Origin: an uncultured Paracoccaceae bacterium
GTDB lineage: Bacteria; Pseudomonadota; Alphaproteobacteria; Rhodobacterales; Rhodobacteraceae
DNA: 55,966 bases
Direction of reading: 5' to 3'
NCBI GenBank assembly: GCA_913061275.1
Contig: CAJXSR010000024.1
Span: 1-55,966 of the forward strand
The position numbers and the translations under genes are program-made. This document shows, in pieces, positions 1 to 55,966 of this stretch. Below the pieces are notes generated by a model. That model was not told where the DNA came from and ran no database searches. It was given only the letters and a program-made list of their open reading frames with translations. Each line of letters begins with the position of its first letter. Positions within the stretch are counted from its first letter, which is position 1.

Positions 1-47
1 GAGATTTCTGCCTGTCTCGTGGGCTCGGAGATGTGTATAAGAGACAG
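1..47 (+). other. Illumina Nextera read-2/i7 adapter (artefact)
   Basis: Bases 14-47 match the Nextera transposase read-2 adapter, ending in the mosaic end AGATGTGTATAAGAGACAG. Bases 6-13 (TTCTGCCT) match the i7 index I know as N703, and bases 1-5 match the end of the P7 primer. This is library sequence and not genome; true sequence begins near base 48. Confidence 0.97.
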
Positions 48-76
48 TCTATAGGTAGCACACCACTCATAGGGCG

Positions 77-790
77 TTACTTTCGAACAGCCCTGATCTT
101 GCCAAAAGTGGCCTCGGATGTGAATTCCTGAAAGCGATAAGTCCCGTCATTCTGACGCTCATAACGCATGGTGAAGGGAAAGTTGACTCCCTTTTGCATC
201 TGATGCGGCGAAAACCCTGCAATCCGTTTGTAACTGCCTGTACAGATAGCAGTTTCGCCAGATATTTTAGGGGCGTTCAAACTGATCTGGCTGCGCCTGC
301 GCCCATCAAACATATCATGGGTTCTGTTGCACAAGTCATCGCGGGTAACAGTTTTGAACGTGATATAAGCCGCTGTTAGTAAATCTTTGGTGCCTGTCTG
401 TTTGGATGGCGTAATGTCATAATCACGCCGTTCACGCTCGGGTGAATATCTGTCAACGATGGGACTGGCACCTTTCCAGTGCATCTTAACAATAGAATTA
501 CGAGAGCCAGTGCGGGCATGTCCTGAATAGCGTCGGGTGTAATAACCGCCTTTTCTAACCGTGCCAGCTGCAGACCCTGTATAGCCCACATCTTTGAATG
601 CTTTCAGCAACCTTGACGGGGATAGCAACCCCTTAACAGAATAGGCAGCGGCATTTTCTGCCCCGTTAATCGAAATGGTACCAGCCTTAAGGCCATAGGC
701 ATAAAGCTTAAGCGTTACGTTTTCAGCCTCTACGCTGGCAGGTAGCGTTATAGCCGTCACCAAGCAAAGCGTTTGTGCAATAGATTTCAT
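77..790 (-). CDS. DUF3108 domain-containing exported protein
   Basis: About 237 residues. The N-terminus is a signal peptide (MKSIAQTLCLVTAITLPASVEA), followed by a soluble beta-rich domain of the DUF3108 type, in which residues around KAGTISI and the SPSRLLKAFKDVGYTG segment are typical. Start chosen at 790 because GGAGA lies 5 bases upstream; an in-frame ATG ten codons earlier would place charged residues before the signal peptide. DUF3108 proteins are periplasmic or outer-membrane-associated and of unknown function. The gene is monocistronic and its 3' end lies just inside the adapter-terminated contig end, so it is complete. Two cysteines in the C-terminal half could form a disulfide. No substrate can be inferred. 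Confidence 0.75.
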   Translation of the reverse strand: MKSIAQTLCLVTAITLPASVEAENVTLKLYAYGLKAGTISINGAENAAAYSVKGLLSPSRLLKAFKDVGYTGSAAGTVRKGGYYTRRYSGHARTGSRNSIVKMHWKGASPIVDRYSPERERRDYDITPSKQTGTKDLLTAAYITFKTVTRDDLCNRTHDMFDGRRRSQISLNAPKISGETAICTGSYKRIAGFSPHQMQKGVNFPFTMRYERQNDGTYRFQEFTSEATFGKIRAVRK

Positions 791-925
791 CGGTCTCTCC
801 GAATTTTGTGCGTCGTTCATAAATCTATGGGGTTGTTGACATAATTATAAGATGGGACAGATCACGTAATCTGACAAAATTGTAATTTTTCTGTTTTATT
901 TGTGGTTAAGCTTTTTGTGATGCAG

Positions 926-1774
926 TTAGGAAAGACTTGAAAATGTTACATAAGTACCTGTGAATATTAATATTACCCCAGTCGCCCTTGAAAATAATCC
1001 ACCAAACGGCACTGTTTTTTCTGCAAGCACATATAGCGCCAGCCCAACGATCCAATAAAGGTTCATGATACCGCCAACAAATAGGAGCGCCATCAAGGCC
1101 CAGCAGCAGCCCAGACAGTAAACCCCGTGATGCATCCCCATCATCAAAGCCCCGAATGCGCCTGAGCGGTTGTTTTTCGACAGAAAATACGCAGGTGATC
1201 GGCAATGTTTCAGGCAAGCGCTTTTCAACTCTGAAAACTGGTAAAGGCCGGCAGATAACAAGATAAAGCCCGCCAATAATCTTGAACTGACCGTCATCAT
1301 TGCAGCCGAGATTAAATCAAGTGTTTCCAGCCCCCATTGCAAGCTTGTGGCGATGATACTGAATACCGCCCATATTATCAGATACCCGGCAAGTAAAAGG
1401 CCACTGTAATAAACTGCATTTTGCTTGTCTTTCCTATGATGTTTTAGGGCGGTGAACAGCAATAGCGTGGGTGCTGCACTGGGGGTCATCATCGCAATCA
1501 TCATTACCCACCACATCAAAGCAATCAATGTAGCGTAGGTCGCAGTCCAGTTAGCACCTTTACCCATTTGCATCGGCGCACCAATGGGTTTTGACATAGC
1601 TGTCATGTCAAAGGCAGACATATTCATGCCTACCCCTGTGATTGTATATATGCCCGCAAGGGCGACAATCGTGATAACTGCAATGATAACGATCACACGA
1701 TCATTGCGTACAAGCCGTTCCACAAAGCCTATCTGCGGTGTATCAGACAAGGGTGCGGCCTTAACGCACCACAC
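926..1774 (-). CDS. DUF2182 integral membrane protein (cassette A)
   Basis: About 282 residues with roughly six hydrophobic segments. It belongs to DUF2182, a family annotated only as predicted metal-binding membrane proteins. The family hallmark is visible near residue 215: MGMHHGVYCLGCCW, with paired His and three Cys in a membrane helix, preceded by a KSACLKHC motif. A methionine-rich first loop (GVGMNMSAFDM and MGKGANW) could also bind soft metals. The GTG start at 1774 overlaps the DUF1326 stop by 14 bases, so the two are translated as a unit; an in-frame TTG ten codons later is an alternative start. A paralogous pair lies at 39520-40965 with the gene order reversed. Function unknown; a Cu or other soft-metal role is inference from the Cys/His/Met residues and from the PCu(A)C gene nearby. 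Confidence 0.85.
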   Translation of the reverse strand: MWCVKAAPLSDTPQIGFVERLVRNDRVIVIIAVITIVALAGIYTITGVGMNMSAFDMTAMSKPIGAPMQMGKGANWTATYATLIALMWWVMMIAMMTPSAAPTLLLFTALKHHRKDKQNAVYYSGLLLAGYLIIWAVFSIIATSLQWGLETLDLISAAMMTVSSRLLAGFILLSAGLYQFSELKSACLKHCRSPAYFLSKNNRSGAFGALMMGMHHGVYCLGCCWALMALLFVGGIMNLYWIVGLALYVLAEKTVPFGGLFSRATGVILIFTGTYVTFSSLS

Positions 1775-2396
1775 CTGTGCCGGTCAGATGCAGACTGGCA
1801 AAATGGGCATGGGTATCACTGTTTCTGTCTAGTGAAATGTCCCCGCCGGTCGTTTTGGTGCGACCCGAAGCCATCTCGGCATGTGCAAATTCAAAGCCAT
1901 TCGGTAAATTTATACCAACGCGGTGCGGATCACCGCTTACGATGTTCGGGATCGGTTTTGCATTGATTTCGAAAACATCGGCAACTTTTGCACTTCCAAC
2001 CCGATCAGATTGGTTCAAATCAACCGATATATCTTTGTACAAGGTATCGTGCCTGTTCGGTGCCATGGCTGAGAATACGTACCACATCGTTGCCATTTCA
2101 TCAGTGTCCTGCCCTGTCAAAATTGCCTGCAAAGCGGCGCGTTGATCATCATCGGCATTTTCATCGATAATTAATTGCATCTGACCGTTGCCTTCATGGA
2201 TAGCACCTGGCCATTTATAAACCCCGGCTGCACGCAAACCGTCCAGTTTTACATCGCCGTAATGGCCCTTTTTAATGTCGTATACTACGGCGGCTTCACA
2301 GATACCGTCTGTTGGCAAAACGCCAAACTGGCACGGGCAACCGAAATTACAGTTACAGTTCGCCATTTCTTCGGCTTGAATACTCCAATCAGTCAT
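1761..2396 (-). CDS. DUF1326 cysteine-rich protein (cassette A)
   Basis: 211 residues, cytoplasmic, no signal peptide. It is DUF1326: near the N-terminus CNCNFGCPCQFG followed by GICEA gives a C-x-C-x3-C-P-C cluster plus a further Cys, which resembles a soft-metal or Fe-S site. The rest of the protein is the family's conserved beta-rich domain. AAGGGG lies 6 bases before the ATG. It is the first gene of a two-gene operon with the DUF2182 membrane protein. The pairing of these two families is conserved in many alphaproteobacteria but, to my knowledge, has no established function. The other copy in this window (40306-40965) has the same Cys cluster with different spacing residues. Confidence 0.87.
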   Translation of the reverse strand: MTDWSIQAEEMANCNCNFGCPCQFGVLPTDGICEAAVVYDIKKGHYGDVKLDGLRAAGVYKWPGAIHEGNGQMQLIIDENADDDQRAALQAILTGQDTDEMATMWYVFSAMAPNRHDTLYKDISVDLNQSDRVGSAKVADVFEINAKPIPNIVSGDPHRVGINLPNGFEFAHAEMASGRTKTTGGDISLDRNSDTHAHFASLHLTGTGVVR

Positions 2397-2744
2397 ATTT
2401 TTCCCCTTATAATAATATAAAGTCGGGTGGTTTTCCCGTCAAAAAACGGTTTCACCTGTAATATATGTCTCAATTAGGTCGCAAATTCTCATACGGATCA
2501 GCCAAAGCTTGGGGCCGATGTTTTGTTTGCTGCGAGATTATAACACATTTTGGCGAAGAAGTCGAATATTGGCCTGTATTGCTTTCGTGCCCATGAACTG
2601 TCATTGCACAACACAAGGCTGGATGTGGATAAAAACGACAGCACAGTCACAGAATCCCTTGACGCCCCAGAATATCGGGCCTAAAGAAGCGGCTCGAAAT
2701 TCAAGTTCTGAAGGGCACCTACGCACTTAGAACAATATGTAAGG
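2397..2744. other. Intergenic region between divergent cassette A and rpmB
   Basis: About 350 bases between the DUF1326 start and rpmB. No convincing gene is seen: the short open frame at 2509-2730 has no ribosome binding site and unusual composition. It holds the rpmB promoter candidate listed separately. Confidence 0.6.
2659..2687 (+). promoter_or_regulatory. Candidate sigma-70 promoter for rpmB
   Basis: TTGACG at 2659-2664, a 17-base spacer, then TAAAGA at 2682-2687, about 65 bases before the rpmB start. The -35 element is near consensus and the -10 is weak, as is common in Rhodobacterales ribosomal promoters. Seen by eye only. Confidence 0.45.
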
Positions 2745-2753
2745 ATGCTGGAT

Positions 2754-3047
2754 ATGTCACGCGTTTGCGAATTAACTGGTAAAGGCCCGATGAGCGGCAA
2801 CAATGTAAGTCATGCGAAGAACCGCACCAAGCGTCGGTTTTTGCCGAACCTAAATGATGTAACTTTGGCCAGTGATGCACTGGGCCGTACATTTAAGTTC
2901 CGCATTTCTGCGGCTGCGTTGCGCACCATTGACCACCGTGGTGGCTTTGATGCGTTTTTGGCAAAAGCCAAAGACAGCGAATTGTCTTCAAACGCTTTGA
3001 AAGTGAAAAAAGACATCGCCAAAGTGCAAGCTGAAGCAACGGCTTAA
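2754..3047 (+). CDS. rpmB: 50S ribosomal protein L28
   Basis: 97 residues, the usual length for alphaproteobacterial L28. The N-terminus [20 protein letters not shown] is diagnostic, followed by the basic [12 protein letters not shown] segment that contacts rRNA. It is a structural protein of the large ribosomal subunit. The start at 2754 is preferred over an ATG three codons earlier because AAGGA at 2741-2745 is then spaced 8 bases from it. The C-terminal helix is rich in Lys and Ala. The gene stands alone, with a candidate promoter at 2659 and a strong terminator at 3075. Nothing odd. Confidence 0.97.
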
Positions 3048-3074
3048 GCCTACCAACTGATTTAAAAGCTTTAT

Positions 3075-3110
3075 GCGGCCTCAAGTATATCTTGGGGCCG
3101 CTTCTTTTTG
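3075..3110 (+). terminator. Rho-independent terminator of rpmB
   Basis: GCGGCCTCAAG pairs with CTTGGGGCCGC (one G-T pair) around a 5-base loop, followed by TTCTTTTT. It begins 28 bases after the rpmB stop. Confidence 0.92.
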
Positions 3111-3179
3111 TCCTGTACAGTATCTTTGTTACAAAGATTAGGGTGCGGAAAATTCATAAACCTTAGAAAAGGGAAAAAC

Positions 3180-3734
3180 ATGGCACGAATATCGAAAACA
3201 GGCATTATAGGAATTATTCTGGCAAGTCTGGTTGTTATTGCATCACTGATTTTTCTGGGATGCGTTTTAAAACACCATAGTTACGGGCATGGGCATCACG
3301 ATGGTATGCATGGTGATGAACACCATTCTATGATGCACAGCTCAGAGATGGATGAGGCAGGAAAGGGATTGGTCGTTGAAAACGGTTATGCGCGTGCCAA
3401 CGGTGCCTCTGCCAAAGCGGGTGCTGCATTCATGGTTATCAAAAACCACACCGATGACGCTGACCGGCTGATTGCGGCATCAACAAGTTCTGCACGCAAA
3501 GCAGAGCTTCATACGCATATTATGGATGCAAACGGTGTGATGATGATGCGTGAAGTTGAAGCTGGCTTTGAAGTTCCTGCGCATAGTGCCACAACACTGG
3601 CGCGCGGTGGTAATCACATTATGATGATGGGTTTGACCCAAGCGATGAACCAAGGCGATGTGGTAACCTTGTCTTTGACTTTTGAAAACGCAGGCGAAGT
3701 CACTGTGGAAATACCTGTTGATTTGAAACGTTAA
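3180..3734 (+). CDS. Membrane-anchored PCu(A)C copper chaperone
   Basis: 184 residues. An N-terminal hydrophobic helix with a Cys (IFLGCVLKH) suggests a membrane anchor or possible lipoprotein. It is followed by a His/Met-rich linker (residues about 35-57, with HGHHDGMHGDEHH) that can bind copper. The C-terminal domain is PCu(A)C (DUF461): the HTHIM and NHIMMMG motifs match the family's Cu(I)-binding H-M-x-H-x-M pattern. Family members hand copper to the CuA or CuB site of cytochrome c oxidase in the periplasm. Start 3180 gives the helix at the very N-terminus. The next gene starts 9 bases downstream. The closeness of the soft-metal DUF1326/DUF2182 cassette may be meaningful, but rpmB lies between them. 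Confidence 0.88.
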   Translation: MARISKTGIIGIILASLVVIASLIFLGCVLKHHSYGHGHHDGMHGDEHHSMMHSSEMDEAGKGLVVENGYARANGASAKAGAAFMVIKNHTDDADRLIAASTSSARKAELHTHIMDANGVMMMREVEAGFEVPAHSATTLARGGNHIMMMGLTQAMNQGDVVTLSLTFENAGEVTVEIPVDLKR

Positions 3735-3743
3735 GGAAAAATT

Positions 3744-4202
3744 ATGCCGCCTAAGGTTATGTTTGTCTGTTTGGGTAATATTTGCCGCTCACCTACCGCC
3801 GAGGGTGTGTTTCGCGGGTTGGCGGCACAGGCAGGCCTGGATGTTGTCATTGACAGCTCAGGCACCAGTGGCTGGCATAATGGCGATTTGCCCGATAAAC
3901 GCGCTATGGCAGAGGCAAAGTCGCGAGGGTATGATTTATCAATGCAGCGTTCTACCCAGTTGAAATCGCAGGATTTTTACGATTTTTATCTGATTGTTTG
4001 TATGGATAACAGTAATATAGAAAATTCTGAAAGCCTGCGCCCTGATGGCGCAAATGCACAGGTTAAACTGTTCTTGGATTACGCCCCGAACCAGCCCCTG
4101 CGTGAAGTGCCAGACCCTTATTATGAACATAACTTTGAAGCGGTTTTTGATTTGATAGAAGATGCCAGTCGCGGGCTTATCGCGTCATTGCAATCAACCT
4201 AA
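3744..4202 (+). CDS. Low molecular weight protein-tyrosine phosphatase
   Basis: 152 residues, normal family length. The phosphate-binding loop C9-L-G-N-I-C-R15-S fits the C-x5-R-S signature, and the acid/base Asp is in VPDPYY near residue 120, with the two tyrosines usual in the family. It hydrolyses protein phosphotyrosine or small aryl phosphates in the cytoplasm. A ribosome site (AAGGAAAA) precedes the ATG. It follows the copper chaperone by 9 bases and is probably cotranscribed. Its stop overlaps by 4 bases the stop of a convergent gene on the other strand. Confidence 0.95.
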   Translation: MPPKVMFVCLGNICRSPTAEGVFRGLAAQAGLDVVIDSSGTSGWHNGDLPDKRAMAEAKSRGYDLSMQRSTQLKSQDFYDFYLIVCMDNSNIENSESLRPDGANAQVKLFLDYAPNQPLREVPDPYYEHNFEAVFDLIEDASRGLIASLQST

Positions 4203-4498
4203 AACGTGCTGCAGTTTTCTTCCGCTAACAGACCAAATTCTTTATAGCGCAACCAAAACCGTTCTTTTGACGGGTTGTCGGATTGGCGTGTATCTTGTGC
4301 CAGTTGCGGATTTTTGAAAAACTTGGCGGCTTGTTTTTGATCGCGATTTGAAAGCGTTACATTTGCCACTTTTTGAATGCACGAACAGGTTTCATTACTT
4401 GCGGTGCGGTTTGACCCGTTACAGGCTTTTTCGATTGTGGCCGCATTAAGCGGTGCACACATCAGTAGAATTGCAGGTGTTATCAGTCGTATTTTCAT
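4199..4498 (-). CDS. Small exported protein, Rhodobacterales-specific
   Basis: About 99 residues. An N-terminal signal peptide (MKIRLITPAILLMCAPLNAA) precedes a short domain with three or four Cys (ACNGSNR, ETCSCIQ and a C-terminal ENC). The SCIQKVANVTLSNRDQ and FFKNPQLAQDTRQSD segments are conserved in small Roseobacter proteins that are sometimes mislabelled arginine transporter; nothing here supports transport. The start at 4498 is chosen for the signal peptide; an ATG 16 codons earlier would bury it. Function unknown; the paired cysteines suggest a disulfide-stabilised periplasmic protein. Confidence 0.7.
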   Translation of the reverse strand: MKIRLITPAILLMCAPLNAATIEKACNGSNRTASNETCSCIQKVANVTLSNRDQKQAAKFFKNPQLAQDTRQSDNPSKERFWLRYKEFGLLAEENCSTF

Positions 4499-4572
4499 TT
4501 TTGCCCCATTCGCGGGATTTCCCGTCGTTAGGTGGGATTCTGCCATGAAGTAGGGGTATTTTACAAGCAGAT

Positions 4573-5451
4573 TTAACCAGACCCGTTTTCAACCCAGTGA
4601 CGGTCTGTTGCATCCAACAGATCATCCATACGTTTGTCATAAGCTGCCATATCTTCATCGGTCAGATATTTCAGCCATTTGCCAGAACTGGCAGAATTGA
4701 AAAACTTTGCATCATCCTTGAATATACCCCTGCCAGCGGAAGGGGTATAGCGGTTTGAGTTTTTGCGCATTTCGTCAAAACTAGCCCCTTTAATCAGTGC
4801 AGTCATCGTATCATCGTCAAACTCACAGCCCAAAGCCGTCGCAAAATGGGCCATTGCAAGTGGTAGATCAGCCCGCATATCGGCATAGTGAAACAGATGC
4901 ACATTTGGTAAATGTTGCCATTTTTTGAAAGACTTATAGTGCTGGGTGAATGTGTCTAACGTCAGATGATCGCAATCCATTTCAGGGGCCGTGTCATTGA
5001 TGAACATCAACGCATCAGAGCGCGGATCGTTGGGAAACAAATGATCCAGCTCGTCGCCATTCATGTTTTCCACATGCTTGCGCATGGAAAAATGCACGTC
5101 CAGCGGGTGACGGTAAACGGCGATATATGTGGCACGCGGATCATAGGTAATGCCGTCAAACGGGCTATGTGATTTGATGCAGCGACGATGCGTTTGGGCT
5201 GCCAACCTTGCATTAATTTCTTCGATCGAAAGGGTTTGCGATTCAAGCCAAGGCGATATTTCTGCCAAGATACCTTCAAATTCCACCTTACCTTGTAGCA
5301 TCATACAGGTGATATTCTGGCTCCATGTTGTGCCACATTTGGGCGGGGTGCAGATAAAGGCATCATCCGAGCGCAGATCAAACCCGTCCCAACGGGTGCA
5401 ATCAGTGATCGGGCCAAGGTAGGTTTTTGTGCGTCTTGGTAAGTTTGTCAT
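4573..5451 (-). CDS. Sulfotransferase family 1 protein
   Basis: 292 residues. The 5'-phosphosulfate loop PPKCGTTW (residues 36-43) and the 3'-phosphate element YIAVYRHPLDVHFSM identify a PAPS-dependent cytosolic-type sulfotransferase. KSHSPF is the usual catalytic-region motif, and SSGKWLKYLT matches the C-terminal GxWK-type motif. It transfers a sulfuryl group to an unknown hydroxyl or amine acceptor. Start 5451 gives the normal N-terminus MTNLPRRTKTY; an open frame extends 45 codons further upstream but has odd composition and overlaps an 18-bp direct repeat. No clear ribosome site is seen. Monocistronic. The acceptor cannot be inferred. Confidence 0.88.
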   Translation of the reverse strand: MTNLPRRTKTYLGPITDCTRWDGFDLRSDDAFICTPPKCGTTWSQNITCMMLQGKVEFEGILAEISPWLESQTLSIEEINARLAAQTHRRCIKSHSPFDGITYDPRATYIAVYRHPLDVHFSMRKHVENMNGDELDHLFPNDPRSDALMFINDTAPEMDCDHLTLDTFTQHYKSFKKWQHLPNVHLFHYADMRADLPLAMAHFATALGCEFDDDTMTALIKGASFDEMRKNSNRYTPSAGRGIFKDDAKFFNSASSGKWLKYLTDEDMAAYDKRMDDLLDATDRHWVENGSG

Positions 5452-5511
5452 GGGATCAGAGTGAACATGATTGTGGGGGAGTGGCAAGGGGGTATAATGG
5501 CCTAAAACCCG

Positions 5512-5551
5512 TGTATGGAAAGCGTATGGAGCCTGTATGGAAAGCGTATGG
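5512..5551. repeat. 18-bp tandem direct repeat upstream of sulfotransferase
   Basis: TGTATGGAAAGCGTATGG occurs exactly at 5512-5529 and again at 5534-5551, 60-100 bases before the sulfotransferase start. It could be a regulatory site or a local slippage product. Confidence 0.7.
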
Positions 5552-5648
5552 CAAACTGTGAAGTGGGGTTTTGGTAAGGAATACACGCTAACAGATGTCC
5601 ATAGCGCACGCTTTCGCCGATCATGGCCATCGTCGATAGACGAGGGCC

Positions 5649-5702
5649 GCGCCTGACCTTCCCCATGGGAAGGCGCATTCGCACCTACCCAAGGTCAGGC
5701 GC
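5649..5702. repeat. Long inverted repeat (12-bp perfect arms)
   Basis: GCGCCTGACCTT at 5649-5660 is the exact reverse complement of AAGGTCAGGCGC at 5691-5702. A further small dyad (CCTTCCCCATGGGAAGG) lies just inside the left arm. There is no T-tract. It sits between the divergent 5' end of the sulfotransferase and the 3' end of the orphan gene, so it may be a bidirectional terminator or a REP-like element. Confidence 0.65.
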
Positions 5703-5751
5703 TAGGTGAATGGTAGAGAGGTGCGGAATAAAAAAGATAATTTGAATTTAA

Positions 5752-6633
5752 TTATTCACCTCGTTCTGTTGATCGTAGACACAGTCGGATAAATGAGAAC
5801 ATCCTCATGAAAAAATAATCGACCTGTTCGTTTGAAGTCAGTCGTTCTTGATTGGTTTCGGAATGGCGAATATGAAAATTATTGCCCATACTTGTAAGCG
5901 TTTTCGCTTCATCTTCCAACAATGGCCTAAGAGCTATATGCCCTTTAGCCACTTTATCTAATAGTTTCTTTACTTTACCCTTTTTATCCTGACCTTCTTC
6001 TAAGGTCTTTAATCTTTCAAAGGCATCCCAAAGATTTTCTAACGATAGTTGTCGATTATCTAGATCAGGTGATATGAAGAAATCTCTAGCTTGCTTAAGT
6101 AAATCGTCTGTTATTTGATCGCCCGTAAAAAAATGTGCGTTATTTAACTCATTTTGAATGTGCTCGGGAAGCACTCTAACAGCACAACCTTTCCCATCCA
6201 ATTTGTAGGCGATACCATTCCTAGAAAAGATTAAATTCACATCTTGAATAAATTTTTGAAGTCCTGGTTCCCGTTCCCACCTTAAGTGATAGTGGTTATG
6301 ATAACTATGGTAGCTTCCCTGAATAACTTCCCCTACAGAAGAAGCACAAAATTCTAAAACATCTAGAATGTCTGGAGTTTTAGGAACGACATTAGAACAT
6401 GGAGTCCATTCACAATTAGGAACTTCAACAGCAAGTAAATTTAAAAATTTTGTAGCGTCACAACCGCATGGGCCTTGCCCATCATAACATTGTTCTGGAA
6501 ACCTGTATCCAAAAGAGCCATTATCAATGCATATTTCTATTAACGTAGATAGGCCTGACCATACACGATCATCTATCTCAGTACCATTGCGCACAATGGT
6601 ACCATTCTCGCGATCAGCAAAATATTTATCCAT
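5752..6633 (-). CDS. Orphan protein of unknown function, low GC
   Basis: 293 residues, no signal peptide or membrane segments. I do not recognise the family. The N-terminal third has a Cys-rich stretch (QCYDGQGPCGCDATKF, then NCEWTPCSN). The middle has YHSYHNHYHLRWE. The C-terminal third is helical and charged (EEGQDKKGKVKKLLDKVAKGH) and ends in a segment with IRHSETNQE. That last part loosely recalls HEPN-type C-terminal domains of abortive-infection proteins, but the resemblance is weak. Base composition is clearly AT-richer than the flanking sulfotransferase and lepA, suggesting recent acquisition. It is monocistronic. A defence role is only a guess. Confidence 0.6.
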   Translation of the reverse strand: MDKYFADRENGTIVRNGTEIDDRVWSGLSTLIEICIDNGSFGYRFPEQCYDGQGPCGCDATKFLNLLAVEVPNCEWTPCSNVVPKTPDILDVLEFCASSVGEVIQGSYHSYHNHYHLRWEREPGLQKFIQDVNLIFSRNGIAYKLDGKGCAVRVLPEHIQNELNNAHFFTGDQITDDLLKQARDFFISPDLDNRQLSLENLWDAFERLKTLEEGQDKKGKVKKLLDKVAKGHIALRPLLEDEAKTLTSMGNNFHIRHSETNQERLTSNEQVDYFFMRMFSFIRLCLRSTERGE

Positions 6634-6718
6634 TTCTTGGCCTTTATAAAATTAACAGGTATATAGAGCTTCACAAGCCCCATTGACCACACCGCAAATC
6701 CATATCATATCCCCATCC

Positions 6719-8518
6719 ATGACCGATATATCCAAAATCCGCAACTTTTCCATTGTTGCCCACATCGACCACGGTAAATCCACGCTGGCAGACCGTCTTA
6801 TCCAATCCACCGGCACTGTTGCCGAGCGGGATATGGAAGCGCAAATGCTTGATACGATGGACATCGAAAAAGAGCGTGGCATTACCATTAAGGCCAACTC
6901 GGTTCGGATTGAATACATTGCCAATGACGGTGAGGCGTACATCCTGAACCTGATCGACACCCCCGGCCACGTGGACTTTGCCTATGAGGTATCCCGTTCC
7001 ATGCGCGCGGTTGAAGGCTCATTGCTGGTGGTCGACGCATCCCAAGGGGTAGAGGCCCAGACGTTGGCCAATGTCTATCAGGCAATAGATGCAGACCACG
7101 ATATTGTCACGGTCCTGAACAAGATTGACCTACCTGCGGCAGAGCCTGAACAGGTAGCAGAACAAATCGAAGATGTGATTGGCATTGACGCAAGTGACGC
7201 GGTGCTGATTTCAGCCAAAACTGGCATCGGCATTGATGCGGTTCTGGAAGCCATCGTAACCCGTCTGCCAGCCCCCAAAGGTGATAGGGATGCCCCGCTA
7301 AAAGCCATGCTGGTTGACAGTTGGTATGACGCCTACCTTGGCGTTGTTGTACTAGTGCGCATCATTGATGGTGTGCTGAAAAAGGGCGACAAAATCCATA
7401 TGATGAACACGGGTGCGACTTACCCTGTTGACCGTGTTGGCGTTTTTCGGCCGCAAATGGAAGAGATTAACGAACTTGGCCCAGGCGAAATGGGCTATCT
7501 GACTGCCAGCATCAAACAGGTGCGCGACACGGCTGTGGGTGATACCATCACCCACGACAAACCGCGTTGTGAAACCGCTTTGCCGGGCTTTGCCCCCAGC
7601 CAGCCTGTGGTGTTTTGTGGCTTGTTCCCTGTGGATAATGCCGCATTCGAAGACCTGCGCGAAGCGATCAGCAAGCTTAGCCTGAATGACGCAAGTTTCA
7701 GCCACGAAATGGAAACCTCGGCCGCTTTGGGTTTTGGTTTTCGTTGTGGTTTTCTGGGGCTGTTGCACTTGGAAGTAATCCGCGACCGTTTGGAACGCGA
7801 ATATGATATTGATCTTATTACCACAGCACCAAGTGTTATTTATCACGTTCACATGCGCGATGGTGAGCTGGTTGAACTGCACAACCCCGCCGATATGCCC
7901 GACATGACCCATGTGGATCACATCGAAGAGCCGCGCATCAAAGCAACAATTTTGGTGCCTGATGATTATCTGGGTGATGTGTTGAAGCTGTGCCAAGACA
8001 GGCGCGGTATTCAGCTTGATCTAACCTATGCGGGTGCCCGCGCGATGGTGGTTTACGATCTGCCACTTAACGAAGTGGTGTTTGACTTTTACGACCGTCT
8101 GAAATCGGTGACTAAGGGCTATGCCTCGTTTGATTACCAAATGGACGGCTACCGTCAGGATTTTCTGGTTAAGATGCAAATTCTGGTTAATGACGAGCCA
8201 GTGGATGCGCTTTCTACAATGGTACATCGTGACCGCGCCGAGGCCCGTGGCCGTGCGATGGTTGAAAAACTAAAAGACCTGATCCCGCGCCACATGTTCA
8301 AAATCCCGATCCAAGCTGCCATCGGCGGGCGCATTATCGCGCGTGAAACCTTGGCTGCGATGCGAAAAGACGTGACGGCGAAATGTTACGGTGGCGACAT
8401 CAGCCGTAAGAAAAAGCTGCTGGATAAGCAGAAAAAGGGTAAGAAAAAGATGCGCCAGTTCGGTAAAGTGGAAATTCCACAGCAGGCGTTTATTTCTGCG
8501 CTGAAGATGGATGATTAG
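6719..8518 (+). CDS. lepA: Elongation factor 4 (LepA)
   Basis: 599 residues, the family norm. The GTPase domain is complete: G1 AHIDHGKS (residues 14-21), G2 region RGITIK, G3 DTPGHVDF, G4 NKIDLP. It is followed by the EF-Tu-like domain 2, EF-G-like domains III and V, and the LepA-specific C-terminal domain with the basic [21 protein letters not shown] segment. It back-translocates or remodels stalled ribosomes. Start 6719 ([15 protein letters not shown]) matches the conserved N-terminus; an ATG 12 codons upstream exists, but family members do not extend that far. No strong ribosome site is seen. A perfect 9-bp stem-loop follows the stop codon directly. Confidence 0.97.
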
Positions 8519-8540
8519 GGTGCATTGGTAGCAATGCACC
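8519..8540 (+). repeat. Stem-loop directly after lepA
   Basis: GGTGCATTG pairs perfectly with CAATGCACC around a GTAG loop, starting right after the lepA stop codon. No T-run follows, so it may protect the 3' end of the mRNA more than terminate transcription. Confidence 0.6.
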
Positions 8541-8589
8541 GCTGGCAGGGTATGCGACGCATGCCCGAGCTGATGGGTTGATTAGAGCA

Positions 8590-8650
8590 GATCCCCGATC
8601 AAGTCGGGGATGACATCCACCGCCTGTCACCCCCGATTTAATCGGGGGTC
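8590..8650. repeat. Inverted pair of GATC palindromic repeats, upstream cluster
   Basis: Two copies of a repeat with consensus TGTCAYCCCCGAYYTNATC lie tail to tail: a copy at 8591-8615 reads towards a copy at 8625-8650. Each copy is itself a dyad (CCCCGA...TCGGGG). They precede the inverted-repeat-bounded GIY-YIG gene. Confidence 0.85.
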
Positions 8651-8695
8651 TCTGCCTAACAACCTTTTAGCTTTTTATTCACCAATAAAACCTAA

Positions 8696-9046
8696 TGTCA
8701 TCCCCGACCTGATCGGGGAGCGATACATGCATTTATACAAAACCTATTTTGTCTACATAGTGACCAACAAACCGCGCGGTGTGTTCTATACTGGTGTAAG
8801 TAATAATCTGGAACGCCGTGTTGTTGAACATCGATTGGGAACTGATTCAAGTTTTACCAAAAAGTACAAGCTACATCGACTGGTCTGGTTTGAAACCCAC
8901 AATGATATTTCCGAAGCTATTTTACGCGAAAAGCGTATCAAACGCTGGCGGCGACAGTGGAAAATAGAATTGATAGAAGCGATGAACGCTGAATGGAAAG
9001 ATTTAGGCGGCAGGGCAGGTGGCCTCCGATCAAGTCGGGGGTGACA
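8696..9046 (+). mobile_element. 351-bp inverted-repeat-bounded element carrying a GIY-YIG gene
   Basis: The left end at 8696 begins TGTCATCCCCGACCTGATCGG, and the right end finishing at 9046 is its inverted match: 20 of the first 23 positions agree between 8696-8718 and the complement of 9024-9046. The segment contains only the GIY-YIG nuclease gene, whose stop codon and last residues are encoded by the right repeat. Two further inverted pairs of the same repeat lie just outside (8590-8650 and 9064-9122). That the unit moves is inference; no target duplication was identified. Confidence 0.55.
8727..9044 (+). CDS. Small GIY-YIG nuclease family protein
   Basis: 105 residues, the size of the single-domain GIY-YIG (UPF0213/YhbQ-like) group. 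The motifs are in order: FVYIVT (GIY), FYTGVSNNLERRVVEHR (YIG plus the catalytic Arg), FTKKYKLHRLVWFE, and a REKRIKRWRRQWK segment holding the catalytic Glu. The family cleaves DNA; cellular roles of these small members are uncertain. The ATG at 8727 lies just after a palindromic repeat, and the last residues (about GGLRSSRG and the stop) are encoded within another copy. This tight packing suggests that gene and repeat travel together. Confidence 0.88.
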   Translation: MHLYKTYFVYIVTNKPRGVFYTGVSNNLERRVVEHRLGTDSSFTKKYKLHRLVWFETHNDISEAILREKRIKRWRRQWKIELIEAMNAEWKDLGGRAGGLRSSRG

Positions 9047-9063
9047 GGTGCCACATTAAGGCC

Positions 9064-9122
9064 TTCGATTAAATCGGGGGTGACAAACAACGACCCTGTC
9101 ACCCCCGACTAGATCGGGGGTC
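9064..9122. repeat. Inverted pair of GATC palindromic repeats, downstream cluster
   Basis: Two more copies of the same repeat, at about 9064-9085 and 9097-9122, again placed tail to tail with the TGACA/TGTCA ends facing each other. With the upstream pair and the two element ends, this makes six copies in 535 bases and none seen elsewhere in the window. Confidence 0.85.
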
Positions 9123-9145
9123 GAAAACATCATACTTCTAACATA

Positions 9146-9370
9146 CTAAGCAACAAAGCACTTAAGGCGCGCAGGCTTATCCATACTATCCATTTTGCGC
9201 GACAGGCGCATTAGCAGCGAGTGGTTGATTTTTTCAAATCTCGTGGCTTCTTCATCTGGTACCATAGCCGTTTGGGGCATGGTTATACCTTTTATACCTT
9301 CGATAATGCTGATGATATACGATTGAACGGGCACACCACTACGGGTGTACATAAGATTGGCTTGTTTCAT
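9146..9370 (-). CDS. Small hypothetical protein
   Basis: 74 residues, unrecognised. It is charged in its C-terminal half (DEEATRFEKINHSLLMRLSRKMDSMDKPARLK) with a short hydrophobic stretch (SYIISIIEGIKGI). A weak GTGAG lies before the ATG. It stands alone in an AT-rich intergenic area next to the GIY-YIG repeats. It could be a genuine small regulator-like protein or a chance frame. Confidence 0.3.
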   Translation of the reverse strand: MKQANLMYTRSGVPVQSYIISIIEGIKGITMPQTAMVPDEEATRFEKINHSLLMRLSRKMDSMDKPARLKCFVA

Positions 9371-9744
9371 TTTTACTCACTAAATACATACTTGTTACTC
9401 TACAGGGGCATTACTACTTACGGTTGTTGGTGCTGATGTGAATTATTTATGGCAATATTGTGATAATAAGGAATTCTGTGCATTTAAGTGTATAAGGCGG
9501 CGATACGGGCCATAAATCAGCCGTTTTGGTTCGGGAAAACAGGCGTCCAAAGGGATGGCCTGTTTTATAAATGTGAAGGGGCAATTTTTTTGATTAAAGT
9601 ATTTATTTTCAATAAGTTAAACCCATGTCCCAACCGGGACATTTATAATTCGTGCCTTATATTATCACTGAAAACAATAATCTCTCTACTTTTATTCCGT
9701 TCTAAATCTGTTAAGCCGTTCTAAAAAAACTAGGATATTTTTTC
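9371..9744. other. AT-rich intergenic region
   Basis: No supported gene. The open frame at 9488-9724 has no ribosome site and atypical composition. The only notable item is the TGTCCC-N4-GGGACA palindrome listed separately. Confidence 0.5.
9626..9641. repeat. Palindrome TGTCCC-N4-GGGACA, copy 1
   Basis: TGTCCCAACCGGGACA, a 6+6 perfect dyad with a 4-base centre, about 100 bases before the PhnA gene. The same dyad with centre AGTT recurs at 42044 and, with one mismatch, at 43110. It may be a binding site for a dimeric regulator. Confidence 0.5.
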
Positions 9745-10296
9745 ATGCTTACCACTCTTCAAGCGCGCTCTGACACTGCTTGCGAACTTTGTGCCGCAAA
9801 AGCCGATCTTGAACCCTATGCCATCGGCCCATCCCCAGACGGCACCGCAATGACAGGTGCCTTGCTTTGCCCGACATGTTCAGCCCAGATAGAGGGCGGC
9901 ATGGATACCAACCACTGGCGCTGCCTGTCTACCTCTATGTGGTCAGAACACGCCCCAGTACAAGTCCTAGCGTGGCGCATGTTGGATCGCCTGTCAGATG
10001 AAGCTTGGGCACGTGATTTAACCGATATGCTTTACCTTGATGAAGAAACACTGGCATGGGCCAGATCAGGCAAGGTGCAAGAAAGCTTGCATAAAGACAG
10101 CAACGGCGTGCCCCTTGCAGCAGGTGATACAATCGTTTTGATAAAGGATTTACCTGTTAAAGGTGGCGGTTTCACTGCAAAACGTGGCACGGCCGTTACA
10201 CGCATTTCATTGGTTGAAGATAATCATGCACATATCGAAGGGCGGGTTGAGGGCCAACGGATTGTGATTTTAACTGAGTTTGTAAAAAAACGCTAA
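9745..10296 (+). CDS. PhnA/YjdM family zinc-ribbon protein
   Basis: 183 residues. The N-terminal zinc ribbon is visible as ACELCAAK and LCPTCS (two CxxC pairs), and the C-terminal PhnA domain is DSNGVPLAAGDTIVLIKDLPVKG followed by KRGTAVTRISLVEDNHAHIEG. Despite the historical name, family members are not needed for phosphonate breakdown; the function of YjdM is unsettled. AGGA sits 9 bases before the ATG. The following glycosylase gene starts 38 bases downstream on the same strand, so they may be cotranscribed. Confidence 0.93.
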   Translation: MLTTLQARSDTACELCAAKADLEPYAIGPSPDGTAMTGALLCPTCSAQIEGGMDTNHWRCLSTSMWSEHAPVQVLAWRMLDRLSDEAWARDLTDMLYLDEETLAWARSGKVQESLHKDSNGVPLAAGDTIVLIKDLPVKGGGFTAKRGTAVTRISLVEDNHAHIEGRVEGQRIVILTEFVKKR

Positions 10297-10333
10297 GTCT
10301 TAGGGATGTAGGCAACGGGAGAGGCAAAGCAGG

Positions 10334-11512
10334 TTGACCTTAAAGATAAACAATCAATGTGCGCGAAAGCTATGGTTGTCTGCCCATGGAATTGCCAAGG
10401 CCCCAACAGGCCCGCTGGATGTGATGCAGATCGTGCGCAAACTTGGGTTTGTACAACTCGATACCATCCGTGTGATTTCACGCGCCCATCATCATATAAT
10501 CTGGAGCAGAAACCAGAACTACCGCGAACCTATGTTGAACAAGTTGATGGCTGATAAGCGCGCCGTGTTTGAGCATTACACCCATGACGCGTCAATATTG
10601 CCAATGGAATATTACCCCATGTGGCAGCGCCAATTTGAACGGCACAAGAACCAGCTAGACAGGTCTAAATATTATGCGTCTATGCCTGATGAAGCAGGGC
10701 GTGAATTAATAAAACAACGGATTGCCAATGAAGGCCCGTTATCCACCCACGCTTTTGAGACAAAACGCTCTGCCCCAAAAGAAATGTGGTCACGGCCTCC
10801 GCATAAGCAGGCATTGGATTACATGTGGTATATTGGTGAATTATCAACATCGCACCGGAAGAATTTTGCGAAATTTTACGATTTGTCCACGCGGGTAATT
10901 CCAGATGATCTGCGGACGCAAAGCCATACGGATAAAGATCAGATAAATTGGTTGTGCCAAAGCGCGCTTGATCGCTTGGGAATTGCCACGTTGGGTGAAA
11001 TACAAAGATTTTGGGGGGCGGTGGATGCCCGTGAGGTTAAAACTTGGGCCGCATCAGCACAGCTAACCCCTGTATCAGTACAAGCCGCTGATGGATCCTG
11101 GAGCGATGCATATGGTGCCCATGATATTGAGAGCCGTTTGTTAAATATCGAAAACCCAACCACGCGTTTGCGCATATTAAACCCGTTTGACCCAGTCATA
11201 CGTGATCGCACGCGTCTGGAAAGGCTTTTTGGGTTTGATTATCGGATAGAGATTTTTGTGCCAGCTGAAAAACGTAAATGGGGATATTATGTTTTTCCGT
11301 TGCTTGAAGCAGATAAATTCATAGGGCGCATTGAAGCAAAGGCCGATAGGCAAAGTTCTGTTATTAATGTGCTGAATGTCTGGGTCGAGCTGAATGTCAA
11401 ATGGACACGGGCAAGAGTTGTTAAATTAGATGCAGAACTTAACCGACTTGCGCGTTTTGTATCTATAAGCGATGTAAAATGGCATTGCACACATCCAAGC
11501 ACATCACTTTAA
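10334..11512 (+). CDS. AlkX/YcaQ-type crosslink-repair DNA glycosylase
   Basis: 392 residues of the HTH_42 (AlkZ/AlkX) family, which has three winged-helix domains. The catalytic signature Q41-L-D43 (within GFVQLDTIRVISRAHHHIIWSR) is the Q-phi-D form of the YcaQ/AlkX subgroup, not the Q-phi-Q form of AlkZ. The family excises alkylated bases and unhooks interstrand crosslinks. Start is TTG at 10334, with GGGAGAGG about 10 bases upstream; no earlier ATG fits. The C-terminal region (FGFDYRIEIFVPAEKRKWGYY) matches the conserved domain near the end. It follows the PhnA gene and probably shares its transcript. Confidence 0.92.
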   Translation: MTLKINNQCARKLWLSAHGIAKAPTGPLDVMQIVRKLGFVQLDTIRVISRAHHHIIWSRNQNYREPMLNKLMADKRAVFEHYTHDASILPMEYYPMWQRQFERHKNQLDRSKYYASMPDEAGRELIKQRIANEGPLSTHAFETKRSAPKEMWSRPPHKQALDYMWYIGELSTSHRKNFAKFYDLSTRVIPDDLRTQSHTDKDQINWLCQSALDRLGIATLGEIQRFWGAVDAREVKTWAASAQLTPVSVQAADGSWSDAYGAHDIESRLLNIENPTTRLRILNPFDPVIRDRTRLERLFGFDYRIEIFVPAEKRKWGYYVFPLLEADKFIGRIEAKADRQSSVINVLNVWVELNVKWTRARVVKLDAELNRLARFVSISDVKWHCTHPSTSL

Positions 11513-11591
11513 TGAGAGTTTTGCATTTAAGCAGTGTAAGTTTTGTTTTATTATTAAAGTTTGGGGTAGTTTGAAGTGAAAGAATATTTTT

Positions 11592-12446
11592 ATGGCACCT
11601 AATATAAAGCTGGGCTTAAGACGGCTTAGGTTTCAATTACAAACTGCCTTTGGGTTGCCTGCGCGTGGTTTTTTTATTCCTTACCGTTACGCGGATAAAG
11701 TGCCGACAAGTCAAAATGAATACATACATCTTCGTAAGGTATTTGATGAAAACCGAGATAGTTTTGCAAGGTTTTGCCAATCTCTAGATCAATATTCTGA
11801 TGCGTTTGATAATTTTGGTGAGGGTTTATCGCCCAGATGGGATCAGGATTGGTTTGCGCGTTTGGACGGGGCTGCTGCCTATGGAATGGTTCGGCAATAC
11901 AAGCCAAAGACAATCATTGAAGTTGGCTCTGGTCATTCCACACGGTTTATGGCGCGTGGGGTGAAAGATGGCGTTTTGGATTGCAGACAAGTTGCGATTG
12001 ACCCAAATCCACGCACCACAATCAAAGCTTTGCCTGTTGAATGGGATGCACAGTTACTAAATGAAGACCACCTTGAACAGTTTGCCGCCCTGCAAGCCAA
12101 CGACATTGCGTTTTTCGATTCCAGCCATATTTTAATGCCCGGCACAGATGTTGATATGATTTTGAACCGTATCATTCCCATTCTTAAACCGGGTGTTTTG
12201 ATCCATATCCATGATGTGTTTTTGCCCTATCCTTATCCAGAACAATGGCTGTGGCGGGGGTATAATGAACAAAACGTATTGGGCCCGATGATTTCCAGTG
12301 AGGCTTATGAGATACTTTTTGCCAGCCAGTATGTTGCCAAAACAATGCACCAACAGATTGCGGTATCTTGTTTGGCGAATATACCTCTTGTAACAGGTGC
12401 TTATGAGACAAGTATTTGGCTTAAAATAGCTACGCGACAGGCCTAA
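11592..12446 (+). CDS. Class I SAM-dependent methyltransferase
   Basis: 284 residues. SAM-binding motif I is TIIEVGSGHSTRFMA (near residue 112), the acidic second-strand residue is in VAIDPNPR, and the later DIAFFDSSH and GVLIHIHDVFLPYPYPEQW segments place it in the Methyltransf_24 group. The substrate is unknown; related genes sit in polysaccharide or cofactor clusters, but no such context is present. A basic N-terminus (KLGLRRLRFQLQ) could associate with membrane or nucleic acid. Its stop codon overlaps the stop of the broken entericidin-like gene on the other strand. Confidence 0.85.
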   Translation: MAPNIKLGLRRLRFQLQTAFGLPARGFFIPYRYADKVPTSQNEYIHLRKVFDENRDSFARFCQSLDQYSDAFDNFGEGLSPRWDQDWFARLDGAAAYGMVRQYKPKTIIEVGSGHSTRFMARGVKDGVLDCRQVAIDPNPRTTIKALPVEWDAQLLNEDHLEQFAALQANDIAFFDSSHILMPGTDVDMILNRIIPILKPGVLIHIHDVFLPYPYPEQWLWRGYNEQNVLGPMISSEAYEILFASQYVAKTMHQQIAVSCLANIPLVTGAYETSIWLKIATRQA

Positions 12447-12570
12447 TTCGCTGCTTTTGAAATTGCTTTGCCCGCAGTTGAAATGTCTTTTCCAACACTG
12501 CTTACTGTAGCACATGCCGTTAAAGTAATCAGAGCAAGATAAGGGCAGCGCGGTTCATGTTGATTTTCAT
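12443..12570 (-). pseudogene. Entericidin-type lipoprotein gene, frameshifted
   Basis: On the minus strand one frame starts ATG AAA ATC AAC ATG AAC and reads MNRAALILL, then hits TGA; the next frame continues LITLTACATVSSVGKDI and ends KAISKAAN. Together they make a typical small entericidin A/B-like lipoprotein with an LTAC lipobox and the GKDISTAGKAI helix. A single missing base in the TTGCTCTG stretch (near 12525-12533) splits it. Either a recent pseudogene or a base-calling error. It is convergent with the methyltransferase gene. Confidence 0.65.
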
Positions 12571-12676
12571 GTTTTTGATACTTTGAAGGCTGAATGTGGG
12601 GCTATACCCTAAAAAACAGTTTTATGACAAAGGCAAATACACTGACGGTTGCGACATATGCAACCTATATTGGGAT

Positions 12677-12700
12677 ATACCAGCTGATCTTTTCTGGTAT
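12677..12700. promoter_or_regulatory. Candidate operator before the Crp/Fnr gene
   Basis: ATACCAG at 12677-12683 and CTGGTAT at 12694-12700 form a 7-bp perfect dyad with a 10-base spacer, 60 bases before the regulator start. It could be an autoregulatory or regulator-binding site. It does not match the TTGAT-N4-ATCAA FNR consensus. Confidence 0.4.
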
Positions 12701-12760
12701 GCTACAAATGATATGATGATTGTAGATCAGCATAACGATAAGCATAATTTGGGGTGAAAC

Positions 12761-13414
12761 ATGGAATGGATTTCTAGGTTTGAGGGCCTGTCTCGGTTAT
12801 CGGGTACACTTCAAAGGCAATTAACCGAGAAAACACAGATCGTCACGGTTCCCAAGAATACGGTAATCTTTGGCCCGGGCAAAAGGCCCGAAAATATGCT
12901 GTTGTTGTTAGAAGGTTGTGTGCGCGTTAGCCAGTTGTCTGAAACAGGGCGCGAAATTGTGCTTTACCGCGTTAATGCTGGAGAAAGCTGTGTTTTAACT
13001 ACCGCCTGTCTGCTGGCGTTTGAAGAATATACCGCCGAAGGAATTGCGGAAACCAATGTACAAGCGGCTGCCATTCCGCTTGCGGTTTTTGACCAACTCG
13101 TTGCGCAATCCGAAGACTTTCGGCGTTTTGTTTTTTCAGCATATTCAAAACGTATAACGGATTTATTTATTGTCATTGAAGAGGTAGCGTTTAAGCGCAT
13201 TGATATACGGTTGGCACATAAATTACTGGAACTTAGTAGTACCAAAAATACGGTATTTGCCACACATCAAATCTTAGCGGTGGAACTGGGTTCTGCCCGT
13301 GAGGTTATTTCAAGGCAGCTACAGGAATTTCAACGTAAATCATGGATTAAAATCAGCCGAGGAGCGATAGAGATACTTGATAAACCTGCCTTAAATGCTC
13401 TTGTGGTTTCATAA
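12761..13414 (+). CDS. Crp/Fnr family transcriptional regulator, sulfide cluster
   Basis: 217 residues: an N-terminal cyclic-nucleotide-binding-like domain, a long dimer helix near residues 125-150, and a C-terminal HTH (HQILAVELGSAREVISRQLQEFQRK). It lacks the N-terminal Fe-S cysteines of FNR. It has Cys77-x5-Cys83 (GESCVLTTAC) in the sensor domain, a pair that could act as a thiol switch. GGGGTG lies 5 bases before the ATG. It stands upstream of DUF2892 and a persulfide dioxygenase on the same strand, 102 bases apart, so it likely controls sulfide or sulfane-sulfur detoxification; the sensing role is inference. Confidence 0.88.
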   Translation: MEWISRFEGLSRLSGTLQRQLTEKTQIVTVPKNTVIFGPGKRPENMLLLLEGCVRVSQLSETGREIVLYRVNAGESCVLTTACLLAFEEYTAEGIAETNVQAAAIPLAVFDQLVAQSEDFRRFVFSAYSKRITDLFIVIEEVAFKRIDIRLAHKLLELSSTKNTVFATHQILAVELGSAREVISRQLQEFQRKSWIKISRGAIEILDKPALNALVVS

Positions 13415-13516
13415 GTATATATAATATTCTTTTTTCGAATGTTTGTGAGATAATGTCACCGACGATAGTGAAAATTTATACTAGGTATCTATAATAGAAA
13501 CCTTAGGAGAAGAACT

Positions 13517-13723
13517 ATGAACGTCGGAAAAACTGATCGCATATTACGTGCTGTTGTTGGGTTAGCACTTATTCTAGCACCACTACTGACTAATCTTAGC
13601 ATGTTTAACACCGCTGCAATGATGTACGGTGCTATCATTGTCGGTGCCGTACTTGTTGCCACGGCTGTATTTAAATTTTGCCCCTTATATCGTTTAATTG
13701 GTGTTAAGACTTGTAAGATGTAA
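13517..13723 (+). CDS. DUF2892 (YgaP-like) small membrane protein
   Basis: 68 residues with two membrane helices (AVVGLALILAPLLTNL and MYGAIIVGAVLVATAVF). The start MNVGKTDRILRAVVG and the end FCPLYRLIGVKTCK are the DUF2892 signature, a domain also found fused to rhodanese in YgaP. The two Cys near the C-terminus (CPLY...TCK) are conserved and may carry persulfide. AGGAGA lies 6 bases upstream. It precedes the persulfide dioxygenase gene by 29 bases and is surely in the same operon, as is common in alphaproteobacterial sulfide-response clusters. Confidence 0.93.
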   Translation: MNVGKTDRILRAVVGLALILAPLLTNLSMFNTAAMMYGAIIVGAVLVATAVFKFCPLYRLIGVKTCKM

Positions 13724-13752
13724 TGCAAAATTGACCATATAAGGAATACTTG

Positions 13753-14637
13753 ATGTCTGAATCTTCGGTTGATTTAACGACGGCGCCAATAGTTGAAGCA
13801 TTTTTTGATGCTGAAACAAACACTATTTCTTATGTGGTCAAAGACCCAAAAACTAACGCATGCGCCATCATCGACAGTGTTATGGATATAGATATGGCAT
13901 CGGGCCGGATCACTTACACTCATGCGGACACTATGATTGCATATATCCAGGATAACGACCTTGATCTACAATGGATTATTGAAACCCATGTGCATGCCGA
14001 CCATCTATCAGCCGCGCCTTATATTCAGGAAAAACTTGGCGGCAAAATGGGGGTCGGTGAAAACATCACTGTTATTCAAGAAGTTTTCGGAAAGTTTTTT
14101 AATGAAGGTACTGAATTTCAACGGGATGGCAGCCAGTTTGATCGTTTGTTTCAGGATGGTGATACCTATCAAATCGGCGAAATGACCGTGTTCACAATGG
14201 CCACGCCAGGGCACACACCTGCATGTATGGTGCATGTGGTCGGTAATGCTGCTTTTGTGGGGGACACTTTGTTTATGCCAGATGGCGGCTCTGCTAGGTG
14301 TGATTTTCCGGGCGGCTCTGCAGAGGTGCTTTATACATCAATCCAAAAAGTGCTTAGCCTTCCTGATGAAACAAGACTTTTCATGTGCCATGATTATGGC
14401 CCCAATGGGCGTGATATTCAGTGGGAAACCACAGTTGGTGAGGAAAAAGAGCATAATATCCATGTGGGTCGGGGTAAAACCAAAGAAGAATTCGTTAAGT
14501 TCCGCACCGAACGCGATGCGCAATTAGGAATGCCTAAACTTATCATTCCATCATTGCAGGTAAATATGCGCGCAGGCGAAGTGCCTACGGATGAAGATGG
14601 CAATCCAATACTTAAAATACCGTTAAACAGACTGTGA
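13753..14637 (+). CDS. blh: Persulfide dioxygenase-like MBL-fold hydrolase (copy 1)
   Basis: 294 residues. The metallo-beta-lactamase metal motif H79-x-H81-x-D-H84 (ETHVHADHLSAAPYIQ) is intact, with later ligands in TPGHTPACMVH, GDTLFMPDGGSAR and FMCHDYGP. It belongs to the ETHE1/Blh group, which oxidises glutathione persulfide to sulfite with a single iron. The ATG at 13753 has AAGGA 7 bases upstream. It closes the Crp/Fnr-DUF2892-Blh cluster. A close paralogue lies at 24716-25600 in the methanethiol operon; the two align without gaps over most of their length. The role is sulfide and sulfane-sulfur detoxification. Confidence 0.9.
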   Translation: MSESSVDLTTAPIVEAFFDAETNTISYVVKDPKTNACAIIDSVMDIDMASGRITYTHADTMIAYIQDNDLDLQWIIETHVHADHLSAAPYIQEKLGGKMGVGENITVIQEVFGKFFNEGTEFQRDGSQFDRLFQDGDTYQIGEMTVFTMATPGHTPACMVHVVGNAAFVGDTLFMPDGGSARCDFPGGSAEVLYTSIQKVLSLPDETRLFMCHDYGPNGRDIQWETTVGEEKEHNIHVGRGKTKEEFVKFRTERDAQLGMPKLIIPSLQVNMRAGEVPTDEDGNPILKIPLNRL

Positions 14638-14727
14638 TACATAACCTACAAACAGAGCATTTCTTTATTGTTTGACGGGGCAGGTGGTTATAAGCCAGTA
14701 TCAGTTGCTTGTTAAGTTGCAAATAAA

Positions 14728-16065
14728 CTAGGCAGGCTTGTTTAAAACAGAGTTGAACAGATCAGAAATATCTGGTGCTACATCCAATGCCCAAACGGTA
14801 TTTTCTATCTTTATGGCAAACTCTTTGCTTAGTATTTCATTGGCAAGAGTATGGTATTTTTGATGAATAATAGTATCTGACAGCGGGTTTTCAGCATTGC
14901 CCAAACCTACGGAAGGTTCTGATTTCAATACGGTTCCATTGGTTAACACAATCTCGACACGGGCCCAGCGTTCTGCAGGGAACTTGGCGTTGAACAGATC
15001 ATCTTCATAGGGTTCTACTAGATTTGCCAAGTTGGCTATGTCGGGGTCATTCAACCCGCTGTTGCCAACTTCATTCGGGCCAATAGTTCCGCGTAGCAAT
15101 GCGGCAGCGACGGAGAAGGGCAGGCTGTATTGTGCAGCCTCTGTCGATTGAGGGTTTTTGGTGGATAAACGATAAGCCTCATGAAATGTGTATACTTTGA
15201 TGGCCTGAATATCGCTTACTTGAAATGCGTGTTGTTTCTTAAGCTGCAAGGCGGCTTCTACGGGGGGTTGGGCCCACCGGCACACTGGATACATTTTGAA
15301 ATACAGCCCTAGTATGTACCAGTCAGAACCCAGATCATCGTAATAATGTGCGGCATCCGCACCCGTAAGCGAAATTGCAGGGGCACCTGTAAAGCCATCT
15401 TGTGCTAGATACACGGCAGAAACACCCGCCATAGCCCCCCAGCCAGATCCGTCTTTTACCATGGTTGGGAAATCGATTGTGCGCATCATCTGGCTGCGCG
15501 GGCCGTGGTATTCTGCTATGCCTATGGCCTCATGAAAACGGGTTTCATCCATGTTTAAAAGGCGTGCTGCCATCGCAACTATTCCTAAGCCAACCCACGC
15601 ACCCGATGTGTGATAGTCTGCAACAGTTGCATGAAGCGCGATACCCGCGCGAATGGCAACTTCATAGCCGATAACAAGTGTTGTTAAAAACTCTTGACCT
15701 GAAACCTCTAATTCATTGGCTTCGATAAGGGCAATCAGAGCTGGCAAAATCCCGCACCCTGCATGGCCTTTAGTTAATGGGTGCCCATCATGGGCGTCAA
15801 TCGCATCTATCGTCATACCATTGGCCAAGGCTGCCCCCGATGCACTGACGCGTCTGCCGTCAAACATTAACCGCGCCCCTGCACCTTTGCCTGCGCCAAA
15901 TTGGTGGGTTGCGTGGCTATTGATGATCTTTGACAAATCAGTTGTTGTGCCAGCCGCCGCGACACCTATCAGATCAATTAAACACCGTTTCGCCTGATGT
16001 TGAACAGCGTCGGGTAGGTCATCCCACTTTAAATTTTTATTAAATTCAAAAACTATATTTGACAT
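14728..16065 (-). CDS. MmgE/PrpD family protein
   Basis: 445 residues. Family hallmarks: an N-terminal helical domain with KRCLIDLIGVAAAGT; GMTIDAIDAHDGHPLTKGHAGCGILPALIAL; and GSGWGAMAGVSAVYLAQDGFTG. PrpD proteins dehydrate 2-methylcitrate, and relatives include cis-aconitate decarboxylase. Members of this distant clade act on unknown carboxylic acids. No methylcitrate genes are nearby, so prpD itself is not supported. The start at 16065 (MSNIVFEFN) is used because TAGGA lies upstream; an in-frame ATG is found 16 codons earlier. Monocistronic. Confidence 0.88.
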   Translation of the reverse strand: MSNIVFEFNKNLKWDDLPDAVQHQAKRCLIDLIGVAAAGTTTDLSKIINSHATHQFGAGKGAGARLMFDGRRVSASGAALANGMTIDAIDAHDGHPLTKGHAGCGILPALIALIEANELEVSGQEFLTTLVIGYEVAIRAGIALHATVADYHTSGAWVGLGIVAMAARLLNMDETRFHEAIGIAEYHGPRSQMMRTIDFPTMVKDGSGWGAMAGVSAVYLAQDGFTGAPAISLTGADAAHYYDDLGSDWYILGLYFKMYPVCRWAQPPVEAALQLKKQHAFQVSDIQAIKVYTFHEAYRLSTKNPQSTEAAQYSLPFSVAAALLRGTIGPNEVGNSGLNDPDIANLANLVEPYEDDLFNAKFPAERWARVEIVLTNGTVLKSEPSVGLGNAENPLSDTIIHQKYHTLANEILSKEFAIKIENTVWALDVAPDISDLFNSVLNKPA

Positions 16066-16356
16066 GTGCGTGATCCTATACAGGCTAGGCTTTGAAGCCA
16101 TTATTGCTATCAAAGCCTAGCTTGAAAAGTTTTAAAATAAATAGAATAAATACGACGCAGATCAGTAAACCCCCGACTTTTGGTAAAATATGGCGATATA
16201 GTTAGATCTGTGCGGGTGAAACGTAGATTGATAAAGTGCCCGCACTGGTGCGATAACATTTATAAAGCGTTTCCATCTATTCAAAGGCTTGTTGGCCTGC
16301 TTTGTTTGTTGTATTCGAAGATCACATTTGATTGATTGCTTACGGGGAAATATGTA

Positions 16357-16869
16357 ATGAAGAATTTTCAAAGATGTTCAACTACCTTATTATTTATGTT
16401 TGTAGCCATAACGGCATTTGCATCGGTTTCGCAATCCAGCATTGCACAGACAACTGAAGCAACACCTGCATTGTGGGGTGTTACTTGTAATAATAATGCA
16501 AACCCTACCCAGTTGACCTGCACCATGTCACAAACAATTTTCCAAAAAGGAACAGGCCAACGGGTTATATCTGCATCCATTTTCAAGAATGCCGAGACAT
16601 ATGGAATGTTGCTAAGCTTGCCCCATGGTATTGATCTGACATCTGGGGTTGATGTTTCTATAGATGAAGGCCAAGCCCAGAAATTTGCCATTCAAACATC
16701 GGACGCAAACGGCGCATACAGCCGATTTGAAATGACAGCGAAAATGATTTCAGCATTGAAAAGCGGTAACGTTCTGATTGTGAATATTATGGGCGTTGGA
16801 AATAACCCTGTCAGAATGGAATTGTCACTTTCAGGCTTTTCAAACTCTTTCAGTTTGATGCCTCAATAA
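16357..16869 (+). CDS. Invasion-associated locus B (IalB) family protein
   Basis: 170 residues with a signal peptide (TTLLFMFVAITAFASVSQSSIAQ). The mature protein begins with WGVTCNNNANPTQLTCTMSQTI, and two Cys in this segment are typical of IalB-family beta proteins. Members are periplasmic and of unclear role outside pathogens. GGGGAA sits before the ATG at 16357. It stands alone, divergent from MmgE/PrpD with a 291-base spacer in which I see no further gene. Confidence 0.85.
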   Translation: MKNFQRCSTTLLFMFVAITAFASVSQSSIAQTTEATPALWGVTCNNNANPTQLTCTMSQTIFQKGTGQRVISASIFKNAETYGMLLSLPHGIDLTSGVDVSIDEGQAQKFAIQTSDANGAYSRFEMTAKMISALKSGNVLIVNIMGVGNNPVRMELSLSGFSNSFSLMPQ

Positions 16870-16902
16870 ATTAGAATAACGCTGGAAACCCTAAGTTAGA
16901 CC

Positions 16903-18610
16903 TCAAGCTCTGCCACTGGTTTGGTGCGCGATCACAGTGGTTTCTTGGCGGCGAAGGATCGGTCTGGCTGGGGCAATGCCGCGGTATGGGGCCCAAACAA
17001 GATAGGGGAAAATCTGGATCAGTTCGGCCCTGAGTGGCAAATCAAGCCCAGAAATAGCTTCAGACCCAGGCAGGAAAGATTCAGTTGCCATCCCGTTTGA
17101 GATCAAAACGTGATGTGCATCTAGGCCGACGTGTACATAGGTTATGCGCGTCGCTTCAGCCTCTATCGATACGCCCGGTCGGCAAGTCAGGCCATAGGCT
17201 GGTGCAAGGGCCGCTTCCAACCCAATATTTAGCAACACCTGTGGGCCTTGCACAAGTACCCTGTGCTGAGGCAATACGCGCAGATCACGATCGGGTATGT
17301 TGGGGCCAAAACTGTTGCGGGCGATACGGATGGGCTTTAGGTGAGGATGGTTTTCCAGATCATCGGGCCCTAATCTGCGCACTGCCATAAAACGTACTGG
17401 CTGTGGCCCTGCGTCAAGGGTTAGAACATGGTCACCTGGGCCAAGCGTTTCAACCGCGCAACCCCTGAGGCGTGGCGAACAAAGTGCCAGCCGCGAAACA
17501 GGGAACTGTAAAGACACTGATGCCGCTCTCATCGCCACCAGAAAGCACGTGCAACTTACCATCGATAATGGCGGTGGTGATGTCCTCGGCGTCAGTCATG
17601 AACATTGTGCCGTCGTCGGCGAAGAAATCAAAGAAAGTCAGGCTACCGTCATTGCCAACCTGATAGACTTGCAGGCCGTCAATGTTGTCGCCAGTTGCAA
17701 AAAGGTAGGTGGTGCCACCAAGCGTTGTACCAACCTCCAGCGCCAGGATGTCGTCGAGGTTATGCACCCCGCCATTCGTGTAATTTGCGGTGTTGGTAAG
17801 CGAGCCGTCAGAGTTAAGTTCGAAAACCGAAATGCCATCGTCGACCTCACCACCAACATATATGTAGGTGCTACCGCCCATCTCTTGCATGGTAATCGAA
17901 CGCACATGTCTAAGTTCAAGGTCTTCGCCAAGAATGTCGGGCGAGGTGCCGTCGGCTGGGTTGAATACGTTGGTCATAACACCGTTCGTGTCGACCTCGA
18001 AAACAGAAATTCCGCGTCGTCGTAATCAGCTGCGATCACGTAGGAATTGCCGCCCGACTTGCCAGAGATAAGGGAACGGATACCCTCTATTTCGTAATTG
18101 ATGTTATCACTGTCCTCAACTGTGCTTGTCTCGGTGAGCGTGCCATCCGAGGCCAACTCGTAGGCTACGATGCCATCAACCGAACTTGATCCGGTGAAGA
18201 TGAATGTCTTTGCGCCGATCTGGATTGAGGTAAGTGCTGTCTGACGTTAGCGTGCTGTCGGCAGCAATAGATAATACGTCAATTTGGTCTTCTCGGCCGT
18301 CAGCCAGAAGGAAGGCGTTGCCGCCACTTTCAACGAAAGAAATGTCGCGAAGCGCGTTCAAATCCAGCGAACCGTCGTCATCCAGATTAAACAGGTTGGT
18401 CAGTGAACCGTCGTCATTCAGTTCGAAAACTGAAATACCGCCGTCATTGGAACCAGCCGCAAAGGTCAGCGTCCACCCACCAACACCGCCTGACGCTAAC
18501 GACACTACGCCGTCAAGATGGAGCGAACCTGCGTCAGCGATGTTCGATACGTTGGTTATCACAAATTCTTCTCCATGCCCGCTTGAAGAGTGGTAAATTT
18601 GCCGACACAT
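16903..18610 (-). pseudogene. Hint-domain beta-propeller protein, three frameshifts
   Basis: Read on the minus strand, the frames join into one protein. First comes a repeat domain with recurring GISVFELNDDGSLTN-type units of about 45 residues (seven-bladed lactonase-like propeller). A Hint/intein-like domain follows, starting PCFAAGTLFATPQGLR and continuing VETLGPGDHVLTLD, with LPQHRVLVQG and a C-terminal segment. The frame breaks at three points: near 18230, near 18018 (one base missing, GCGGAATT where GCGGGAATT would restore GISVF), and near 17460 inside the Hint start. Such proteins are exported in Rhodobacterales. The decay and the nearby mobile debris support a true pseudogene. The 5' end is uncertain. 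Confidence 0.8.
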
Positions 18611-18758
18611 AACAAAACAATTAGGCAAACTGTAGGCAATTTGTTCTGGCAATACCCAGAACAAAGGATTCAATTCTTTCAGTGTAACCAGATCAACAAA
18701 GTAAGAGCTCTTTATGTGTGCTTGATTTGGAGTACCCCCATATAAATAAGGGTTTTTT

Positions 18759-19145
18759 ATGGTGCTGTGCGCAGTCTTCAGCTAACCAGTCTCAGCCAAA
18801 ATTCCCTGTTAACAGGGAAATTAACAGGGAAAATATGTGTTTTTCACATGGTTTGAAGAATGTAGCCCGTAATGTAGACGTGATAACAGTGAGTTATAGG
18901 CGTTTTCCCTAAGAATAATAACAGGGAATTTAATTCGCATATCAGGGTAATTATTTAACTTAGCAGGGAATATTATAAGTATTTTAATTGCTAACATAGC
19001 CCTCTTCGCTTTGGGTGAAATTTACTTTCTTTTCACCGCAACTCATTCATAGCCCATATGTAATTTACGTATATCCGGTAGGAAATAACAGCTTGCTTGC
19101 TGACACAGTAATGCTTCGCTTTTGTTATAAGTCAAGCCGCGAAAC
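18759..19145 (+). repeat. 387-bp direct repeat, copy 1 (recombinase-associated)
   Basis: It matches 19855-20241 over its full length at roughly 80 percent by eye. Both start TGGTGCTGTG and end AAGTCAAGCCG-GAAAC. It is full of CAGGGAA motifs, including a perfect 18-bp palindrome TTCCCTGTTAACAGGGAA at 18802-18819 and further TTAACAGGGAA and AACAGGGAA units. No gene is supported within it. Such CAGGGAA-rich tracts are, as I recall, found downstream of serine recombinases in Roseobacter genomes. Confidence 0.85.
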
Positions 19146-19182
19146 GGTATTGTCAAAGGAGCGGCACAATTCCGCGACATGA

Positions 19183-19641
19183 CCACTAGTAGATCGCGTT
19201 GATATCACGCCGGGCAAGATCACGATTACACTTTGTGCAAAAGCTGTCGCCAGACTTCTCGGTGTAGTATCAGAACGCATCAACAGCGACATCCTGGTGT
19301 TCAGTTCGGAATTTCGTCACCGCAAGCGTGGGGTCGAAACCAAATTAATCCTGGCTGGCTCAGCAGCACATCGCGATGAAACCCTGTTCAAAAACATTGC
19401 CCAGGCACATCGCTACTTTGCATTGGTTCGGGCAGGGCAAACCTATTCGGCGATTGCCAAGGTAGACGGTGTGTCCAGAGATCGTGTCCAGAAATTGATT
19501 GAACTGGCTTTTCTGGCGCCAGACATCATACGCGACGTTTATGAAGGCACCCAACCGACTGGTCTGACAACCCAGTGGTTGTTGCGCCATGCCTTTCCAA
19601 CCGTCTGGCATGATCAGCGCGAGATGTTCCGCCCTCTTTAA
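19183..19641 (+). pseudogene. Serine recombinase family, C-terminal fragment
   Basis: An open frame of about 152 codons from 19183, in frame with a TGA at 19180. It reads LVDRVDITPGKITITL, RHRKRGVETKLILAG, DETLFKNIAQAHRYFALVRAGQTY and PTGLTTQWLLRHAFP. This is the C-terminal end of the large serine-recombinase proteins common in Rhodobacterales; the catalytic resolvase domain, the recombinase domain and the zinc ribbon are missing. It lies between two 387-bp direct repeats. It is most simply a deletion remnant of an integrated element. Confidence 0.82.
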
Positions 19642-19854
19642 GGGCCGGTATCGTTTCAAAACCCTCTACAGTATAATCATCACTGCATCACGGCGCTGCA
19701 AACGGCGACCGTGCAAAAGCCGTTTGGAGACTTTTGATAGATTCTGGTCAAATCAGTGGCTATTTAGGGTCTGGGTTGAAATGACATCCCGTATCATCCT
19801 GAAAACACGGGATAATTCCAATTTAAGTACAGTGATATCAATTAGATAGGTATG

Positions 19855-20241
19855 GTGGTGCTGTGTGCAGTCTTGAGCTAACGAGTCTCGGCCAAATTTC
19901 CCTGCTAACAGGGAAATTAACAGGGAAAATATGCGTTTTTTACCAGATTTGAGGAATTTAACCTGTAATAGACACCTGATTACAGTGTGTTATGGGTGAT
20001 TTCCCTAAGAAATTAACAGGGAAAATGATTTGCATATCAGGGTAATTATTACGCGTATCAGGGAATGTTATAAGCATTTCAAATGCTACCATAGGTCTAT
20101 TTTATTTGGATGAATTTTACTTGCTTTTCACCGTAACTCATTCATATCCCCATAAGTAATTTACATGTATCCGGTAGGGAATAACAGGTTGCTTGCTGGC
20201 ACAGTAATGCTTCGCTTTTGCTACAAGTCAAGCCGTGAAAC
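19855..20241 (+). repeat. 387-bp direct repeat, copy 2 (recombinase-associated)
   Basis: Second copy of the 18759-19145 repeat, located downstream of the recombinase fragment, where such a tract would normally sit. Its palindrome is TTCCCTGCTAACAGGGAA at 19898-19915, with one central base changed. Divergence between the copies is spread evenly, which suggests two separate insertions more than a recent duplication. Confidence 0.85.
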
Positions 20242-20271
20242 ATACCCGTGAAATAGGGCTTCCGGATTTAA

Positions 20272-20283
20272 TCTGACAATGCC
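20272..20283 (-). repeat. Isolated IS-end-like sequence
   Basis: TCTGACAATGCC is the exact inverse of GGCATTGTCAGA at 20493-20504, the putative left end of the IS6-type remnant. It may be the right end of another deleted copy. No transposase lies inside this end. Confidence 0.45.
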
Positions 20284-20492
20284 CCATAGACACCTAAATT
20301 CCCGACAGATTTTCAAGCAAACCTGTAACGCTGCTTTGACTGAGTGGCGCCCACTTTGTGTGGCGTAGAAATGAGCTTGTTGGAAACTTTGAGACTGGTT
20401 AACTTTCCTCAGATAACACCATCAACTTTCAAGCTTCATGGTTCAAACCCCGCTAAGAGATGCCTAATGCCGAGAATTGCACCCAGTATGAT

Positions 20493-20913
20493 GGCATTGT
20501 CAGAGGAAACTTGAGTTTGCGGTTATAGCGTCGTAGGTTTGGAAATGAGAGAACAAAACCCCTTCAAATACTTCAAAACTTCTCCTGAAATAATCCGCTT
20601 GGCCGTCATGTATTACGTGCGATACCCGCTGAGCTTTCGCCAAGTGGAAGACATTCTGCATGAGAGAGGCATTGATATTTGACATGAAACGGTTCGGTAT
20701 TGGGTCGGTCGTTTTGGTTCAAAATTTGCACAGGAAATTCGCAAGCGAAGGGCAGGGCACCACTCAAATTGTCAGTGGCACATGGATGAAGTTTTCGTGA
20801 AAATCAATGGTGAGAGGTTTTATCTGTGGCGTGCGGTTGATCATGAAGGTGAAGTGTTTGAAAGTTTTGTAACCAAACGGCGTGACAAGGCTGCAGCGAA
20901 GAGGTTTCTCATG
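20493..20913 (+). pseudogene. IS6-family transposase remnant with internal stop
   Basis: From ATG 20545 the frame reads MREQNPFKYFKTSPEIIRLAV, then RYPLSFRQVEDILHERGIDI, then TGA at 20680, where IS6 proteins usually have Cys. It continues in frame HETVRYWVGRFG, HMDEVFVKINGERFYLWRAVDHEGEV (first DDE Asp), TKRRDKAAAKRFLM, and stops matching at about 20913. So only about half of a roughly 230-residue transposase is left, without the second D and the E. The left end is probably GGCATTGTCAGA at 20493. It lies at the left border of the island-like region. Confidence 0.85.
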
Positions 20914-21116
20914 TCTGACGTCAGCACTCGTGGGACAGATTTAACTTTCGCTGCAATCGCAGCAATGTCTGCTTCCAATTCAGCTACATGAAAAAGTTGA
21001 TTTCTATCTTCTTAGTCACGGCATTCACTTACACACCTGATATCTTCAAACCTAGACTGCTCCGACGGGTACGTTTTTGAGGCACAAGCTATCAAACCTG
21101 TGCCGCAACCTTCCAA
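20914..21116. other. Non-coding debris between IS remnant and sulfur operon
   Basis: About 200 bases following the truncated transposase. A short minus-strand frame (HVAELEADIAAIAAKV) looks protein-like and could be a fragment of another disrupted gene, but it is too short to place. Confidence 0.3.
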
Positions 21117-22271
21117 TCAACTTCCAGAAGCAATCGACTTTTTAGGGTCGTAAAACGGGATCGGCACAACTGTGCAAGCGCGTGTTTCGCTCAGCTTATC
21201 AACTTCTAGGGCGGTATTTAATGCTGTGTGATCGATGCCGACCAATGCAAGTGCGATGTTCTTTTCAAGTCTTGGAGAATAGATCGCTGACGTGACTGTC
21301 CCGACCTTCACGCCGTCTTTCGTAATGGGCCAAAAGAAATCATTGGGCCCGACAAATGGATCGCCCTCAATAACCAAGCCAACAAATTTTTGCGATACCC
21401 CCCCCGCCGTGATCTTAGTCAATGCCGCCTTGCTGACGAAATCCGCATCTATATCCAGATCGACGAGACGATCCATACCCATTTCAAAAGGATTGTTCGC
21501 AAGGTTCATGTCTGCGTGATACGACAACATGCCCGCCTCGATCCGCCGAATACTCGACGTGTGACCCGGCTTCAAGCCCAGTGGCGTACCTACGGTCATC
21601 AGATGTTCCCAAAGCCTGTCACCCGCAGATCCATCGCGTAGGAAAATCTCGTACCCAAGTTCGCTGGACCAGCCTGTGCGCGAAATAATCAATGGAACAC
21701 CATCCCAGTCAAATTCCATGAAACGGTAATATTTCAGCTCTGTTGGGGCGTCCCCAAAGGCTGCGCGTATGACCTCGCGAGATTTGGGACCTTGCAACTG
21801 TAGAGGGGACACATCGGGTTCAGAAATTTCGACATCCATGCCTGAATTTACTGCAAGGCCGCGTGCCCAAAGCAGGACGTCGCTATCAGCAATGGAAAGC
21901 CAAAAATGATCATCAGCCAATTTCAAAAGGATTGGGTCATTGATGATCCCGCCGTCTTGGTCTGTGAGCAGCACATATTTACACTGTCCGACCTCACATT
22001 TCGACAGATCACGACAACTGAGGAATTGGGTAAACTTTGCAGCGTCCGGTCCTTTGATCTCGACTTGGCGCTCGACAGAAACGTCACACAAGATCGCCTC
22101 GTTGACCAAATTCCAGAAATTTTGAACTGGATCGCCAAAATCTCGTGGGATGTACATGTGGTTATAGACAGAGAATCCCTTGGCTCCCCAACGAAGGGCT
22201 GCGTCGGAGAAAGGTGATTTTCGCACCTGTGTTCCGAAACTGAATTGGGCAAAGTTATGTTCTTGAGGCAT
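21117..22271 (-). CDS. DmdA-like aminomethyltransferase-family demethylase
   Basis: 384 residues of the GcvT/aminomethyltransferase fold, which takes a methyl group onto tetrahydrofolate. Stretches VYNHMYIPRDFGD, DVSVERQVEIKGPDA, INDPILLKLADDHFWLSIADSDVLLWA and EISEPDVSPLQLQGPKS are those of the DMSP demethylase (DmdA) branch and not of the glycine-cleavage T protein. DmdA converts DMSP to methylmercaptopropionate. It is the last gene of an eight-gene minus-strand operon whose other members handle an acyl-CoA, methanethiol, sulfide and persulfide, which supports a methylated-sulfur substrate. A demethylase for another S- or N-methyl compound remains possible. Orthology to dmdA cannot be proven by eye. 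Confidence 0.75.
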   Translation of the reverse strand: MPQEHNFAQFSFGTQVRKSPFSDAALRWGAKGFSVYNHMYIPRDFGDPVQNFWNLVNEAILCDVSVERQVEIKGPDAAKFTQFLSCRDLSKCEVGQCKYVLLTDQDGGIINDPILLKLADDHFWLSIADSDVLLWARGLAVNSGMDVEISEPDVSPLQLQGPKSREVIRAAFGDAPTELKYYRFMEFDWDGVPLIISRTGWSSELGYEIFLRDGSAGDRLWEHLMTVGTPLGLKPGHTSSIRRIEAGMLSYHADMNLANNPFEMGMDRLVDLDIDADFVSKAALTKITAGGVSQKFVGLVIEGDPFVGPNDFFWPITKDGVKVGTVTSAIYSPRLEKNIALALVGIDHTALNTALEVDKLSETRACTVVPIPFYDPKKSIASGS

Positions 22272-22300
22272 GATGTGTATCCAGTCAATTGTGTTGGGGG

Positions 22301-23911
22301 TCAGCTTTTTTGGCGGACCAGATCTCTAAGTTCGTTCTTGCGGACTTTTCCAGTAGTGGTCTTTGGGAGTTCGCCAAAGATCACTTTCTTTGGGCGTTGG
22401 TATCCAGCAAGGCCTGCCTTCGCATGGATCAATAATTCTTCTTCGGTGGCTTCGCCTGATAGCTCAACAAAGGCGCAGGGCACTTCGCCCCATTTCTCAT
22501 CCGGCATAGCCACGACCGCAACAAGGCTGACGGCGGGATGCGAATAGAGCGCCTTTTCCACCTCAATGGACGAGATATTTTCACCACCAGAGATGATGAT
22601 ATCTTTGGACCTATCACGAATTTCGATATAGCCATCGGCGTGTTGCACCGCGATGTCTCCTGACCAGAACCAACCATCTTTGAAGGCCTTTGCTGTCTCT
22701 TCTGGGGCTTTCAAATAACCTTTCATGACGATGTTACCGCGAAACACGATTTCGCCTAGTGTCTCGCCATCCCACGGGACAGGCTTACCTGTATCGGAAT
22801 TTAAGACTAAAACATCTTCTTCCAACTCATAAGCCACACCCTGGCGTGCCTTTAGAATGGCTTGTTCTTCAGGAAGTAGCTCCGCCCAACTGGGTTTCTC
22901 TGCACAGACAACCGCGGGGCCGTAAACTTCGGTTAAGCCGTAAACATGGGTGATTGCGATGCCCATGGCCTCCATTTTCTCGATCACACTGGCAGGAGGT
23001 GGGGCTGCGGCGGTCATCATTTTGATTTTTTGTGGAAAATCGCGTTTTCCTTTCGCGCCTGAGATCATCGACATGATGATAGGTGCGCCGCAAAGATGCG
23101 TGACCCCATGATCCGCAAAAGCGCCATAGATCGCATCGGCCCTTGGCGCGCGCAGGAACAGATGGCAACCGGCAAGCATGGTGATTGTCCAAGGAAAGAA
23201 CCAGCCATTGCAATGAAACAGCGGTAGCGTCCAAAGGTAAACGGGATGATGTGGCATTTCCCAAGTTACCACGTTGTTGACCGCATTGGTCCACGCACCA
23301 CGATGTGAATACACAACTCCCTTGGGCCACCCTGTGGTGCCCGAGGTATAGTTCAACGCAAGCGCGTCCCATTCGTCATCCGGCAGGGAGTAGGCGAAAT
23401 TCGGATCGCCCTCAGCCAGCAGTGCATCATAGGTCAAATTGCCGATCTTTTCTCCACCCGGGCCTTCGTTGTCCTCGATATCCACAAACAACAGGTCCAG
23501 ACCGGATTGCGCGACGGCTTTCGCAGCCATAGCTGAAAATTCGGTATCGACCAGCAAAACCTTGGCTTCGCCATGCTCAAGAATATAGGTGATCGTATCA
23601 GCATCAAGCCGCGTGTTATTCGCGTTCAGAACCGCACCCAGCATGGGCACAGCCAATGCGCATTCAAGCGCTTCGGGGATATTAGGCGCTATCAGGGAAA
23701 CGGTATCACCCTTGCCGATACCACGTTTGGCCAACGCGGACGCAAGCCGTTTGCAACGCGCCGCGACCTCACCCCAATTGCGCTGAATACGACCATGGAT
23801 TTGCGCGGGCAGCTCTGGATGTACGCGTTCGACACGTTTGAGGATAGAAACGGGTGATAGGGCAGTGTGATTTGCTGCGTTACGTACAAGCTCCGGACCT
23901 TCGTAAATCAT
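22301..23911 (-). CDS. AMP-forming acyl-CoA ligase (DmdB/ACSF2-like)
   Basis: About 536 residues, complete. The ANL motifs are intact: YTSGTTGWPKGVVYSHR (phosphate loop), HVYGLTEVYGPA, GWFWSGDIAV, DRSKDIIISGGENIS (hinge) and PKTTTGKVRKNELR with the catalytic Lys. It activates a carboxylate to its CoA thioester. The ATG at 23911 overlaps the upstream crotonase stop as ATGA, so it is chosen over a TTG four codons earlier. Within this operon the likely substrate is methylmercaptopropionate or a related methylthio acid, as for DmdB; a medium-chain fatty acid cannot be excluded. Confidence 0.88.
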   Translation of the reverse strand: MIYEGPELVRNAANHTALSPVSILKRVERVHPELPAQIHGRIQRNWGEVAARCKRLASALAKRGIGKGDTVSLIAPNIPEALECALAVPMLGAVLNANNTRLDADTITYILEHGEAKVLLVDTEFSAMAAKAVAQSGLDLLFVDIEDNEGPGGEKIGNLTYDALLAEGDPNFAYSLPDDEWDALALNYTSGTTGWPKGVVYSHRGAWTNAVNNVVTWEMPHHPVYLWTLPLFHCNGWFFPWTITMLAGCHLFLRAPRADAIYGAFADHGVTHLCGAPIIMSMISGAKGKRDFPQKIKMMTAAAPPPASVIEKMEAMGIAITHVYGLTEVYGPAVVCAEKPSWAELLPEEQAILKARQGVAYELEEDVLVLNSDTGKPVPWDGETLGEIVFRGNIVMKGYLKAPEETAKAFKDGWFWSGDIAVQHADGYIEIRDRSKDIIISGGENISSIEVEKALYSHPAVSLVAVVAMPDEKWGEVPCAFVELSGEATEEELLIHAKAGLAGYQRPKKVIFGELPKTTTGKVRKNELRDLVRQKS

Positions 23912-24708
23912 TCCACTGTCCAATCTGGCATTGGCTCTTTGCGGGTGAAGGCCCCTATTCCAGCGTTTGCATCAAGCGTCATCATGTTTTCCGCCATCGT
24001 GTGACCAGCAAAAGCATAAGCTTCATCTAATGGCATTTCTAGCTGTTCATAGAAGGCGCGTTTGCCGATCTTAACGGCAGCCGGCGATTTATCAGCAATG
24101 ATACGGGCCATTTCCATGGATGTGTCTTCCAGCTCCGCCAAGGGCACAACGCGGTTTACCAACCCTATTTCGGCGACACGGGCTGCAGGTAAGAACTCTC
24201 CCAACAACAGCATTTCCATGGCCAATTTGCGCGGCACATTGCGGCTAAGTGCGACCATCGGTGTTGAGCAAAACAGCCCAATGTTTACGCCTGATGTGGC
24301 AAATGTTGCATCATCGGCAGCTACTGCAAGATCGCATGAGGCCACAAGCTGGCATCCAGCCGCTGTGGCAATCCCTTTCACTTCGGCGATCACTGGCTGG
24401 GGCAAACGCACGACACGAAGCATCATCGCAGAACACTTGGCAAAGAGATCTTGGAAATACTGCAAACCACCGTCGGCGTCAGTACGGCGCTCCGTCATCT
24501 CTTTGAGGTTATGGCCCGCGCAAAAATGATTTCCGCCGCTGCGAAGGATCACCGCTTTGATACTGCGATCATCTGCAATCTTTTCGAATGTGTTGGACAG
24601 TGCGAGCAACATCGCTTCTGACAAGGCGTTGATCGACTTGGGCGCATTCAACGTAAGAACGGCAACACCGTTCTTGTCGGTTCGTAAAATTAAGCCATCG
24701 TTTTCCAT
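23908..24708 (-). CDS. ECHDC3-like crotonase lacking both catalytic Glu
   Basis: 266 residues of the crotonase fold. Oxyanion-hole segments are present (HFCAGHNLKEM and the TAAGCQLVASCDLAVA helix). In hydratases the latter is GCEL and the following segment carries a second Glu; here they read GCQL and SGVNIGLFCST, so both catalytic Glu are replaced. The whole block ATFATSGVNIGLFCSTPMVALSRNVPRK closely matches mammalian ECHDC3. It is therefore not a standard enoyl-CoA hydratase or a plain DmdD; hydrolase or isomerase chemistry is possible. The start at 24708 has GAGAG upstream and lies 7 bases after the preceding stop; an earlier ATG (24726) would overlap it. Confidence 0.87.
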   Translation of the reverse strand: MENDGLILRTDKNGVAVLTLNAPKSINALSEAMLLALSNTFEKIADDRSIKAVILRSGGNHFCAGHNLKEMTERRTDADGGLQYFQDLFAKCSAMMLRVVRLPQPVIAEVKGIATAAGCQLVASCDLAVAADDATFATSGVNIGLFCSTPMVALSRNVPRKLAMEMLLLGEFLPAARVAEIGLVNRVVPLAELEDTSMEMARIIADKSPAAVKIGKRAFYEQLEMPLDEAYAFAGHTMAENMMTLDANAGIGAFTRKEPMPDWTVE

Positions 24709-24715
24709 ATTACTC

Positions 24716-25600
24716 TCATAGGCCATTGAGTGGAACCTTCAGCATGGGTGCGCCGCTTTCGTCGCACGGAATTTTGCCCGCCCGCATGTTCACTTGCAGG
24801 GACGGAATAATCAGTTTCGGCATCGCCAATTGAGCGTCCCGTTCTGTGCGGAACTTGATGAAGGCATCGCGCGATTCCCCAGCACCGACGTGGATGTTGT
24901 CGGCACGTTGCTGCGCGATAGTTGTTTCCCACGCTATGGCGCGCCCACTGGGACCATAATCATGGCAGATGAATAGGCGCATCTCATCGGGAAGGGACAA
25001 CACGGTTTGGATGGAATCGTACAATTGCCCCGCATCACCACCCGGAAAATCGGCACGGGCTGAGCCACCATCGGGCATAAACAGCGTATCACCAGCAAAC
25101 GCCGCATCGCCAATCACATGTACCATGCAAGCGGGTGTGTGACCAGGTGTGGCAATTGCGAAAGCGGTCATCTTTCCAATGGTGTAGGTGTCGCCATCCT
25201 CAAAAAGGGCATCAAACTGCGACCCATCGCGTTGAAATTCCGTACCTTCGTTAAAGATCTTGCCGAAGGTATTCTGAATTTCCTTGATTCCGACACCAAC
25301 GCCGATTTTGCCACCTAGCTTGTCTTGAATGTAGGGCGCGGCGGAAAGGTGATCGGCATGAACATGGGTCTCGATTATCCACTCTAGTGACATCCCCTGA
25401 GTTTGGATGGTGTCAATCAGGCGATCTGCACTGTCATAAGTGATCCGTCCTGCCGCATAATCCATGTCCAAAACGCTGTCGATGATCGCGCAAGCGTTTG
25501 ATTCGGGGTCTTTCACGATGTAGGAAATCGTATTGCTCGCTGGATCAAAGAACCCTTTGACATCGGGCAGCACTGACATGTTCAAATCTAGAAAATTCAT
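24716..25600 (-). CDS. blh: Persulfide dioxygenase-like MBL-fold hydrolase (copy 2)
   Basis: 294 residues, aligned end to end with the protein at 13753-14637. H79-x-H81-x-D-H84 lies in ETHVHADHLSAAPYIQ, with further ligands in TPGHTPACMVH and FICHDYGPSGR. It oxidises low-molecular-weight persulfides to sulfite and thiol. In this operon it would remove the sulfur released as sulfide by methanethiol oxidase, after conversion to persulfide. The start at 25600 has GGAGCG 6 bases upstream. It follows the rhodanese gene by 15 bases. Having two copies under different regulators suggests one general and one pathway-specific enzyme. Confidence 0.9.
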   Translation of the reverse strand: MNFLDLNMSVLPDVKGFFDPASNTISYIVKDPESNACAIIDSVLDMDYAAGRITYDSADRLIDTIQTQGMSLEWIIETHVHADHLSAAPYIQDKLGGKIGVGVGIKEIQNTFGKIFNEGTEFQRDGSQFDALFEDGDTYTIGKMTAFAIATPGHTPACMVHVIGDAAFAGDTLFMPDGGSARADFPGGDAGQLYDSIQTVLSLPDEMRLFICHDYGPSGRAIAWETTIAQQRADNIHVGAGESRDAFIKFRTERDAQLAMPKLIIPSLQVNMRAGKIPCDESGAPMLKVPLNGL

Positions 25601-25615
25601 TGCACGCTCCATGGT

Positions 25616-26005
25616 TTATGCCAACGTGCCCCCGGCCTTTTTCCAGGCACCAACACCTCCGGCCAAGTTCACAACAGGCGAGAGCCCCATATCCATAGCC
25701 ACCATCGCGGCCATTGCCGACCGCCCGCCTGATGCGCAGTAGAACACGTAGGTCTTATCTTGATTGAACTCGGGTTTATGTGCTGGGCTTTCTGGGTCGA
25801 GATGAAATTCCATCATGCCGCGTGACGACGCAACAGCCCCAGAAATAGTGCCAGTTTTTGCCTGTTCTGTGCCATCGCGTAGATCGACAAACACGTGATC
25901 GGGCGAGCCAACCAAAGCTATTGCTTCTTCTGCACTGATCGCAGGCACTGCGGACATAGCCGTTTTGACGATGTCTTTCGCGCTTTTTGTAATTATCTGA
26001 GCCAT
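25616..26005 (-). CDS. Rhodanese-domain sulfurtransferase
   Basis: 129 residues, single rhodanese domain. The active loop is C90-ASGGRS (VFYCASGGRSAMAAM), preceded by the DLRDGTE substrate-entry motif and followed by NLAGGVGAWKKAGG. It carries persulfide sulfur between thiols. The start MAQIITKSAKDI at 26005 is preferred; an upstream TTG at 26131 would add a 42-residue extension of unlikely composition. There is a 122-base gap to the preceding CoA-binding gene. Together with the persulfide dioxygenase it forms the usual sulfide-disposal pair. Confidence 0.92.
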   Translation of the reverse strand: MAQIITKSAKDIVKTAMSAVPAISAEEAIALVGSPDHVFVDLRDGTEQAKTGTISGAVASSRGMMEFHLDPESPAHKPEFNQDKTYVFYCASGGRSAMAAMVAMDMGLSPVVNLAGGVGAWKKAGGTLA

Positions 26006-26127
26006 GATTGATTTCTTTCTTTGGTCGGGATTGAGCCAGCCTAGCACTGCGGTGAGCGGCCAGTTTATGGGCCCGCTACATCCGCAACTAAACAAGGGCG
26101 GCACGTAAATTTCTGTATCGCCCTGTG

Positions 26128-26592
26128 TCAAATTTCAAGGTCAAGACGAGGTTTCCAGAATGGGCGGAAAAGTTCGATTTTTGGGCAACGGTTCATAACC
26201 ACTTTTAAGCCCGCCTCTTCGGCTAACTTCGCCGCACGATCGTCATAGACGTCAATCTGACCCCATAGAACCGACGCACCAATGGCAATCGCCTTCTCGG
26301 TGATAGCGTAGAGTTCTTCCTTGGGACGAAACACTTCGACCATATCAACAGGACGGTTGATTTCTTCCAGCGAATGAAAAACGGGGATACCGCGAATTTC
26401 CGTCAAATTCGGGTTGGGGTTCACTGGGATCATATCATATCCAGTTTCGTGCAGCACACGCAGTACGCCGTAACTGAATTTGGTCTTGTCGCCACTGGCA
26501 CCAACCATAGCGATCGTTTTAACCGTGCGCAGAATTTCGGCCAAATACTCTGGGGTATAACTGTACAATTGATCAAGATCAGTCTCAGGCAT
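26128..26592 (-). CDS. CoA-binding (YccU-like) Rossmann protein
   Basis: 154 residues of the CoA_binding_2 family. The nucleotide-binding turn is TIAMVGASGDKTKFSYGVLR, and later segments DMIPVNPN, VDMVEVFRP, GASVLWGQIDVYDD and VVMNRCPKIE are family-typical, with the MNRC cysteine conserved. Members bind CoA or acyl-CoA without known catalysis. A perfect AAGGAGG lies 6 bases before the ATG, and the stop of the preceding ferredoxin gene abuts it directly. The Cys near the C-terminus might hold CoA as a disulfide or persulfide, which would fit the sulfur context; this is inference. Confidence 0.88.
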   Translation of the reverse strand: MPETDLDQLYSYTPEYLAEILRTVKTIAMVGASGDKTKFSYGVLRVLHETGYDMIPVNPNPNLTEIRGIPVFHSLEEINRPVDMVEVFRPKEELYAITEKAIAIGASVLWGQIDVYDDRAAKLAEEAGLKVVMNRCPKIELFRPFWKPRLDLEI

Positions 26593-26961
26593 CTAAGCCT
26601 CCTTAGGTGTCGCGATATCCGCCTTCAGTTCATGTGGCTCAAGCGGATCAAGGAAGGGGTTGCGGTAAAGTTTGTCATGGCTTTCGACGCCGATCTCCAA
26701 GGTGCAATCGGAGACAGCGCGGGCGACACAAAGCAAAATGTAACCATTGTTGATCTGACGATTGTTCAACGCTACTTGCCGACGCTGATCCACCTCACCA
26801 GCCGTCAGTTTGGCCGCGCAGGTAATGCAGCCGCCGTATTTGCAGCCATAGGGTAAATCGACGCCTTGTTCGCGCAGCGTATCCAACAAAGGGCGGCGTG
26901 CGTCGACTTGGTACGTCGCATCGTCGCGATTGGCGATTGTGATGGTGCGGGTCTTGTTCAC
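26593..26961 (-). CDS. Plant-type [2Fe-2S] ferredoxin
   Basis: About 122 residues. The cluster ligands are Cys40, Cys45, Cys48 and Cys78 (LPYGCKYGGCITCAAKL and ILLCVARAVSDC), in the C-x4-C-x2-C-x29-C spacing of plant-type ferredoxins. The GTG start at 26961 overlaps the methanethiol oxidase stop as GTGA; a TTG seven codons earlier is possible. It carries electrons for a redox enzyme. Its partner is not obvious in the operon, because methanethiol oxidase uses oxygen and the persulfide dioxygenase needs no ferredoxin, so it may serve cofactor maturation or a reductase elsewhere. Confidence 0.9.
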   Translation of the reverse strand: MNKTRTITIANRDDATYQVDARRPLLDTLREQGVDLPYGCKYGGCITCAAKLTAGEVDQRRQVALNNRQINNGYILLCVARAVSDCTLEIGVESHDKLYRNPFLDPLEPHELKADIATPKEA

Positions 26962-28316
26962 AGCCAGATATCGCTTGTGCAATCGCCACCTGGATAGCGG
27001 GTTTCATGGCAACGACTTGGTCCGTTCGGTTCCTTCCCGAAATCAACAATGAAGTCTTCGTTGATTTTCATGCCGCCATTCTCGACATCGCAATCGATCA
27101 TCAGCATGACGCCTCCTTGGGTGCGGATCTCGGGGTAGAACTGGTTGTCCCAAGTTGAGAACAGCGAGGTAGTGACATAGAGCCGCTTGCCGTCAAGTGA
27201 GAGTTGGTACATCTGCGGTCCACCCGCAACTTTGACGCCATTGACCTCAGGCGCGCGGCCCAACAGCCCTCCCATCCAGACCTGTCCCGTTAATACGGGG
27301 TTATGGGGATCGCTAATGTCGTATTGGCGCATGTCGCCGTGCAGCCAGTTGTTGAGGTAGAGGTATTTATCGTCCATCGAGACCAGAATGGCCGACATCA
27401 CACCAGGAATAGGAATGGGCCATTCGGGGTGCGGTTCGTTCTCAACGTCGATGATCTTTTCCCATTCCCATTTACCCGCGTCTGTCTTCCAAAAGTGGAT
27501 GACATTTGAGCTGAGCGCAGCACCACAAAAGCCGTGGCTGCTGTCGGGATCATGTAGGAATTTCACTTCCAATGGGATCAGGCCATCTTCACCAAGGTAC
27601 ATCGTCTCGATAGGCTCTTTCTTTTCAAAATCCCAAATGTGAAGACGACGGCCGTATTTAAGATGTCCGACTTCTTCGAGGTCAAAGCCTGGCATAAAGG
27701 TGTTAGGTGCAGCCCATTCGGAGCTGACCATCACGTTGTGGCGCGGTTGATACCAGAAGTCATAGCTGAACGGGATGTCCCCCATAGAGTTTTCCCAACG
27801 GCCAACGATCTCAAATTCTTTGTTGAGGTGCAGATACCCACCGGGTGCTTCTCCCTGCGCGTCACCAAGGAACGAAATGATGATCTCGGACCCAAGGCAA
27901 TGCACCGTATGCGGTCCAGACAGATTGGTTTTTGATTTGATCTCTGCTCCATCAATCACCTTATGCAGGCGCGGTGCAAATGGATCCGTTGCCGTGTCGA
28001 TTACGTGGATATTGTTAGACCGCACACCGGGCACCAGCAGGTATTTGCGTGCCATTCCTGCGTTGTCGTGACACGAAGAACATGCATTCCAACCCATATG
28101 ATGCAGCTCATCGCCGATGCCAGGCATTTCAAGCCGATGAATGACTTGCGAATAAGTTGGGCTCTCTGGATCTGCGTCAACTGTTGCCAAATAGTCTGGC
28201 TTCTGGATGCCAGTCCCGGTGTAGATGGCTATTGTGTATAACAGTTTTTCGCGTGGCGATTTGATTGCCTCGGCAGGGCTTGCGTACCCTGGGCCACAGC
28301 ATGCTTTGTCCATCAT
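26958..28316 (-). CDS. mtoX: Methanethiol oxidase (selenium-binding protein SBP56 family)
   Basis: 452 residues. It follows human SELENBP1 (methanethiol oxidase) nearly throughout: CCGPGYASPAEA, DYLATVDADPESPTYSQVIHRL, GDELHHMGWNACSSCHD, YDFWYQPRHNVMVSSEWAAPN, SNWLHGDMRQYDISDP, KRLYVTTSLFSTWDNQFYP and the C-terminal RYPGGDCTSDIW. The enzyme converts methanethiol with oxygen to formaldehyde, sulfide and peroxide, and needs copper. No signal peptide is present, so it is cytoplasmic, unlike the periplasmic Hyphomicrobium enzyme. GGGAGG sits 7 bases before ATG 28316 (a GTG one codon earlier also fits). It is the first gene of the minus-strand operon and is divergent from an IclR regulator. Confidence 0.92.
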   Translation of the reverse strand: MMDKACCGPGYASPAEAIKSPREKLLYTIAIYTGTGIQKPDYLATVDADPESPTYSQVIHRLEMPGIGDELHHMGWNACSSCHDNAGMARKYLLVPGVRSNNIHVIDTATDPFAPRLHKVIDGAEIKSKTNLSGPHTVHCLGSEIIISFLGDAQGEAPGGYLHLNKEFEIVGRWENSMGDIPFSYDFWYQPRHNVMVSSEWAAPNTFMPGFDLEEVGHLKYGRRLHIWDFEKKEPIETMYLGEDGLIPLEVKFLHDPDSSHGFCGAALSSNVIHFWKTDAGKWEWEKIIDVENEPHPEWPIPIPGVMSAILVSMDDKYLYLNNWLHGDMRQYDISDPHNPVLTGQVWMGGLLGRAPEVNGVKVAGGPQMYQLSLDGKRLYVTTSLFSTWDNQFYPEIRTQGGVMLMIDCDVENGGMKINEDFIVDFGKEPNGPSRCHETRYPGGDCTSDIWL

Positions 28317-28338
28317 CACATTCCTCCCTTGCGGTCAC

Positions 28339-28359
28339 TTGATTATTCTCGTATATCAA
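28339..28359. promoter_or_regulatory. Candidate IclR operator in divergent promoter region
   Basis: TTGAT at 28339-28343 and ATCAA at 28355-28359, an inverted repeat with 11 bases between, centred in the 69-base gap between mtoX and the IclR gene. Its position suits a regulator that controls both directions. Confidence 0.45.
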
Positions 28360-28385
28360 TAAATAAATTATCACAAGGTAAAAGA

Positions 28386-29147
28386 ATGCATCTGGAACGC
28401 CTGACTTTCATCCTTGAAGCTGTTGGACAAAAGGGAGAGGCAACGGTGGCTGACATTTGCGCCCACTCGGACCTCCCCAAACCCTCTGCGTACAGATTGG
28501 TGCAGGACCTTGTCGGTGTAGGTCTTTTGGAACCCGTTGCGCGTGGACAATTTACGATTGGATCCCGCCTGAAGCGGATCACGCAAAATGATCACTCTGA
28601 TCGTGCATTGCTCGAGACGATTGCGCCCGCGCTAAGACAAGCGGCGGCACAATTTGGCACCGCGTTTTTTCTGTCTCGATTGCGTGGAAAATCCGTTGAA
28701 ATTATTCATGTTGAGACGCCAGACACCGGTGTCTCATATCTCCATCCTGGTTTAGGAAAACGCCCCTTGCATGCATGTTCTTGCTCAAAGGCCGTTGCTG
28801 CATTCTCGCCCTACTTATTTTCATCGGGAGATATGGAGGGACGGCTACGCGCCTACACTGAGTTTACTCTCACATCGGTGGAAGACCTCGAAGCGGAGTT
28901 CGAAACTATACGCAAGCGCGGCTTTGCAGAATGCGTGGAAGAGATCGAGCGCGGCATGTGTTCGGTCGCCGCCCCGCTGGCGACAAGCGGGCCGGGGGCC
29001 ACGATGTCCATTGGTGCGACGGGATCAATGCGAGTTTTTACGCCCACGTTCCGCAAAAAATTTGGCCCCCAAATCACCCAAATTGCGCGCGACGTGCTGG
29101 TAAGCTTGGGCTGGGATGCGGCAATGGATGCCAAAATATCAGGCTAA
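28386..29147 (+). CDS. IclR family transcriptional regulator
   Basis: 253 residues. An N-terminal winged helix (HLERLTFILEAVGQKGEATVADICAHSDLPKPSAYRLVQDLVGVGLLEP) is joined to the IclR effector domain (SRLRGKSVEIIHVETPDTG; RPLHACSCSKAVAAF; GFAECVEEIERGMCSVAAPL). The start at 28386 has AAGG upstream; earlier in-frame codons lie inside the divergent promoter. It is transcribed away from the methanethiol oxidase operon across a 69-base gap and very probably controls it, with a pathway intermediate such as a methylthio acid as a plausible ligand. Four Cys in the effector domain may matter. Confidence 0.92.
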   Translation: MHLERLTFILEAVGQKGEATVADICAHSDLPKPSAYRLVQDLVGVGLLEPVARGQFTIGSRLKRITQNDHSDRALLETIAPALRQAAAQFGTAFFLSRLRGKSVEIIHVETPDTGVSYLHPGLGKRPLHACSCSKAVAAFSPYLFSSGDMEGRLRAYTEFTLTSVEDLEAEFETIRKRGFAECVEEIERGMCSVAAPLATSGPGATMSIGATGSMRVFTPTFRKKFGPQITQIARDVLVSLGWDAAMDAKISG

Positions 29148-29175
29148 TTTGAAATGTCTTCAACCACATCACTCA

Positions 29176-29192
29176 ACCACCGGTTAGGTGGT
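29176..29192 (+). repeat. Short hairpin after the IclR gene
   Basis: ACCACC and GGTGGT pair around a 5-base loop, 30 bases after the IclR stop. No T-run follows. It may be a weak terminator between the two convergent genes. Confidence 0.35.
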
Positions 29193-29354
29193 GCTGTCGG
29201 CCCCGCAGCTGCGTGGGTACTGACGGCTCTCAGGCTTTTCGTCTGATCGACATGAACGACCCAAAGCTGCCGTTTATCGATAGATCAGTCGCCTCTTTGC
29301 ATCGTCTGGATAACGGACATTCGTCATGTAACGGCACTTTGATGAGCGTGAGCA

Positions 29355-30239
29355 TTAAATTCGTGCCAAACGCCAATCGGGATAAAGTCCTGATTGCTGA
29401 CAAAACACTTGCGTATCGTGACCAGAAAACAAACCGTCGCGTGTGACCAAGACGGTACGCCAATTTCGAGCTGCAGCTCCCATGATGTCAGTGTGCAATG
29501 TATCGCCACACATCACGATACGATGAGCTGGCGTATTAGGAAGAGATTGCTCAACAAGATCATAAACTTCGGGAAACGGCTTCCCAAAGAACCGAACACT
29601 ACTGATGCCCTTATCAGCTAGCAGATGACCGAAATACCCTGGCTCCAACGAAAACCCATCGTCGCGTGGAGCTACGAGATCAGCATTCGCGATTAACACT
29701 GGTCTTTCATCCTTCAAAAGTGATGCGGCAAGCATCTCTTGACGCGGTGCTGTCCAGTTTGAAGTGGACAAAAATAGAAACCCATCGACTGCATCATAAT
29801 CTTGTGCAGTGTCACCAAGCCGTTGCCAGCTGGACGGGATATCGCCTAATTGATCTTCTGGGGCTGCGATTACTCCCCATCGACCTGGTGTGACAGCCGA
29901 AAGTGTAGCGTCTCGGCTTGTTATTATTTCGTCGTCTTTGATCGACAGTCCAAGTCTTTGAAATTTATCAACCGCACCCACACGATCATAACTTGCAGCA
30001 TTTGTAAGAATACGGATTTCACATCCCATTGTGCGTAACTCGTCCAAGCGGCGATCTGCACCATCAATCAATGTCTCGCCCACATTGAGAACACCAAAGG
30101 CGTCAAATATGAATGCCGAAGTTTGATCTGCAATCTCGATCAAAGATGAAATGTCTTGGAACGCAGACGTGGTAACGGCTTGCGGCATCCGAGACCTAAC
30201 TTCTTGATATCGATCAAAAATGGCGGGGGTAGTTAACAT
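29355..30239 (-). CDS. HAD-IIA hydrolase, TIGR01459 type
   Basis: 294 residues. HAD motif I reads FIFDAFGVLNVG, with the nucleophile Asp and a Phe where many HAD enzymes have the acid Asp, a known feature of the TIGR01459 subgroup. Motif II is ILTNAAS; the C2 cap lies in the middle; motifs III/IV are FFGKPFPEVYDL and MCGDTLHTDIMGAAA. Relatives dephosphorylate small sugar or glycerol phosphates. It is divergent from the DeoR-Ugp operon with a 214-base AT-rich gap. A role in removing phosphate from imported glycerol-3-phosphate is plausible but unproven. Confidence 0.85.
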   Translation of the reverse strand: MLTTPAIFDRYQEVRSRMPQAVTTSAFQDISSLIEIADQTSAFIFDAFGVLNVGETLIDGADRRLDELRTMGCEIRILTNAASYDRVGAVDKFQRLGLSIKDDEIITSRDATLSAVTPGRWGVIAAPEDQLGDIPSSWQRLGDTAQDYDAVDGFLFLSTSNWTAPRQEMLAASLLKDERPVLIANADLVAPRDDGFSLEPGYFGHLLADKGISSVRFFGKPFPEVYDLVEQSLPNTPAHRIVMCGDTLHTDIMGAAARNWRTVLVTRDGLFSGHDTQVFCQQSGLYPDWRLARI

Positions 30240-30453
30240 GTATTTTGTGTACCTGATAGTCTAACTGAATTTACGCAATTCATAATTGCAATCTCTCCAC
30301 CATATTGCGCGTATGCATAAATGTAAAACAACAAAATAACATTTTTTATGCCAAAAGTACAAAAACAGACCATAATAATTACCAATACGGAACTATTTTG
30401 TTGTTTTGTTGCTTTTAAAGGCATAGTTTCTAACAACGAATCTAGAGAGTAAA

Positions 30454-31233
30454 ATGACGACTAAGAAACAAAACAGACGAGTGCAAATAACAGAAATCGT
30501 GCTGGAGCGCGGGGCGGTTTCCGTTGGTGCTTTGGCCGAAGCGCTTGACGTTTCAACACAAACGATCCGTAGGGACATCGACAAATTGTGCGAAGGCGAT
30601 ACTTTACGCCGCCGCCATGGTCGCGTTGAATTGGCTAAACAACATTTGAATACACCATTTGATCAACGTGCTGGCACGAATCTGGTCGAAAAGCGTGATA
30701 TTGGCGAGGCCGCTGCGGCCCTGATCCCTGATGGGGCGAGCATATTTATTTCTATTGGATCGACACCGTTAAGTGTGGCGCAAGCGCTTCGTCGACATAA
30801 AGGTTTGACCGTCATCACCAACAATTTAAGTGCTGCGATGGCACTGAGTGATGAGCTATCCAACCGCATCATTCTTCCTGGCGGTGAAGTGCGGCTTCCA
30901 GATCGGGATATTCTGGGCGATGGGGTGCTGGACTTCTTTGGCCGTTATCGCGCTGAGTATGGTATTTTTGGCGTAGCTGGTGTTGCCGAAGATGGAAGTT
31001 TGTTGGAATTCCATTCCGCGGAAGTTAGCGCACGAGAGCGCATCCGAGAAAACGCACAAGTGTCGATGCTTGTATTAGACCACACGAAGTTTGGGCGGAT
31101 GGCCCCTGCTGTTGGTGAAAATATCAGTGATGTAGATCACGTCATTCTTGATCGACGTCCAGATGTAAAATTTAATACACTCATAGATAACTTGTGTGAT
31201 CGGCTAATTCTTACAGAAAGAGATGAACGATGA
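30454..31233 (+). CDS. DeoR/GlpR family transcriptional regulator
   Basis: 259 residues. DeoR-type N-terminal HTH (RRVQITEIVLERGAVSVGALAEALDVSTQTIRRDIDKLCEGDTLRRRHGRVEL) and the C-terminal ISOCOT-like sugar-phosphate sensor (DGASIFISIGSTPLSVAQAL; GIFGVAGVAEDGSLLEFHSAEV). GlpR members are repressors released by glycerol-3-phosphate. The gene leads the transporter operon and its last codon overlaps the next start (ATGA at 31230-31233). The effector is likely glycerol-3-phosphate or a related phosphate. Confidence 0.93.
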   Translation: MTTKKQNRRVQITEIVLERGAVSVGALAEALDVSTQTIRRDIDKLCEGDTLRRRHGRVELAKQHLNTPFDQRAGTNLVEKRDIGEAAAALIPDGASIFISIGSTPLSVAQALRRHKGLTVITNNLSAAMALSDELSNRIILPGGEVRLPDRDILGDGVLDFFGRYRAEYGIFGVAGVAEDGSLLEFHSAEVSARERIRENAQVSMLVLDHTKFGRMAPAVGENISDVDHVILDRRPDVKFNTLIDNLCDRLILTERDER

Positions 31234-32252
31234 TCGCAGAACCTTTTGTCGTTTTAAAAGATGTCGCCAAGCGCTGGAATGGTCAGCTAGGTGTCGAGGA
31301 TATCTCACTCGATATTGACGAAGGGTCTTTTGTTGCTCTTTTGGGGCCGTCGGGATGTGGTAAATCAACATCTTTGCGTCTTTTGGCTGGGCTTGAATTG
31401 CCAGATGAAGGCTCGATTTGGATACAGGGGCGAGATGTAACAACGAGTGCTGCTTCGGATCGCAACCTTTCGATGGTTTTTCAATCATACGCCCTGTTTC
31501 CACATCTTTCAGTAGCCGAAAATGTTATATTCGGCTTAAAAGTCCGCCGTGTTCCCCGTACAGAGCGGGCAGCAAAATTAGCGAACGCATTGCAAATCAC
31601 TGGGCTTGAAGGTCTTGAGAACCGCAAACCTGCCGAGCTGTCCGGTGGTCAACGGCAACGTGTGGCGCTTGCCCGTGCAATCGTCGCTGGGCAAAAGTTG
31701 TGTCTGATGGATGAGCCCTTGTCCAACCTCGACGCAAAGCTGCGCAATTCGGTTCGTAAGGACATTAAGAAACTTCAGCGCGACTTGGGCATTACGGTTG
31801 TCTATGTGACCCATGATCAAACCGAAGCGATGAGTATGGCTGATAAGGTCGTCTTAATGAAAGATGGACGCATACAGCAGGTCGGCTCACCCGATGATCT
31901 GTACAATCGCCCTGCGAACACTTTCGTCGCCGAATTTGTTGGTGCGCCACCGATGGCATTGATCGAGTCGCATATTGTGGATGGCGTACAACCAGGACTG
32001 ACACTAGGACTGCGTGCGGAAAAAATCTCTATCGTGCCGTCAGGTGAAGGCCGATTGTCGTGCCGCGTCAGCGAAGCTGAGTTCCTAGGGTCCGAGACAT
32101 TAATCGGACTAGAGCATGAGGGCGCTGTAGGGCTGACTGTCATGCGACCAGGGCTATCAATGTTACCGGTAGGCGAACACATAGACATTACATTCAACGA
32201 CCAAGATCTGCACATGTTCAACGAAGCAGGCGAACGTATTACTGGGCATTAG
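31230..32252 (+). CDS. ugpC: ABC transporter ATP-binding protein, UgpC type
   Basis: 340 residues of the MalK/UgpC (CUT1) group. Walker A GPSGCGKST (39-47), Q-loop FQSYALFPHL, signature LSGGQRQRVALARAI, Walker B LMDEPLSNLDAKLR and switch THDQTEAM are all intact. The C-terminal TOBE regulatory domain follows (residues 240-340). It powers import of the substrate held by the binding protein encoded next. Translationally coupled to the DeoR gene. Symbol assigned from the operon and the UgpB-like binding protein. Confidence 0.9.
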   Translation: MIAEPFVVLKDVAKRWNGQLGVEDISLDIDEGSFVALLGPSGCGKSTSLRLLAGLELPDEGSIWIQGRDVTTSAASDRNLSMVFQSYALFPHLSVAENVIFGLKVRRVPRTERAAKLANALQITGLEGLENRKPAELSGGQRQRVALARAIVAGQKLCLMDEPLSNLDAKLRNSVRKDIKKLQRDLGITVVYVTHDQTEAMSMADKVVLMKDGRIQQVGSPDDLYNRPANTFVAEFVGAPPMALIESHIVDGVQPGLTLGLRAEKISIVPSGEGRLSCRVSEAEFLGSETLIGLEHEGAVGLTVMRPGLSMLPVGEHIDITFNDQDLHMFNEAGERITGH

Positions 32253-32290
32253 TTTGTCAAAATGACTTAAATCCATGGGAGGATAAAGAC

Positions 32291-33544
32291 TTGAAACATC
32301 TAAAGAAACTTAGTTTATCGACGGCACTTGCTGTGGGCATTGCGATGCCTGTAGTGGCCGAAACCGAGCTGACAATGTATTACCCAATTGCTGTTGGTGG
32401 TTCATTAACCCAAGTTGTTGACGGGATCGTCGACAGCTTCGAGGCCGAAAACCCTGACATCAAGGTCAATGCGGTTTATTCTGGCAACTACGACGACACA
32501 CGCGTACGTGCATTGTCTGCGTTGAATTCAGGCGAGCCTGCACAGCTTGCGGTCATGTTTTCCATTGATGCCTATGACTTGATTGAACAGGATCTGATCA
32601 TGCCGTTTGATGATTTGACAAGTGATAGCGACTGGCTGAACAGTTTTTATCCTGCGCTGATGGCGAATGGGCAAATCGAAGGAAAAACTTGGGGCATCCC
32701 ATTTCAACGCTCGACCATCGTCGCTTACTATAACAAAGACCTGTTCCGCGCAGCAGGCCTTGATCCTGAAGCACCGCCTACCACATGGGACGAGTTGATC
32801 TCTGCGGGTAAGGCATTAACCAAAGATGACACCTACGGGCTTATGATCCCATCCACGGGCTACCCTTATTGGATGTTCCAGGCGCTGGCGATCCAGAATG
32901 GCAAAGAGGTCATGTCCGACGATGGTCTTACAACCTATTTCGACGATCCCGCTGTCGTGGATACATTGAAATTCTGGCAATCTCTGTCGGCTGAGCATGG
33001 AATTATGCCAACAGGTACTGTCGAATGGGGCACGTTACGCCAAGCTTTCCTTGAAGGACAAACCGCAATGATGTGGCATTCCACTGGTAATCTGACTGCA
33101 GTGAAGAAGAATGCTAGCTTCGACTTTGGCGTCGCTGAATTGCCAGCCAATGTGCGCAAAGGTTCACCAACTGGTGGTGGTAACTTCTACATATTCAAAG
33201 ATACCAGTGAAGAAGAACAAGCCGCGGCAATGAAGTTGATCCAATTCATGACTTCGCCTGAACAGGCTGCCGCATGGTCAATCGCAACGGGTTACATGGG
33301 TGTTTCTCCTGCTGCTTATGAAACCGAAGCTCTAAAGGCTTATACTGCGGAATTCCCACCAGCATTGGTTGCTCGCAACCAGCTTGAAAATGCTGTTGCC
33401 GAGTTTTCAACCTTTGAAACGGCACGTGTACGTGATGGCTTGAACAACGCCATCCAATCCGCATTGACAGGAGCCAAAAGCCCTGAAGACTCCCTAGGTG
33501 AAGCGCAAGCCGCAGCAGAGCGTCTGCTTAAAGCATATCGCTGA
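32291..33544 (+). CDS. ugpB: Extracellular solute-binding protein, UgpB-like
   Basis: 417 residues. TTG start at 32291 with GGGAGG 7 bases upstream. Signal peptide KHLKKLSLSTALAVGIAMPVVA is followed by ETELTMYYPIAVGGSLTQVVDG, the N-terminal pattern of glycerol-3-phosphate-binding proteins (SBP family 1). Further marks are GKTWGIPFQRSTIVAYYNKDLFRAAGLDP and PTGGGNFYIFKDTSEEEQAAA. It binds glycerol-3-phosphate or its diesters in the periplasm. A stem-loop after the stop likely raises its level relative to the permeases. Confidence 0.9.
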   Translation: MKHLKKLSLSTALAVGIAMPVVAETELTMYYPIAVGGSLTQVVDGIVDSFEAENPDIKVNAVYSGNYDDTRVRALSALNSGEPAQLAVMFSIDAYDLIEQDLIMPFDDLTSDSDWLNSFYPALMANGQIEGKTWGIPFQRSTIVAYYNKDLFRAAGLDPEAPPTTWDELISAGKALTKDDTYGLMIPSTGYPYWMFQALAIQNGKEVMSDDGLTTYFDDPAVVDTLKFWQSLSAEHGIMPTGTVEWGTLRQAFLEGQTAMMWHSTGNLTAVKKNASFDFGVAELPANVRKGSPTGGGNFYIFKDTSEEEQAAAMKLIQFMTSPEQAAAWSIATGYMGVSPAAYETEALKAYTAEFPPALVARNQLENAVAEFSTFETARVRDGLNNAIQSALTGAKSPEDSLGEAQAAAERLLKAYR

Positions 33545-33554
33545 ACTTAACACT

Positions 33555-33592
33555 TCGCTGGCTCTTCTCCTAGAGAGCCAGCGATCCTTTTA
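33555..33592 (+). terminator. Intra-operon attenuator hairpin between ugpB and ugpA
   Basis: TCGCTGGCTCT and AGAGCCAGCGA form an 11-bp perfect stem around an 8-base loop, followed by TCCTTTT. Such hairpins after a binding-protein gene usually stabilise its mRNA and reduce read-through to the permease genes. Confidence 0.75.
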
Positions 33593-33603
33593 GGCATTAC
33601 AAA

Positions 33604-34497
33604 ATGAGCAACCATGTAAATTTAGAACGGCGTAGACAAGCTATATATGGCTGGCTTTTGCTTTCACCAGCGGCGCTGATGCTCTCGATTTTTGCCTTCT
33701 ATCCATCCGTTGCGACTTTTTGGTCCAGCTTATTTACGCGCAACACACGGCGTAAACCGTCAGAGTTTATTGGCACTGAAAACTACGCTGATTTGTTTGC
33801 CGACCCCACCTTTTGGTTGGTGGTCAAAAACAACCTTTTCTATGCTGGCATTACCATCCCAGTTTCTATTGCAATTGCTTTGGCCATGGCGCTCTGGGCT
33901 AATTCCAAAATCCCATTGCGCGGCTTTGTACGCACAGCCTATTTCACACCCACCGTTTTACCGATGATCGCTGCAGCCAACTTGTGGCTGTTCTTCTATA
34001 CTCCGGGACTTGGAGTGCTCGATCAGATCGGATCGCTGTTTGGCCTACCATCCGTGAACTGGCTGGGCCAACCAGAAACGGCCCTTTGGGCAATCATCAT
34101 CGTGACGATATGGAAGGAGGCGGGGTTCTTTATGATATTCTATCTCGCGGCCTTGCAAACCATCCCCGAAGACCTGAAAGAGGCTGCCGATATCGAAGGT
34201 GCGAGCCGTTGGACTTACACGCGCAGGATCGTGCTTCCGTTATTGATGCCCACAACGCTGTTCATCATGGTCAACGCGATGATAAATTCCGTCAAGCTTA
34301 TTGACCACTTGTTTATCCTTACCAAAGGCGGACCGTCAGACGCCTCAAAACTTATCCTGTATTATATCTGGGAAATGGCATTTGCCTTTTTCGACGCACC
34401 TCACGCCGCCGCCATGACGATCCTTGTGCTAGCCGTTCTTTGCATAGTTGCAGCGATCCAGTTTCTCTACCTTGATCGTAGGACACATTACCAATGA
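33604..34497 (+). CDS. ugpA: ABC transporter permease, UgpA type
   Basis: 297 residues, six membrane helices. The cytoplasmic EAA loop reads EAADIEGASRWTYTRRIVLPLLMPT, the usual ATPase-contact sequence of CUT1 permeases. N-terminal region RRRQAIYGWLLLSPAALMLSIFAFYPS is typical of the MalF/UgpA half. Stop and the next start overlap by ATGA (34494-34497). It forms the membrane channel with UgpE. Confidence 0.9.
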   Translation: MSNHVNLERRRQAIYGWLLLSPAALMLSIFAFYPSVATFWSSLFTRNTRRKPSEFIGTENYADLFADPTFWLVVKNNLFYAGITIPVSIAIALAMALWANSKIPLRGFVRTAYFTPTVLPMIAAANLWLFFYTPGLGVLDQIGSLFGLPSVNWLGQPETALWAIIIVTIWKEAGFFMIFYLAALQTIPEDLKEAADIEGASRWTYTRRIVLPLLMPTTLFIMVNAMINSVKLIDHLFILTKGGPSDASKLILYYIWEMAFAFFDAPHAAAMTILVLAVLCIVAAIQFLYLDRRTHYQ

Positions 34498-35303
34498 AAC
34501 GGCTGTCCCATTACATCGAATCCGCGGCCGCTATTCTTCTGGCACTCATTTGGATTTCACCATTGCTCTTTGCCTTCTGGGCGGCGTTTCACACCACGTC
34601 AGATGCGGTGAATTTCAACATCATGTCTGCCTGGACACTCGATAATTTTCGTACGGCATGGGATGGCGCGCCTTGGCTGCGCTATTTCATGAATACTTTC
34701 TTACTCGTGACAATTGTGCTGATTGGTCAGTTCTTCTTTACAACATTGGCAGGTTTCGTTTTCGCCAAATTAGAATTCCCCGGAAAAAACCTAGTCTTCA
34801 TTCTTGTCCTGATGCAGTTGTTCATCTTGCCCGAAGTCCTGATAGTTGAAAATTACGCGATGGTGTCACGACTGGGGCTGTTTGACACATTATTTGGCGT
34901 CGGCATGCCTTACATGGCAAGCGCCTTTGGCATCTTTCTGATGCGCCAATCCTTCAAATCCGTCCCGATCGAACTGCACGAAGCGGCCCGTATCGAAGGA
35001 TGTGGTCTGTTAGGTATACTATGGCGCGTCTACGTGCCTTTGGCTAAACCAACATACCTTGCATATGCACTGGTTTCAGTTTCCACGCATTGGAATAATT
35101 TTCTTTGGCCTTTGATCGTGACCAATTCGCCTGAAACCCGCCCGTTGACTGTTGGCCTTTCGATCTTTGGCGCACCCGAAAACGGGGTAGATATCAGCAT
35201 AATTTCTGCAGCCACAATAATGTCAGTTGCCCCATTGTTGATCGCCTTCTTAGTATTCCAGCGCCAGTTCGTTCAGGCTTTCCTACGTGCGGGTATCAAG
35301 TGA
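34494..35303 (+). CDS. ugpE: ABC transporter permease, UgpE type
   Basis: 269 residues, six membrane helices, MalG/UgpE half. The EAA loop is HEAARIEGCGLLGILWRVYVPLAKPT. The central segments WNNFLWPLIVTNSPETRPLTVGLSIF are conserved in sugar and glycerol-phosphate permeases. Translationally coupled at both ends (ATGA with UgpA, GTGA with the phosphodiesterase). Together with UgpA, UgpB and UgpC it makes a complete importer. Confidence 0.9.
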   Translation: MKRLSHYIESAAAILLALIWISPLLFAFWAAFHTTSDAVNFNIMSAWTLDNFRTAWDGAPWLRYFMNTFLLVTIVLIGQFFFTTLAGFVFAKLEFPGKNLVFILVLMQLFILPEVLIVENYAMVSRLGLFDTLFGVGMPYMASAFGIFLMRQSFKSVPIELHEAARIEGCGLLGILWRVYVPLAKPTYLAYALVSVSTHWNNFLWPLIVTNSPETRPLTVGLSIFGAPENGVDISIISAATIMSVAPLLIAFLVFQRQFVQAFLRAGIK

Positions 35304-36097
35304 CCACCATCCTACAAATTTCTGACACACATATCGTTCCAGAAGGTGCGCTGGTTTCGGGGCGATTAGAAACAGCTGCACCGTTTCGTCGGCTCGTACA
35401 GCGGATCACGGATATTCGCGACCAAATTGGTGTTGTTGACGCGGTGCTGATTAGTGGTGATGTAAGTGATGATGGAAGCGATGAGAGCTACCAACTCTTC
35501 AAAGAGATACTTGCACCACTTGATCTGCCTTTTTATGTAATCCCTGGCAATCACGACGCACGCGAACCTATGCGGGCGGCTTTTTCTGGCGATGGATATC
35601 TTCCTGAAACTGGAAAACTCAATTGGCATCAGAAAATTGGCGATATTCACCTCATCGGCCTTGATACACTCATTGAGGGAGAAAAGGATGGGATGATGGA
35701 TGCGCCAACACTTGCGTATCTTGTTCATACCCTAACATCAATTGGACATGAGCCAGTGTTACTTGCGCTACATCATCCACCCTTCAAAACTGGTATACGT
35801 TTTATGGACGACATCGGCTTCAAAAACAGTGTCGAACTTTTGAGAGTACTATCTGGTTTCGGTGGCGAGCTTCGGATTGTTTGCGGCCATATACACTGCA
35901 TGATGACAGTCAGTCTTGGAGGCCATATCGCAATTTCAGCACCATCGCCGTCTAGTAATTTTGCATTGGACACACGACCAAACGCACCCGTTGGTTTTAT
36001 GGATATGGAAGATGGTTGCTTGCTTCATAAATGGGATGGCGGCTTCCAGACGGTTCGGATCGGGCCAGAGAGCGGCGCAGGCCCCTTCCCATTTTAA
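35300..36097 (+). CDS. GpdQ/CpdA-like metallophosphodiesterase
   Basis: 265 residues. The calcineurin-type metal motifs are complete: SDTHI (near residue 8), ISGDVSDDGS, PGNHDARE, ALHHPPF and CGHIHCMMTV. The closest named groups are GpdQ (glycerophosphodiesterase) and CpdA (cAMP phosphodiesterase). The GTG start overlaps the UgpE stop as GTGA. Being last in a Ugp-type operon it most likely cleaves imported glycerophosphodiesters to glycerol-3-phosphate plus alcohol. No signal peptide, so it acts after uptake. Confidence 0.87.
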   Translation: MTTILQISDTHIVPEGALVSGRLETAAPFRRLVQRITDIRDQIGVVDAVLISGDVSDDGSDESYQLFKEILAPLDLPFYVIPGNHDAREPMRAAFSGDGYLPETGKLNWHQKIGDIHLIGLDTLIEGEKDGMMDAPTLAYLVHTLTSIGHEPVLLALHHPPFKTGIRFMDDIGFKNSVELLRVLSGFGGELRIVCGHIHCMMTVSLGGHIAISAPSPSSNFALDTRPNAPVGFMDMEDGCLLHKWDGGFQTVRIGPESGAGPFPF

Positions 36098-36417
36098 AAA
36101 CCGATTGTGCCTGCGGTTTGAATGTCAGGTTATGTAATATCAAGTAAGGGGATTCGCATCCACTGCGAACGCCCGCTTCCCGCCCTTAGTTACCATGTCA
36201 GCTAACGGCCCATAGCTGCCATTAGAAACTGACCAAAGGCTGTTGTTTAGCGTCCGCATAGCGGACATTTAGTGTAATACAGTATTCACATAGTTAGCAA
36301 CGGAAACAATACGGACTATTCTGCCGTTCGAATGTAAAGGCACAACTTCGGCTTCCACCCATTTGATTTAGGTCGAATAATTCTACTCAGACTTTCCGGC
36401 ATTTGGTTTACCTCTTC
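36098..36417. other. Intergenic region after the Ugp operon
   Basis: 320 bases between two convergent units with no gene. It contains a short perfect hairpin GTCCGC-ATA-GCGGAC at 36252-36266, in a sequence type (AGCGGACATT) often seen between Roseobacter genes. Confidence 0.5.
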
Positions 36418-37775
36418 TCATATGTGTACCGCCAAACGGTACGCTTCCAACAAAGCAGCATGGATCGAGCGTGAGGTTACCGCGTCACCCAATCTATGCA
36501 GTGTATAGCTTTCTATGTGCGTCTGTGGTTGTGCCGACCAATTGGCCATGGCGTCCACATCAGTAATGCCCTTGTTGGCTGAACCTTCGCGCAGCTCAAA
36601 AAACACCTCAGCAAGTGGGTCTGTACCAGTTTCCAACACGACCTGGTCGGTTGTTATTTCCTGTGTCTGGCCTGTCAGTTCATGGGTTAATGTGGCCACC
36701 AAACGGTTGCCATCTTTATGCACTGCGCTGAGTTTCAGATAGGCAAGGGTATTGACGCCCTGTTCCGCCAGCCGTTTGTGGAAGATCATCCGATCAGGAT
36801 AGCCCATTTCGGTGGCGGAATGGGAATCTATGGTTGCCATTGTTACCTGATGACCTTTCGCCGACAACAGATCCGCCGTCGCAACTGGTTCATGACGCCC
36901 GGTATGATCACAAACTAGAACTTCCTGCTCGGCTCGCATATCGCCAGACAATAAATCCCAACTGGATACGGTCAAACCTGCCCCTGGTAGGTTTTGTTCA
37001 GCCGGTATGCCGCCAGTCGCAACAAACACATGATCGGGATTTTCCGCCAGAATATCCGCCGCTTCGGCATAGATATTGCAACGCACATCAACACCCAGTT
37101 TCTCCAATTCGCCCTCGCGCCAATCAACGATCTGGATCAAATCTTTGCGCCATGTGGTTTTTGCAGCTAGTTGTATCTGTCCACCCAACCGAGGCGCGGC
37201 TTCAAACAGAATCACTTTATGGCCGCGTTCGGCAGCCACCCGCGCGGCTTCCATTCCAGCGGGTCCACCACCCACGACAATCACTTTTTTGCCTGGAGTA
37301 TCGCTGGCTGAAACCTCCATTGGCAGCAGTGTTTCGCGGCCAGAAACGGGATTATGAATACAATGAATTTTTTTGTAGATACAGTGTGACGCACCGATGC
37401 AAGGACGGATGCGGTCCTCCTCGCCACGCATGATCTTGTTGACAATTTGGGGGTCGGCAATATGGGCGCGAGTCATGGCGACCATATCCAGCACGCCTTC
37501 GCGAACAGCATGACGCGCATTGGCGACATCCGTCACCCGTGCAGCATGGAAAATAGGCATACCTATCTCGCGCCGAAAGACACCGACTGTCTCAAGATAT
37601 GGTGCCAACGGGCGACTCATCCCCGGCATATTTTCCTCAACCAGCGTGATTTCGGTATCCATCCGGCCAACCATGCAGTTAAAGAAATCGACAGCACCCT
37701 CGCGTTTCAAGATTTCAGCAATCTGCTTGACCTCGGCGAACCGCAATCCACCGGGGCCTTCGTCAAGCGCACTGG
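36418..37775 (-). pseudogene. Old-yellow-enzyme-type flavin oxidoreductase, 5'-truncated
   Basis: The remaining 440-450 residues are the C-terminal two thirds of an NADH:flavin oxidoreductase of the TMADH/2,4-dienoyl-CoA reductase type. The end of the TIM barrel (FHAARVTDVANARHAVREGVLDMVAMTRAHIADP), the 4Fe-4S cysteines (RPCIGASHCIYKKIHCIHNP) and the FAD domain (KKVIVVGGGPAGMEAARVAAERGHKV) are present. About 240 N-terminal residues, with the FMN site and catalytic residues, are absent. A TTG at 37746 could start a product, but the enzyme would be dead. Relatives demethylate N-methyl compounds. The break near 37770 is shared with a truncated rhodanese gene on the other strand. Confidence 0.85.
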
Positions 37776-38032
37776 TACTGCGTGATCTCGTGGCATTTGA
37801 GCACCAAGTCAGGATATTGCATGGTGGGATGGCGGCCTGGCTTGACGCGGGTCATCCGGTAGAATCAGGGATTGGCTCGCTGCTGAGCCGCCCGACTGAC
37901 ACCTATTTTGAATCTGATCACTATGACGATTTTCAGGTGCATCTACGGGAACATCATGCCTATCTCAATTGGGAAATAGCCTTGATTGATCACATCGTGG
38001 GCGACCCTGCCGTTAGATACAAGGTTCGATGA
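37775..38032 (+). pseudogene. Rhodanese-type sulfurtransferase, C-terminal fragment
   Basis: The plus-strand frame reads LRDLVAFEHQVRILHGGMAAWLDAGHPVESG and ends LNWEIALIDHIVGDPAVRYKVR. The HGGMAAWLDAGHP block is the end of a rhodanese domain; the active-site Cys and everything before it are missing. It begins where the flavoprotein on the other strand is cut off, so both genes lost their 5' ends at a single joint. Confidence 0.7.
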
Positions 38033-38368
38033 TCAGGGACCGTTTTTCGCCCTTATAAACTTTCGAAAAGAAATAAGGTACGGCCCTTAGTCCGTACTGC
38101 CGTCGTTAAACTTCAAAGTTAGAACACTTTGCGCGAACGGCGGCTTTGGAGATATCTCACTGCATCTGTGATTTGCTCAGTGAATGGCAGCTAAGGGCCG
38201 GAAGCGTCCGGTTTAGATTTTGACTGAATGTCAGTTGTGCGGACAAAGCGACCTCTTTCCAAAATACGACTTTTGATAGTAAGGCGGCACGGCTGACTTT
38301 CATACTGGATATGAATGAATGGCCTTGCAAGTGAAAGCAGTCATCCAACAATGAGGCATTGAAATAAT
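38033..38368. other. Intergenic region before tRNA-Arg
   Basis: 336 bases without a supported gene. It includes scattered short dyads but no terminator I can defend. Confidence 0.4.
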
Positions 38369-38445
38369 TGGTGGTCCCGACGCGATTCGAACGCGTGACC
38401 TTTCGCTTCGGAGGCGAACACTCTATCCAGCTGAGCTACGGGACC
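38369..38445 (-). tRNA. tRNA-Arg (anticodon CCG)
   Basis: 77 bases with encoded CCA. The acceptor stem GGTCCCG pairs with CGGGACC, the D arm is GCTCAGCTGGATAGAGT, the anticodon stem TTCGC/GCGAA holds loop CTCCGAA, and the T arm is GCGTTCGAATCGC. Complete cloverleaf decoding CGG. It lies at the right border of the island-like region, 80 bases from a truncated, different tRNA-Arg. Confidence 0.95.
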
Positions 38446-38525
38446 ATTTAAGAGACTAATCGGAGACTAAAGCTCTTTTTATTTCCTCTAGTTAATTGTA
38501 TTTATTTGTTTCTTTCTTATTAAAC

Positions 38526-38571
<46 letters not shown>

Positions 38572-38660
38572 ATTTAGGAATGTTCTATAGGGGAATGCTG
38601 AATTGGGTTCAATGCAGAATTACGATTAGATTTATATGCGGAATAAGATGGTAAATGGGC

Positions 38661-39404
38661 TTATTCCATGTTCTTTTTTCGGGCAGCGCGCTGTTGTCGT
38701 ACCTGATCTGCTAGGGTCATCGTATAATTTGCAAGCTCATCCAAGCCCAAATCTGCGGCAGCGGCTTGGCCGCCTTCAATCGCGTCGGCAATTTTTGTGT
38801 GCAGATCAACGATTTTGACGCGATCACGTTCTGAAAATGTGATCATATTCATCAAGGGTTGCATGGATTCAATAGCCCCTGCCAGTTGATAGGTTAGCAC
38901 AGGATTTCCAGCCCCTTCGACAAGAGCCTTATGGAATGCAACGTCTGAGGCACAAAAACTTTCATCACTTAACCCGTTTTGTGTTTGACGGTGAATTTCT
39001 GCCCGCATTGTTGCTAAATGGTCGGGCTTACAGCGTTGGGCAGATAAAGGGACGCATGCCCGCTCAACCGCAAAACGGGCTTCGCATGCAGTTTCAAATG
39101 ACACATCGTTCATAGATAAAAGTAATGTGGATGTGGTGATTTGCTGGGGGTAGGCGTCTTCGAAGCTAATCCTTTTAACGAACGCGCCACCCGTGGCACC
39201 GCGCTGTGTGCGGATCAGGTTTTGTGCAGCTAACCGCTTTAATGCTTCGCGAACGGTGGAGCGGGATACTTCAAACCTATCGCAAAGTTCACCTTCCGAT
39301 GGCAGTCGTTCATCTACCAATAGACTGCCGTTCATAATCGCTTCACGTATGGATTCGGCGATTTGAGAGGATAATTCACTGTCTTGATTTAACGTATATT
39401 TCAT
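38661..39404 (-). CDS. FadR-type GntR family regulator (FCD domain)
   Basis: 247 residues. N-terminal winged helix (IAESIREAIMNGSLLVDERLPSEGELCDRFEVSRSTVREALKRLAAQNLI) and C-terminal all-helical FCD ligand domain (FHKALVEGAGNPVLTYQL plus flanking His and Asp metal ligands). FadR-type regulators sense carboxylic acids. A 24-bp perfect palindrome lies 22 bases before its start, facing the divergent DUF2182-DUF1326-acuI genes. In Ruegeria a GntR gene sits beside dmdA-acuI, so an acrylate- or DMSP-related ligand is plausible here, though inferred. Confidence 0.92.
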   Translation of the reverse strand: MKYTLNQDSELSSQIAESIREAIMNGSLLVDERLPSEGELCDRFEVSRSTVREALKRLAAQNLIRTQRGATGGAFVKRISFEDAYPQQITTSTLLLSMNDVSFETACEARFAVERACVPLSAQRCKPDHLATMRAEIHRQTQNGLSDESFCASDVAFHKALVEGAGNPVLTYQLAGAIESMQPLMNMITFSERDRVKIVDLHTKIADAIEGGQAAAADLGLDELANYTMTLADQVRQQRAARKKNME

Positions 39405-39425
39405 ACCACACCTAAATATTTTAAT

Positions 39426-39449
39426 TGTCAGACATTTAAATGTCTGACA
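39426..39449. promoter_or_regulatory. 24-bp perfect palindromic operator
   Basis: TGTCAGACATTT is followed directly by its exact reverse complement, giving a 24-bp perfect palindrome between the FadR-type regulator and the divergent operon. The TGTCAGACA half fits the FadR-subfamily operator style. It is the likely regulator binding site for both directions. Confidence 0.85.
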
Positions 39450-39519
39450 TATAGATTAATGTACTCAGAGTTCTTGTAGGGCAAGGGGTGCATAGATTCT
39501 AGATCAAAAGGGCTTTGTC

Positions 39520-40293
39520 GTGACTGTCGCCGTATCAAATATTATCCGTTCAGGCCTATGGTTAGTGTTTTTTAGCGCAATCATTGTGGCATGGTGGATG
39601 ATGTATGCCATGGCATCGCATATGGGTTTGAATTGGTATGGTGTAAATGTTCGCGAAATGGACATGGGTGCTATGATCCCGATGGATAGTATGCGCGTAT
39701 TGTTTCCCATGTGGGCGATTATGATGATCGCTATGATGGGCCCTACATTTTTAGTTACCCTGAAAACCTATGAAGATTTGGTTGTATCCGCCGATGGAAC
39801 ACGGGTTGGTATGATAGGCCTTATCTCTGGATATTTCCTAGCATGGGTAGGGTTTGCAGGCATAATAGCCGCTGCACAAGTTTGGATGATGGCTTGGGGT
39901 TGGTTGGATGTGCTGGGCGCAACTATCCTGTTATGGCCATCCGCATTGTTATTGATAGTGGTCGGACTTTTCCAATTCACTTGGGTCAAGCAAGTTTGCC
40001 ATGGCGTCTGCCATACGCCGATGAATTATTTCTTAGGTCATTGGCAAACAGGCTTTATTGGCGGCACCCATATGGGCCTTTCTTTGGGAATATATTGCGT
40101 CGTTTGTTGTTGGGGATTTATGGTTTTGGGCTTTGTCGGTGGCACGATGAACCTGTTGTGGATGGGGTTGGCAACAGTCCTGATGACATTGGAGAAATTG
40201 CCCCAAGTAGCGCGGTATATCGTTAGGCCATTGGGCGTTGTTCTAATTGGATCAGGAATTTTAGTGGGCGGGCATGCTTTAAATATTATATAA
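39520..40293 (+). CDS. DUF2182 integral membrane protein (cassette B)
   Basis: 257 residues, about six membrane helices. Same family as the gene at 926-1774: the signature reads GGTHMGLSLGIYCVVCCWGFM, preceded by KQVCHGVCHTPMNYFLGH. The His/Cys pattern is kept (two Cys before, three Cys in the helix), while the sequence is otherwise far diverged. It starts with GTG at 39520, 70 bases after the palindrome, and the DUF1326 gene follows after 12 bases. Gene order is opposite to cassette A. Function unknown. Confidence 0.88.
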   Translation: MTVAVSNIIRSGLWLVFFSAIIVAWWMMYAMASHMGLNWYGVNVREMDMGAMIPMDSMRVLFPMWAIMMIAMMGPTFLVTLKTYEDLVVSADGTRVGMIGLISGYFLAWVGFAGIIAAAQVWMMAWGWLDVLGATILLWPSALLLIVVGLFQFTWVKQVCHGVCHTPMNYFLGHWQTGFIGGTHMGLSLGIYCVVCCWGFMVLGFVGGTMNLLWMGLATVLMTLEKLPQVARYIVRPLGVVLIGSGILVGGHALNII

Positions 40294-40305
40294 AGGAGAT
40301 CAAGA

Positions 40306-40965
40306 ATGGCTTTAGATCAAGTAGAAATATCAGTACCAACGCGCAGACAAATTGTGCCTAAGAAATGGGCGTTAAAAGGCGAGTTGTTTTTGAATTGTTC
40401 ATGCGAAACCTTTTGCCCCTGTGTGGTCAGCTTAGGTAAAGCCCGACCGACAGAGGGCTATTGCCACGCATGGATGGCCATTCGTATAGATGAAGGCCAC
40501 TTTGAGGGCGAAGATATTGGCGGCCTAAACGTTGCACTTTTGGCTGACATCCCAGGGCGCATGGCCGAAGGTAATTGGAGTGTAGCAGCCTATGTAGATG
40601 AACGCGCGACACCTGCTGCCTATGATGGGTTGTTGCAGATATTTTCTGGTGTCGCTGGTGGTACAACGGGTTTGTTCACGATGTTGGTTAGCGATATCTT
40701 TCACGCGGAACAGACCAAAGTAGATATTGAAACTGACGGCAGTAAGCGCCGCCTGAATGTCGGCAAGAAAATCCAAGGTGAGATTGAAACCATTGGCGGT
40801 TTGGATCCTGAAAAAGCTGTAGTAATCACAAATTCACAATATTGGATGGGGCCAAATATTATTGCGGCACAAGGCACACGCTCACGGGTGCGCGATCATG
40901 GTCGTATGTGGGATTTTGGCGGTAAGTCTGCAGAAATTTGCCCGATTGATTGGTCTGGTGCTTAA
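40306..40965 (+). CDS. DUF1326 cysteine-rich protein (cassette B)
   Basis: 219 residues. The soft-metal-like cluster is LNCSCETFCPCVVSLG, with a later GYCHAW; the positions match cassette A (C-x-C-x3-C-P-C). An N-terminal extension (residues 1-22) is absent from copy A. AAGGAGA is the ribosome site. Encoded between DUF2182 and acuI, 56 bases before the latter, so the three genes probably share the promoter at the palindrome. The function is not established. Confidence 0.88.
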   Translation: MALDQVEISVPTRRQIVPKKWALKGELFLNCSCETFCPCVVSLGKARPTEGYCHAWMAIRIDEGHFEGEDIGGLNVALLADIPGRMAEGNWSVAAYVDERATPAAYDGLLQIFSGVAGGTTGLFTMLVSDIFHAEQTKVDIETDGSKRRLNVGKKIQGEIETIGGLDPEKAVVITNSQYWMGPNIIAAQGTRSRVRDHGRMWDFGGKSAEICPIDWSGA

Positions 40966-41021
40966 GGCACGTGCTGGGTTAAGATCACCATAAATAATGA
41001 CAATGTTTAAAAGGAAAACAC

Positions 41022-42014
41022 ATGACATTTAACGCTTTAATAGTTGAAAAAGACGAGGATGGTAAAACATCCGCCGCTGTGCAGAAAATTACTGACGCAG
41101 ATTTGCCTGAGGGCAATGTGACTGTGGCTGTTGAATATTCAACTGTGAATTATAAGGATGGCTTGTGCATTGGCCCAGGTGGCGGATTGGTACGGAACTA
41201 TCCGCATATCCCCGGGATTGATATGGCCGGTACTGTCGAAAGTTCATCAGATGACCGTTATAAAGTGGGCGATAAGGTGGTGCTAACGGGCTGGCGTTAT
41301 GGTGAGGCTTATTGGGGTGGTTATGCCCAAAAAACCCGTGTGAATGCCGATTGGTTGGTGGCTTTGCCTGATGGCTTGACAACAAAGCAGGCAATGGCGG
41401 TGGGTACCGCAGGTTTTACCGCAATGCTTTCTGTTATGGCGCTGGAAGATCATGGGCTGAAGCCAGATCAGGGGCCTGTGTTGGTCACGGGTGCTGCTGG
41501 GGGCGTAGGGTCTGTAGCAACTGCAATATTGTCAAACCTTGGCTATGAAGTGGCGGGTGTCACAGGGCGGCCTGAAACGGCGGATTATCTGAAATCATTG
41601 GGGGTTACACAGATCGTTGCGCGCGAAGACATTAATGAGACTGTTAAGCGCCCGTTAGAAGCTGAAACTTGGGCTGGTTGTATCGATGCAGTTGGTGGCG
41701 ATATGTTAGCGCGGATCTTGGGCCAGATGAAATATGGTGGATCGGTTGCAGCTGTTGGTTTGGCAGGTGGGGCAGGGTTGCCTGCGACTGTTATTCCGTT
41801 CTTGCTGCGCGGTGTAAATTTGCTGGGCATCGATAGTGTGATGCGGCCTTATGAAAACCGTGTGGCTGCCTGGCAGCGGGTGGCAAAAGACCTGCCGATG
41901 GATAAGCTGGAGGATATGATTGTGCCTGCAACACTATCTGATTTGCCGCAACTGGGTCGTGATATTCTTAAGGGTCAGGTGAAGGGTCGTGTTGTTGTGG
42001 ATGTAAACGCCTAA
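41022..42014 (+). CDS. acuI: Acrylyl-CoA reductase AcuI
   Basis: 330 residues, zinc-free medium-chain dehydrogenase/reductase of the YhdH/AcuI type. The sequence follows Roseobacter AcuI closely: VEYSTVNYKDGLCIGPGGGLVRNYPHIPGIDMAGTVE, the VTGAAGGVGSVATAIL nucleotide loop, VIPFLLRGVNLLGIDSVMRPYENR and ILKGQVKGRVVVDVNA. It reduces acrylyl-CoA to propionyl-CoA with NADPH, detoxifying acrylate from DMSP cleavage. In Ruegeria it lies beside dmdA; here DUF2182-DUF1326 occupy that place. A good terminator follows. The last 48 bases plus the terminator recur as a fossil copy at 43033-43206. Confidence 0.95.
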   Translation: MTFNALIVEKDEDGKTSAAVQKITDADLPEGNVTVAVEYSTVNYKDGLCIGPGGGLVRNYPHIPGIDMAGTVESSSDDRYKVGDKVVLTGWRYGEAYWGGYAQKTRVNADWLVALPDGLTTKQAMAVGTAGFTAMLSVMALEDHGLKPDQGPVLVTGAAGGVGSVATAILSNLGYEVAGVTGRPETADYLKSLGVTQIVAREDINETVKRPLEAETWAGCIDAVGGDMLARILGQMKYGGSVAAVGLAGGAGLPATVIPFLLRGVNLLGIDSVMRPYENRVAAWQRVAKDLPMDKLEDMIVPATLSDLPQLGRDILKGQVKGRVVVDVNA

Positions 42015-42043
42015 AAGAGCGGCCATCACCGTGACAATTAAAA

Positions 42044-42059
42044 TGTCCCAGTTGGGACA
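42044..42059. repeat. Palindrome TGTCCC-N4-GGGACA, copy 2
   Basis: TGTCCCAGTTGGGACA, 30 bases after the acuI stop. Same dyad as 9626-9641. The duplicated copy at 43110-43125 has TGTTCC in the left arm. Confidence 0.5.
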
Positions 42060-42093
42060 GGGGGTTATCTATTTGATATAAATAGGTAATATT

Positions 42094-42133
42094 AAAAAAC
42101 CTGCCGCTTGTTTGAACAGGTGGTAGGTTTTTT
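42094..42133 (+). terminator. Terminator of acuI
   Basis: AAAAAACCTGCC pairs with GGTAGGTTTTTT (one mismatch) around an internal GTTTGAAC-containing loop and ends in a T-run. A decayed copy follows the acuI fragment at about 43167-43200. Confidence 0.8.
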
Positions 42134-42240
42134 ATTGAGTGGGGTTTGCGGTTTGAAGGGCAGGGGAATAATTTGGTCCAATACTCTTTATAGGGTACAC
42201 TTAGGCATCTCACTGCGTCTAATACATAGTGTGAAAAGCG

Positions 42241-42267
42241 GTCATCTGAGTAAAACAGTCAGATGAC
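42241..42267. repeat. Perfect 9-bp stem-loop
   Basis: GTCATCTGA and TCAGATGAC with a 9-base loop, in the gap between acuI and the small orphan gene. No T-run follows and the function is unknown. Confidence 0.45.
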
Positions 42268-42388
42268 AGCTTAGAGCCCAAATTGACCACCGTAAGAATT
42301 GGATTCAATCTGATATCTAGCTTTCCTCTGGCAACCCCTTTTTTAAGAAAGTACACTCTGAATACCTTACACCAATGAGAGAGAGTCT

Positions 42389-42769
42389 ATGTCTGATCCA
42401 CTGCTTGAAATGATCCAAAGAGTTTCTGAAAATTACGAGATAAGAATTTCGGATGACGATATAATTCGTTGGGCTGGAACACTGAACAACTCTAACTTTT
42501 ACGATGCTGTCGGGCTGAAAATAGCATCTGAATATCAAGAAGGTAGGCTTTCATACACAATGTGCGACACGTTGGTAAACGAGCTTTGGTCATGTGTACT
42601 TAGAGGCTTCACAGGTTTCAAAAAAAATCAAGTTCCGCCAGTATTTTATGATGTGTTTGTAGCATTTGATGCTGGTGAATATCATAGAGTTCCCGACAAG
42701 AGCGATAATCCAGTTGCCGAGCACACCGATAAATTGATCCATGAACTACTAGTGCGGCATATATATTGA
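42389..42769 (+). CDS. Small orphan protein
   Basis: 126 residues, acidic, soluble, not recognised. GAGAGAG lies 3-9 bases before the ATG. It contains ISDDDIIRWAGTL and LKIASEYQEGRLSY and ends with a helical segment. Size, acidity and isolation resemble immunity-type proteins, but no toxin gene is next to it. It sits inside the first copy of a fossil tandem duplication between acuI and the BCCT gene; the second copy has a ferric-reductase-like gene in the same place. Confidence 0.55.
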   Translation: MSDPLLEMIQRVSENYEIRISDDDIIRWAGTLNNSNFYDAVGLKIASEYQEGRLSYTMCDTLVNELWSCVLRGFTGFKKNQVPPVFYDVFVAFDAGEYHRVPDKSDNPVAEHTDKLIHELLVRHIY

Positions 42770-42889
42770 GCATTTTTCCCTCTGGAAACGGCAGCTTTGT
42801 CCCCAAAGCTGCCCTTGCCCACGGTTTTTCGAATGTCTGCTTTGAGAGACATAAAATGCCTGCTTAAACACTACAATGCTCCCCAAACA

Positions 42890-42917
42890 AAAACGGCGCC
42901 CCTAGGGACGCCGTTTT
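42890..42917. terminator. Duplicated BCCT terminator (copy)
   Basis: AAAACGGCG pairs with CGCCGTTTT around CCCCTAGGGA; nearly identical to the BCCT terminator at 44775-44802. It belongs to the fossil duplication described separately. Confidence 0.85.
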
Positions 42918-42936
42918 CTAATCACTGTAAGTGTAC

Positions 42937-43033
42937 TTAGCCTTTATCGCGGACACCGTCACGGTACATCGCTTTGGCTAATGAGATTACCATTAGAACC
43001 ATTATGAAGGTAAACGGAAGCGCTGCGATAATC
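42937..43033 (-). pseudogene. BCCT transporter 3'-end fragment
   Basis: It matches the last 32 codons of the BCCT gene at 44822 with about eight changes, including the stop codon, and is then cut off at ...GCGCTGCGATAATC. Homology also runs left through the terminator and further to about 42790. Confidence 0.92.
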
Positions 43034-43080
43034 TTAAGGGTCAGGTGAAGGATCGTGTTGTGGTGGATGAAAACGCCTAA
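43033..43080 (+). pseudogene. acuI 3'-end fragment
   Basis: TTAAGGGTCAGGTGAAG onward copies the last 16 codons and stop of acuI (41967-42014) with a few changes. Homology goes on through the TGTCCC palindrome region and the decayed terminator to about 43206. It is fused directly to the BCCT fragment. Confidence 0.92.
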
Positions 43081-43301
43081 ACGCATTGCTATCATCGTGA
43101 TCTTTAAAATGTTCCAGTTGGGACATAGGGTTATCTATTTGATATGTATTAGTAATCGGCTAAAATCTATCGCTTGTGCAAACGGGTAGTAGGTTTTTTG
43201 CTGAGTCCAAACTAGACATTCAAACAAACTTCCACTTGCTCTACCCCTTACTTGTATTTATTTCCCAATAGATATCTAACGGGCATAAAAAGGACGATGA
43301 C

Positions 43302-44600
43302 ATGCACCATAAAATTATTGGACTGATAATTGTTGCAGTGTCACTTGCGCTTCCGCTCATTTGGCTTCCACCTTTAGCTGCAAAGCATGACACGATTGCC
43401 CTCTTCAGCCAGTATCTGGGGATGCAGGCTTTGATTGCAATGGCTTTAGGGCAAATCATTGCTACGCGCTTGGGGTTTGTAGAACACATCTTTGGCGGCC
43501 TTGATCGCAGCTATATTTTGCACAAATGGTTGGGAATTGGCGCCATGGTTGCCATTTTGTTGCATGATACAATAGATGCAGAGATGGACGGATTAGGGCG
43601 TAATACTCTGTTGATTGAAGTGGCCGAGACCGCTGGTGAAATCAGCCTTTATGGCTTTTTGATTTTTGTCGTCATCACAATAGCCACGTTTATTCCTTAC
43701 CATCTGTGGCGCTGGACCCACCGTGTAATCGGAGGCTTTTTTATTCTAAGTGCTTTCCATTTTTTATTCATACTCAAACCGTTTTCAAATGGCGATCCAT
43801 TGGGGCTTTATGTGTCTGCATTTTGCGCTCTTGGGATTTTAGCCTTTGCGTACAAAGCAGCACCTAGTTGGATACGCCGGTCATCGACATATGAGGTTAC
43901 AGACATCACACAGTCTGGACAAGCAACAGCTATTACGATGAAACCAGTAAAACGTCACATGAAGTATCGGGCAGGCCAATTCGCCTTTGTGACTTTTGCA
44001 AAGAGTGGACTATCTGAGCCACATCCGTTCACTATCAGCAAAGCCCCAGATAATAGTGGCAATATCCGCATGAGTGTGTCTCCATTAGGTGATTATACCC
44101 GTGTACTAAAAACAAAATTAGAACTTGGAACAATCGCACATATTGAGGGGCCGTTTGGCCGATTTGAGAGAAAATTGGACGCCAAACCTCAAATCTGGAT
44201 TGCGGCGGGTATAGGGATCACACCATTCATCGCATGGGCACAAACCCTGACTGATAATGACGGACCAATAACATTGATTTACAGCGTTCGTAACGCCTCA
44301 GATGCAACACATCTTGACGCGTTAAAGCGCATCGAACGTAAAGTACAAAATTTCAAAATCATCTTGCATGAAACGCAATCGTCAGCCCGTCTGAGTGCAA
44401 AAGATATTCTCAGCCAGATTAATGCCGATACGGTTGGTACTAAAATCTATTTTTGTGGACCCAAGTCAATGCGAAAGGATTTGGCAACCAGTCTTGCAAG
44501 CCATGGTATTTCGGCACGCCAATTTCACTATGAGGAATTTGAAATCAGATCAGGAATTGGATTACGTGCACTTGGGGAAAACTTGCTAAAGCGCTTATGA
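43302..44600 (+). CDS. Ferric-reductase-like transmembrane flavoprotein
   Basis: 432 residues. N-terminal five or six helices of the ferric reductase-like domain carry heme-ligand histidines (LHKWLG, LLHD, THRVIGG, SAFHFLF). The FAD-binding domain has HPFTISKAP, and the NAD-binding domain has WIAAGIGITPFIAWA and YFCGPKSMRKDLA. Such proteins pass electrons from NAD(P)H across the membrane to iron, oxygen or a partner such as a methionine-sulfoxide reductase. AAAGGA lies 8 bases before the ATG. It is a single gene between the duplication scar and BCCT. Partner unknown. Confidence 0.9.
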   Translation: MHHKIIGLIIVAVSLALPLIWLPPLAAKHDTIALFSQYLGMQALIAMALGQIIATRLGFVEHIFGGLDRSYILHKWLGIGAMVAILLHDTIDAEMDGLGRNTLLIEVAETAGEISLYGFLIFVVITIATFIPYHLWRWTHRVIGGFFILSAFHFLFILKPFSNGDPLGLYVSAFCALGILAFAYKAAPSWIRRSSTYEVTDITQSGQATAITMKPVKRHMKYRAGQFAFVTFAKSGLSEPHPFTISKAPDNSGNIRMSVSPLGDYTRVLKTKLELGTIAHIEGPFGRFERKLDAKPQIWIAAGIGITPFIAWAQTLTDNDGPITLIYSVRNASDATHLDALKRIERKVQNFKIILHETQSSARLSAKDILSQINADTVGTKIYFCGPKSMRKDLATSLASHGISARQFHYEEFEIRSGIGLRALGENLLKRL

Positions 44601-44774
44601 TCGAAACTCCCATAAACTATCCTCACATAACTATAAATATTCATCTACCATGTGATGGTTCGCTATCGCTGCCACAACTGCGATTTTAGCAATCTCGCTG
44701 ATCTGAATGGCAGCTTCTGCCCTTGTCCTTGGTTTTCAGAATGTCTGCTAAACACCACCTTATCCCCCCAAACC

Positions 44775-44802
44775 AAAACGGCGCCCTTAGGGACGCCGTT
44801 TT
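44775..44802 (-). terminator. Terminator of the BCCT gene
   Basis: AAAACGGCG pairs with CGCCGTTTT around CCCTTAGGGA. Read on the minus strand it ends in a T-run. It lies 20 bases beyond the BCCT stop. Confidence 0.9.
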
Positions 44803-44821
44803 CTAAATTATGTAAGTAGGC

Positions 44822-46630
44822 TTAGCCTTTGTCGCGGACACCGTCACGGTACATCGCTTTGGCTAATGAAATCACCATTAGAACCATTATGAAGGTAAAT
44901 GGCAGCGCTGCGATAATCATCGCGTTTTTCAGCGCATCCATTCCGCCGCCACCAGCGATCAGCAATGTGCCGATTACAAGTGTTAGCAAGATACCCCAGA
45001 TAATGCGGTGTTTGATGCCAGTTTCCTGTTCGCCACCAGACATGATCGTGTTCATCACAAGAATACCAGAGTCAGCGGATGTGACCAAGAATGTCATGAT
45101 TAAGATCACACACATGATAGTGATACCTGACAAGAAACCGCCAGACAGCATGTTTTGAAGTGTGACAAACAGTTTGGCTGTATTTGATGCGCCAATGATT
45201 GCACCATTAGCACCCCCTGTAAGTTCCAGATCAATCGCTGTACCGCCTAGGATAGTCATCCAAGCAAAACAAACCAATGCAGGTGCGATAACAGCACCTA
45301 GTACAAATTCACGTACTGAGCGACCTTTAGAGATACGTGCCAAGAACAAACCTACGAATGGTGCAAAAGCGATCCACCAAGCCCAGTAGAATGTTGTCCA
45401 AGCGGCTTGCCAACCAAATTGACGCCCACGTGCTGCTGTATCGTAAATTGCAGACGTGATGCCTTCAGAGTTTTCTAACGCTGTTACTGATGCTGGTAGA
45501 GCTTCTGTAAAGCCAGCCAATGATCCCCAAGGGCCCGTTGCAGAGCCATGCATTGCTGCAATATCTGCGGCTGATAGTGCTTTTGCAGCGTCTGGTAGGC
45601 CAGCTGTAAACTCTGCCAATCCCATAGGTGAGTATGCGTTGAAGGATAGCGAGAAGAAGTTGATGATGTAATCAACCAGTGCTGTAGCATATGTGGTCAT
45701 CGCGAAGGCAAAAGAGCCAAAGATGATGAATGTCAAAAGCAGGATCAATGATAGAACCAAGTTCAAGTTAGACAGGTATTTAACACCACGCCCAACACCT
45801 GATACCGCTGATACAATAGACATTGCCATGATTATGACCAAGGCGACAATCAAACCAACTTTACTAGGTGCAGGTGTTTCTGCGCCGTTCATTAACCATT
45901 CCATACCTGTGATTGCATATATGCCATCTACAAGTTGGCTAACACCAAATCCGATGGTTACAGACACACCCAGGATCGTTGCAATAACGCCCAAGACATC
46001 AACAAGGTGGCCAACAGGGCCATTTGCGAGTTTACCCAGAACAGGGGTAAGTGCCGAGCGGATGGTGAGTGGCATGTTACGTGTGTATGCGAAATAGGCC
46101 AATGACAGACCAACCGTTACATAAATTGCCCATGCGTGAAAACCGTAGTGTGCAAATGTATAGCGGTATGCTGATTGCAGTGCTTCTTCGGTGTTGCCTG
46201 CAACGCCACCAGCTACAACAACAGGGTTTGATCCCCATAGTCCCAAAGGTTCGGCGGTTGCAAAAGTCATAAGACCCACACCCAAACCAGCACCAAACAT
46301 CATTGAAAACCATGAGAAGTTCGAAAACTCTGGTGCTTCGCCTTCTGGGCCCAAGATGCGTTTACCGATTGATGGGATAACGGCGACGATGAAACAGAAA
46401 AATGCAAATACGCCAACTGAAATGATGTAGAATGCGTTGAAGTTTTTAAGCAACATGCCGTTCCATGATGAAAGTGCGCCATTTGCACTTAGTGGCCAGA
46501 TTAAAGCCCAGAGCACCAACAGAGTGATACTGACCTTACTAATAAGGGCGATCGGAAGGCTGTAGCCTTCGTAAAACCCTGACGGTGCTTTTGCTATTTC
46601 AAGCTCCGTGAATGGTGGTTGAATTGACAT
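44822..46630 (-). CDS. BCCT family osmolyte transporter
   Basis: 602 residues, twelve membrane helices. Family features: FGAGLGVGLMTFATAEPLGLWGSNP (glycine stretch of helix 3), WTTFYWAWWIAFAPFVGLFLARISKGRSVREFV (signature with Trp box) and SADSGILVMNTIMSGG. BCCT carriers import betaine, choline, carnitine or DMSP with Na+ or H+. A large insert of about 70 residues between helices 7 and 8 (GLAEFTAGLPDAAKALSAAD) is seen in this marine clade. Ribosome site AAGGGGAAG. Its nearness to acuI suggests DMSP or a related betaine, but the substrate cannot be read from sequence. Confidence 0.93.
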   Translation of the reverse strand: MSIQPPFTELEIAKAPSGFYEGYSLPIALISKVSITLLVLWALIWPLSANGALSSWNGMLLKNFNAFYIISVGVFAFFCFIVAVIPSIGKRILGPEGEAPEFSNFSWFSMMFGAGLGVGLMTFATAEPLGLWGSNPVVVAGGVAGNTEEALQSAYRYTFAHYGFHAWAIYVTVGLSLAYFAYTRNMPLTIRSALTPVLGKLANGPVGHLVDVLGVIATILGVSVTIGFGVSQLVDGIYAITGMEWLMNGAETPAPSKVGLIVALVIIMAMSIVSAVSGVGRGVKYLSNLNLVLSLILLLTFIIFGSFAFAMTTYATALVDYIINFFSLSFNAYSPMGLAEFTAGLPDAAKALSAADIAAMHGSATGPWGSLAGFTEALPASVTALENSEGITSAIYDTAARGRQFGWQAAWTTFYWAWWIAFAPFVGLFLARISKGRSVREFVLGAVIAPALVCFAWMTILGGTAIDLELTGGANGAIIGASNTAKLFVTLQNMLSGGFLSGITIMCVILIMTFLVTSADSGILVMNTIMSGGEQETGIKHRIIWGILLTLVIGTLLIAGGGGMDALKNAMIIAALPFTFIMVLMVISLAKAMYRDGVRDKG

Positions 46631-47213
46631 AAATGTCTTCCCCTTTTTTGTGTAAAAAATTATTAGGTAGCAAGATATGTATTTGCAATTACCCCTAGGA
46701 ATACTTTGGAATTTTACGAAGCCCTAAACCAAAGTAATTGGTTGAGTATATAAAGCATGAGATTTTCGTGCAAACAAAACCCGACCCTTTATAAGGCAAT
46801 AACGGCTCTTACCAGAGTGTTTTATTACAGCACTAAAGGATAAATCAAACATGATTAAGCGGGCCTGAAATCAGGTCAATTATTTTGCAAGAATTGTTCT
46901 GGACTGGTTATATGATTCGAATTTTTTGTTCGTTTCAAGGTTGGAATGTCTAGTCGTTTACCTTGGTTTGGCCTTTTGGCCAGTAACCAGAAAACTCAAA
47001 AATACTGGGGCTTTGTTATGTTAAGCTATATGACGGTAGATATTTATCGTGATTGAATGTACGTGAGGTGCCATTGAGTAATGCTTATTTACACCTGTAA
47101 AATGAAACGGTTTCCAGAATATGACGTGAGGTTTTGCTTAAGCTCAGATGATTTTCCGAATATAGAGTGCTATGCATAAAAAGATACGTATCTATGACTG
47201 GGAGCTACAAAAT
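46631..47213. other. Intergenic region between BCCT and serine hydrolase genes
   Basis: About 580 AT-rich bases in a divergent arrangement. I see no gene. Small dyads are AACCAAAG-TAATTGGTT near 46725 and TTGGCCTTTTGGCCAG near 46967. It must hold both promoters. Confidence 0.45.
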
Positions 47214-48380
47214 ATGCCACGTTTTATTCGAATAACACTGCGCGGTGTTGTGCTTCTTATCCTCTTCATTAGTGCAATCGCATTGTGGAAACGTGAAGAG
47301 ATTACACGACTTCTGGCTGTGAACAGTTTGTTTAACGCCAAAAAGATAGTTCACAACTTTAGCCATATGAATGAAGCTTTTTTGAATACACCAATACCGC
47401 GCGGGCAAGGCGCTGTCAGTGAGTTGGTAAAGGGAAATACTATTGAACTGCCTGCAGAGGTTGAGGGTTGGATTAAAGAGCGCAACGTGACTTCTTTGAT
47501 TGTCCTGAAAGACGGGCAGATGGTTTTTGAGGATTATTATTTAGACACACATGCGGATGATCTGCGCATGTCGTGGTCAGTTGCCAAAAGCTTTTTGTCA
47601 GCTTTGGTCGGTATATTACTGGAAGAGGGGGCGATAGCTTCAATAGATGACCCGGTTATAAAATATGTACCATCCTTGAAGGGTAGTGCTTACGAGGATG
47701 CCAGCTTGCGTAATGTGTTGCAAATGTCCAGTGGTGTGGTTTTTGATGAAGACTATCTTGATAAAGACTCCGATATTAACCGAATGGGGCGTACTATTGC
47801 CTTGGGTGGTTCACTGGATGATTTTTCCGCCAGCCTGAAGGATAGTTTCGTAAAACCAGGTGTGGAAATGCAATATGTCTCTATTGATACCCATGTGGTT
47901 GGCATGGTGGTGCGAGGTGCTACGGGGCGCACTGTGGCTGACCTTATTTCTGAAAAAATTGTGACACCGCTTGGTTTCGAAAAACAACCCTATTATGTAA
48001 CTGATGGAGAAGGTGTTGCGTTTGTTTTGGGCGGCTTGAACCTGACCACACGTGACTATGCGCGGTTTGGTTTAATGATCGCACAAGACGGTCAATATGG
48101 TGGTCAGCAGGTTGTGCCTAAGGCGTGGTTGCGGGCCTCTACAATGGCCACTGCAAACACTAAAGAGGGTGACAGAAAATATGGCTACCAGTGGTGGATC
48201 CCTGAAACAGGGGCCACTGAGGGCGAGTTTTTTGCCCTCGGTGTTTATGGTCAATACATCTACATCAACCGCCCTTTGGGTGTGGTGATCGCCAGCAATG
48301 CGGCGGATCGCGGATTTAAGAATGAAGGTGTCGGGGCGGCTAACATTGAAATCATGCGGTTGATTGCAAGGGGTCTGTAA
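47214..48380 (+). CDS. Class C beta-lactamase-like serine hydrolase
   Basis: 388 residues. An N-terminal membrane anchor (RGVVLLILFISAIALW) is followed by the beta-lactamase/transpeptidase-like domain. The SxxK nucleophile is in MSWSVAKSF and the second motif is QYVSID (Y-x-S in place of Y-x-N). The KTG/HxG motif is replaced near LGVYGQYIYI, as in many esterase-like members. It is more likely an esterase or peptidase in the periplasm than a true beta-lactamase. GGAG is spaced 9 bases from the ATG at 47214; an ATG 14 codons upstream lacks a ribosome site. Confidence 0.88.
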   Translation: MPRFIRITLRGVVLLILFISAIALWKREEITRLLAVNSLFNAKKIVHNFSHMNEAFLNTPIPRGQGAVSELVKGNTIELPAEVEGWIKERNVTSLIVLKDGQMVFEDYYLDTHADDLRMSWSVAKSFLSALVGILLEEGAIASIDDPVIKYVPSLKGSAYEDASLRNVLQMSSGVVFDEDYLDKDSDINRMGRTIALGGSLDDFSASLKDSFVKPGVEMQYVSIDTHVVGMVVRGATGRTVADLISEKIVTPLGFEKQPYYVTDGEGVAFVLGGLNLTTRDYARFGLMIAQDGQYGGQQVVPKAWLRASTMATANTKEGDRKYGYQWWIPETGATEGEFFALGVYGQYIYINRPLGVVIASNAADRGFKNEGVGAANIEIMRLIARGL

Positions 48381-48469
48381 CGTATTTTTAGCCTTGCGCT
48401 TATTCACATTTGACACAAAAGTACGATAACCAACGATCTGTTGGATGATTTTCACTTTTGGGGTAATTT

Positions 48470-49693
48470 ATGACACTAGATATTGATTTTGTACGCGCAC
48501 AGTTTCCAGCCTTTTCCAGCCCTGCCTTAGATGGGCAGGCATTTTTTGAAAACGCTGGCGGCTCTTACACATGCAAACAAGTAATTGATCGTCTGACGCG
48601 CTATTATATTGAACGTAAAGTCCAACCCTACAGTGCCTATGAAGCCAGTCGTCTTGCGGGTGAGGAAATGGATGAGGCCCGTACGCGACTGGCCGCGATT
48701 ATGGGTGTGGAAACAGATGAATTAAGCTTTGGGCCGTCCACTACACAAAACGTTTATGTTCTGGCGCAAGCCTTTGGCCAATATCTACAAGCGGGTGACG
48801 CGATTGTAGTGACCAACCAAGATCACGAGGCCAACACTGGCCCATGGCGTCGTCTAGCAAATCGCGGCATCGAAGTACGCGAATGGCAGATAGACCCCGA
48901 TACGGGCTATCTTGACCCTGCAAAGCTGGTGACTTTACTGGACGATAAAGTGAAACTGGTTTGCTTTCCGCATTGTTCCAACGTGGTGGGCGAAATTAAT
49001 GATGTCGCAGCTATTTGCAAGATTGCCCATGCTGCGGGTGCTGTGACTTGCGTTGACGGTGTATCATATGTTCCGCACGGTATTCCCGATGTGGGTGCGC
49101 TGGGCGCAGACATTTATATGTTCTCGGCCTATAAAACCTATGGGCCACATCAGGGTATTATGACCATTAAACGCGCGCTGGGGGAAAAGCTGCCCAATCA
49201 AGCGCATTATTTCAATGCGGATAGCTTATACAAACGCTTTACCCCTGCTGGGCCCGATCATGCGCAAATTGCGGCCTCTGCCGGTATGGCCGATTATATT
49301 GATGCGCTTTATTCACATCATGATGGCGGTACTGCGAATGCAAAAGGGCGGGGGGCATATGTGCATGATTTGATGCGTGCGCATGAGATTAAGCTGTTGC
49401 AACCCTTGTTGGATTACCTGGGTGACAAGAATTCAGTACGCTTACTTGGTCCGCGTGATGCGGAAAAGAAGGCCCCGACCGTAGCTGTTTCAATGGCAAG
49501 CAAAGGCGAAGATGTGGCGAAGGATTTGGTGAAGCTTGGCGTCAATGCAGGTGGCGGTGATTTTTACGGCGTTCGCTGCCTAAAAGGACAAGGTATAGAC
49601 CCAGATCATGGTGTTTTAAGGGTTAGCTTTGTACATTACACACAAAAACAGGAAGTTGATAAACTTATCAATGCATTGGAGCAAGTTCTTTAA
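48470..49693 (+). CDS. Class V aminotransferase (cysteine-desulfurase-like)
   Basis: 407 residues, PLP fold type I. The Schiff-base Lys is in MFSAYKTYGPHQG. Other marks are FFENAGGSYTCKQVID at the N-terminus, SFGPSTTQNVYVLAQAF and HCSNVVGEINDVAAI. The clade is annotated in Rhodobacterales as cysteine desulfurase-like or isopenicillin-N-epimerase-like; the substrate is not established. There is no adjacent suf or isc gene, so an Fe-S role is unlikely. It is followed by a terminator-like hairpin. Confidence 0.9.
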   Translation: MTLDIDFVRAQFPAFSSPALDGQAFFENAGGSYTCKQVIDRLTRYYIERKVQPYSAYEASRLAGEEMDEARTRLAAIMGVETDELSFGPSTTQNVYVLAQAFGQYLQAGDAIVVTNQDHEANTGPWRRLANRGIEVREWQIDPDTGYLDPAKLVTLLDDKVKLVCFPHCSNVVGEINDVAAICKIAHAAGAVTCVDGVSYVPHGIPDVGALGADIYMFSAYKTYGPHQGIMTIKRALGEKLPNQAHYFNADSLYKRFTPAGPDHAQIAASAGMADYIDALYSHHDGGTANAKGRGAYVHDLMRAHEIKLLQPLLDYLGDKNSVRLLGPRDAEKKAPTVAVSMASKGEDVAKDLVKLGVNAGGGDFYGVRCLKGQGIDPDHGVLRVSFVHYTQKQEVDKLINALEQVL

Positions 49694-49694
49694 G

Positions 49695-49739
49695 CCCTAA
49701 ATAGGCAAAACCTTGCCTCTATATAGGGTGTTGTTTTTG
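49695..49739 (+). terminator. Terminator after the aminotransferase gene
   Basis: CCCTA...GGCAA pairs with TTGCC...TAGGG in a long imperfect stem, followed by TGTTGTTTTTG. It starts at the aminotransferase stop codon. Confidence 0.6.
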
Positions 49740-49798
49740 TAAAACTTGGCAGACCCCGTCTAAACACGCTAAGCTTTGCATGAATTGGAGGCTAGGGG

Positions 49799-51007
49799 AT
49801 GACGGTTTTAGTAACAACAGATGGTCACAAAGATCTGCCGCGATACTTTCCATTGGTGTTTCGTTCATTGAAGGCATTGCAACGCGGGGTGTTGGAATTG
49901 CAGTTGGCAGATGGCCGTATATTTAAAATAGATGGCCCTGATGCGGGGAATTATGCACGGGTTATATCACATGATGACAAGGTTTGGTCGCGGTTGATCC
50001 GTGAAGGTGATCTGGGGTTTTCGGATGCCTATCTGGATGGGCAATGGTCATCGCCTGATATTCAGGCATTTTTGGATGTGGTCTTTGATAACTTCCTAGA
50101 AATATCAAGATCGTACCCAGGTGCAGGATTGTTGCGCATGTATGAACGTATGCGTCACTGGATGCATCAAAACACAAAGGCGCAGGCTAAAAAAAATATC
50201 GCCCAGCATTACGATCTGGGCAATGATTTTTATGCAAAATGGCTTGACGATACAATGACTTATTCATCAGCTTTATTTGTGACTGGGCAAGAAAGCCTTG
50301 AGCAGGCACAGATACAAAAATACGCCTCTATTTGCGACCAAATGGGGATGCAGCAAGGCGACCATATACTTGAGATTGGGTGTGGTTGGGGGGGCTTTGC
50401 AGAATATGCAGCGTCGCAACGGGGTGTTACCTTAAAGTGTATCACGATTTCAAAAGAACAATATAACTTTGCCAAAGAACGCATCTTTAAGGCAGGGCTT
50501 GCACAAAACGTGGATATTGTATTGCAAGATTACCGTGATGAAGAAGACAAGTTTGACGGTATTGCTTCGATCGAGATGTTTGAAGCGGTTGGTGAAAAAT
50601 ACTGGCAACCTTATTTCAAGACTGTGCATAATTGCCTGAACCCTGGCAAGCAGGCAACGCTTCAAGTCATTACAATGGCAGATCATTTGTTTGATAATTA
50701 CCGAAAAACCGTTGATTTTATTCAAAAATATATTTTCCCAGGCGGGATGTTACCCAGCCCCACAAGGTTGCGTCAGGAAATTAAGAAATCTGGATTAGAC
50801 ATTAGCGGTTCTATCGAGTTTGGCAAAAGTTATTCGCTGACGTTGCGCCGTTGGTATGATGTGTTTAATGCAAATTGGGATGATATTGAGGGTGCAAATT
50901 TTGACCACCGTTTTAGAAATATGTGGAATTACTATTTAACATCTTGCGCAGCGGGTTTTGAGTATGGAACCACTGATGTTACGCAAATCACAATGAGAAG
51001 GGTTTGA
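49799..51007 (+). CDS. cfa: Cyclopropane-fatty-acyl-phospholipid synthase
   Basis: 402 residues. C-terminal SAM domain: NIAQHYDLGNDFYAKWLDDTMTYSSALF, motif I HILEIGCGWGGFAEYAA, then IASIEMFEAVGEKYW, YIFPGGMLPS and the conserved RRWYDVFNANWDDI. It methylenates the double bond of membrane lipids. GGAGG lies 7 bases before the ATG. It sits 3 bases ahead of the TrgA gene, forming an operon. Cfa homologues of this clade may act on other unsaturated lipids. Confidence 0.93.
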   Translation: MTVLVTTDGHKDLPRYFPLVFRSLKALQRGVLELQLADGRIFKIDGPDAGNYARVISHDDKVWSRLIREGDLGFSDAYLDGQWSSPDIQAFLDVVFDNFLEISRSYPGAGLLRMYERMRHWMHQNTKAQAKKNIAQHYDLGNDFYAKWLDDTMTYSSALFVTGQESLEQAQIQKYASICDQMGMQQGDHILEIGCGWGGFAEYAASQRGVTLKCITISKEQYNFAKERIFKAGLAQNVDIVLQDYRDEEDKFDGIASIEMFEAVGEKYWQPYFKTVHNCLNPGKQATLQVITMADHLFDNYRKTVDFIQKYIFPGGMLPSPTRLRQEIKKSGLDISGSIEFGKSYSLTLRRWYDVFNANWDDIEGANFDHRFRNMWNYYLTSCAAGFEYGTTDVTQITMRRV

Positions 51008-51010
51008 CAT

Positions 51011-51451
51011 ATGCCAACAGCGGCTAAACTTATGGGGGCAGTGTTCCTAGCTTGCACAGTGGGTTATATTTCGTTCGTTTATCTTGGAAATACCCCCAGC
51101 GTTACAGTTGGCACAGAATACCTTTTTGTGAATGTTTTAATAGGTTTTTTAGTCGGTTGGCGTTCTATCGGGTTTGATCCTGGTTTTGGCGGTATGGACT
51201 CTATAATGGCAGGGCTCAGAGGCATTGTTTCGTTTGTATTTTTAAGCACGTGCGTTTTTGGCATTTGGGTTGTTATCGTAAAGTTGCAGGGATTTTTTAT
51301 CAAAAGTTTCGAAAGCGTTTTTACATCTTGGGCTGATGCGGCGATGATTTATTTAAAGATAATATGGGATCCAAACGTTATTCTGGCGCTTGTTGTCGGT
51401 GGTATTATCAGTGGAATAGCATCAGGGCTGGCAAATAGGTTCTGGACATAA
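51011..51451 (+). CDS. TrgA family membrane protein
   Basis: 146 residues with four hydrophobic helices. The N-terminus MPTAAKLMGAVFLACTVGYISF and the block FVNVLIGFLVGWRSIGFDPGFGG match TrgA, described with TrgB and CysK in Rhodobacter tellurite resistance. A conserved end segment is VILALVVGGIISGIASGLANRFW. It follows cfa by 3 bases and precedes cysK by 92 bases, so the family context is kept, though trgB is missing here. Actual tellurite function is not shown for this protein. Confidence 0.85.
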   Translation: MPTAAKLMGAVFLACTVGYISFVYLGNTPSVTVGTEYLFVNVLIGFLVGWRSIGFDPGFGGMDSIMAGLRGIVSFVFLSTCVFGIWVVIVKLQGFFIKSFESVFTSWADAAMIYLKIIWDPNVILALVVGGIISGIASGLANRFWT

Positions 51452-51543
51452 ATTTATACAGATACACAAATCCATTGCATTGACTGTTGAAGCCCTGCGG
51501 TATGCGGCGTATCAATAATAAACACTAATGAAATGGATTTGTT

Positions 51544-52578
51544 ATGAACGTGTATTCCGATCTTTCCCATGCAGTGGGCAACACCCCCCTTATCAAATTA
51601 CGTAAAGCCTCTGAAATCACTGGGTGTGAAATATTTGGCAAAGCCGAATTCATGAACCCTGGCCAATCAGTAAAAGACCGTGCTGCCTTGGGCATCATTC
51701 AAGATGCGATCAAATCTGGTAGGTTACAACCAGGCGGTACCATCGTTGAAGGTACTGCGGGAAACACGGGTATTGGCTTGGCTCTTGTCGGGGCCTCTAT
51801 GGGGTTTAAGACGGTTATTGTTATTCCTGAAACCCAAAGTCAGGAAAAGAAAGATATGATCCGTTTGGCAGGTGCTGAATTGGTTGAAGTACCGGCAAAG
51901 CCCTATAAGGACGTGAATAATTACATCAAATATTCCGAACGTTTGGCCAATAAGCTGGCCCAGACTGAACCAAATGGCGCGATCTGGGCCAACCAGTTTG
52001 ATAATGTTGCCAACCGCGATGTGCATGTCGTAAGCACGGCCCCAGAAATTTGGGCGCAAACTGGTGGAAAAATTGACGGTTTTGTCAGTGCAGTTGGCAC
52101 AGGGGGAACTTTGGCAGGAACCGCAATGGGATTGCGCGAAAAGTCCAAGGACATAAAAATTGCACTTGCCGATCCTGATGGTGCGGCTTTGTATAATTAT
52201 TATGCAAATGGCGAGCTGAAATCGTCAGGCGACAGTATTACAGAAGGTATCGGGCAGGGGCGTATTACCGCCAACCTTGAAGGCTTAAAAGTTGATATGC
52301 CCTTTAACATTCCTGATGCAGAAGCGTTACCGATCATCTTTGATCTGTTGCGTGATGAAGGCATCTGTATGGGTGGATCAACTGGTATTAACATCGCAGG
52401 TGCGATCCGCATGGCAAAAGAAATGGGGCCGGGGCATACTATCGTTACGATATTGTGTGATTACGGTAATCGCTATCAATCCAAAATTTTCAACCCAAAG
52501 TTTCTAAAGGCAATGAATTTGCCTGTACCTGAATGGTTGGATAAGCCCGCAAACAATATTCCTTCAGTTTTTGAGTAG
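51544..52578 (+). CDS. cysK: Cysteine synthase A
   Basis: 344 residues, fold type II PLP enzyme. PLP Lys44 is in NPGQSVKDRAALG, the phosphate loop is VGTGGTLAGT, and the substrate loop is EGTAGNTGIGLAL. O-acetylserine and sulfide give cysteine. It has EGIGQGRITANLEGLKVDMP instead of the shorter loop of E. coli CysK, typical for the alphaproteobacterial form. The start at 51544 follows AATGGATTTGTT and has no strong ribosome site. It leads directly to the mechanosensitive-channel gene 8 bases downstream. Sulfide from the island operon could feed it, by inference. Confidence 0.94.
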   Translation: MNVYSDLSHAVGNTPLIKLRKASEITGCEIFGKAEFMNPGQSVKDRAALGIIQDAIKSGRLQPGGTIVEGTAGNTGIGLALVGASMGFKTVIVIPETQSQEKKDMIRLAGAELVEVPAKPYKDVNNYIKYSERLANKLAQTEPNGAIWANQFDNVANRDVHVVSTAPEIWAQTGGKIDGFVSAVGTGGTLAGTAMGLREKSKDIKIALADPDGAALYNYYANGELKSSGDSITEGIGQGRITANLEGLKVDMPFNIPDAEALPIIFDLLRDEGICMGGSTGINIAGAIRMAKEMGPGHTIVTILCDYGNRYQSKIFNPKFLKAMNLPVPEWLDKPANNIPSVFE

Positions 52579-52586
52579 GAACGATC

Positions 52587-54956
52587 GTGAACTGGGCTGT
52601 TAAAGCATTTATAACCACAATAGTTCTGTCGTTTTTCGTAAACTTTACAGCTATGGCACAGAATACCGAAACGGAATTTGACGTAGAAAAATTCCGCGAA
52701 CTTGCCAGCCGCGCTGAAGATGTGGTTTCAAATCATCAAGCATCAACGGATGCATTTGAAATACTGCGTTCTGATTTGGTTAGCTTTCGCGCAACAGCTT
52801 TAAGCACGCAAGAAGCCCGTGTGCGGCGTGTAGATACCGTGCAAGAACAAATTGCAAGCTTGGGTGACGTACCTGAAGATGGAGTGCAGGAAACTGATCT
52901 GGTTGCCGCAAGGCGCGCAGAACTTGCAGGCCAATTAGCCGAAGCGCGCGCACCATTAATAGTTGCGCAAGAAGCTTTTAGACGTGCCAGCGGATTAATC
53001 GGTGAAATTGATAAAATCATCCGCACACGTAAAACCACGGCACTTTTACAACTGGATAGCACGCCCTTAAATCCAGTATTATGGCCGCCTGCAATATTCG
53101 CATTATTAGACCATATTCTTACAATAGGCGCAGAGGCAAACGCACAGTGGACTGGCGAACTACCTGCTAAAGTACGTAAACAAAACAGCCCAGTTATTCT
53201 GTTTTTACTGGCACTTGGATTGATGCTTATGATCCCTGCCACCCGCAAGGCGGGGCGGCGTTTGGAAGCGGCCAGTGATAGTGGTTTGAATAATCTGGGT
53301 GATACAATGCGTTTGGTGTCTTCTTTGGCGGTGTTTATTTTGCCGATGCTTGGGTTACTGTGCATACAATATGCAATCGAAGTTGCTGACATTTTCGCCT
53401 TACGGGGTGATTTATTGATACGTTCAGTGCCGTTGATAGGTTTGTCTATATTTGGTGCGAATTGGTTATCCCAAAATTTGCCGCAAGGTAAAATATTCAG
53501 CGGTGATGCTGAAAGCCAAAATACTGATTTAGTGGTGGGTGGCCAGCGTACCATCATGATAATCGGTATTATCATGGCGCTTTACTATTTGCTTGATGGA
53601 CTCGCCGATGGCGCTGACTGGCCAATAGAAATAATGTCAGTCCTGCGGTTCCCCTTGGTGATATTGTTGGGTTACGGCCTGTTTCGTGCGGGGAAAAAGT
53701 TCAATATTTACCGCACGATATTGCGCGGCAATGCCTCTGTAAAAAGTATACCTGAACGGCTTGCAACATTATATATGTGGGCTTGTTATATATTGGGTGC
53801 GGGTGGCCCGATATTGGCTGGGCTTGGTTATTCAAATGCAGGGGCCACGGCTGTGTTTTCAATGGCACTGACCTTGGCTTTATCGGCAGCCGTTTTCTTT
53901 ATATATATCCTTTTGGTACGGTTCCTTAGTTCACCTTCGGAAAATGGCGAAACAGATGTCGCTGATCTGACATCGGGTGGCCTGTATAAAGTTGGCTTGG
54001 CCTTTTTATTGATATGCGCCTCTGTTCCGATATTTGCCCTTATTTGGGGCGCGCGGGTCAGTGATTTAAGCAATCTGTGGTTTACATTAAACGAAGGTAT
54101 TGCGATGGGCGACACAAGTGTTTCAATATCAGATTTCTTGGTATTCATACTGATCTTTTTTATTGGCTATACCATTACCCGTTTGCTGCAATCAGCATTG
54201 CGTACGGCCGTGCTTCCTAACACACGCATTGAAGTAGGCGCACAAAATGCGCTTGTCACTGGCTTTGGCTATGTTGGTATCTTTTCTGCAGCTTTGATTG
54301 CAATTACGACAACTGGGTTGGATTTATCTAATCTTGCGATTGTCGCAGGTGCCCTATCTGTTGGTATTGGTTTTGGCCTACAGGCGATCGTATCAAATTT
54401 TGTTTCTGGTATTATTCTGCTGATTGAACGACCCGTGAAAATCGGCGATTGGGTCGAAATTGGCGCATATTCAGGTAACGTCAGCAATATATCTGTACGA
54501 TCAACAACGATAGAAACCTTTGATAGGGCAACAGTCATCGTACCCAATGCGGATCTGATCGCAGGTACCGTGATTAACTGGACGCATAATGACATTCGCG
54601 GGCGGGTGAAAGTACCCATTGGTGTGGCTTACGGAACCGACCCTGATAAAGTTACAGAAGTGTTGCTATCTATTGCTAATGACCATCCAGAAACCTTGGT
54701 TGTGCCTGCACCTTGGGTGGTGTTTATGGGTTTTGGCGCTGACTCTATGGATTTTCAGTTGCGTGCTATAATTCGCGATGTAAATACCGTTTTAGGCACC
54801 ACATCTGATATAAACTATGAGATTGCAAAACGCTTTGCCGCCGAAGGTATCGAAATACCGTTTGCACAGCGTGTTGTGACAATTAAAAATCCCGAAGATT
54901 TCCTGCCAAAACCAGTAAAACCTGCACGAAAAACACAAGTAAAACCAAAGACCTGA
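52587..54956 (+). CDS. DUF3772/MscS mechanosensitive ion channel
   Basis: 789 residues. A signal peptide is followed by a periplasmic coiled-coil-rich DUF3772 domain (residues 25-150, for example EKFRELASRAEDVVSN and LVAARRAELAGQLAEARA). About ten membrane helices come next, then the MscS pore helix and beta domain: NLAIVAGALSVGIGFGLQAIVSNFVSGIILLIERPVKIGDWVEI. It ends with a Lys/Pro-rich tail (KPVKPARKTQVKPKT). It releases solutes upon hypo-osmotic shock. Start GTG 52587 with AGGA upstream. It fits with a BCCT osmolyte importer encoded in the same arm. Confidence 0.93.
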   Translation: MNWAVKAFITTIVLSFFVNFTAMAQNTETEFDVEKFRELASRAEDVVSNHQASTDAFEILRSDLVSFRATALSTQEARVRRVDTVQEQIASLGDVPEDGVQETDLVAARRAELAGQLAEARAPLIVAQEAFRRASGLIGEIDKIIRTRKTTALLQLDSTPLNPVLWPPAIFALLDHILTIGAEANAQWTGELPAKVRKQNSPVILFLLALGLMLMIPATRKAGRRLEAASDSGLNNLGDTMRLVSSLAVFILPMLGLLCIQYAIEVADIFALRGDLLIRSVPLIGLSIFGANWLSQNLPQGKIFSGDAESQNTDLVVGGQRTIMIIGIIMALYYLLDGLADGADWPIEIMSVLRFPLVILLGYGLFRAGKKFNIYRTILRGNASVKSIPERLATLYMWACYILGAGGPILAGLGYSNAGATAVFSMALTLALSAAVFFIYILLVRFLSSPSENGETDVADLTSGGLYKVGLAFLLICASVPIFALIWGARVSDLSNLWFTLNEGIAMGDTSVSISDFLVFILIFFIGYTITRLLQSALRTAVLPNTRIEVGAQNALVTGFGYVGIFSAALIAITTTGLDLSNLAIVAGALSVGIGFGLQAIVSNFVSGIILLIERPVKIGDWVEIGAYSGNVSNISVRSTTIETFDRATVIVPNADLIAGTVINWTHNDIRGRVKVPIGVAYGTDPDKVTEVLLSIANDHPETLVVPAPWVVFMGFGADSMDFQLRAIIRDVNTVLGTTSDINYEIAKRFAAEGIEIPFAQRVVTIKNPEDFLPKPVKPARKTQVKPKT

Positions 54957-54970
54957 TCTTTGGCTTTTGT
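54945..54970 (+). terminator. Terminator of the mscS-like gene
   Basis: CCAAAGA pairs with TCTTTGG around CCTGA and is followed by CTTTTG. The left arm lies in the last codons of the gene. Confidence 0.55.
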
Positions 54971-55010
54971 CCTTGCCTGCCCAATTTGCATTGTGTAAAC
55001 CCGCGCTCAC

Positions 55011-55100
55011 GGACAGGTGGCCGAGTGGTCGAAGGCGCACGCCTGGAAAGTGTGTAGGCGGGTGACCGTCTCCAGGGTTCGAATCCCTGTCTGTCCGCCA
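55011..55100 (+). tRNA. tRNA-Ser (anticodon GGA)
   Basis: 90 bases with encoded CCA. Acceptor GGACAGG pairs with TCTGTCC; the anticodon loop is CTGGAAA; a long variable arm (GCGGGTGACCGTC) marks the class II Ser type; the T arm is CAGGGTTCGAATCCCTG. Decodes UCC. Confidence 0.95.
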
Positions 55101-55458
55101 CTTTACTTAAATAATACTTTAAAAACTATATCTTAACGTAATATCTGAATATCACATCCCACATTTCACCCCATATTAATAATTGACCTTGATGGACGTA
55201 CTACGTCCATTATGGTTTGAAATTTTCTAGAAACCCGAAACGCAAACATGTTAGAAATGGAATGCTGTCACCTATAGACTTTGAATGGCAGCAAAAAATG
55301 AACAAGCAATGCGTCTAGGAAACTAGGGGCTATTCAATACTTTATACAAGGATTGTACTACTCCCAGAATTCGATATTTCTATTGTGGGTTCTATTGATT
55401 TCAGCTTACCAATTATCAAACAACATGCTGACATCAATTCGCAGTATATAGGAAAAAT
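55101..55458. other. Intergenic region after tRNA-Ser
   Basis: About 360 bases, AT-rich, no gene supported. It contains the 19-base dyad at 55192-55210. Confidence 0.5.
55192..55210. repeat. 19-bp inverted repeat
   Basis: ATGGACGTA, one central C, then TACGTCCAT: a perfect 9+9 dyad 91 bases after tRNA-Ser. No T-run follows. It may be a regulator site or part of an integration region. Confidence 0.5.
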
Positions 55459-55638
55459 GTGTATACGGATGATCCAAGAGTTTTAAGTAAACTTGAATTT
55501 TATTTAGATGAGCTTATTGAAGAGCATGCATACAAAATAAACTCTAATTCAGATATTCTAAAGTGGGCTGACAAGGCTTGGGAATTGCGAGCGGAGTATG
55601 AAAATGGATTGGCCAAAATTCACATACCAAAACATTGA
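55459..55638 (+). CDS. Short orphan ORF, possible gene remnant
   Basis: 59 codons from GTG at 55459 with AGGA 5 bases upstream. It reads YTDDPRVLSKLEFYLDEL, then INSNSDILKWADKAWELRAEY, ending AKIHIPKH. Composition is protein-like and acidic. A stop lies in frame about 13 codons upstream of the GTG. It may be a small protein or the 3' end of a decayed gene. The DILKWA...EYENG pattern resembles the DIIRWA...EYQEG of the orphan at 42389-42769. Confidence 0.35.
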   Translation: MYTDDPRVLSKLEFYLDELIEEHAYKINSNSDILKWADKAWELRAEYENGLAKIHIPKH

Positions 55639-55931
55639 CCGATGGGCGGCACAGTGATCTGCCCCCTGAATTCAAACCAAACTTTAGAAAGCTTTGTTAT
55701 AACGGGAGTGGCAACTCATTACATAAATGGCAATTTGTCACAAGTTTCAAACACTACCAAAATCGGTTTCACTTCGAATGCAAAACAACGCGCACAATTC
55801 GTCAGTAACGACCTATTCTGTTGAAAAATTCTGATTTCTAACAAAATCTGAAAATATCTGCCCACACAGCTAAAATGAAGATTTTTTGCGAGGGGGTTCG
55901 GCTAAAAGAGATTTTCTGCCCTGCTGTGGCT
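55639..55931. other. Contig-end region without recognised genes
   Basis: About 290 bases up to the adapter. A 60-codon frame at 55642-55824 has no ribosome site and no protein-like pattern I can defend. Confidence 0.4.
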
Positions 55932-55966
55932 CTGTCTCTTATACACATCTGACGCTGCCGACGATC
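55932..55966 (-). other. Illumina Nextera read-1/i5 adapter (artefact)
   Basis: CTGTCTCTTATACACATCT (the reverse-complemented mosaic end) followed by GACGCTGCCGACGA is the Nextera read-1 adapter at 55932-55964; the last two bases begin the index. This is not genome. Confidence 0.97.

Follow-up and report, generated by a model that had tools for sequence, protein, structure and literature searches.

A putative mobile operon combining a SAR92-type DmdA-like protein with methanethiol oxidase and sulfane-sulfur oxidation genes in a Rhodobacterales bacterium

The window analysed here, a stretch of 55,966 nucleotides from an uncultured Paracoccaceae bacterium (GCA_913061275.1, contig CAJXSR010000024.1), carries on its minus strand, from 28316 to 21117, eight co-directional, close-set open reading frames. 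The list of open reading frames, Pfam and NCBIfam confirm this eight-gene unit where the initial annotation had placed it, and with the families that it had named. The operon and its divergent neighbour comprise the following features:

28329..29147, plus strand: IclR-family regulator (PF01614/PF09339), divergent from the operon; start at TTG 28329, the true start possibly lying further downstream, e.g. at ATG 28386
26958..28316, minus strand: methanethiol oxidase (MTO), SBP56 cluster-1 type (PF05694, 681 bits)
26593..26961, minus strand: plant-type [2Fe-2S] ferredoxin (Fdx) with a GTG start (PF00111)
26128..26592, minus strand: CoA-binding protein (CoA_binding_2; PF13380, 118 bits)
26006..26127, minus strand: 122-base spacer with a Cys-rich reading in the rhodanese frame
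25616..26005, minus strand: rhodanese (sulfurtransferase; PF00581), probable ATG at 26005
24716..25612, minus strand: persulfide dioxygenase (PDO)-type metallo-beta-lactamase-fold protein (PF00753)
23908..24726, minus strand: enoyl-CoA hydratase (crotonase; NF006008/PRK08139), candidate methylthioacryloyl-CoA hydratase (AcuH/DmdD role)
22301..23911, minus strand: acyl-CoA ligase (NF006020/PRK08162), candidate 3-methylmercaptopropionate (MMPA)-CoA ligase (DmdB role), probable ATG at 23911
21117..22271, minus strand: DmdA-like protein (NF009133, 368 bits), presumed tetrahydrofolate (THF)-dependent demethylase of a SAR92-type sister family

The close packing, with the GTGA and ATGA overlaps and the gap before the rhodanese gene that had been described earlier, is read directly from the sequence. 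The MTO and ferredoxin genes overlap at GTGA, the ferredoxin GTG lying at 26961, and the ATG of the CoA-binding gene (26592) directly abuts the ferredoxin stop. Beyond the 122-base gap between the CoA-binding and rhodanese genes, 3 bases separate rhodanese from PDO, the hydratase start at 24726 overlaps the PDO gene by 11 bases (not at all if the second in-frame ATG, 24708, is taken), hydratase and ligase overlap at ATGA, and 29 bases precede the DmdA-like gene. We presume that the eight genes are co-transcribed. The spacer, which is alike and in frame with the rhodanese gene in the operon and at loci L130, L163, L033 and L032, and has a broken frame in L155 and L162, could be a small ORF, a leader or an N-terminal extension of the rhodanese. 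As had been noted, the unit links a DMSP-type demethylase, ligase, crotonase, MTO and sulfane-sulfur oxidation, a linkage that our results support, and of the proposed steps only the acyl-CoA dehydrogenase is missing: Pfam finds no member of this family (DmdC) among the eight genes. Candidates elsewhere in the same genome (G000:C28 and C5, with 48% and 39% identity to the Phaeobacter inhibens dmd-cluster dehydrogenase) belong to a broad family and are assigned this role by sequence likeness.

The DmdA-like protein is not a canonical DmdA of clades A–E. Its NF009133 (DMSP demethylase) score falls below the cut-off of 410 bits, its identity to canonical DmdA is 36%–38%, and in the tree the 10 canonical DmdA rows form a 100/100 group, separate from a 46-row family (99/94) that holds the operon's protein; several of the canonical and outgroup rows drew long-branch warnings. 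The same family contains a protein of SAR92 strain H231 (JAOALC, locus L207) with 68% identity over 373 amino acids to that of the operon; the two fall into different subclades, supported at 100/93 for the operon's own and at 90/93 for that of H231. Among the six H231 homologues of the DmdA-like protein, the other five reach at most 29%, and the 68% homologue is 39.0% identical to Pelagibacter ubique DmdA over 333 columns, within the range of 34.6%–39.0% reported for the DmdAs with which a Ruegeria pomeroyi dmdA- mutant regained methanethiol production (PMC10746254). By elimination among the six homologues and by its place in this range, the L207 gene would be the H231 dmdA of that published complementation, for which methanethiol production at 37.2% of wild type is reported (PMC10746254). 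The gene order in L207 differs from the published dmdA-acuH-dmdB-dmdC (PMC10746254), in that the DmdA and hydratase genes are separated by one for a CoA-binding protein and the run has no dmdC at its end; the best dmdC match of H231 lies on another contig.

Membership in the DmdA_like group has been set at 40% identity or more to a ratified member (PMC13310141), a threshold that the operon's protein passes at 68% to the L207 protein, which we take by elimination to be the ratified one, and the two share a clade, albeit in different subclades. By sequence, then, the DmdA-like protein belongs to the SAR92-type sister family of DmdA. Of the two findings that the initial annotation had named as jointly telling against its reading, a place outside the canonical DmdA clade and inactivity on DMSP, the former holds; since a sister-subclade protein appears to be active in vivo, this finding by itself does not refute the reading. 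In a Foldseek search, an AlphaFold model (mean pLDDT 78.5) comes closest to DmdA (3tfh), and T-proteins score only slightly lower. Two residues past the conserved Glu, the protein carries Phe for the usual Tyr, which counts against a DMSP-demethylation operon. The residues known from DmdA are not decisive, as the presumed active H231 enzyme has SELG in place of the DmdA KQGG and four Rhodobacterales DmdA rows show Tyr at the position of the P. ubique Trp. Neighbouring genes elsewhere in the family fit a methyl-THF product: a Lichenihabitans homologue (56%) adjoins PurU, FolD and a gene annotated as methylene-THF reductase, and the same C1-folate gene groups stand next to family members at the Marinobacterium loci L182, L193 and L198, where PurU and FolD are backed by Pfam and the reductase-group gene of L198 (L198:10508-11437) has no Pfam match.

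The remaining enzymes of the presumed demethylation part were placed by NCBIfam. The ligase (803 bits, cut-off 677) falls into PRK08162 and not into PRK07008, the 3-(methylthio)propionyl-CoA ligase, and the hydratase into PRK08139 (385 bits, cut-off 313). In the dmd cluster of P. inhibens pPGA1_262, which consists of an acyl-CoA dehydrogenase and an AMP-binding ligase, which we take to be dmdC and dmdB, respectively, together with dmdD and a DMSP demethylase, the ligase is of the same PRK08162 subfamily and 50% identical to that of the operon. Both units thus hold a demethylase, a PRK08162 ligase and a crotonase; the pPGA1_262 cluster differs in its canonical DmdA (36.5%), its other crotonase (25% between DmdD and the operon hydratase) and the presence of the dehydrogenase, and its fetched stretch has no match for MTO or PDO. 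The operon hydratase is 55% identical to that beside the H231 DmdA gene, which also adjoins homologues of the CoA-binding protein (50%, directly after it) and ligase (54%). The H231 dmdA-acuH-dmdB cluster (PMC10746254) accordingly shares the DmdA sister family and the hydratase, ligase and CoA-binding families with the operon, but its DmdA gene stands first, whereas that of the operon stands last, and L207 has no match for MTO, ferredoxin, rhodanese or PDO.

The MTO carries the motifs GWNACS, HTVHC and GGDCT, in agreement with the cluster-1 pattern GWNACS, HT(V/I)HC and GGDC(S/T), and scores 153 bits against the MtoX equivalog NF052453 (cut-off 650). RdMTO and RlMTO, cluster-1 enzymes with the same three cysteine motifs, are reported to release sulfane sulfur from methanethiol, where earlier work named sulfide, and a route from sulfane sulfur to PDO was proposed for them (PMC10936201). 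The sulfide first assigned as the MTO product is amended on this ground: by analogy, the operon MTO would release sulfane sulfur, and the rhodanese and PDO would then be the direct next steps. The main text of that paper contains none of the words operon, gene cluster or rhodanese. Sequence likeness makes the PDO a putative persulfide dioxygenase, with the metallo-beta-lactamase fold (PF00753), HxHxDH present as HVHADH and PDO-type relatives; its closest solved chains are 9g8t, 4efz and 4ysk, the ETHE1 chain 4chl is among the weaker matches, and its score against the bifunctional ST/SDO Blh model NF040641 (365 bits over positions 128-422) is below the cut-off of 625.

The SCO1/MauG neighbourhood that the initial annotation named for MtoX genes is described for Hyphomicrobium VS and R. 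pomeroyi (PMC5739008), but pertains to another type of SBP56 protein. The Hyphomicrobium MtoX, which shares the SBP56 fold with the operon MTO, is predicted to be periplasmic and accompanied by Cu/TTQ maturation genes, unlike the operon's; R. pomeroyi mtoX has an IclR neighbour, as here, and is induced by DMSP, MMPA and methanethiol (PMC5739008), yet its MTO belongs to cluster 2, with TCQSPYM (PMC10936201). Pfam detects neither SCO1/SenC nor MauG among the eight genes or in the IclR gene, and the neighbours, the cluster-1 motifs and a locus scan rule out a periplasmic MtoX of this type. The mto clusters of Methylophaga thiooxydans likewise bring MTO and PDO together but also contain SCO1/MauG, SqrB and SulP, and the passage describing them names no demethylase, ligase or hydratase (PMC6548844).

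The same gene order had been proposed as something to seek in Rhodobacterales, and it recurs: all eight genes and the divergent IclR gene are found on NZ_CP010619, a conjugative P. inhibens plasmid (81%–95% protein identity), and all eight with IclR in Roseovarius albus (L155; 85%–96%). In P. inhibens P30, the carrier of the complete operon is plasmid pP30_b. Recurrence of the full set in both argues that the grouping is more than chance. Reduced forms of the operon are seen in further Rhodobacterales and in one MAG labelled SAR116, and horizontal mobility of the operon is the best reading. The 26 group-I loci (L154-L178, L211), several of which end at contig ends, include 11 with the hydratase, 10 with a ligase match, 5 with rhodanese and 2 with PDO. 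An IclR homologue is present at L130 and at 16 of 79 scanned loci, in 14 of the 16 reading away from the gene for MTO or the hydratase and in L201 and L204 on the MTO strand. Ferredoxin adjoins MTO in 21 of 22 fetched loci of the operon's MTO lineage and the CoA-binding gene is present in 18 of them, so that both are frequent companions of MTO. Separately, at L154, L156 and L157 the operon is followed by LysR, aldehyde dehydrogenase and M19 peptidase genes, which in L156 are 85%–94% identical to those beside the canonical dmd cluster of pPGA1_262; the likeness may go back to one event.

A canonical dmdA already stands by an MTO in Marinovum algicola pMaD9 and in genome G066. On pMaD9 the run is ligase-dmdA-alcohol dehydrogenase-SBP56, where the alcohol dehydrogenase is presumably acuI. 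This run shares a demethylase and a cluster-1 MTO with the operon and differs in its canonical DmdA and second MTO lineage (40%), and its fetched stretch has no match for PDO or rhodanese. For the complete grouping, our searches of openly licensed PMC papers gave no description, nor a report on the substrate, flux or co-transcription of the operon.

Taken together, the initial interpretation is supported in part, and we consider it probable, though by no means assured, that this is a mobile DMSP-demethylation operon with its own methanethiol disposal through to sulfite, the acyl-CoA dehydrogenase being supplied from elsewhere. On the other side weigh the missing dehydrogenase, the small share of group-I loci with hydratase, ligase, rhodanese or PDO, the place of the H231 enzyme in the other subclade, its identification by elimination, the departure of L207 from the published gene order and the two further demethylase candidates of the same genome (see below). 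The DmdA-like protein would transfer a methyl group of DMSP to THF, yielding MMPA, which the ligase would activate to MMPA-CoA; a dehydrogenase encoded outside the operon would form methylthioacryloyl-CoA, and its hydration by the crotonase would give methanethiol and acetaldehyde. The cluster-1 MTO would then convert methanethiol to formaldehyde and sulfane sulfur, the rhodanese would pass the latter to a thiol, and the PDO would oxidize the thiol-bound sulfane sulfur to sulfite, with the IclR protein as the likely regulator. Both DMSP as the substrate and the order of these steps are inferred.

Other readings have to be weighed against this one. The DmdA-like protein might demethylate another dimethylsulfonium carboxylate, such as gonyol, dimethylsulfonio-hydroxybutyrate or dimethylsulfonioacetate, the ligase and crotonase then freeing methanethiol. 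Two other proteins of the same genome (C6, 561 bits; C17, 498 bits) already exceed the NF009133 cut-off, so that a third DMSP demethylase is not needed; the module also exists in a distinct form linked to Lrp, with OsmC (the OsmC-annotated L131:11158-11604 has no NCBIfam match), and the lack of a dehydrogenase next to the crotonase would be in keeping with a 3-hydroxyacyl skeleton. We nonetheless regard this as rather unlikely, considering that an enzyme from the sister subclade, whose gene likewise adjoins homologues of the hydratase and ligase, appears to act on DMSP in vivo. The same H231 activity weighs against a much less probable proposal, in which dimethylsulfide or MMPA is the methyl donor for THF. 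The DmdA-like protein would then be a methyltransferase that forms methanethiol in one step when it acts on dimethylsulfide, and the ligase and crotonase would serve another step. Several loci do carry DmdA-like and MTO genes without a hydratase or ligase match (Mameliella L187 and L221, Hyphomicrobiaceae L168 and L170, Jannaschia L230, and L178, a 4.4-kb contig), and both the dimethylsulfide methyltransferase of Methylophaga (PMC6548844) and an MMPA demethylase (PMC3160333) have been called unidentified. Yet canonical dmdA, whose product is not methanethiol, also stands by an MTO (G066), and adjacency is therefore silent on the substrate. That the whole subclade has this activity, making the operon a cytoplasmic route from methyl sulfide to sulfite, is a long shot; if true, it would supply the entry enzyme missing from those earlier papers.

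Finally, two unrelated units, one for methanethiol/sulfane-sulfur detoxification from MTO to PDO and one for the catabolism of N-/O-methylated acids, could have been joined by chance. Of 22 fetched loci of the operon's MTO lineage, 19 show no DmdA-like gene, 61 of 79 DmdA-like loci, some ending at contig ends, show no MTO, and the Lichenihabitans homologue sits among amino-acid transport and C1-folate genes. We find this improbable, because the joining involves two distinct cluster-1 MTO lineages (18 of 79 named loci pair the DmdA-like family with an MTO; next to the second-lineage MTO lies a gene, L187:11695-12357, to which Pfam gives no match) and the two families co-occur at the genome level: 19 of the 24 genomes that have the DmdA-like family also carry MTO, versus 33 of the 125 that lack the family (P 1.7e-6, descent ignored), and in 6 of 24 sampled genomes, including the one studied here, MTO lies within 5 kb of the DmdA-like gene. 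The reading of the locus as a DMSP-demethylation operon, in turn, is supported by the in vivo action of the H231 DmdA on DMSP and by the homologous hydratase, ligase and CoA-binding neighbours.

DMSP-derived methanethiol is a large marine sulfur flux, and its fate, i.e. gas release, assimilation or oxidation, hinges on the ability of the producer to burn it; the demethylation and oxidation steps have usually been studied as separate gene sets. If one cell both produces and removes methanethiol through a single operon, little of the gas should leak and oxidation should reach sulfite without a sulfide-oxidizing step; the transferability of the operon would predict spread across lineages, as with the conjugative Phaeobacter plasmid and the SAR116-labelled MAG. 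The SAR92-type DmdA family, peripheral in print to clades A–E, is now tied to methanethiol oxidation in Roseobacters, and with the operon, the proposal that DMSP sulfur passes through sulfane sulfur could be put to the test on a known set of genes.

The operon, which runs from 28316 to 21117 on the minus strand, comprises the eight ORFs proposed in the initial annotation, with strand, families and spacing all borne out by reading of the sequence and by family profile matches. Every enzyme that it encodes is of a known kind:

Gene 1 (most upstream), minus strand: SBP56 methanethiol oxidase (MTO)
Gene 2, minus strand: [2Fe-2S] ferredoxin
Gene 3, minus strand: CoA_binding_2 protein
Gene 4, minus strand: rhodanese
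Gene 5, minus strand: PDO (persulfide dioxygenase)-type MBL protein
Gene 6, minus strand: PRK08139 enoyl-CoA hydratase
Gene 7, minus strand: PRK08162 acyl-CoA ligase
Gene 8 (most downstream), minus strand: GcvT-fold DmdA-like protein
Upstream of the operon, divergent: IclR gene

The search for the same gene order in Rhodobacterales, suggested at the outset, recovered all eight genes and the IclR gene on plasmid pP30_b of Phaeobacter inhibens P30 (protein identity to the window 81–95%), which is classed as conjugative by PLSDB typing, and in Roseovarius albus (locus L155; 85–96%). The spacer of 122 bases before the rhodanese gene (window 26006–26130) holds an in-frame Cys-rich reading, CGCSGP..WPLTAVLGW, starting at a TTG that overlaps the stop of the CoA-binding gene, or at an ATG in some relatives. 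The reading is alike in L130 (the pP30_b locus), L163, L033 and L032, and its frame is broken in L155 and L162, so that the spacer could encode a small ORF, serve as a leader or form an optional extension.

The DmdA-like protein was rejected as a canonical DmdA, being 36.5% identical to the annotated DMSP demethylase of P. inhibens and 36.0% to P. ubique DmdA, and scoring 368 bits against a DMSP-demethylase cut-off of 410; two other proteins of the same genome exceed this cut-off (561 and 498 bits). In a tree of 71 rows, with long-branch warnings on several canonical and outgroup rows, canonical DmdA forms a single group (10 rows, 100/100), apart from which the window protein falls within a 46-row family (99/94). 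This family splits into two sister subclades: subclade I (100/93) contains the window protein, subclade II (90/93) SAR92 strain H231. The best Foldseek match of its AlphaFold model is P. ubique DmdA (3tfh, E 8e-37). By tree and cut-off, the protein thus lies outside the canonical clade, which is half of the refuting condition set at the outset; a sister-subclade protein, probably the H231 one, is however reported to be active in vivo, so that this half by itself does not refute the proposal. A further tier of DmdA-like proteins, ~43–46% identical to the window's (L118, L121, L122, L123, L129, L137, L242, L243, L245–L247), is spread over several tree groups; in L243, L246 and L247, from relatives of H231, a ligase 51% identical to that of the P. 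inhibens dmd cluster adjoins the DmdA-like copy.

The dmdA candidates from HTCC2207, H921 and H231 are reported to be induced by DMSP and to restore methanethiol production in an R. pomeroyi dmdA mutant, to 37.2% of wild type for H231; their products, 34.6–39.0% identical to P. ubique DmdA, are described as a branch peripheral to clades A–E, and methanethiol from DMSP as undetectable in H231 cells (PMC10746254). The H231 accession stated there, JAOALC, is the source record of locus L207. H231 encodes six homologues of the window protein, at 68% identity in one case and no more than 29% in the five remaining ones. Against P. ubique DmdA, the first reaches 39.0%, and three of those five 22.5–25.6%. 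Given the accession match and the elimination of the other homologues on identity, L207:8947–10131 is most likely the dmdA gene tested. Downstream of it come genes for a CoA-binding protein, a hydratase and a ligase (50, 55 and 54% identical to the window's), whereas the published order is dmdA-acuH-dmdB-dmdC (PMC10746254), without a CoA-binding gene between the first two. No dehydrogenase gene was found after the ligase in L207, the best match residing on a different H231 contig.

As DMSP is demethylated by canonical DmdA and also by one member of subclade II, the simplest inference is that subclade I would do so too. Methyl-THF as the product would fit the C1-folate neighbours of several relatives: on a conjugative plasmid of a Lichenihabitans lichen isolate (L134, 8618–13185), a 56% identical homologue lies beside annotated methylene-THF reductase, formyl-THF deformylase (purU) and folD genes, and the same three groups accompany family members in Marinobacterium (L182, L193, L198), two of the three in an Oceanospirillaceae MAG (L220). 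Pfam backs PurU and FolD of L198, and its reductase-group gene had no Pfam match. The window ligase shares one NCBIfam subfamily with the P. inhibens dmd-cluster ligase. As initially remarked, the acyl-CoA dehydrogenase step is missing: a family profile search found no DmdC among the eight genes, and candidates (48% and 39%) occur elsewhere in the genome. The proposed oxidation of methanethiol to sulfide would need to be amended, because three MTOs, two of them of cluster 1, are reported to release sulfane sulfur rather than, as in the older view, sulfide and peroxide; pdo deletion in R. pomeroyi slowed methanethiol removal (PMC10936201). The MTO would accordingly feed sulfane sulfur to the rhodanese and PDO, a route consistent with the presence of both genes in the operon and with its lack of a sulfide oxidase gene. 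The divergent IclR gene suggests that its product regulates the operon; in R. pomeroyi, an IclR gene lies directly upstream of mtoX, and both are reported to be induced by DMSP, 3-methylmercaptopropionate and methanethiol (PMC5739008).

Searches of 149 genomes of the window's family with both proteins detected MTO in 52 and the window's DmdA-like group (63–86% identity) in 24, the window's own included. MTO was present in 19 of these 24 and in 33 of the 125 others (Fisher P 1.7e-6, ignoring common descent), and lay within 5 kb of the DmdA-like gene in six (G000, the window's own, G032, G123, G036, G113 and G006). Among 22 fetched loci of the window's MTO lineage (L032–L053; own locus and fragments G037:C63, G056:C65 and G139:C85 left out), some on contigs that end close by, ferredoxin occurs in 21, the CoA-binding gene in 18, rhodanese in six, the DmdA-like gene in three and PDO in two; MTO and ferredoxin thus form a near-constant core, the other genes being variable. 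In tblastn, the PDO of G036 (L036, 8820–9685) matched as two pieces that differ in frame, and the MTO of G014 (L053, 9974–11333) was also split in two; these are broken copies or assembly errors.

Contigs of named genomes were scanned with the DmdA-like family alignment, and the best 79 of 584 confirmed stretches were analysed. Within these best 79, MTO shares the locus in 18, belonging to the window's lineage in 12 and to a second, 40% identical lineage in six; checked copies of both carry all three cluster 1 cysteine motifs, except that the GGDC pattern was not found in two window-lineage copies (L018, L019). Hydratase and ligase, each at least 45% identical, occur in 34 of the best 79, and the order MTO, ferredoxin, CoA-binding, hydratase, ligase, DmdA-like in six (L154, L155, L156, L162, L165 and L164, a MAG labelled SAR116), the complete set of eight being confined to L155 among these 79. 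Homologue searches gave no ligase match in L163 and neither hydratase nor ligase in L157. Downstream of the DmdA-like gene, L154, L156 and L157 carry LysR, aldehyde dehydrogenase and M19 peptidase genes, those of L156 being 85–94% identical to copies beside the canonical dmd cluster of P. inhibens pPGA1_262. Outside the 26 group-I loci, the other 53 of the best 79 contain an Lrp homologue in 39 cases and OsmC in 29, and this second module type, Lrp, DmdA-like, OsmC, hydratase and ligase, is also carried by plasmids pP51_d and pP88_b of P. inhibens; both belong with pP30_b to replicon cluster 579. These plasmids (NZ_CP010619, NZ_CP010627, NZ_CP010727) carry alternative modules, the window type on pP30_b and the Lrp-OsmC type on the other two. 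Loci with the Lrp-OsmC type include L131 (9329–14069) and L133 (9334–15045). After the module in L133 comes a partial second-lineage MTO match (14203–15045), missing from the distributed gene table, and an IS3 transposase is annotated from 15107; this MTO may therefore be broken.

In the openly licensed PMC papers searched (no preprints), neither this operon nor the pairing of a SAR92-type DmdA with a cluster 1 MTO was found. The claim of an undescribed grouping stands to that extent, but MTO already adjoins canonical dmdA in Marinovum pMaD9 and G066, SAR92-type DmdA_like genes have been counted, and mtoX is reported as enriched in Rhodobacterales carrying ddd or dmdA genes (PMC13310141). Against a role in DMSP demethylation, the genome has no need of a third demethylase, the tested H231 relative belongs to subclade II, and PDO and rhodanese occur in only two and five of the 26 group-I loci (L154–L178 and L211; best 79 of 584). 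Furthermore, a DmdA-like family member shares the locus with MTO but with no hydratase or ligase match in L168, L170, L187, L221 and L230, and likewise in L178 on a short contig, which allows for a different substrate. These points temper our confidence; on balance, we somewhat favour the reading that the eight genes constitute a mobile DMSP-demethylation operon running through methanethiol to sulfite.
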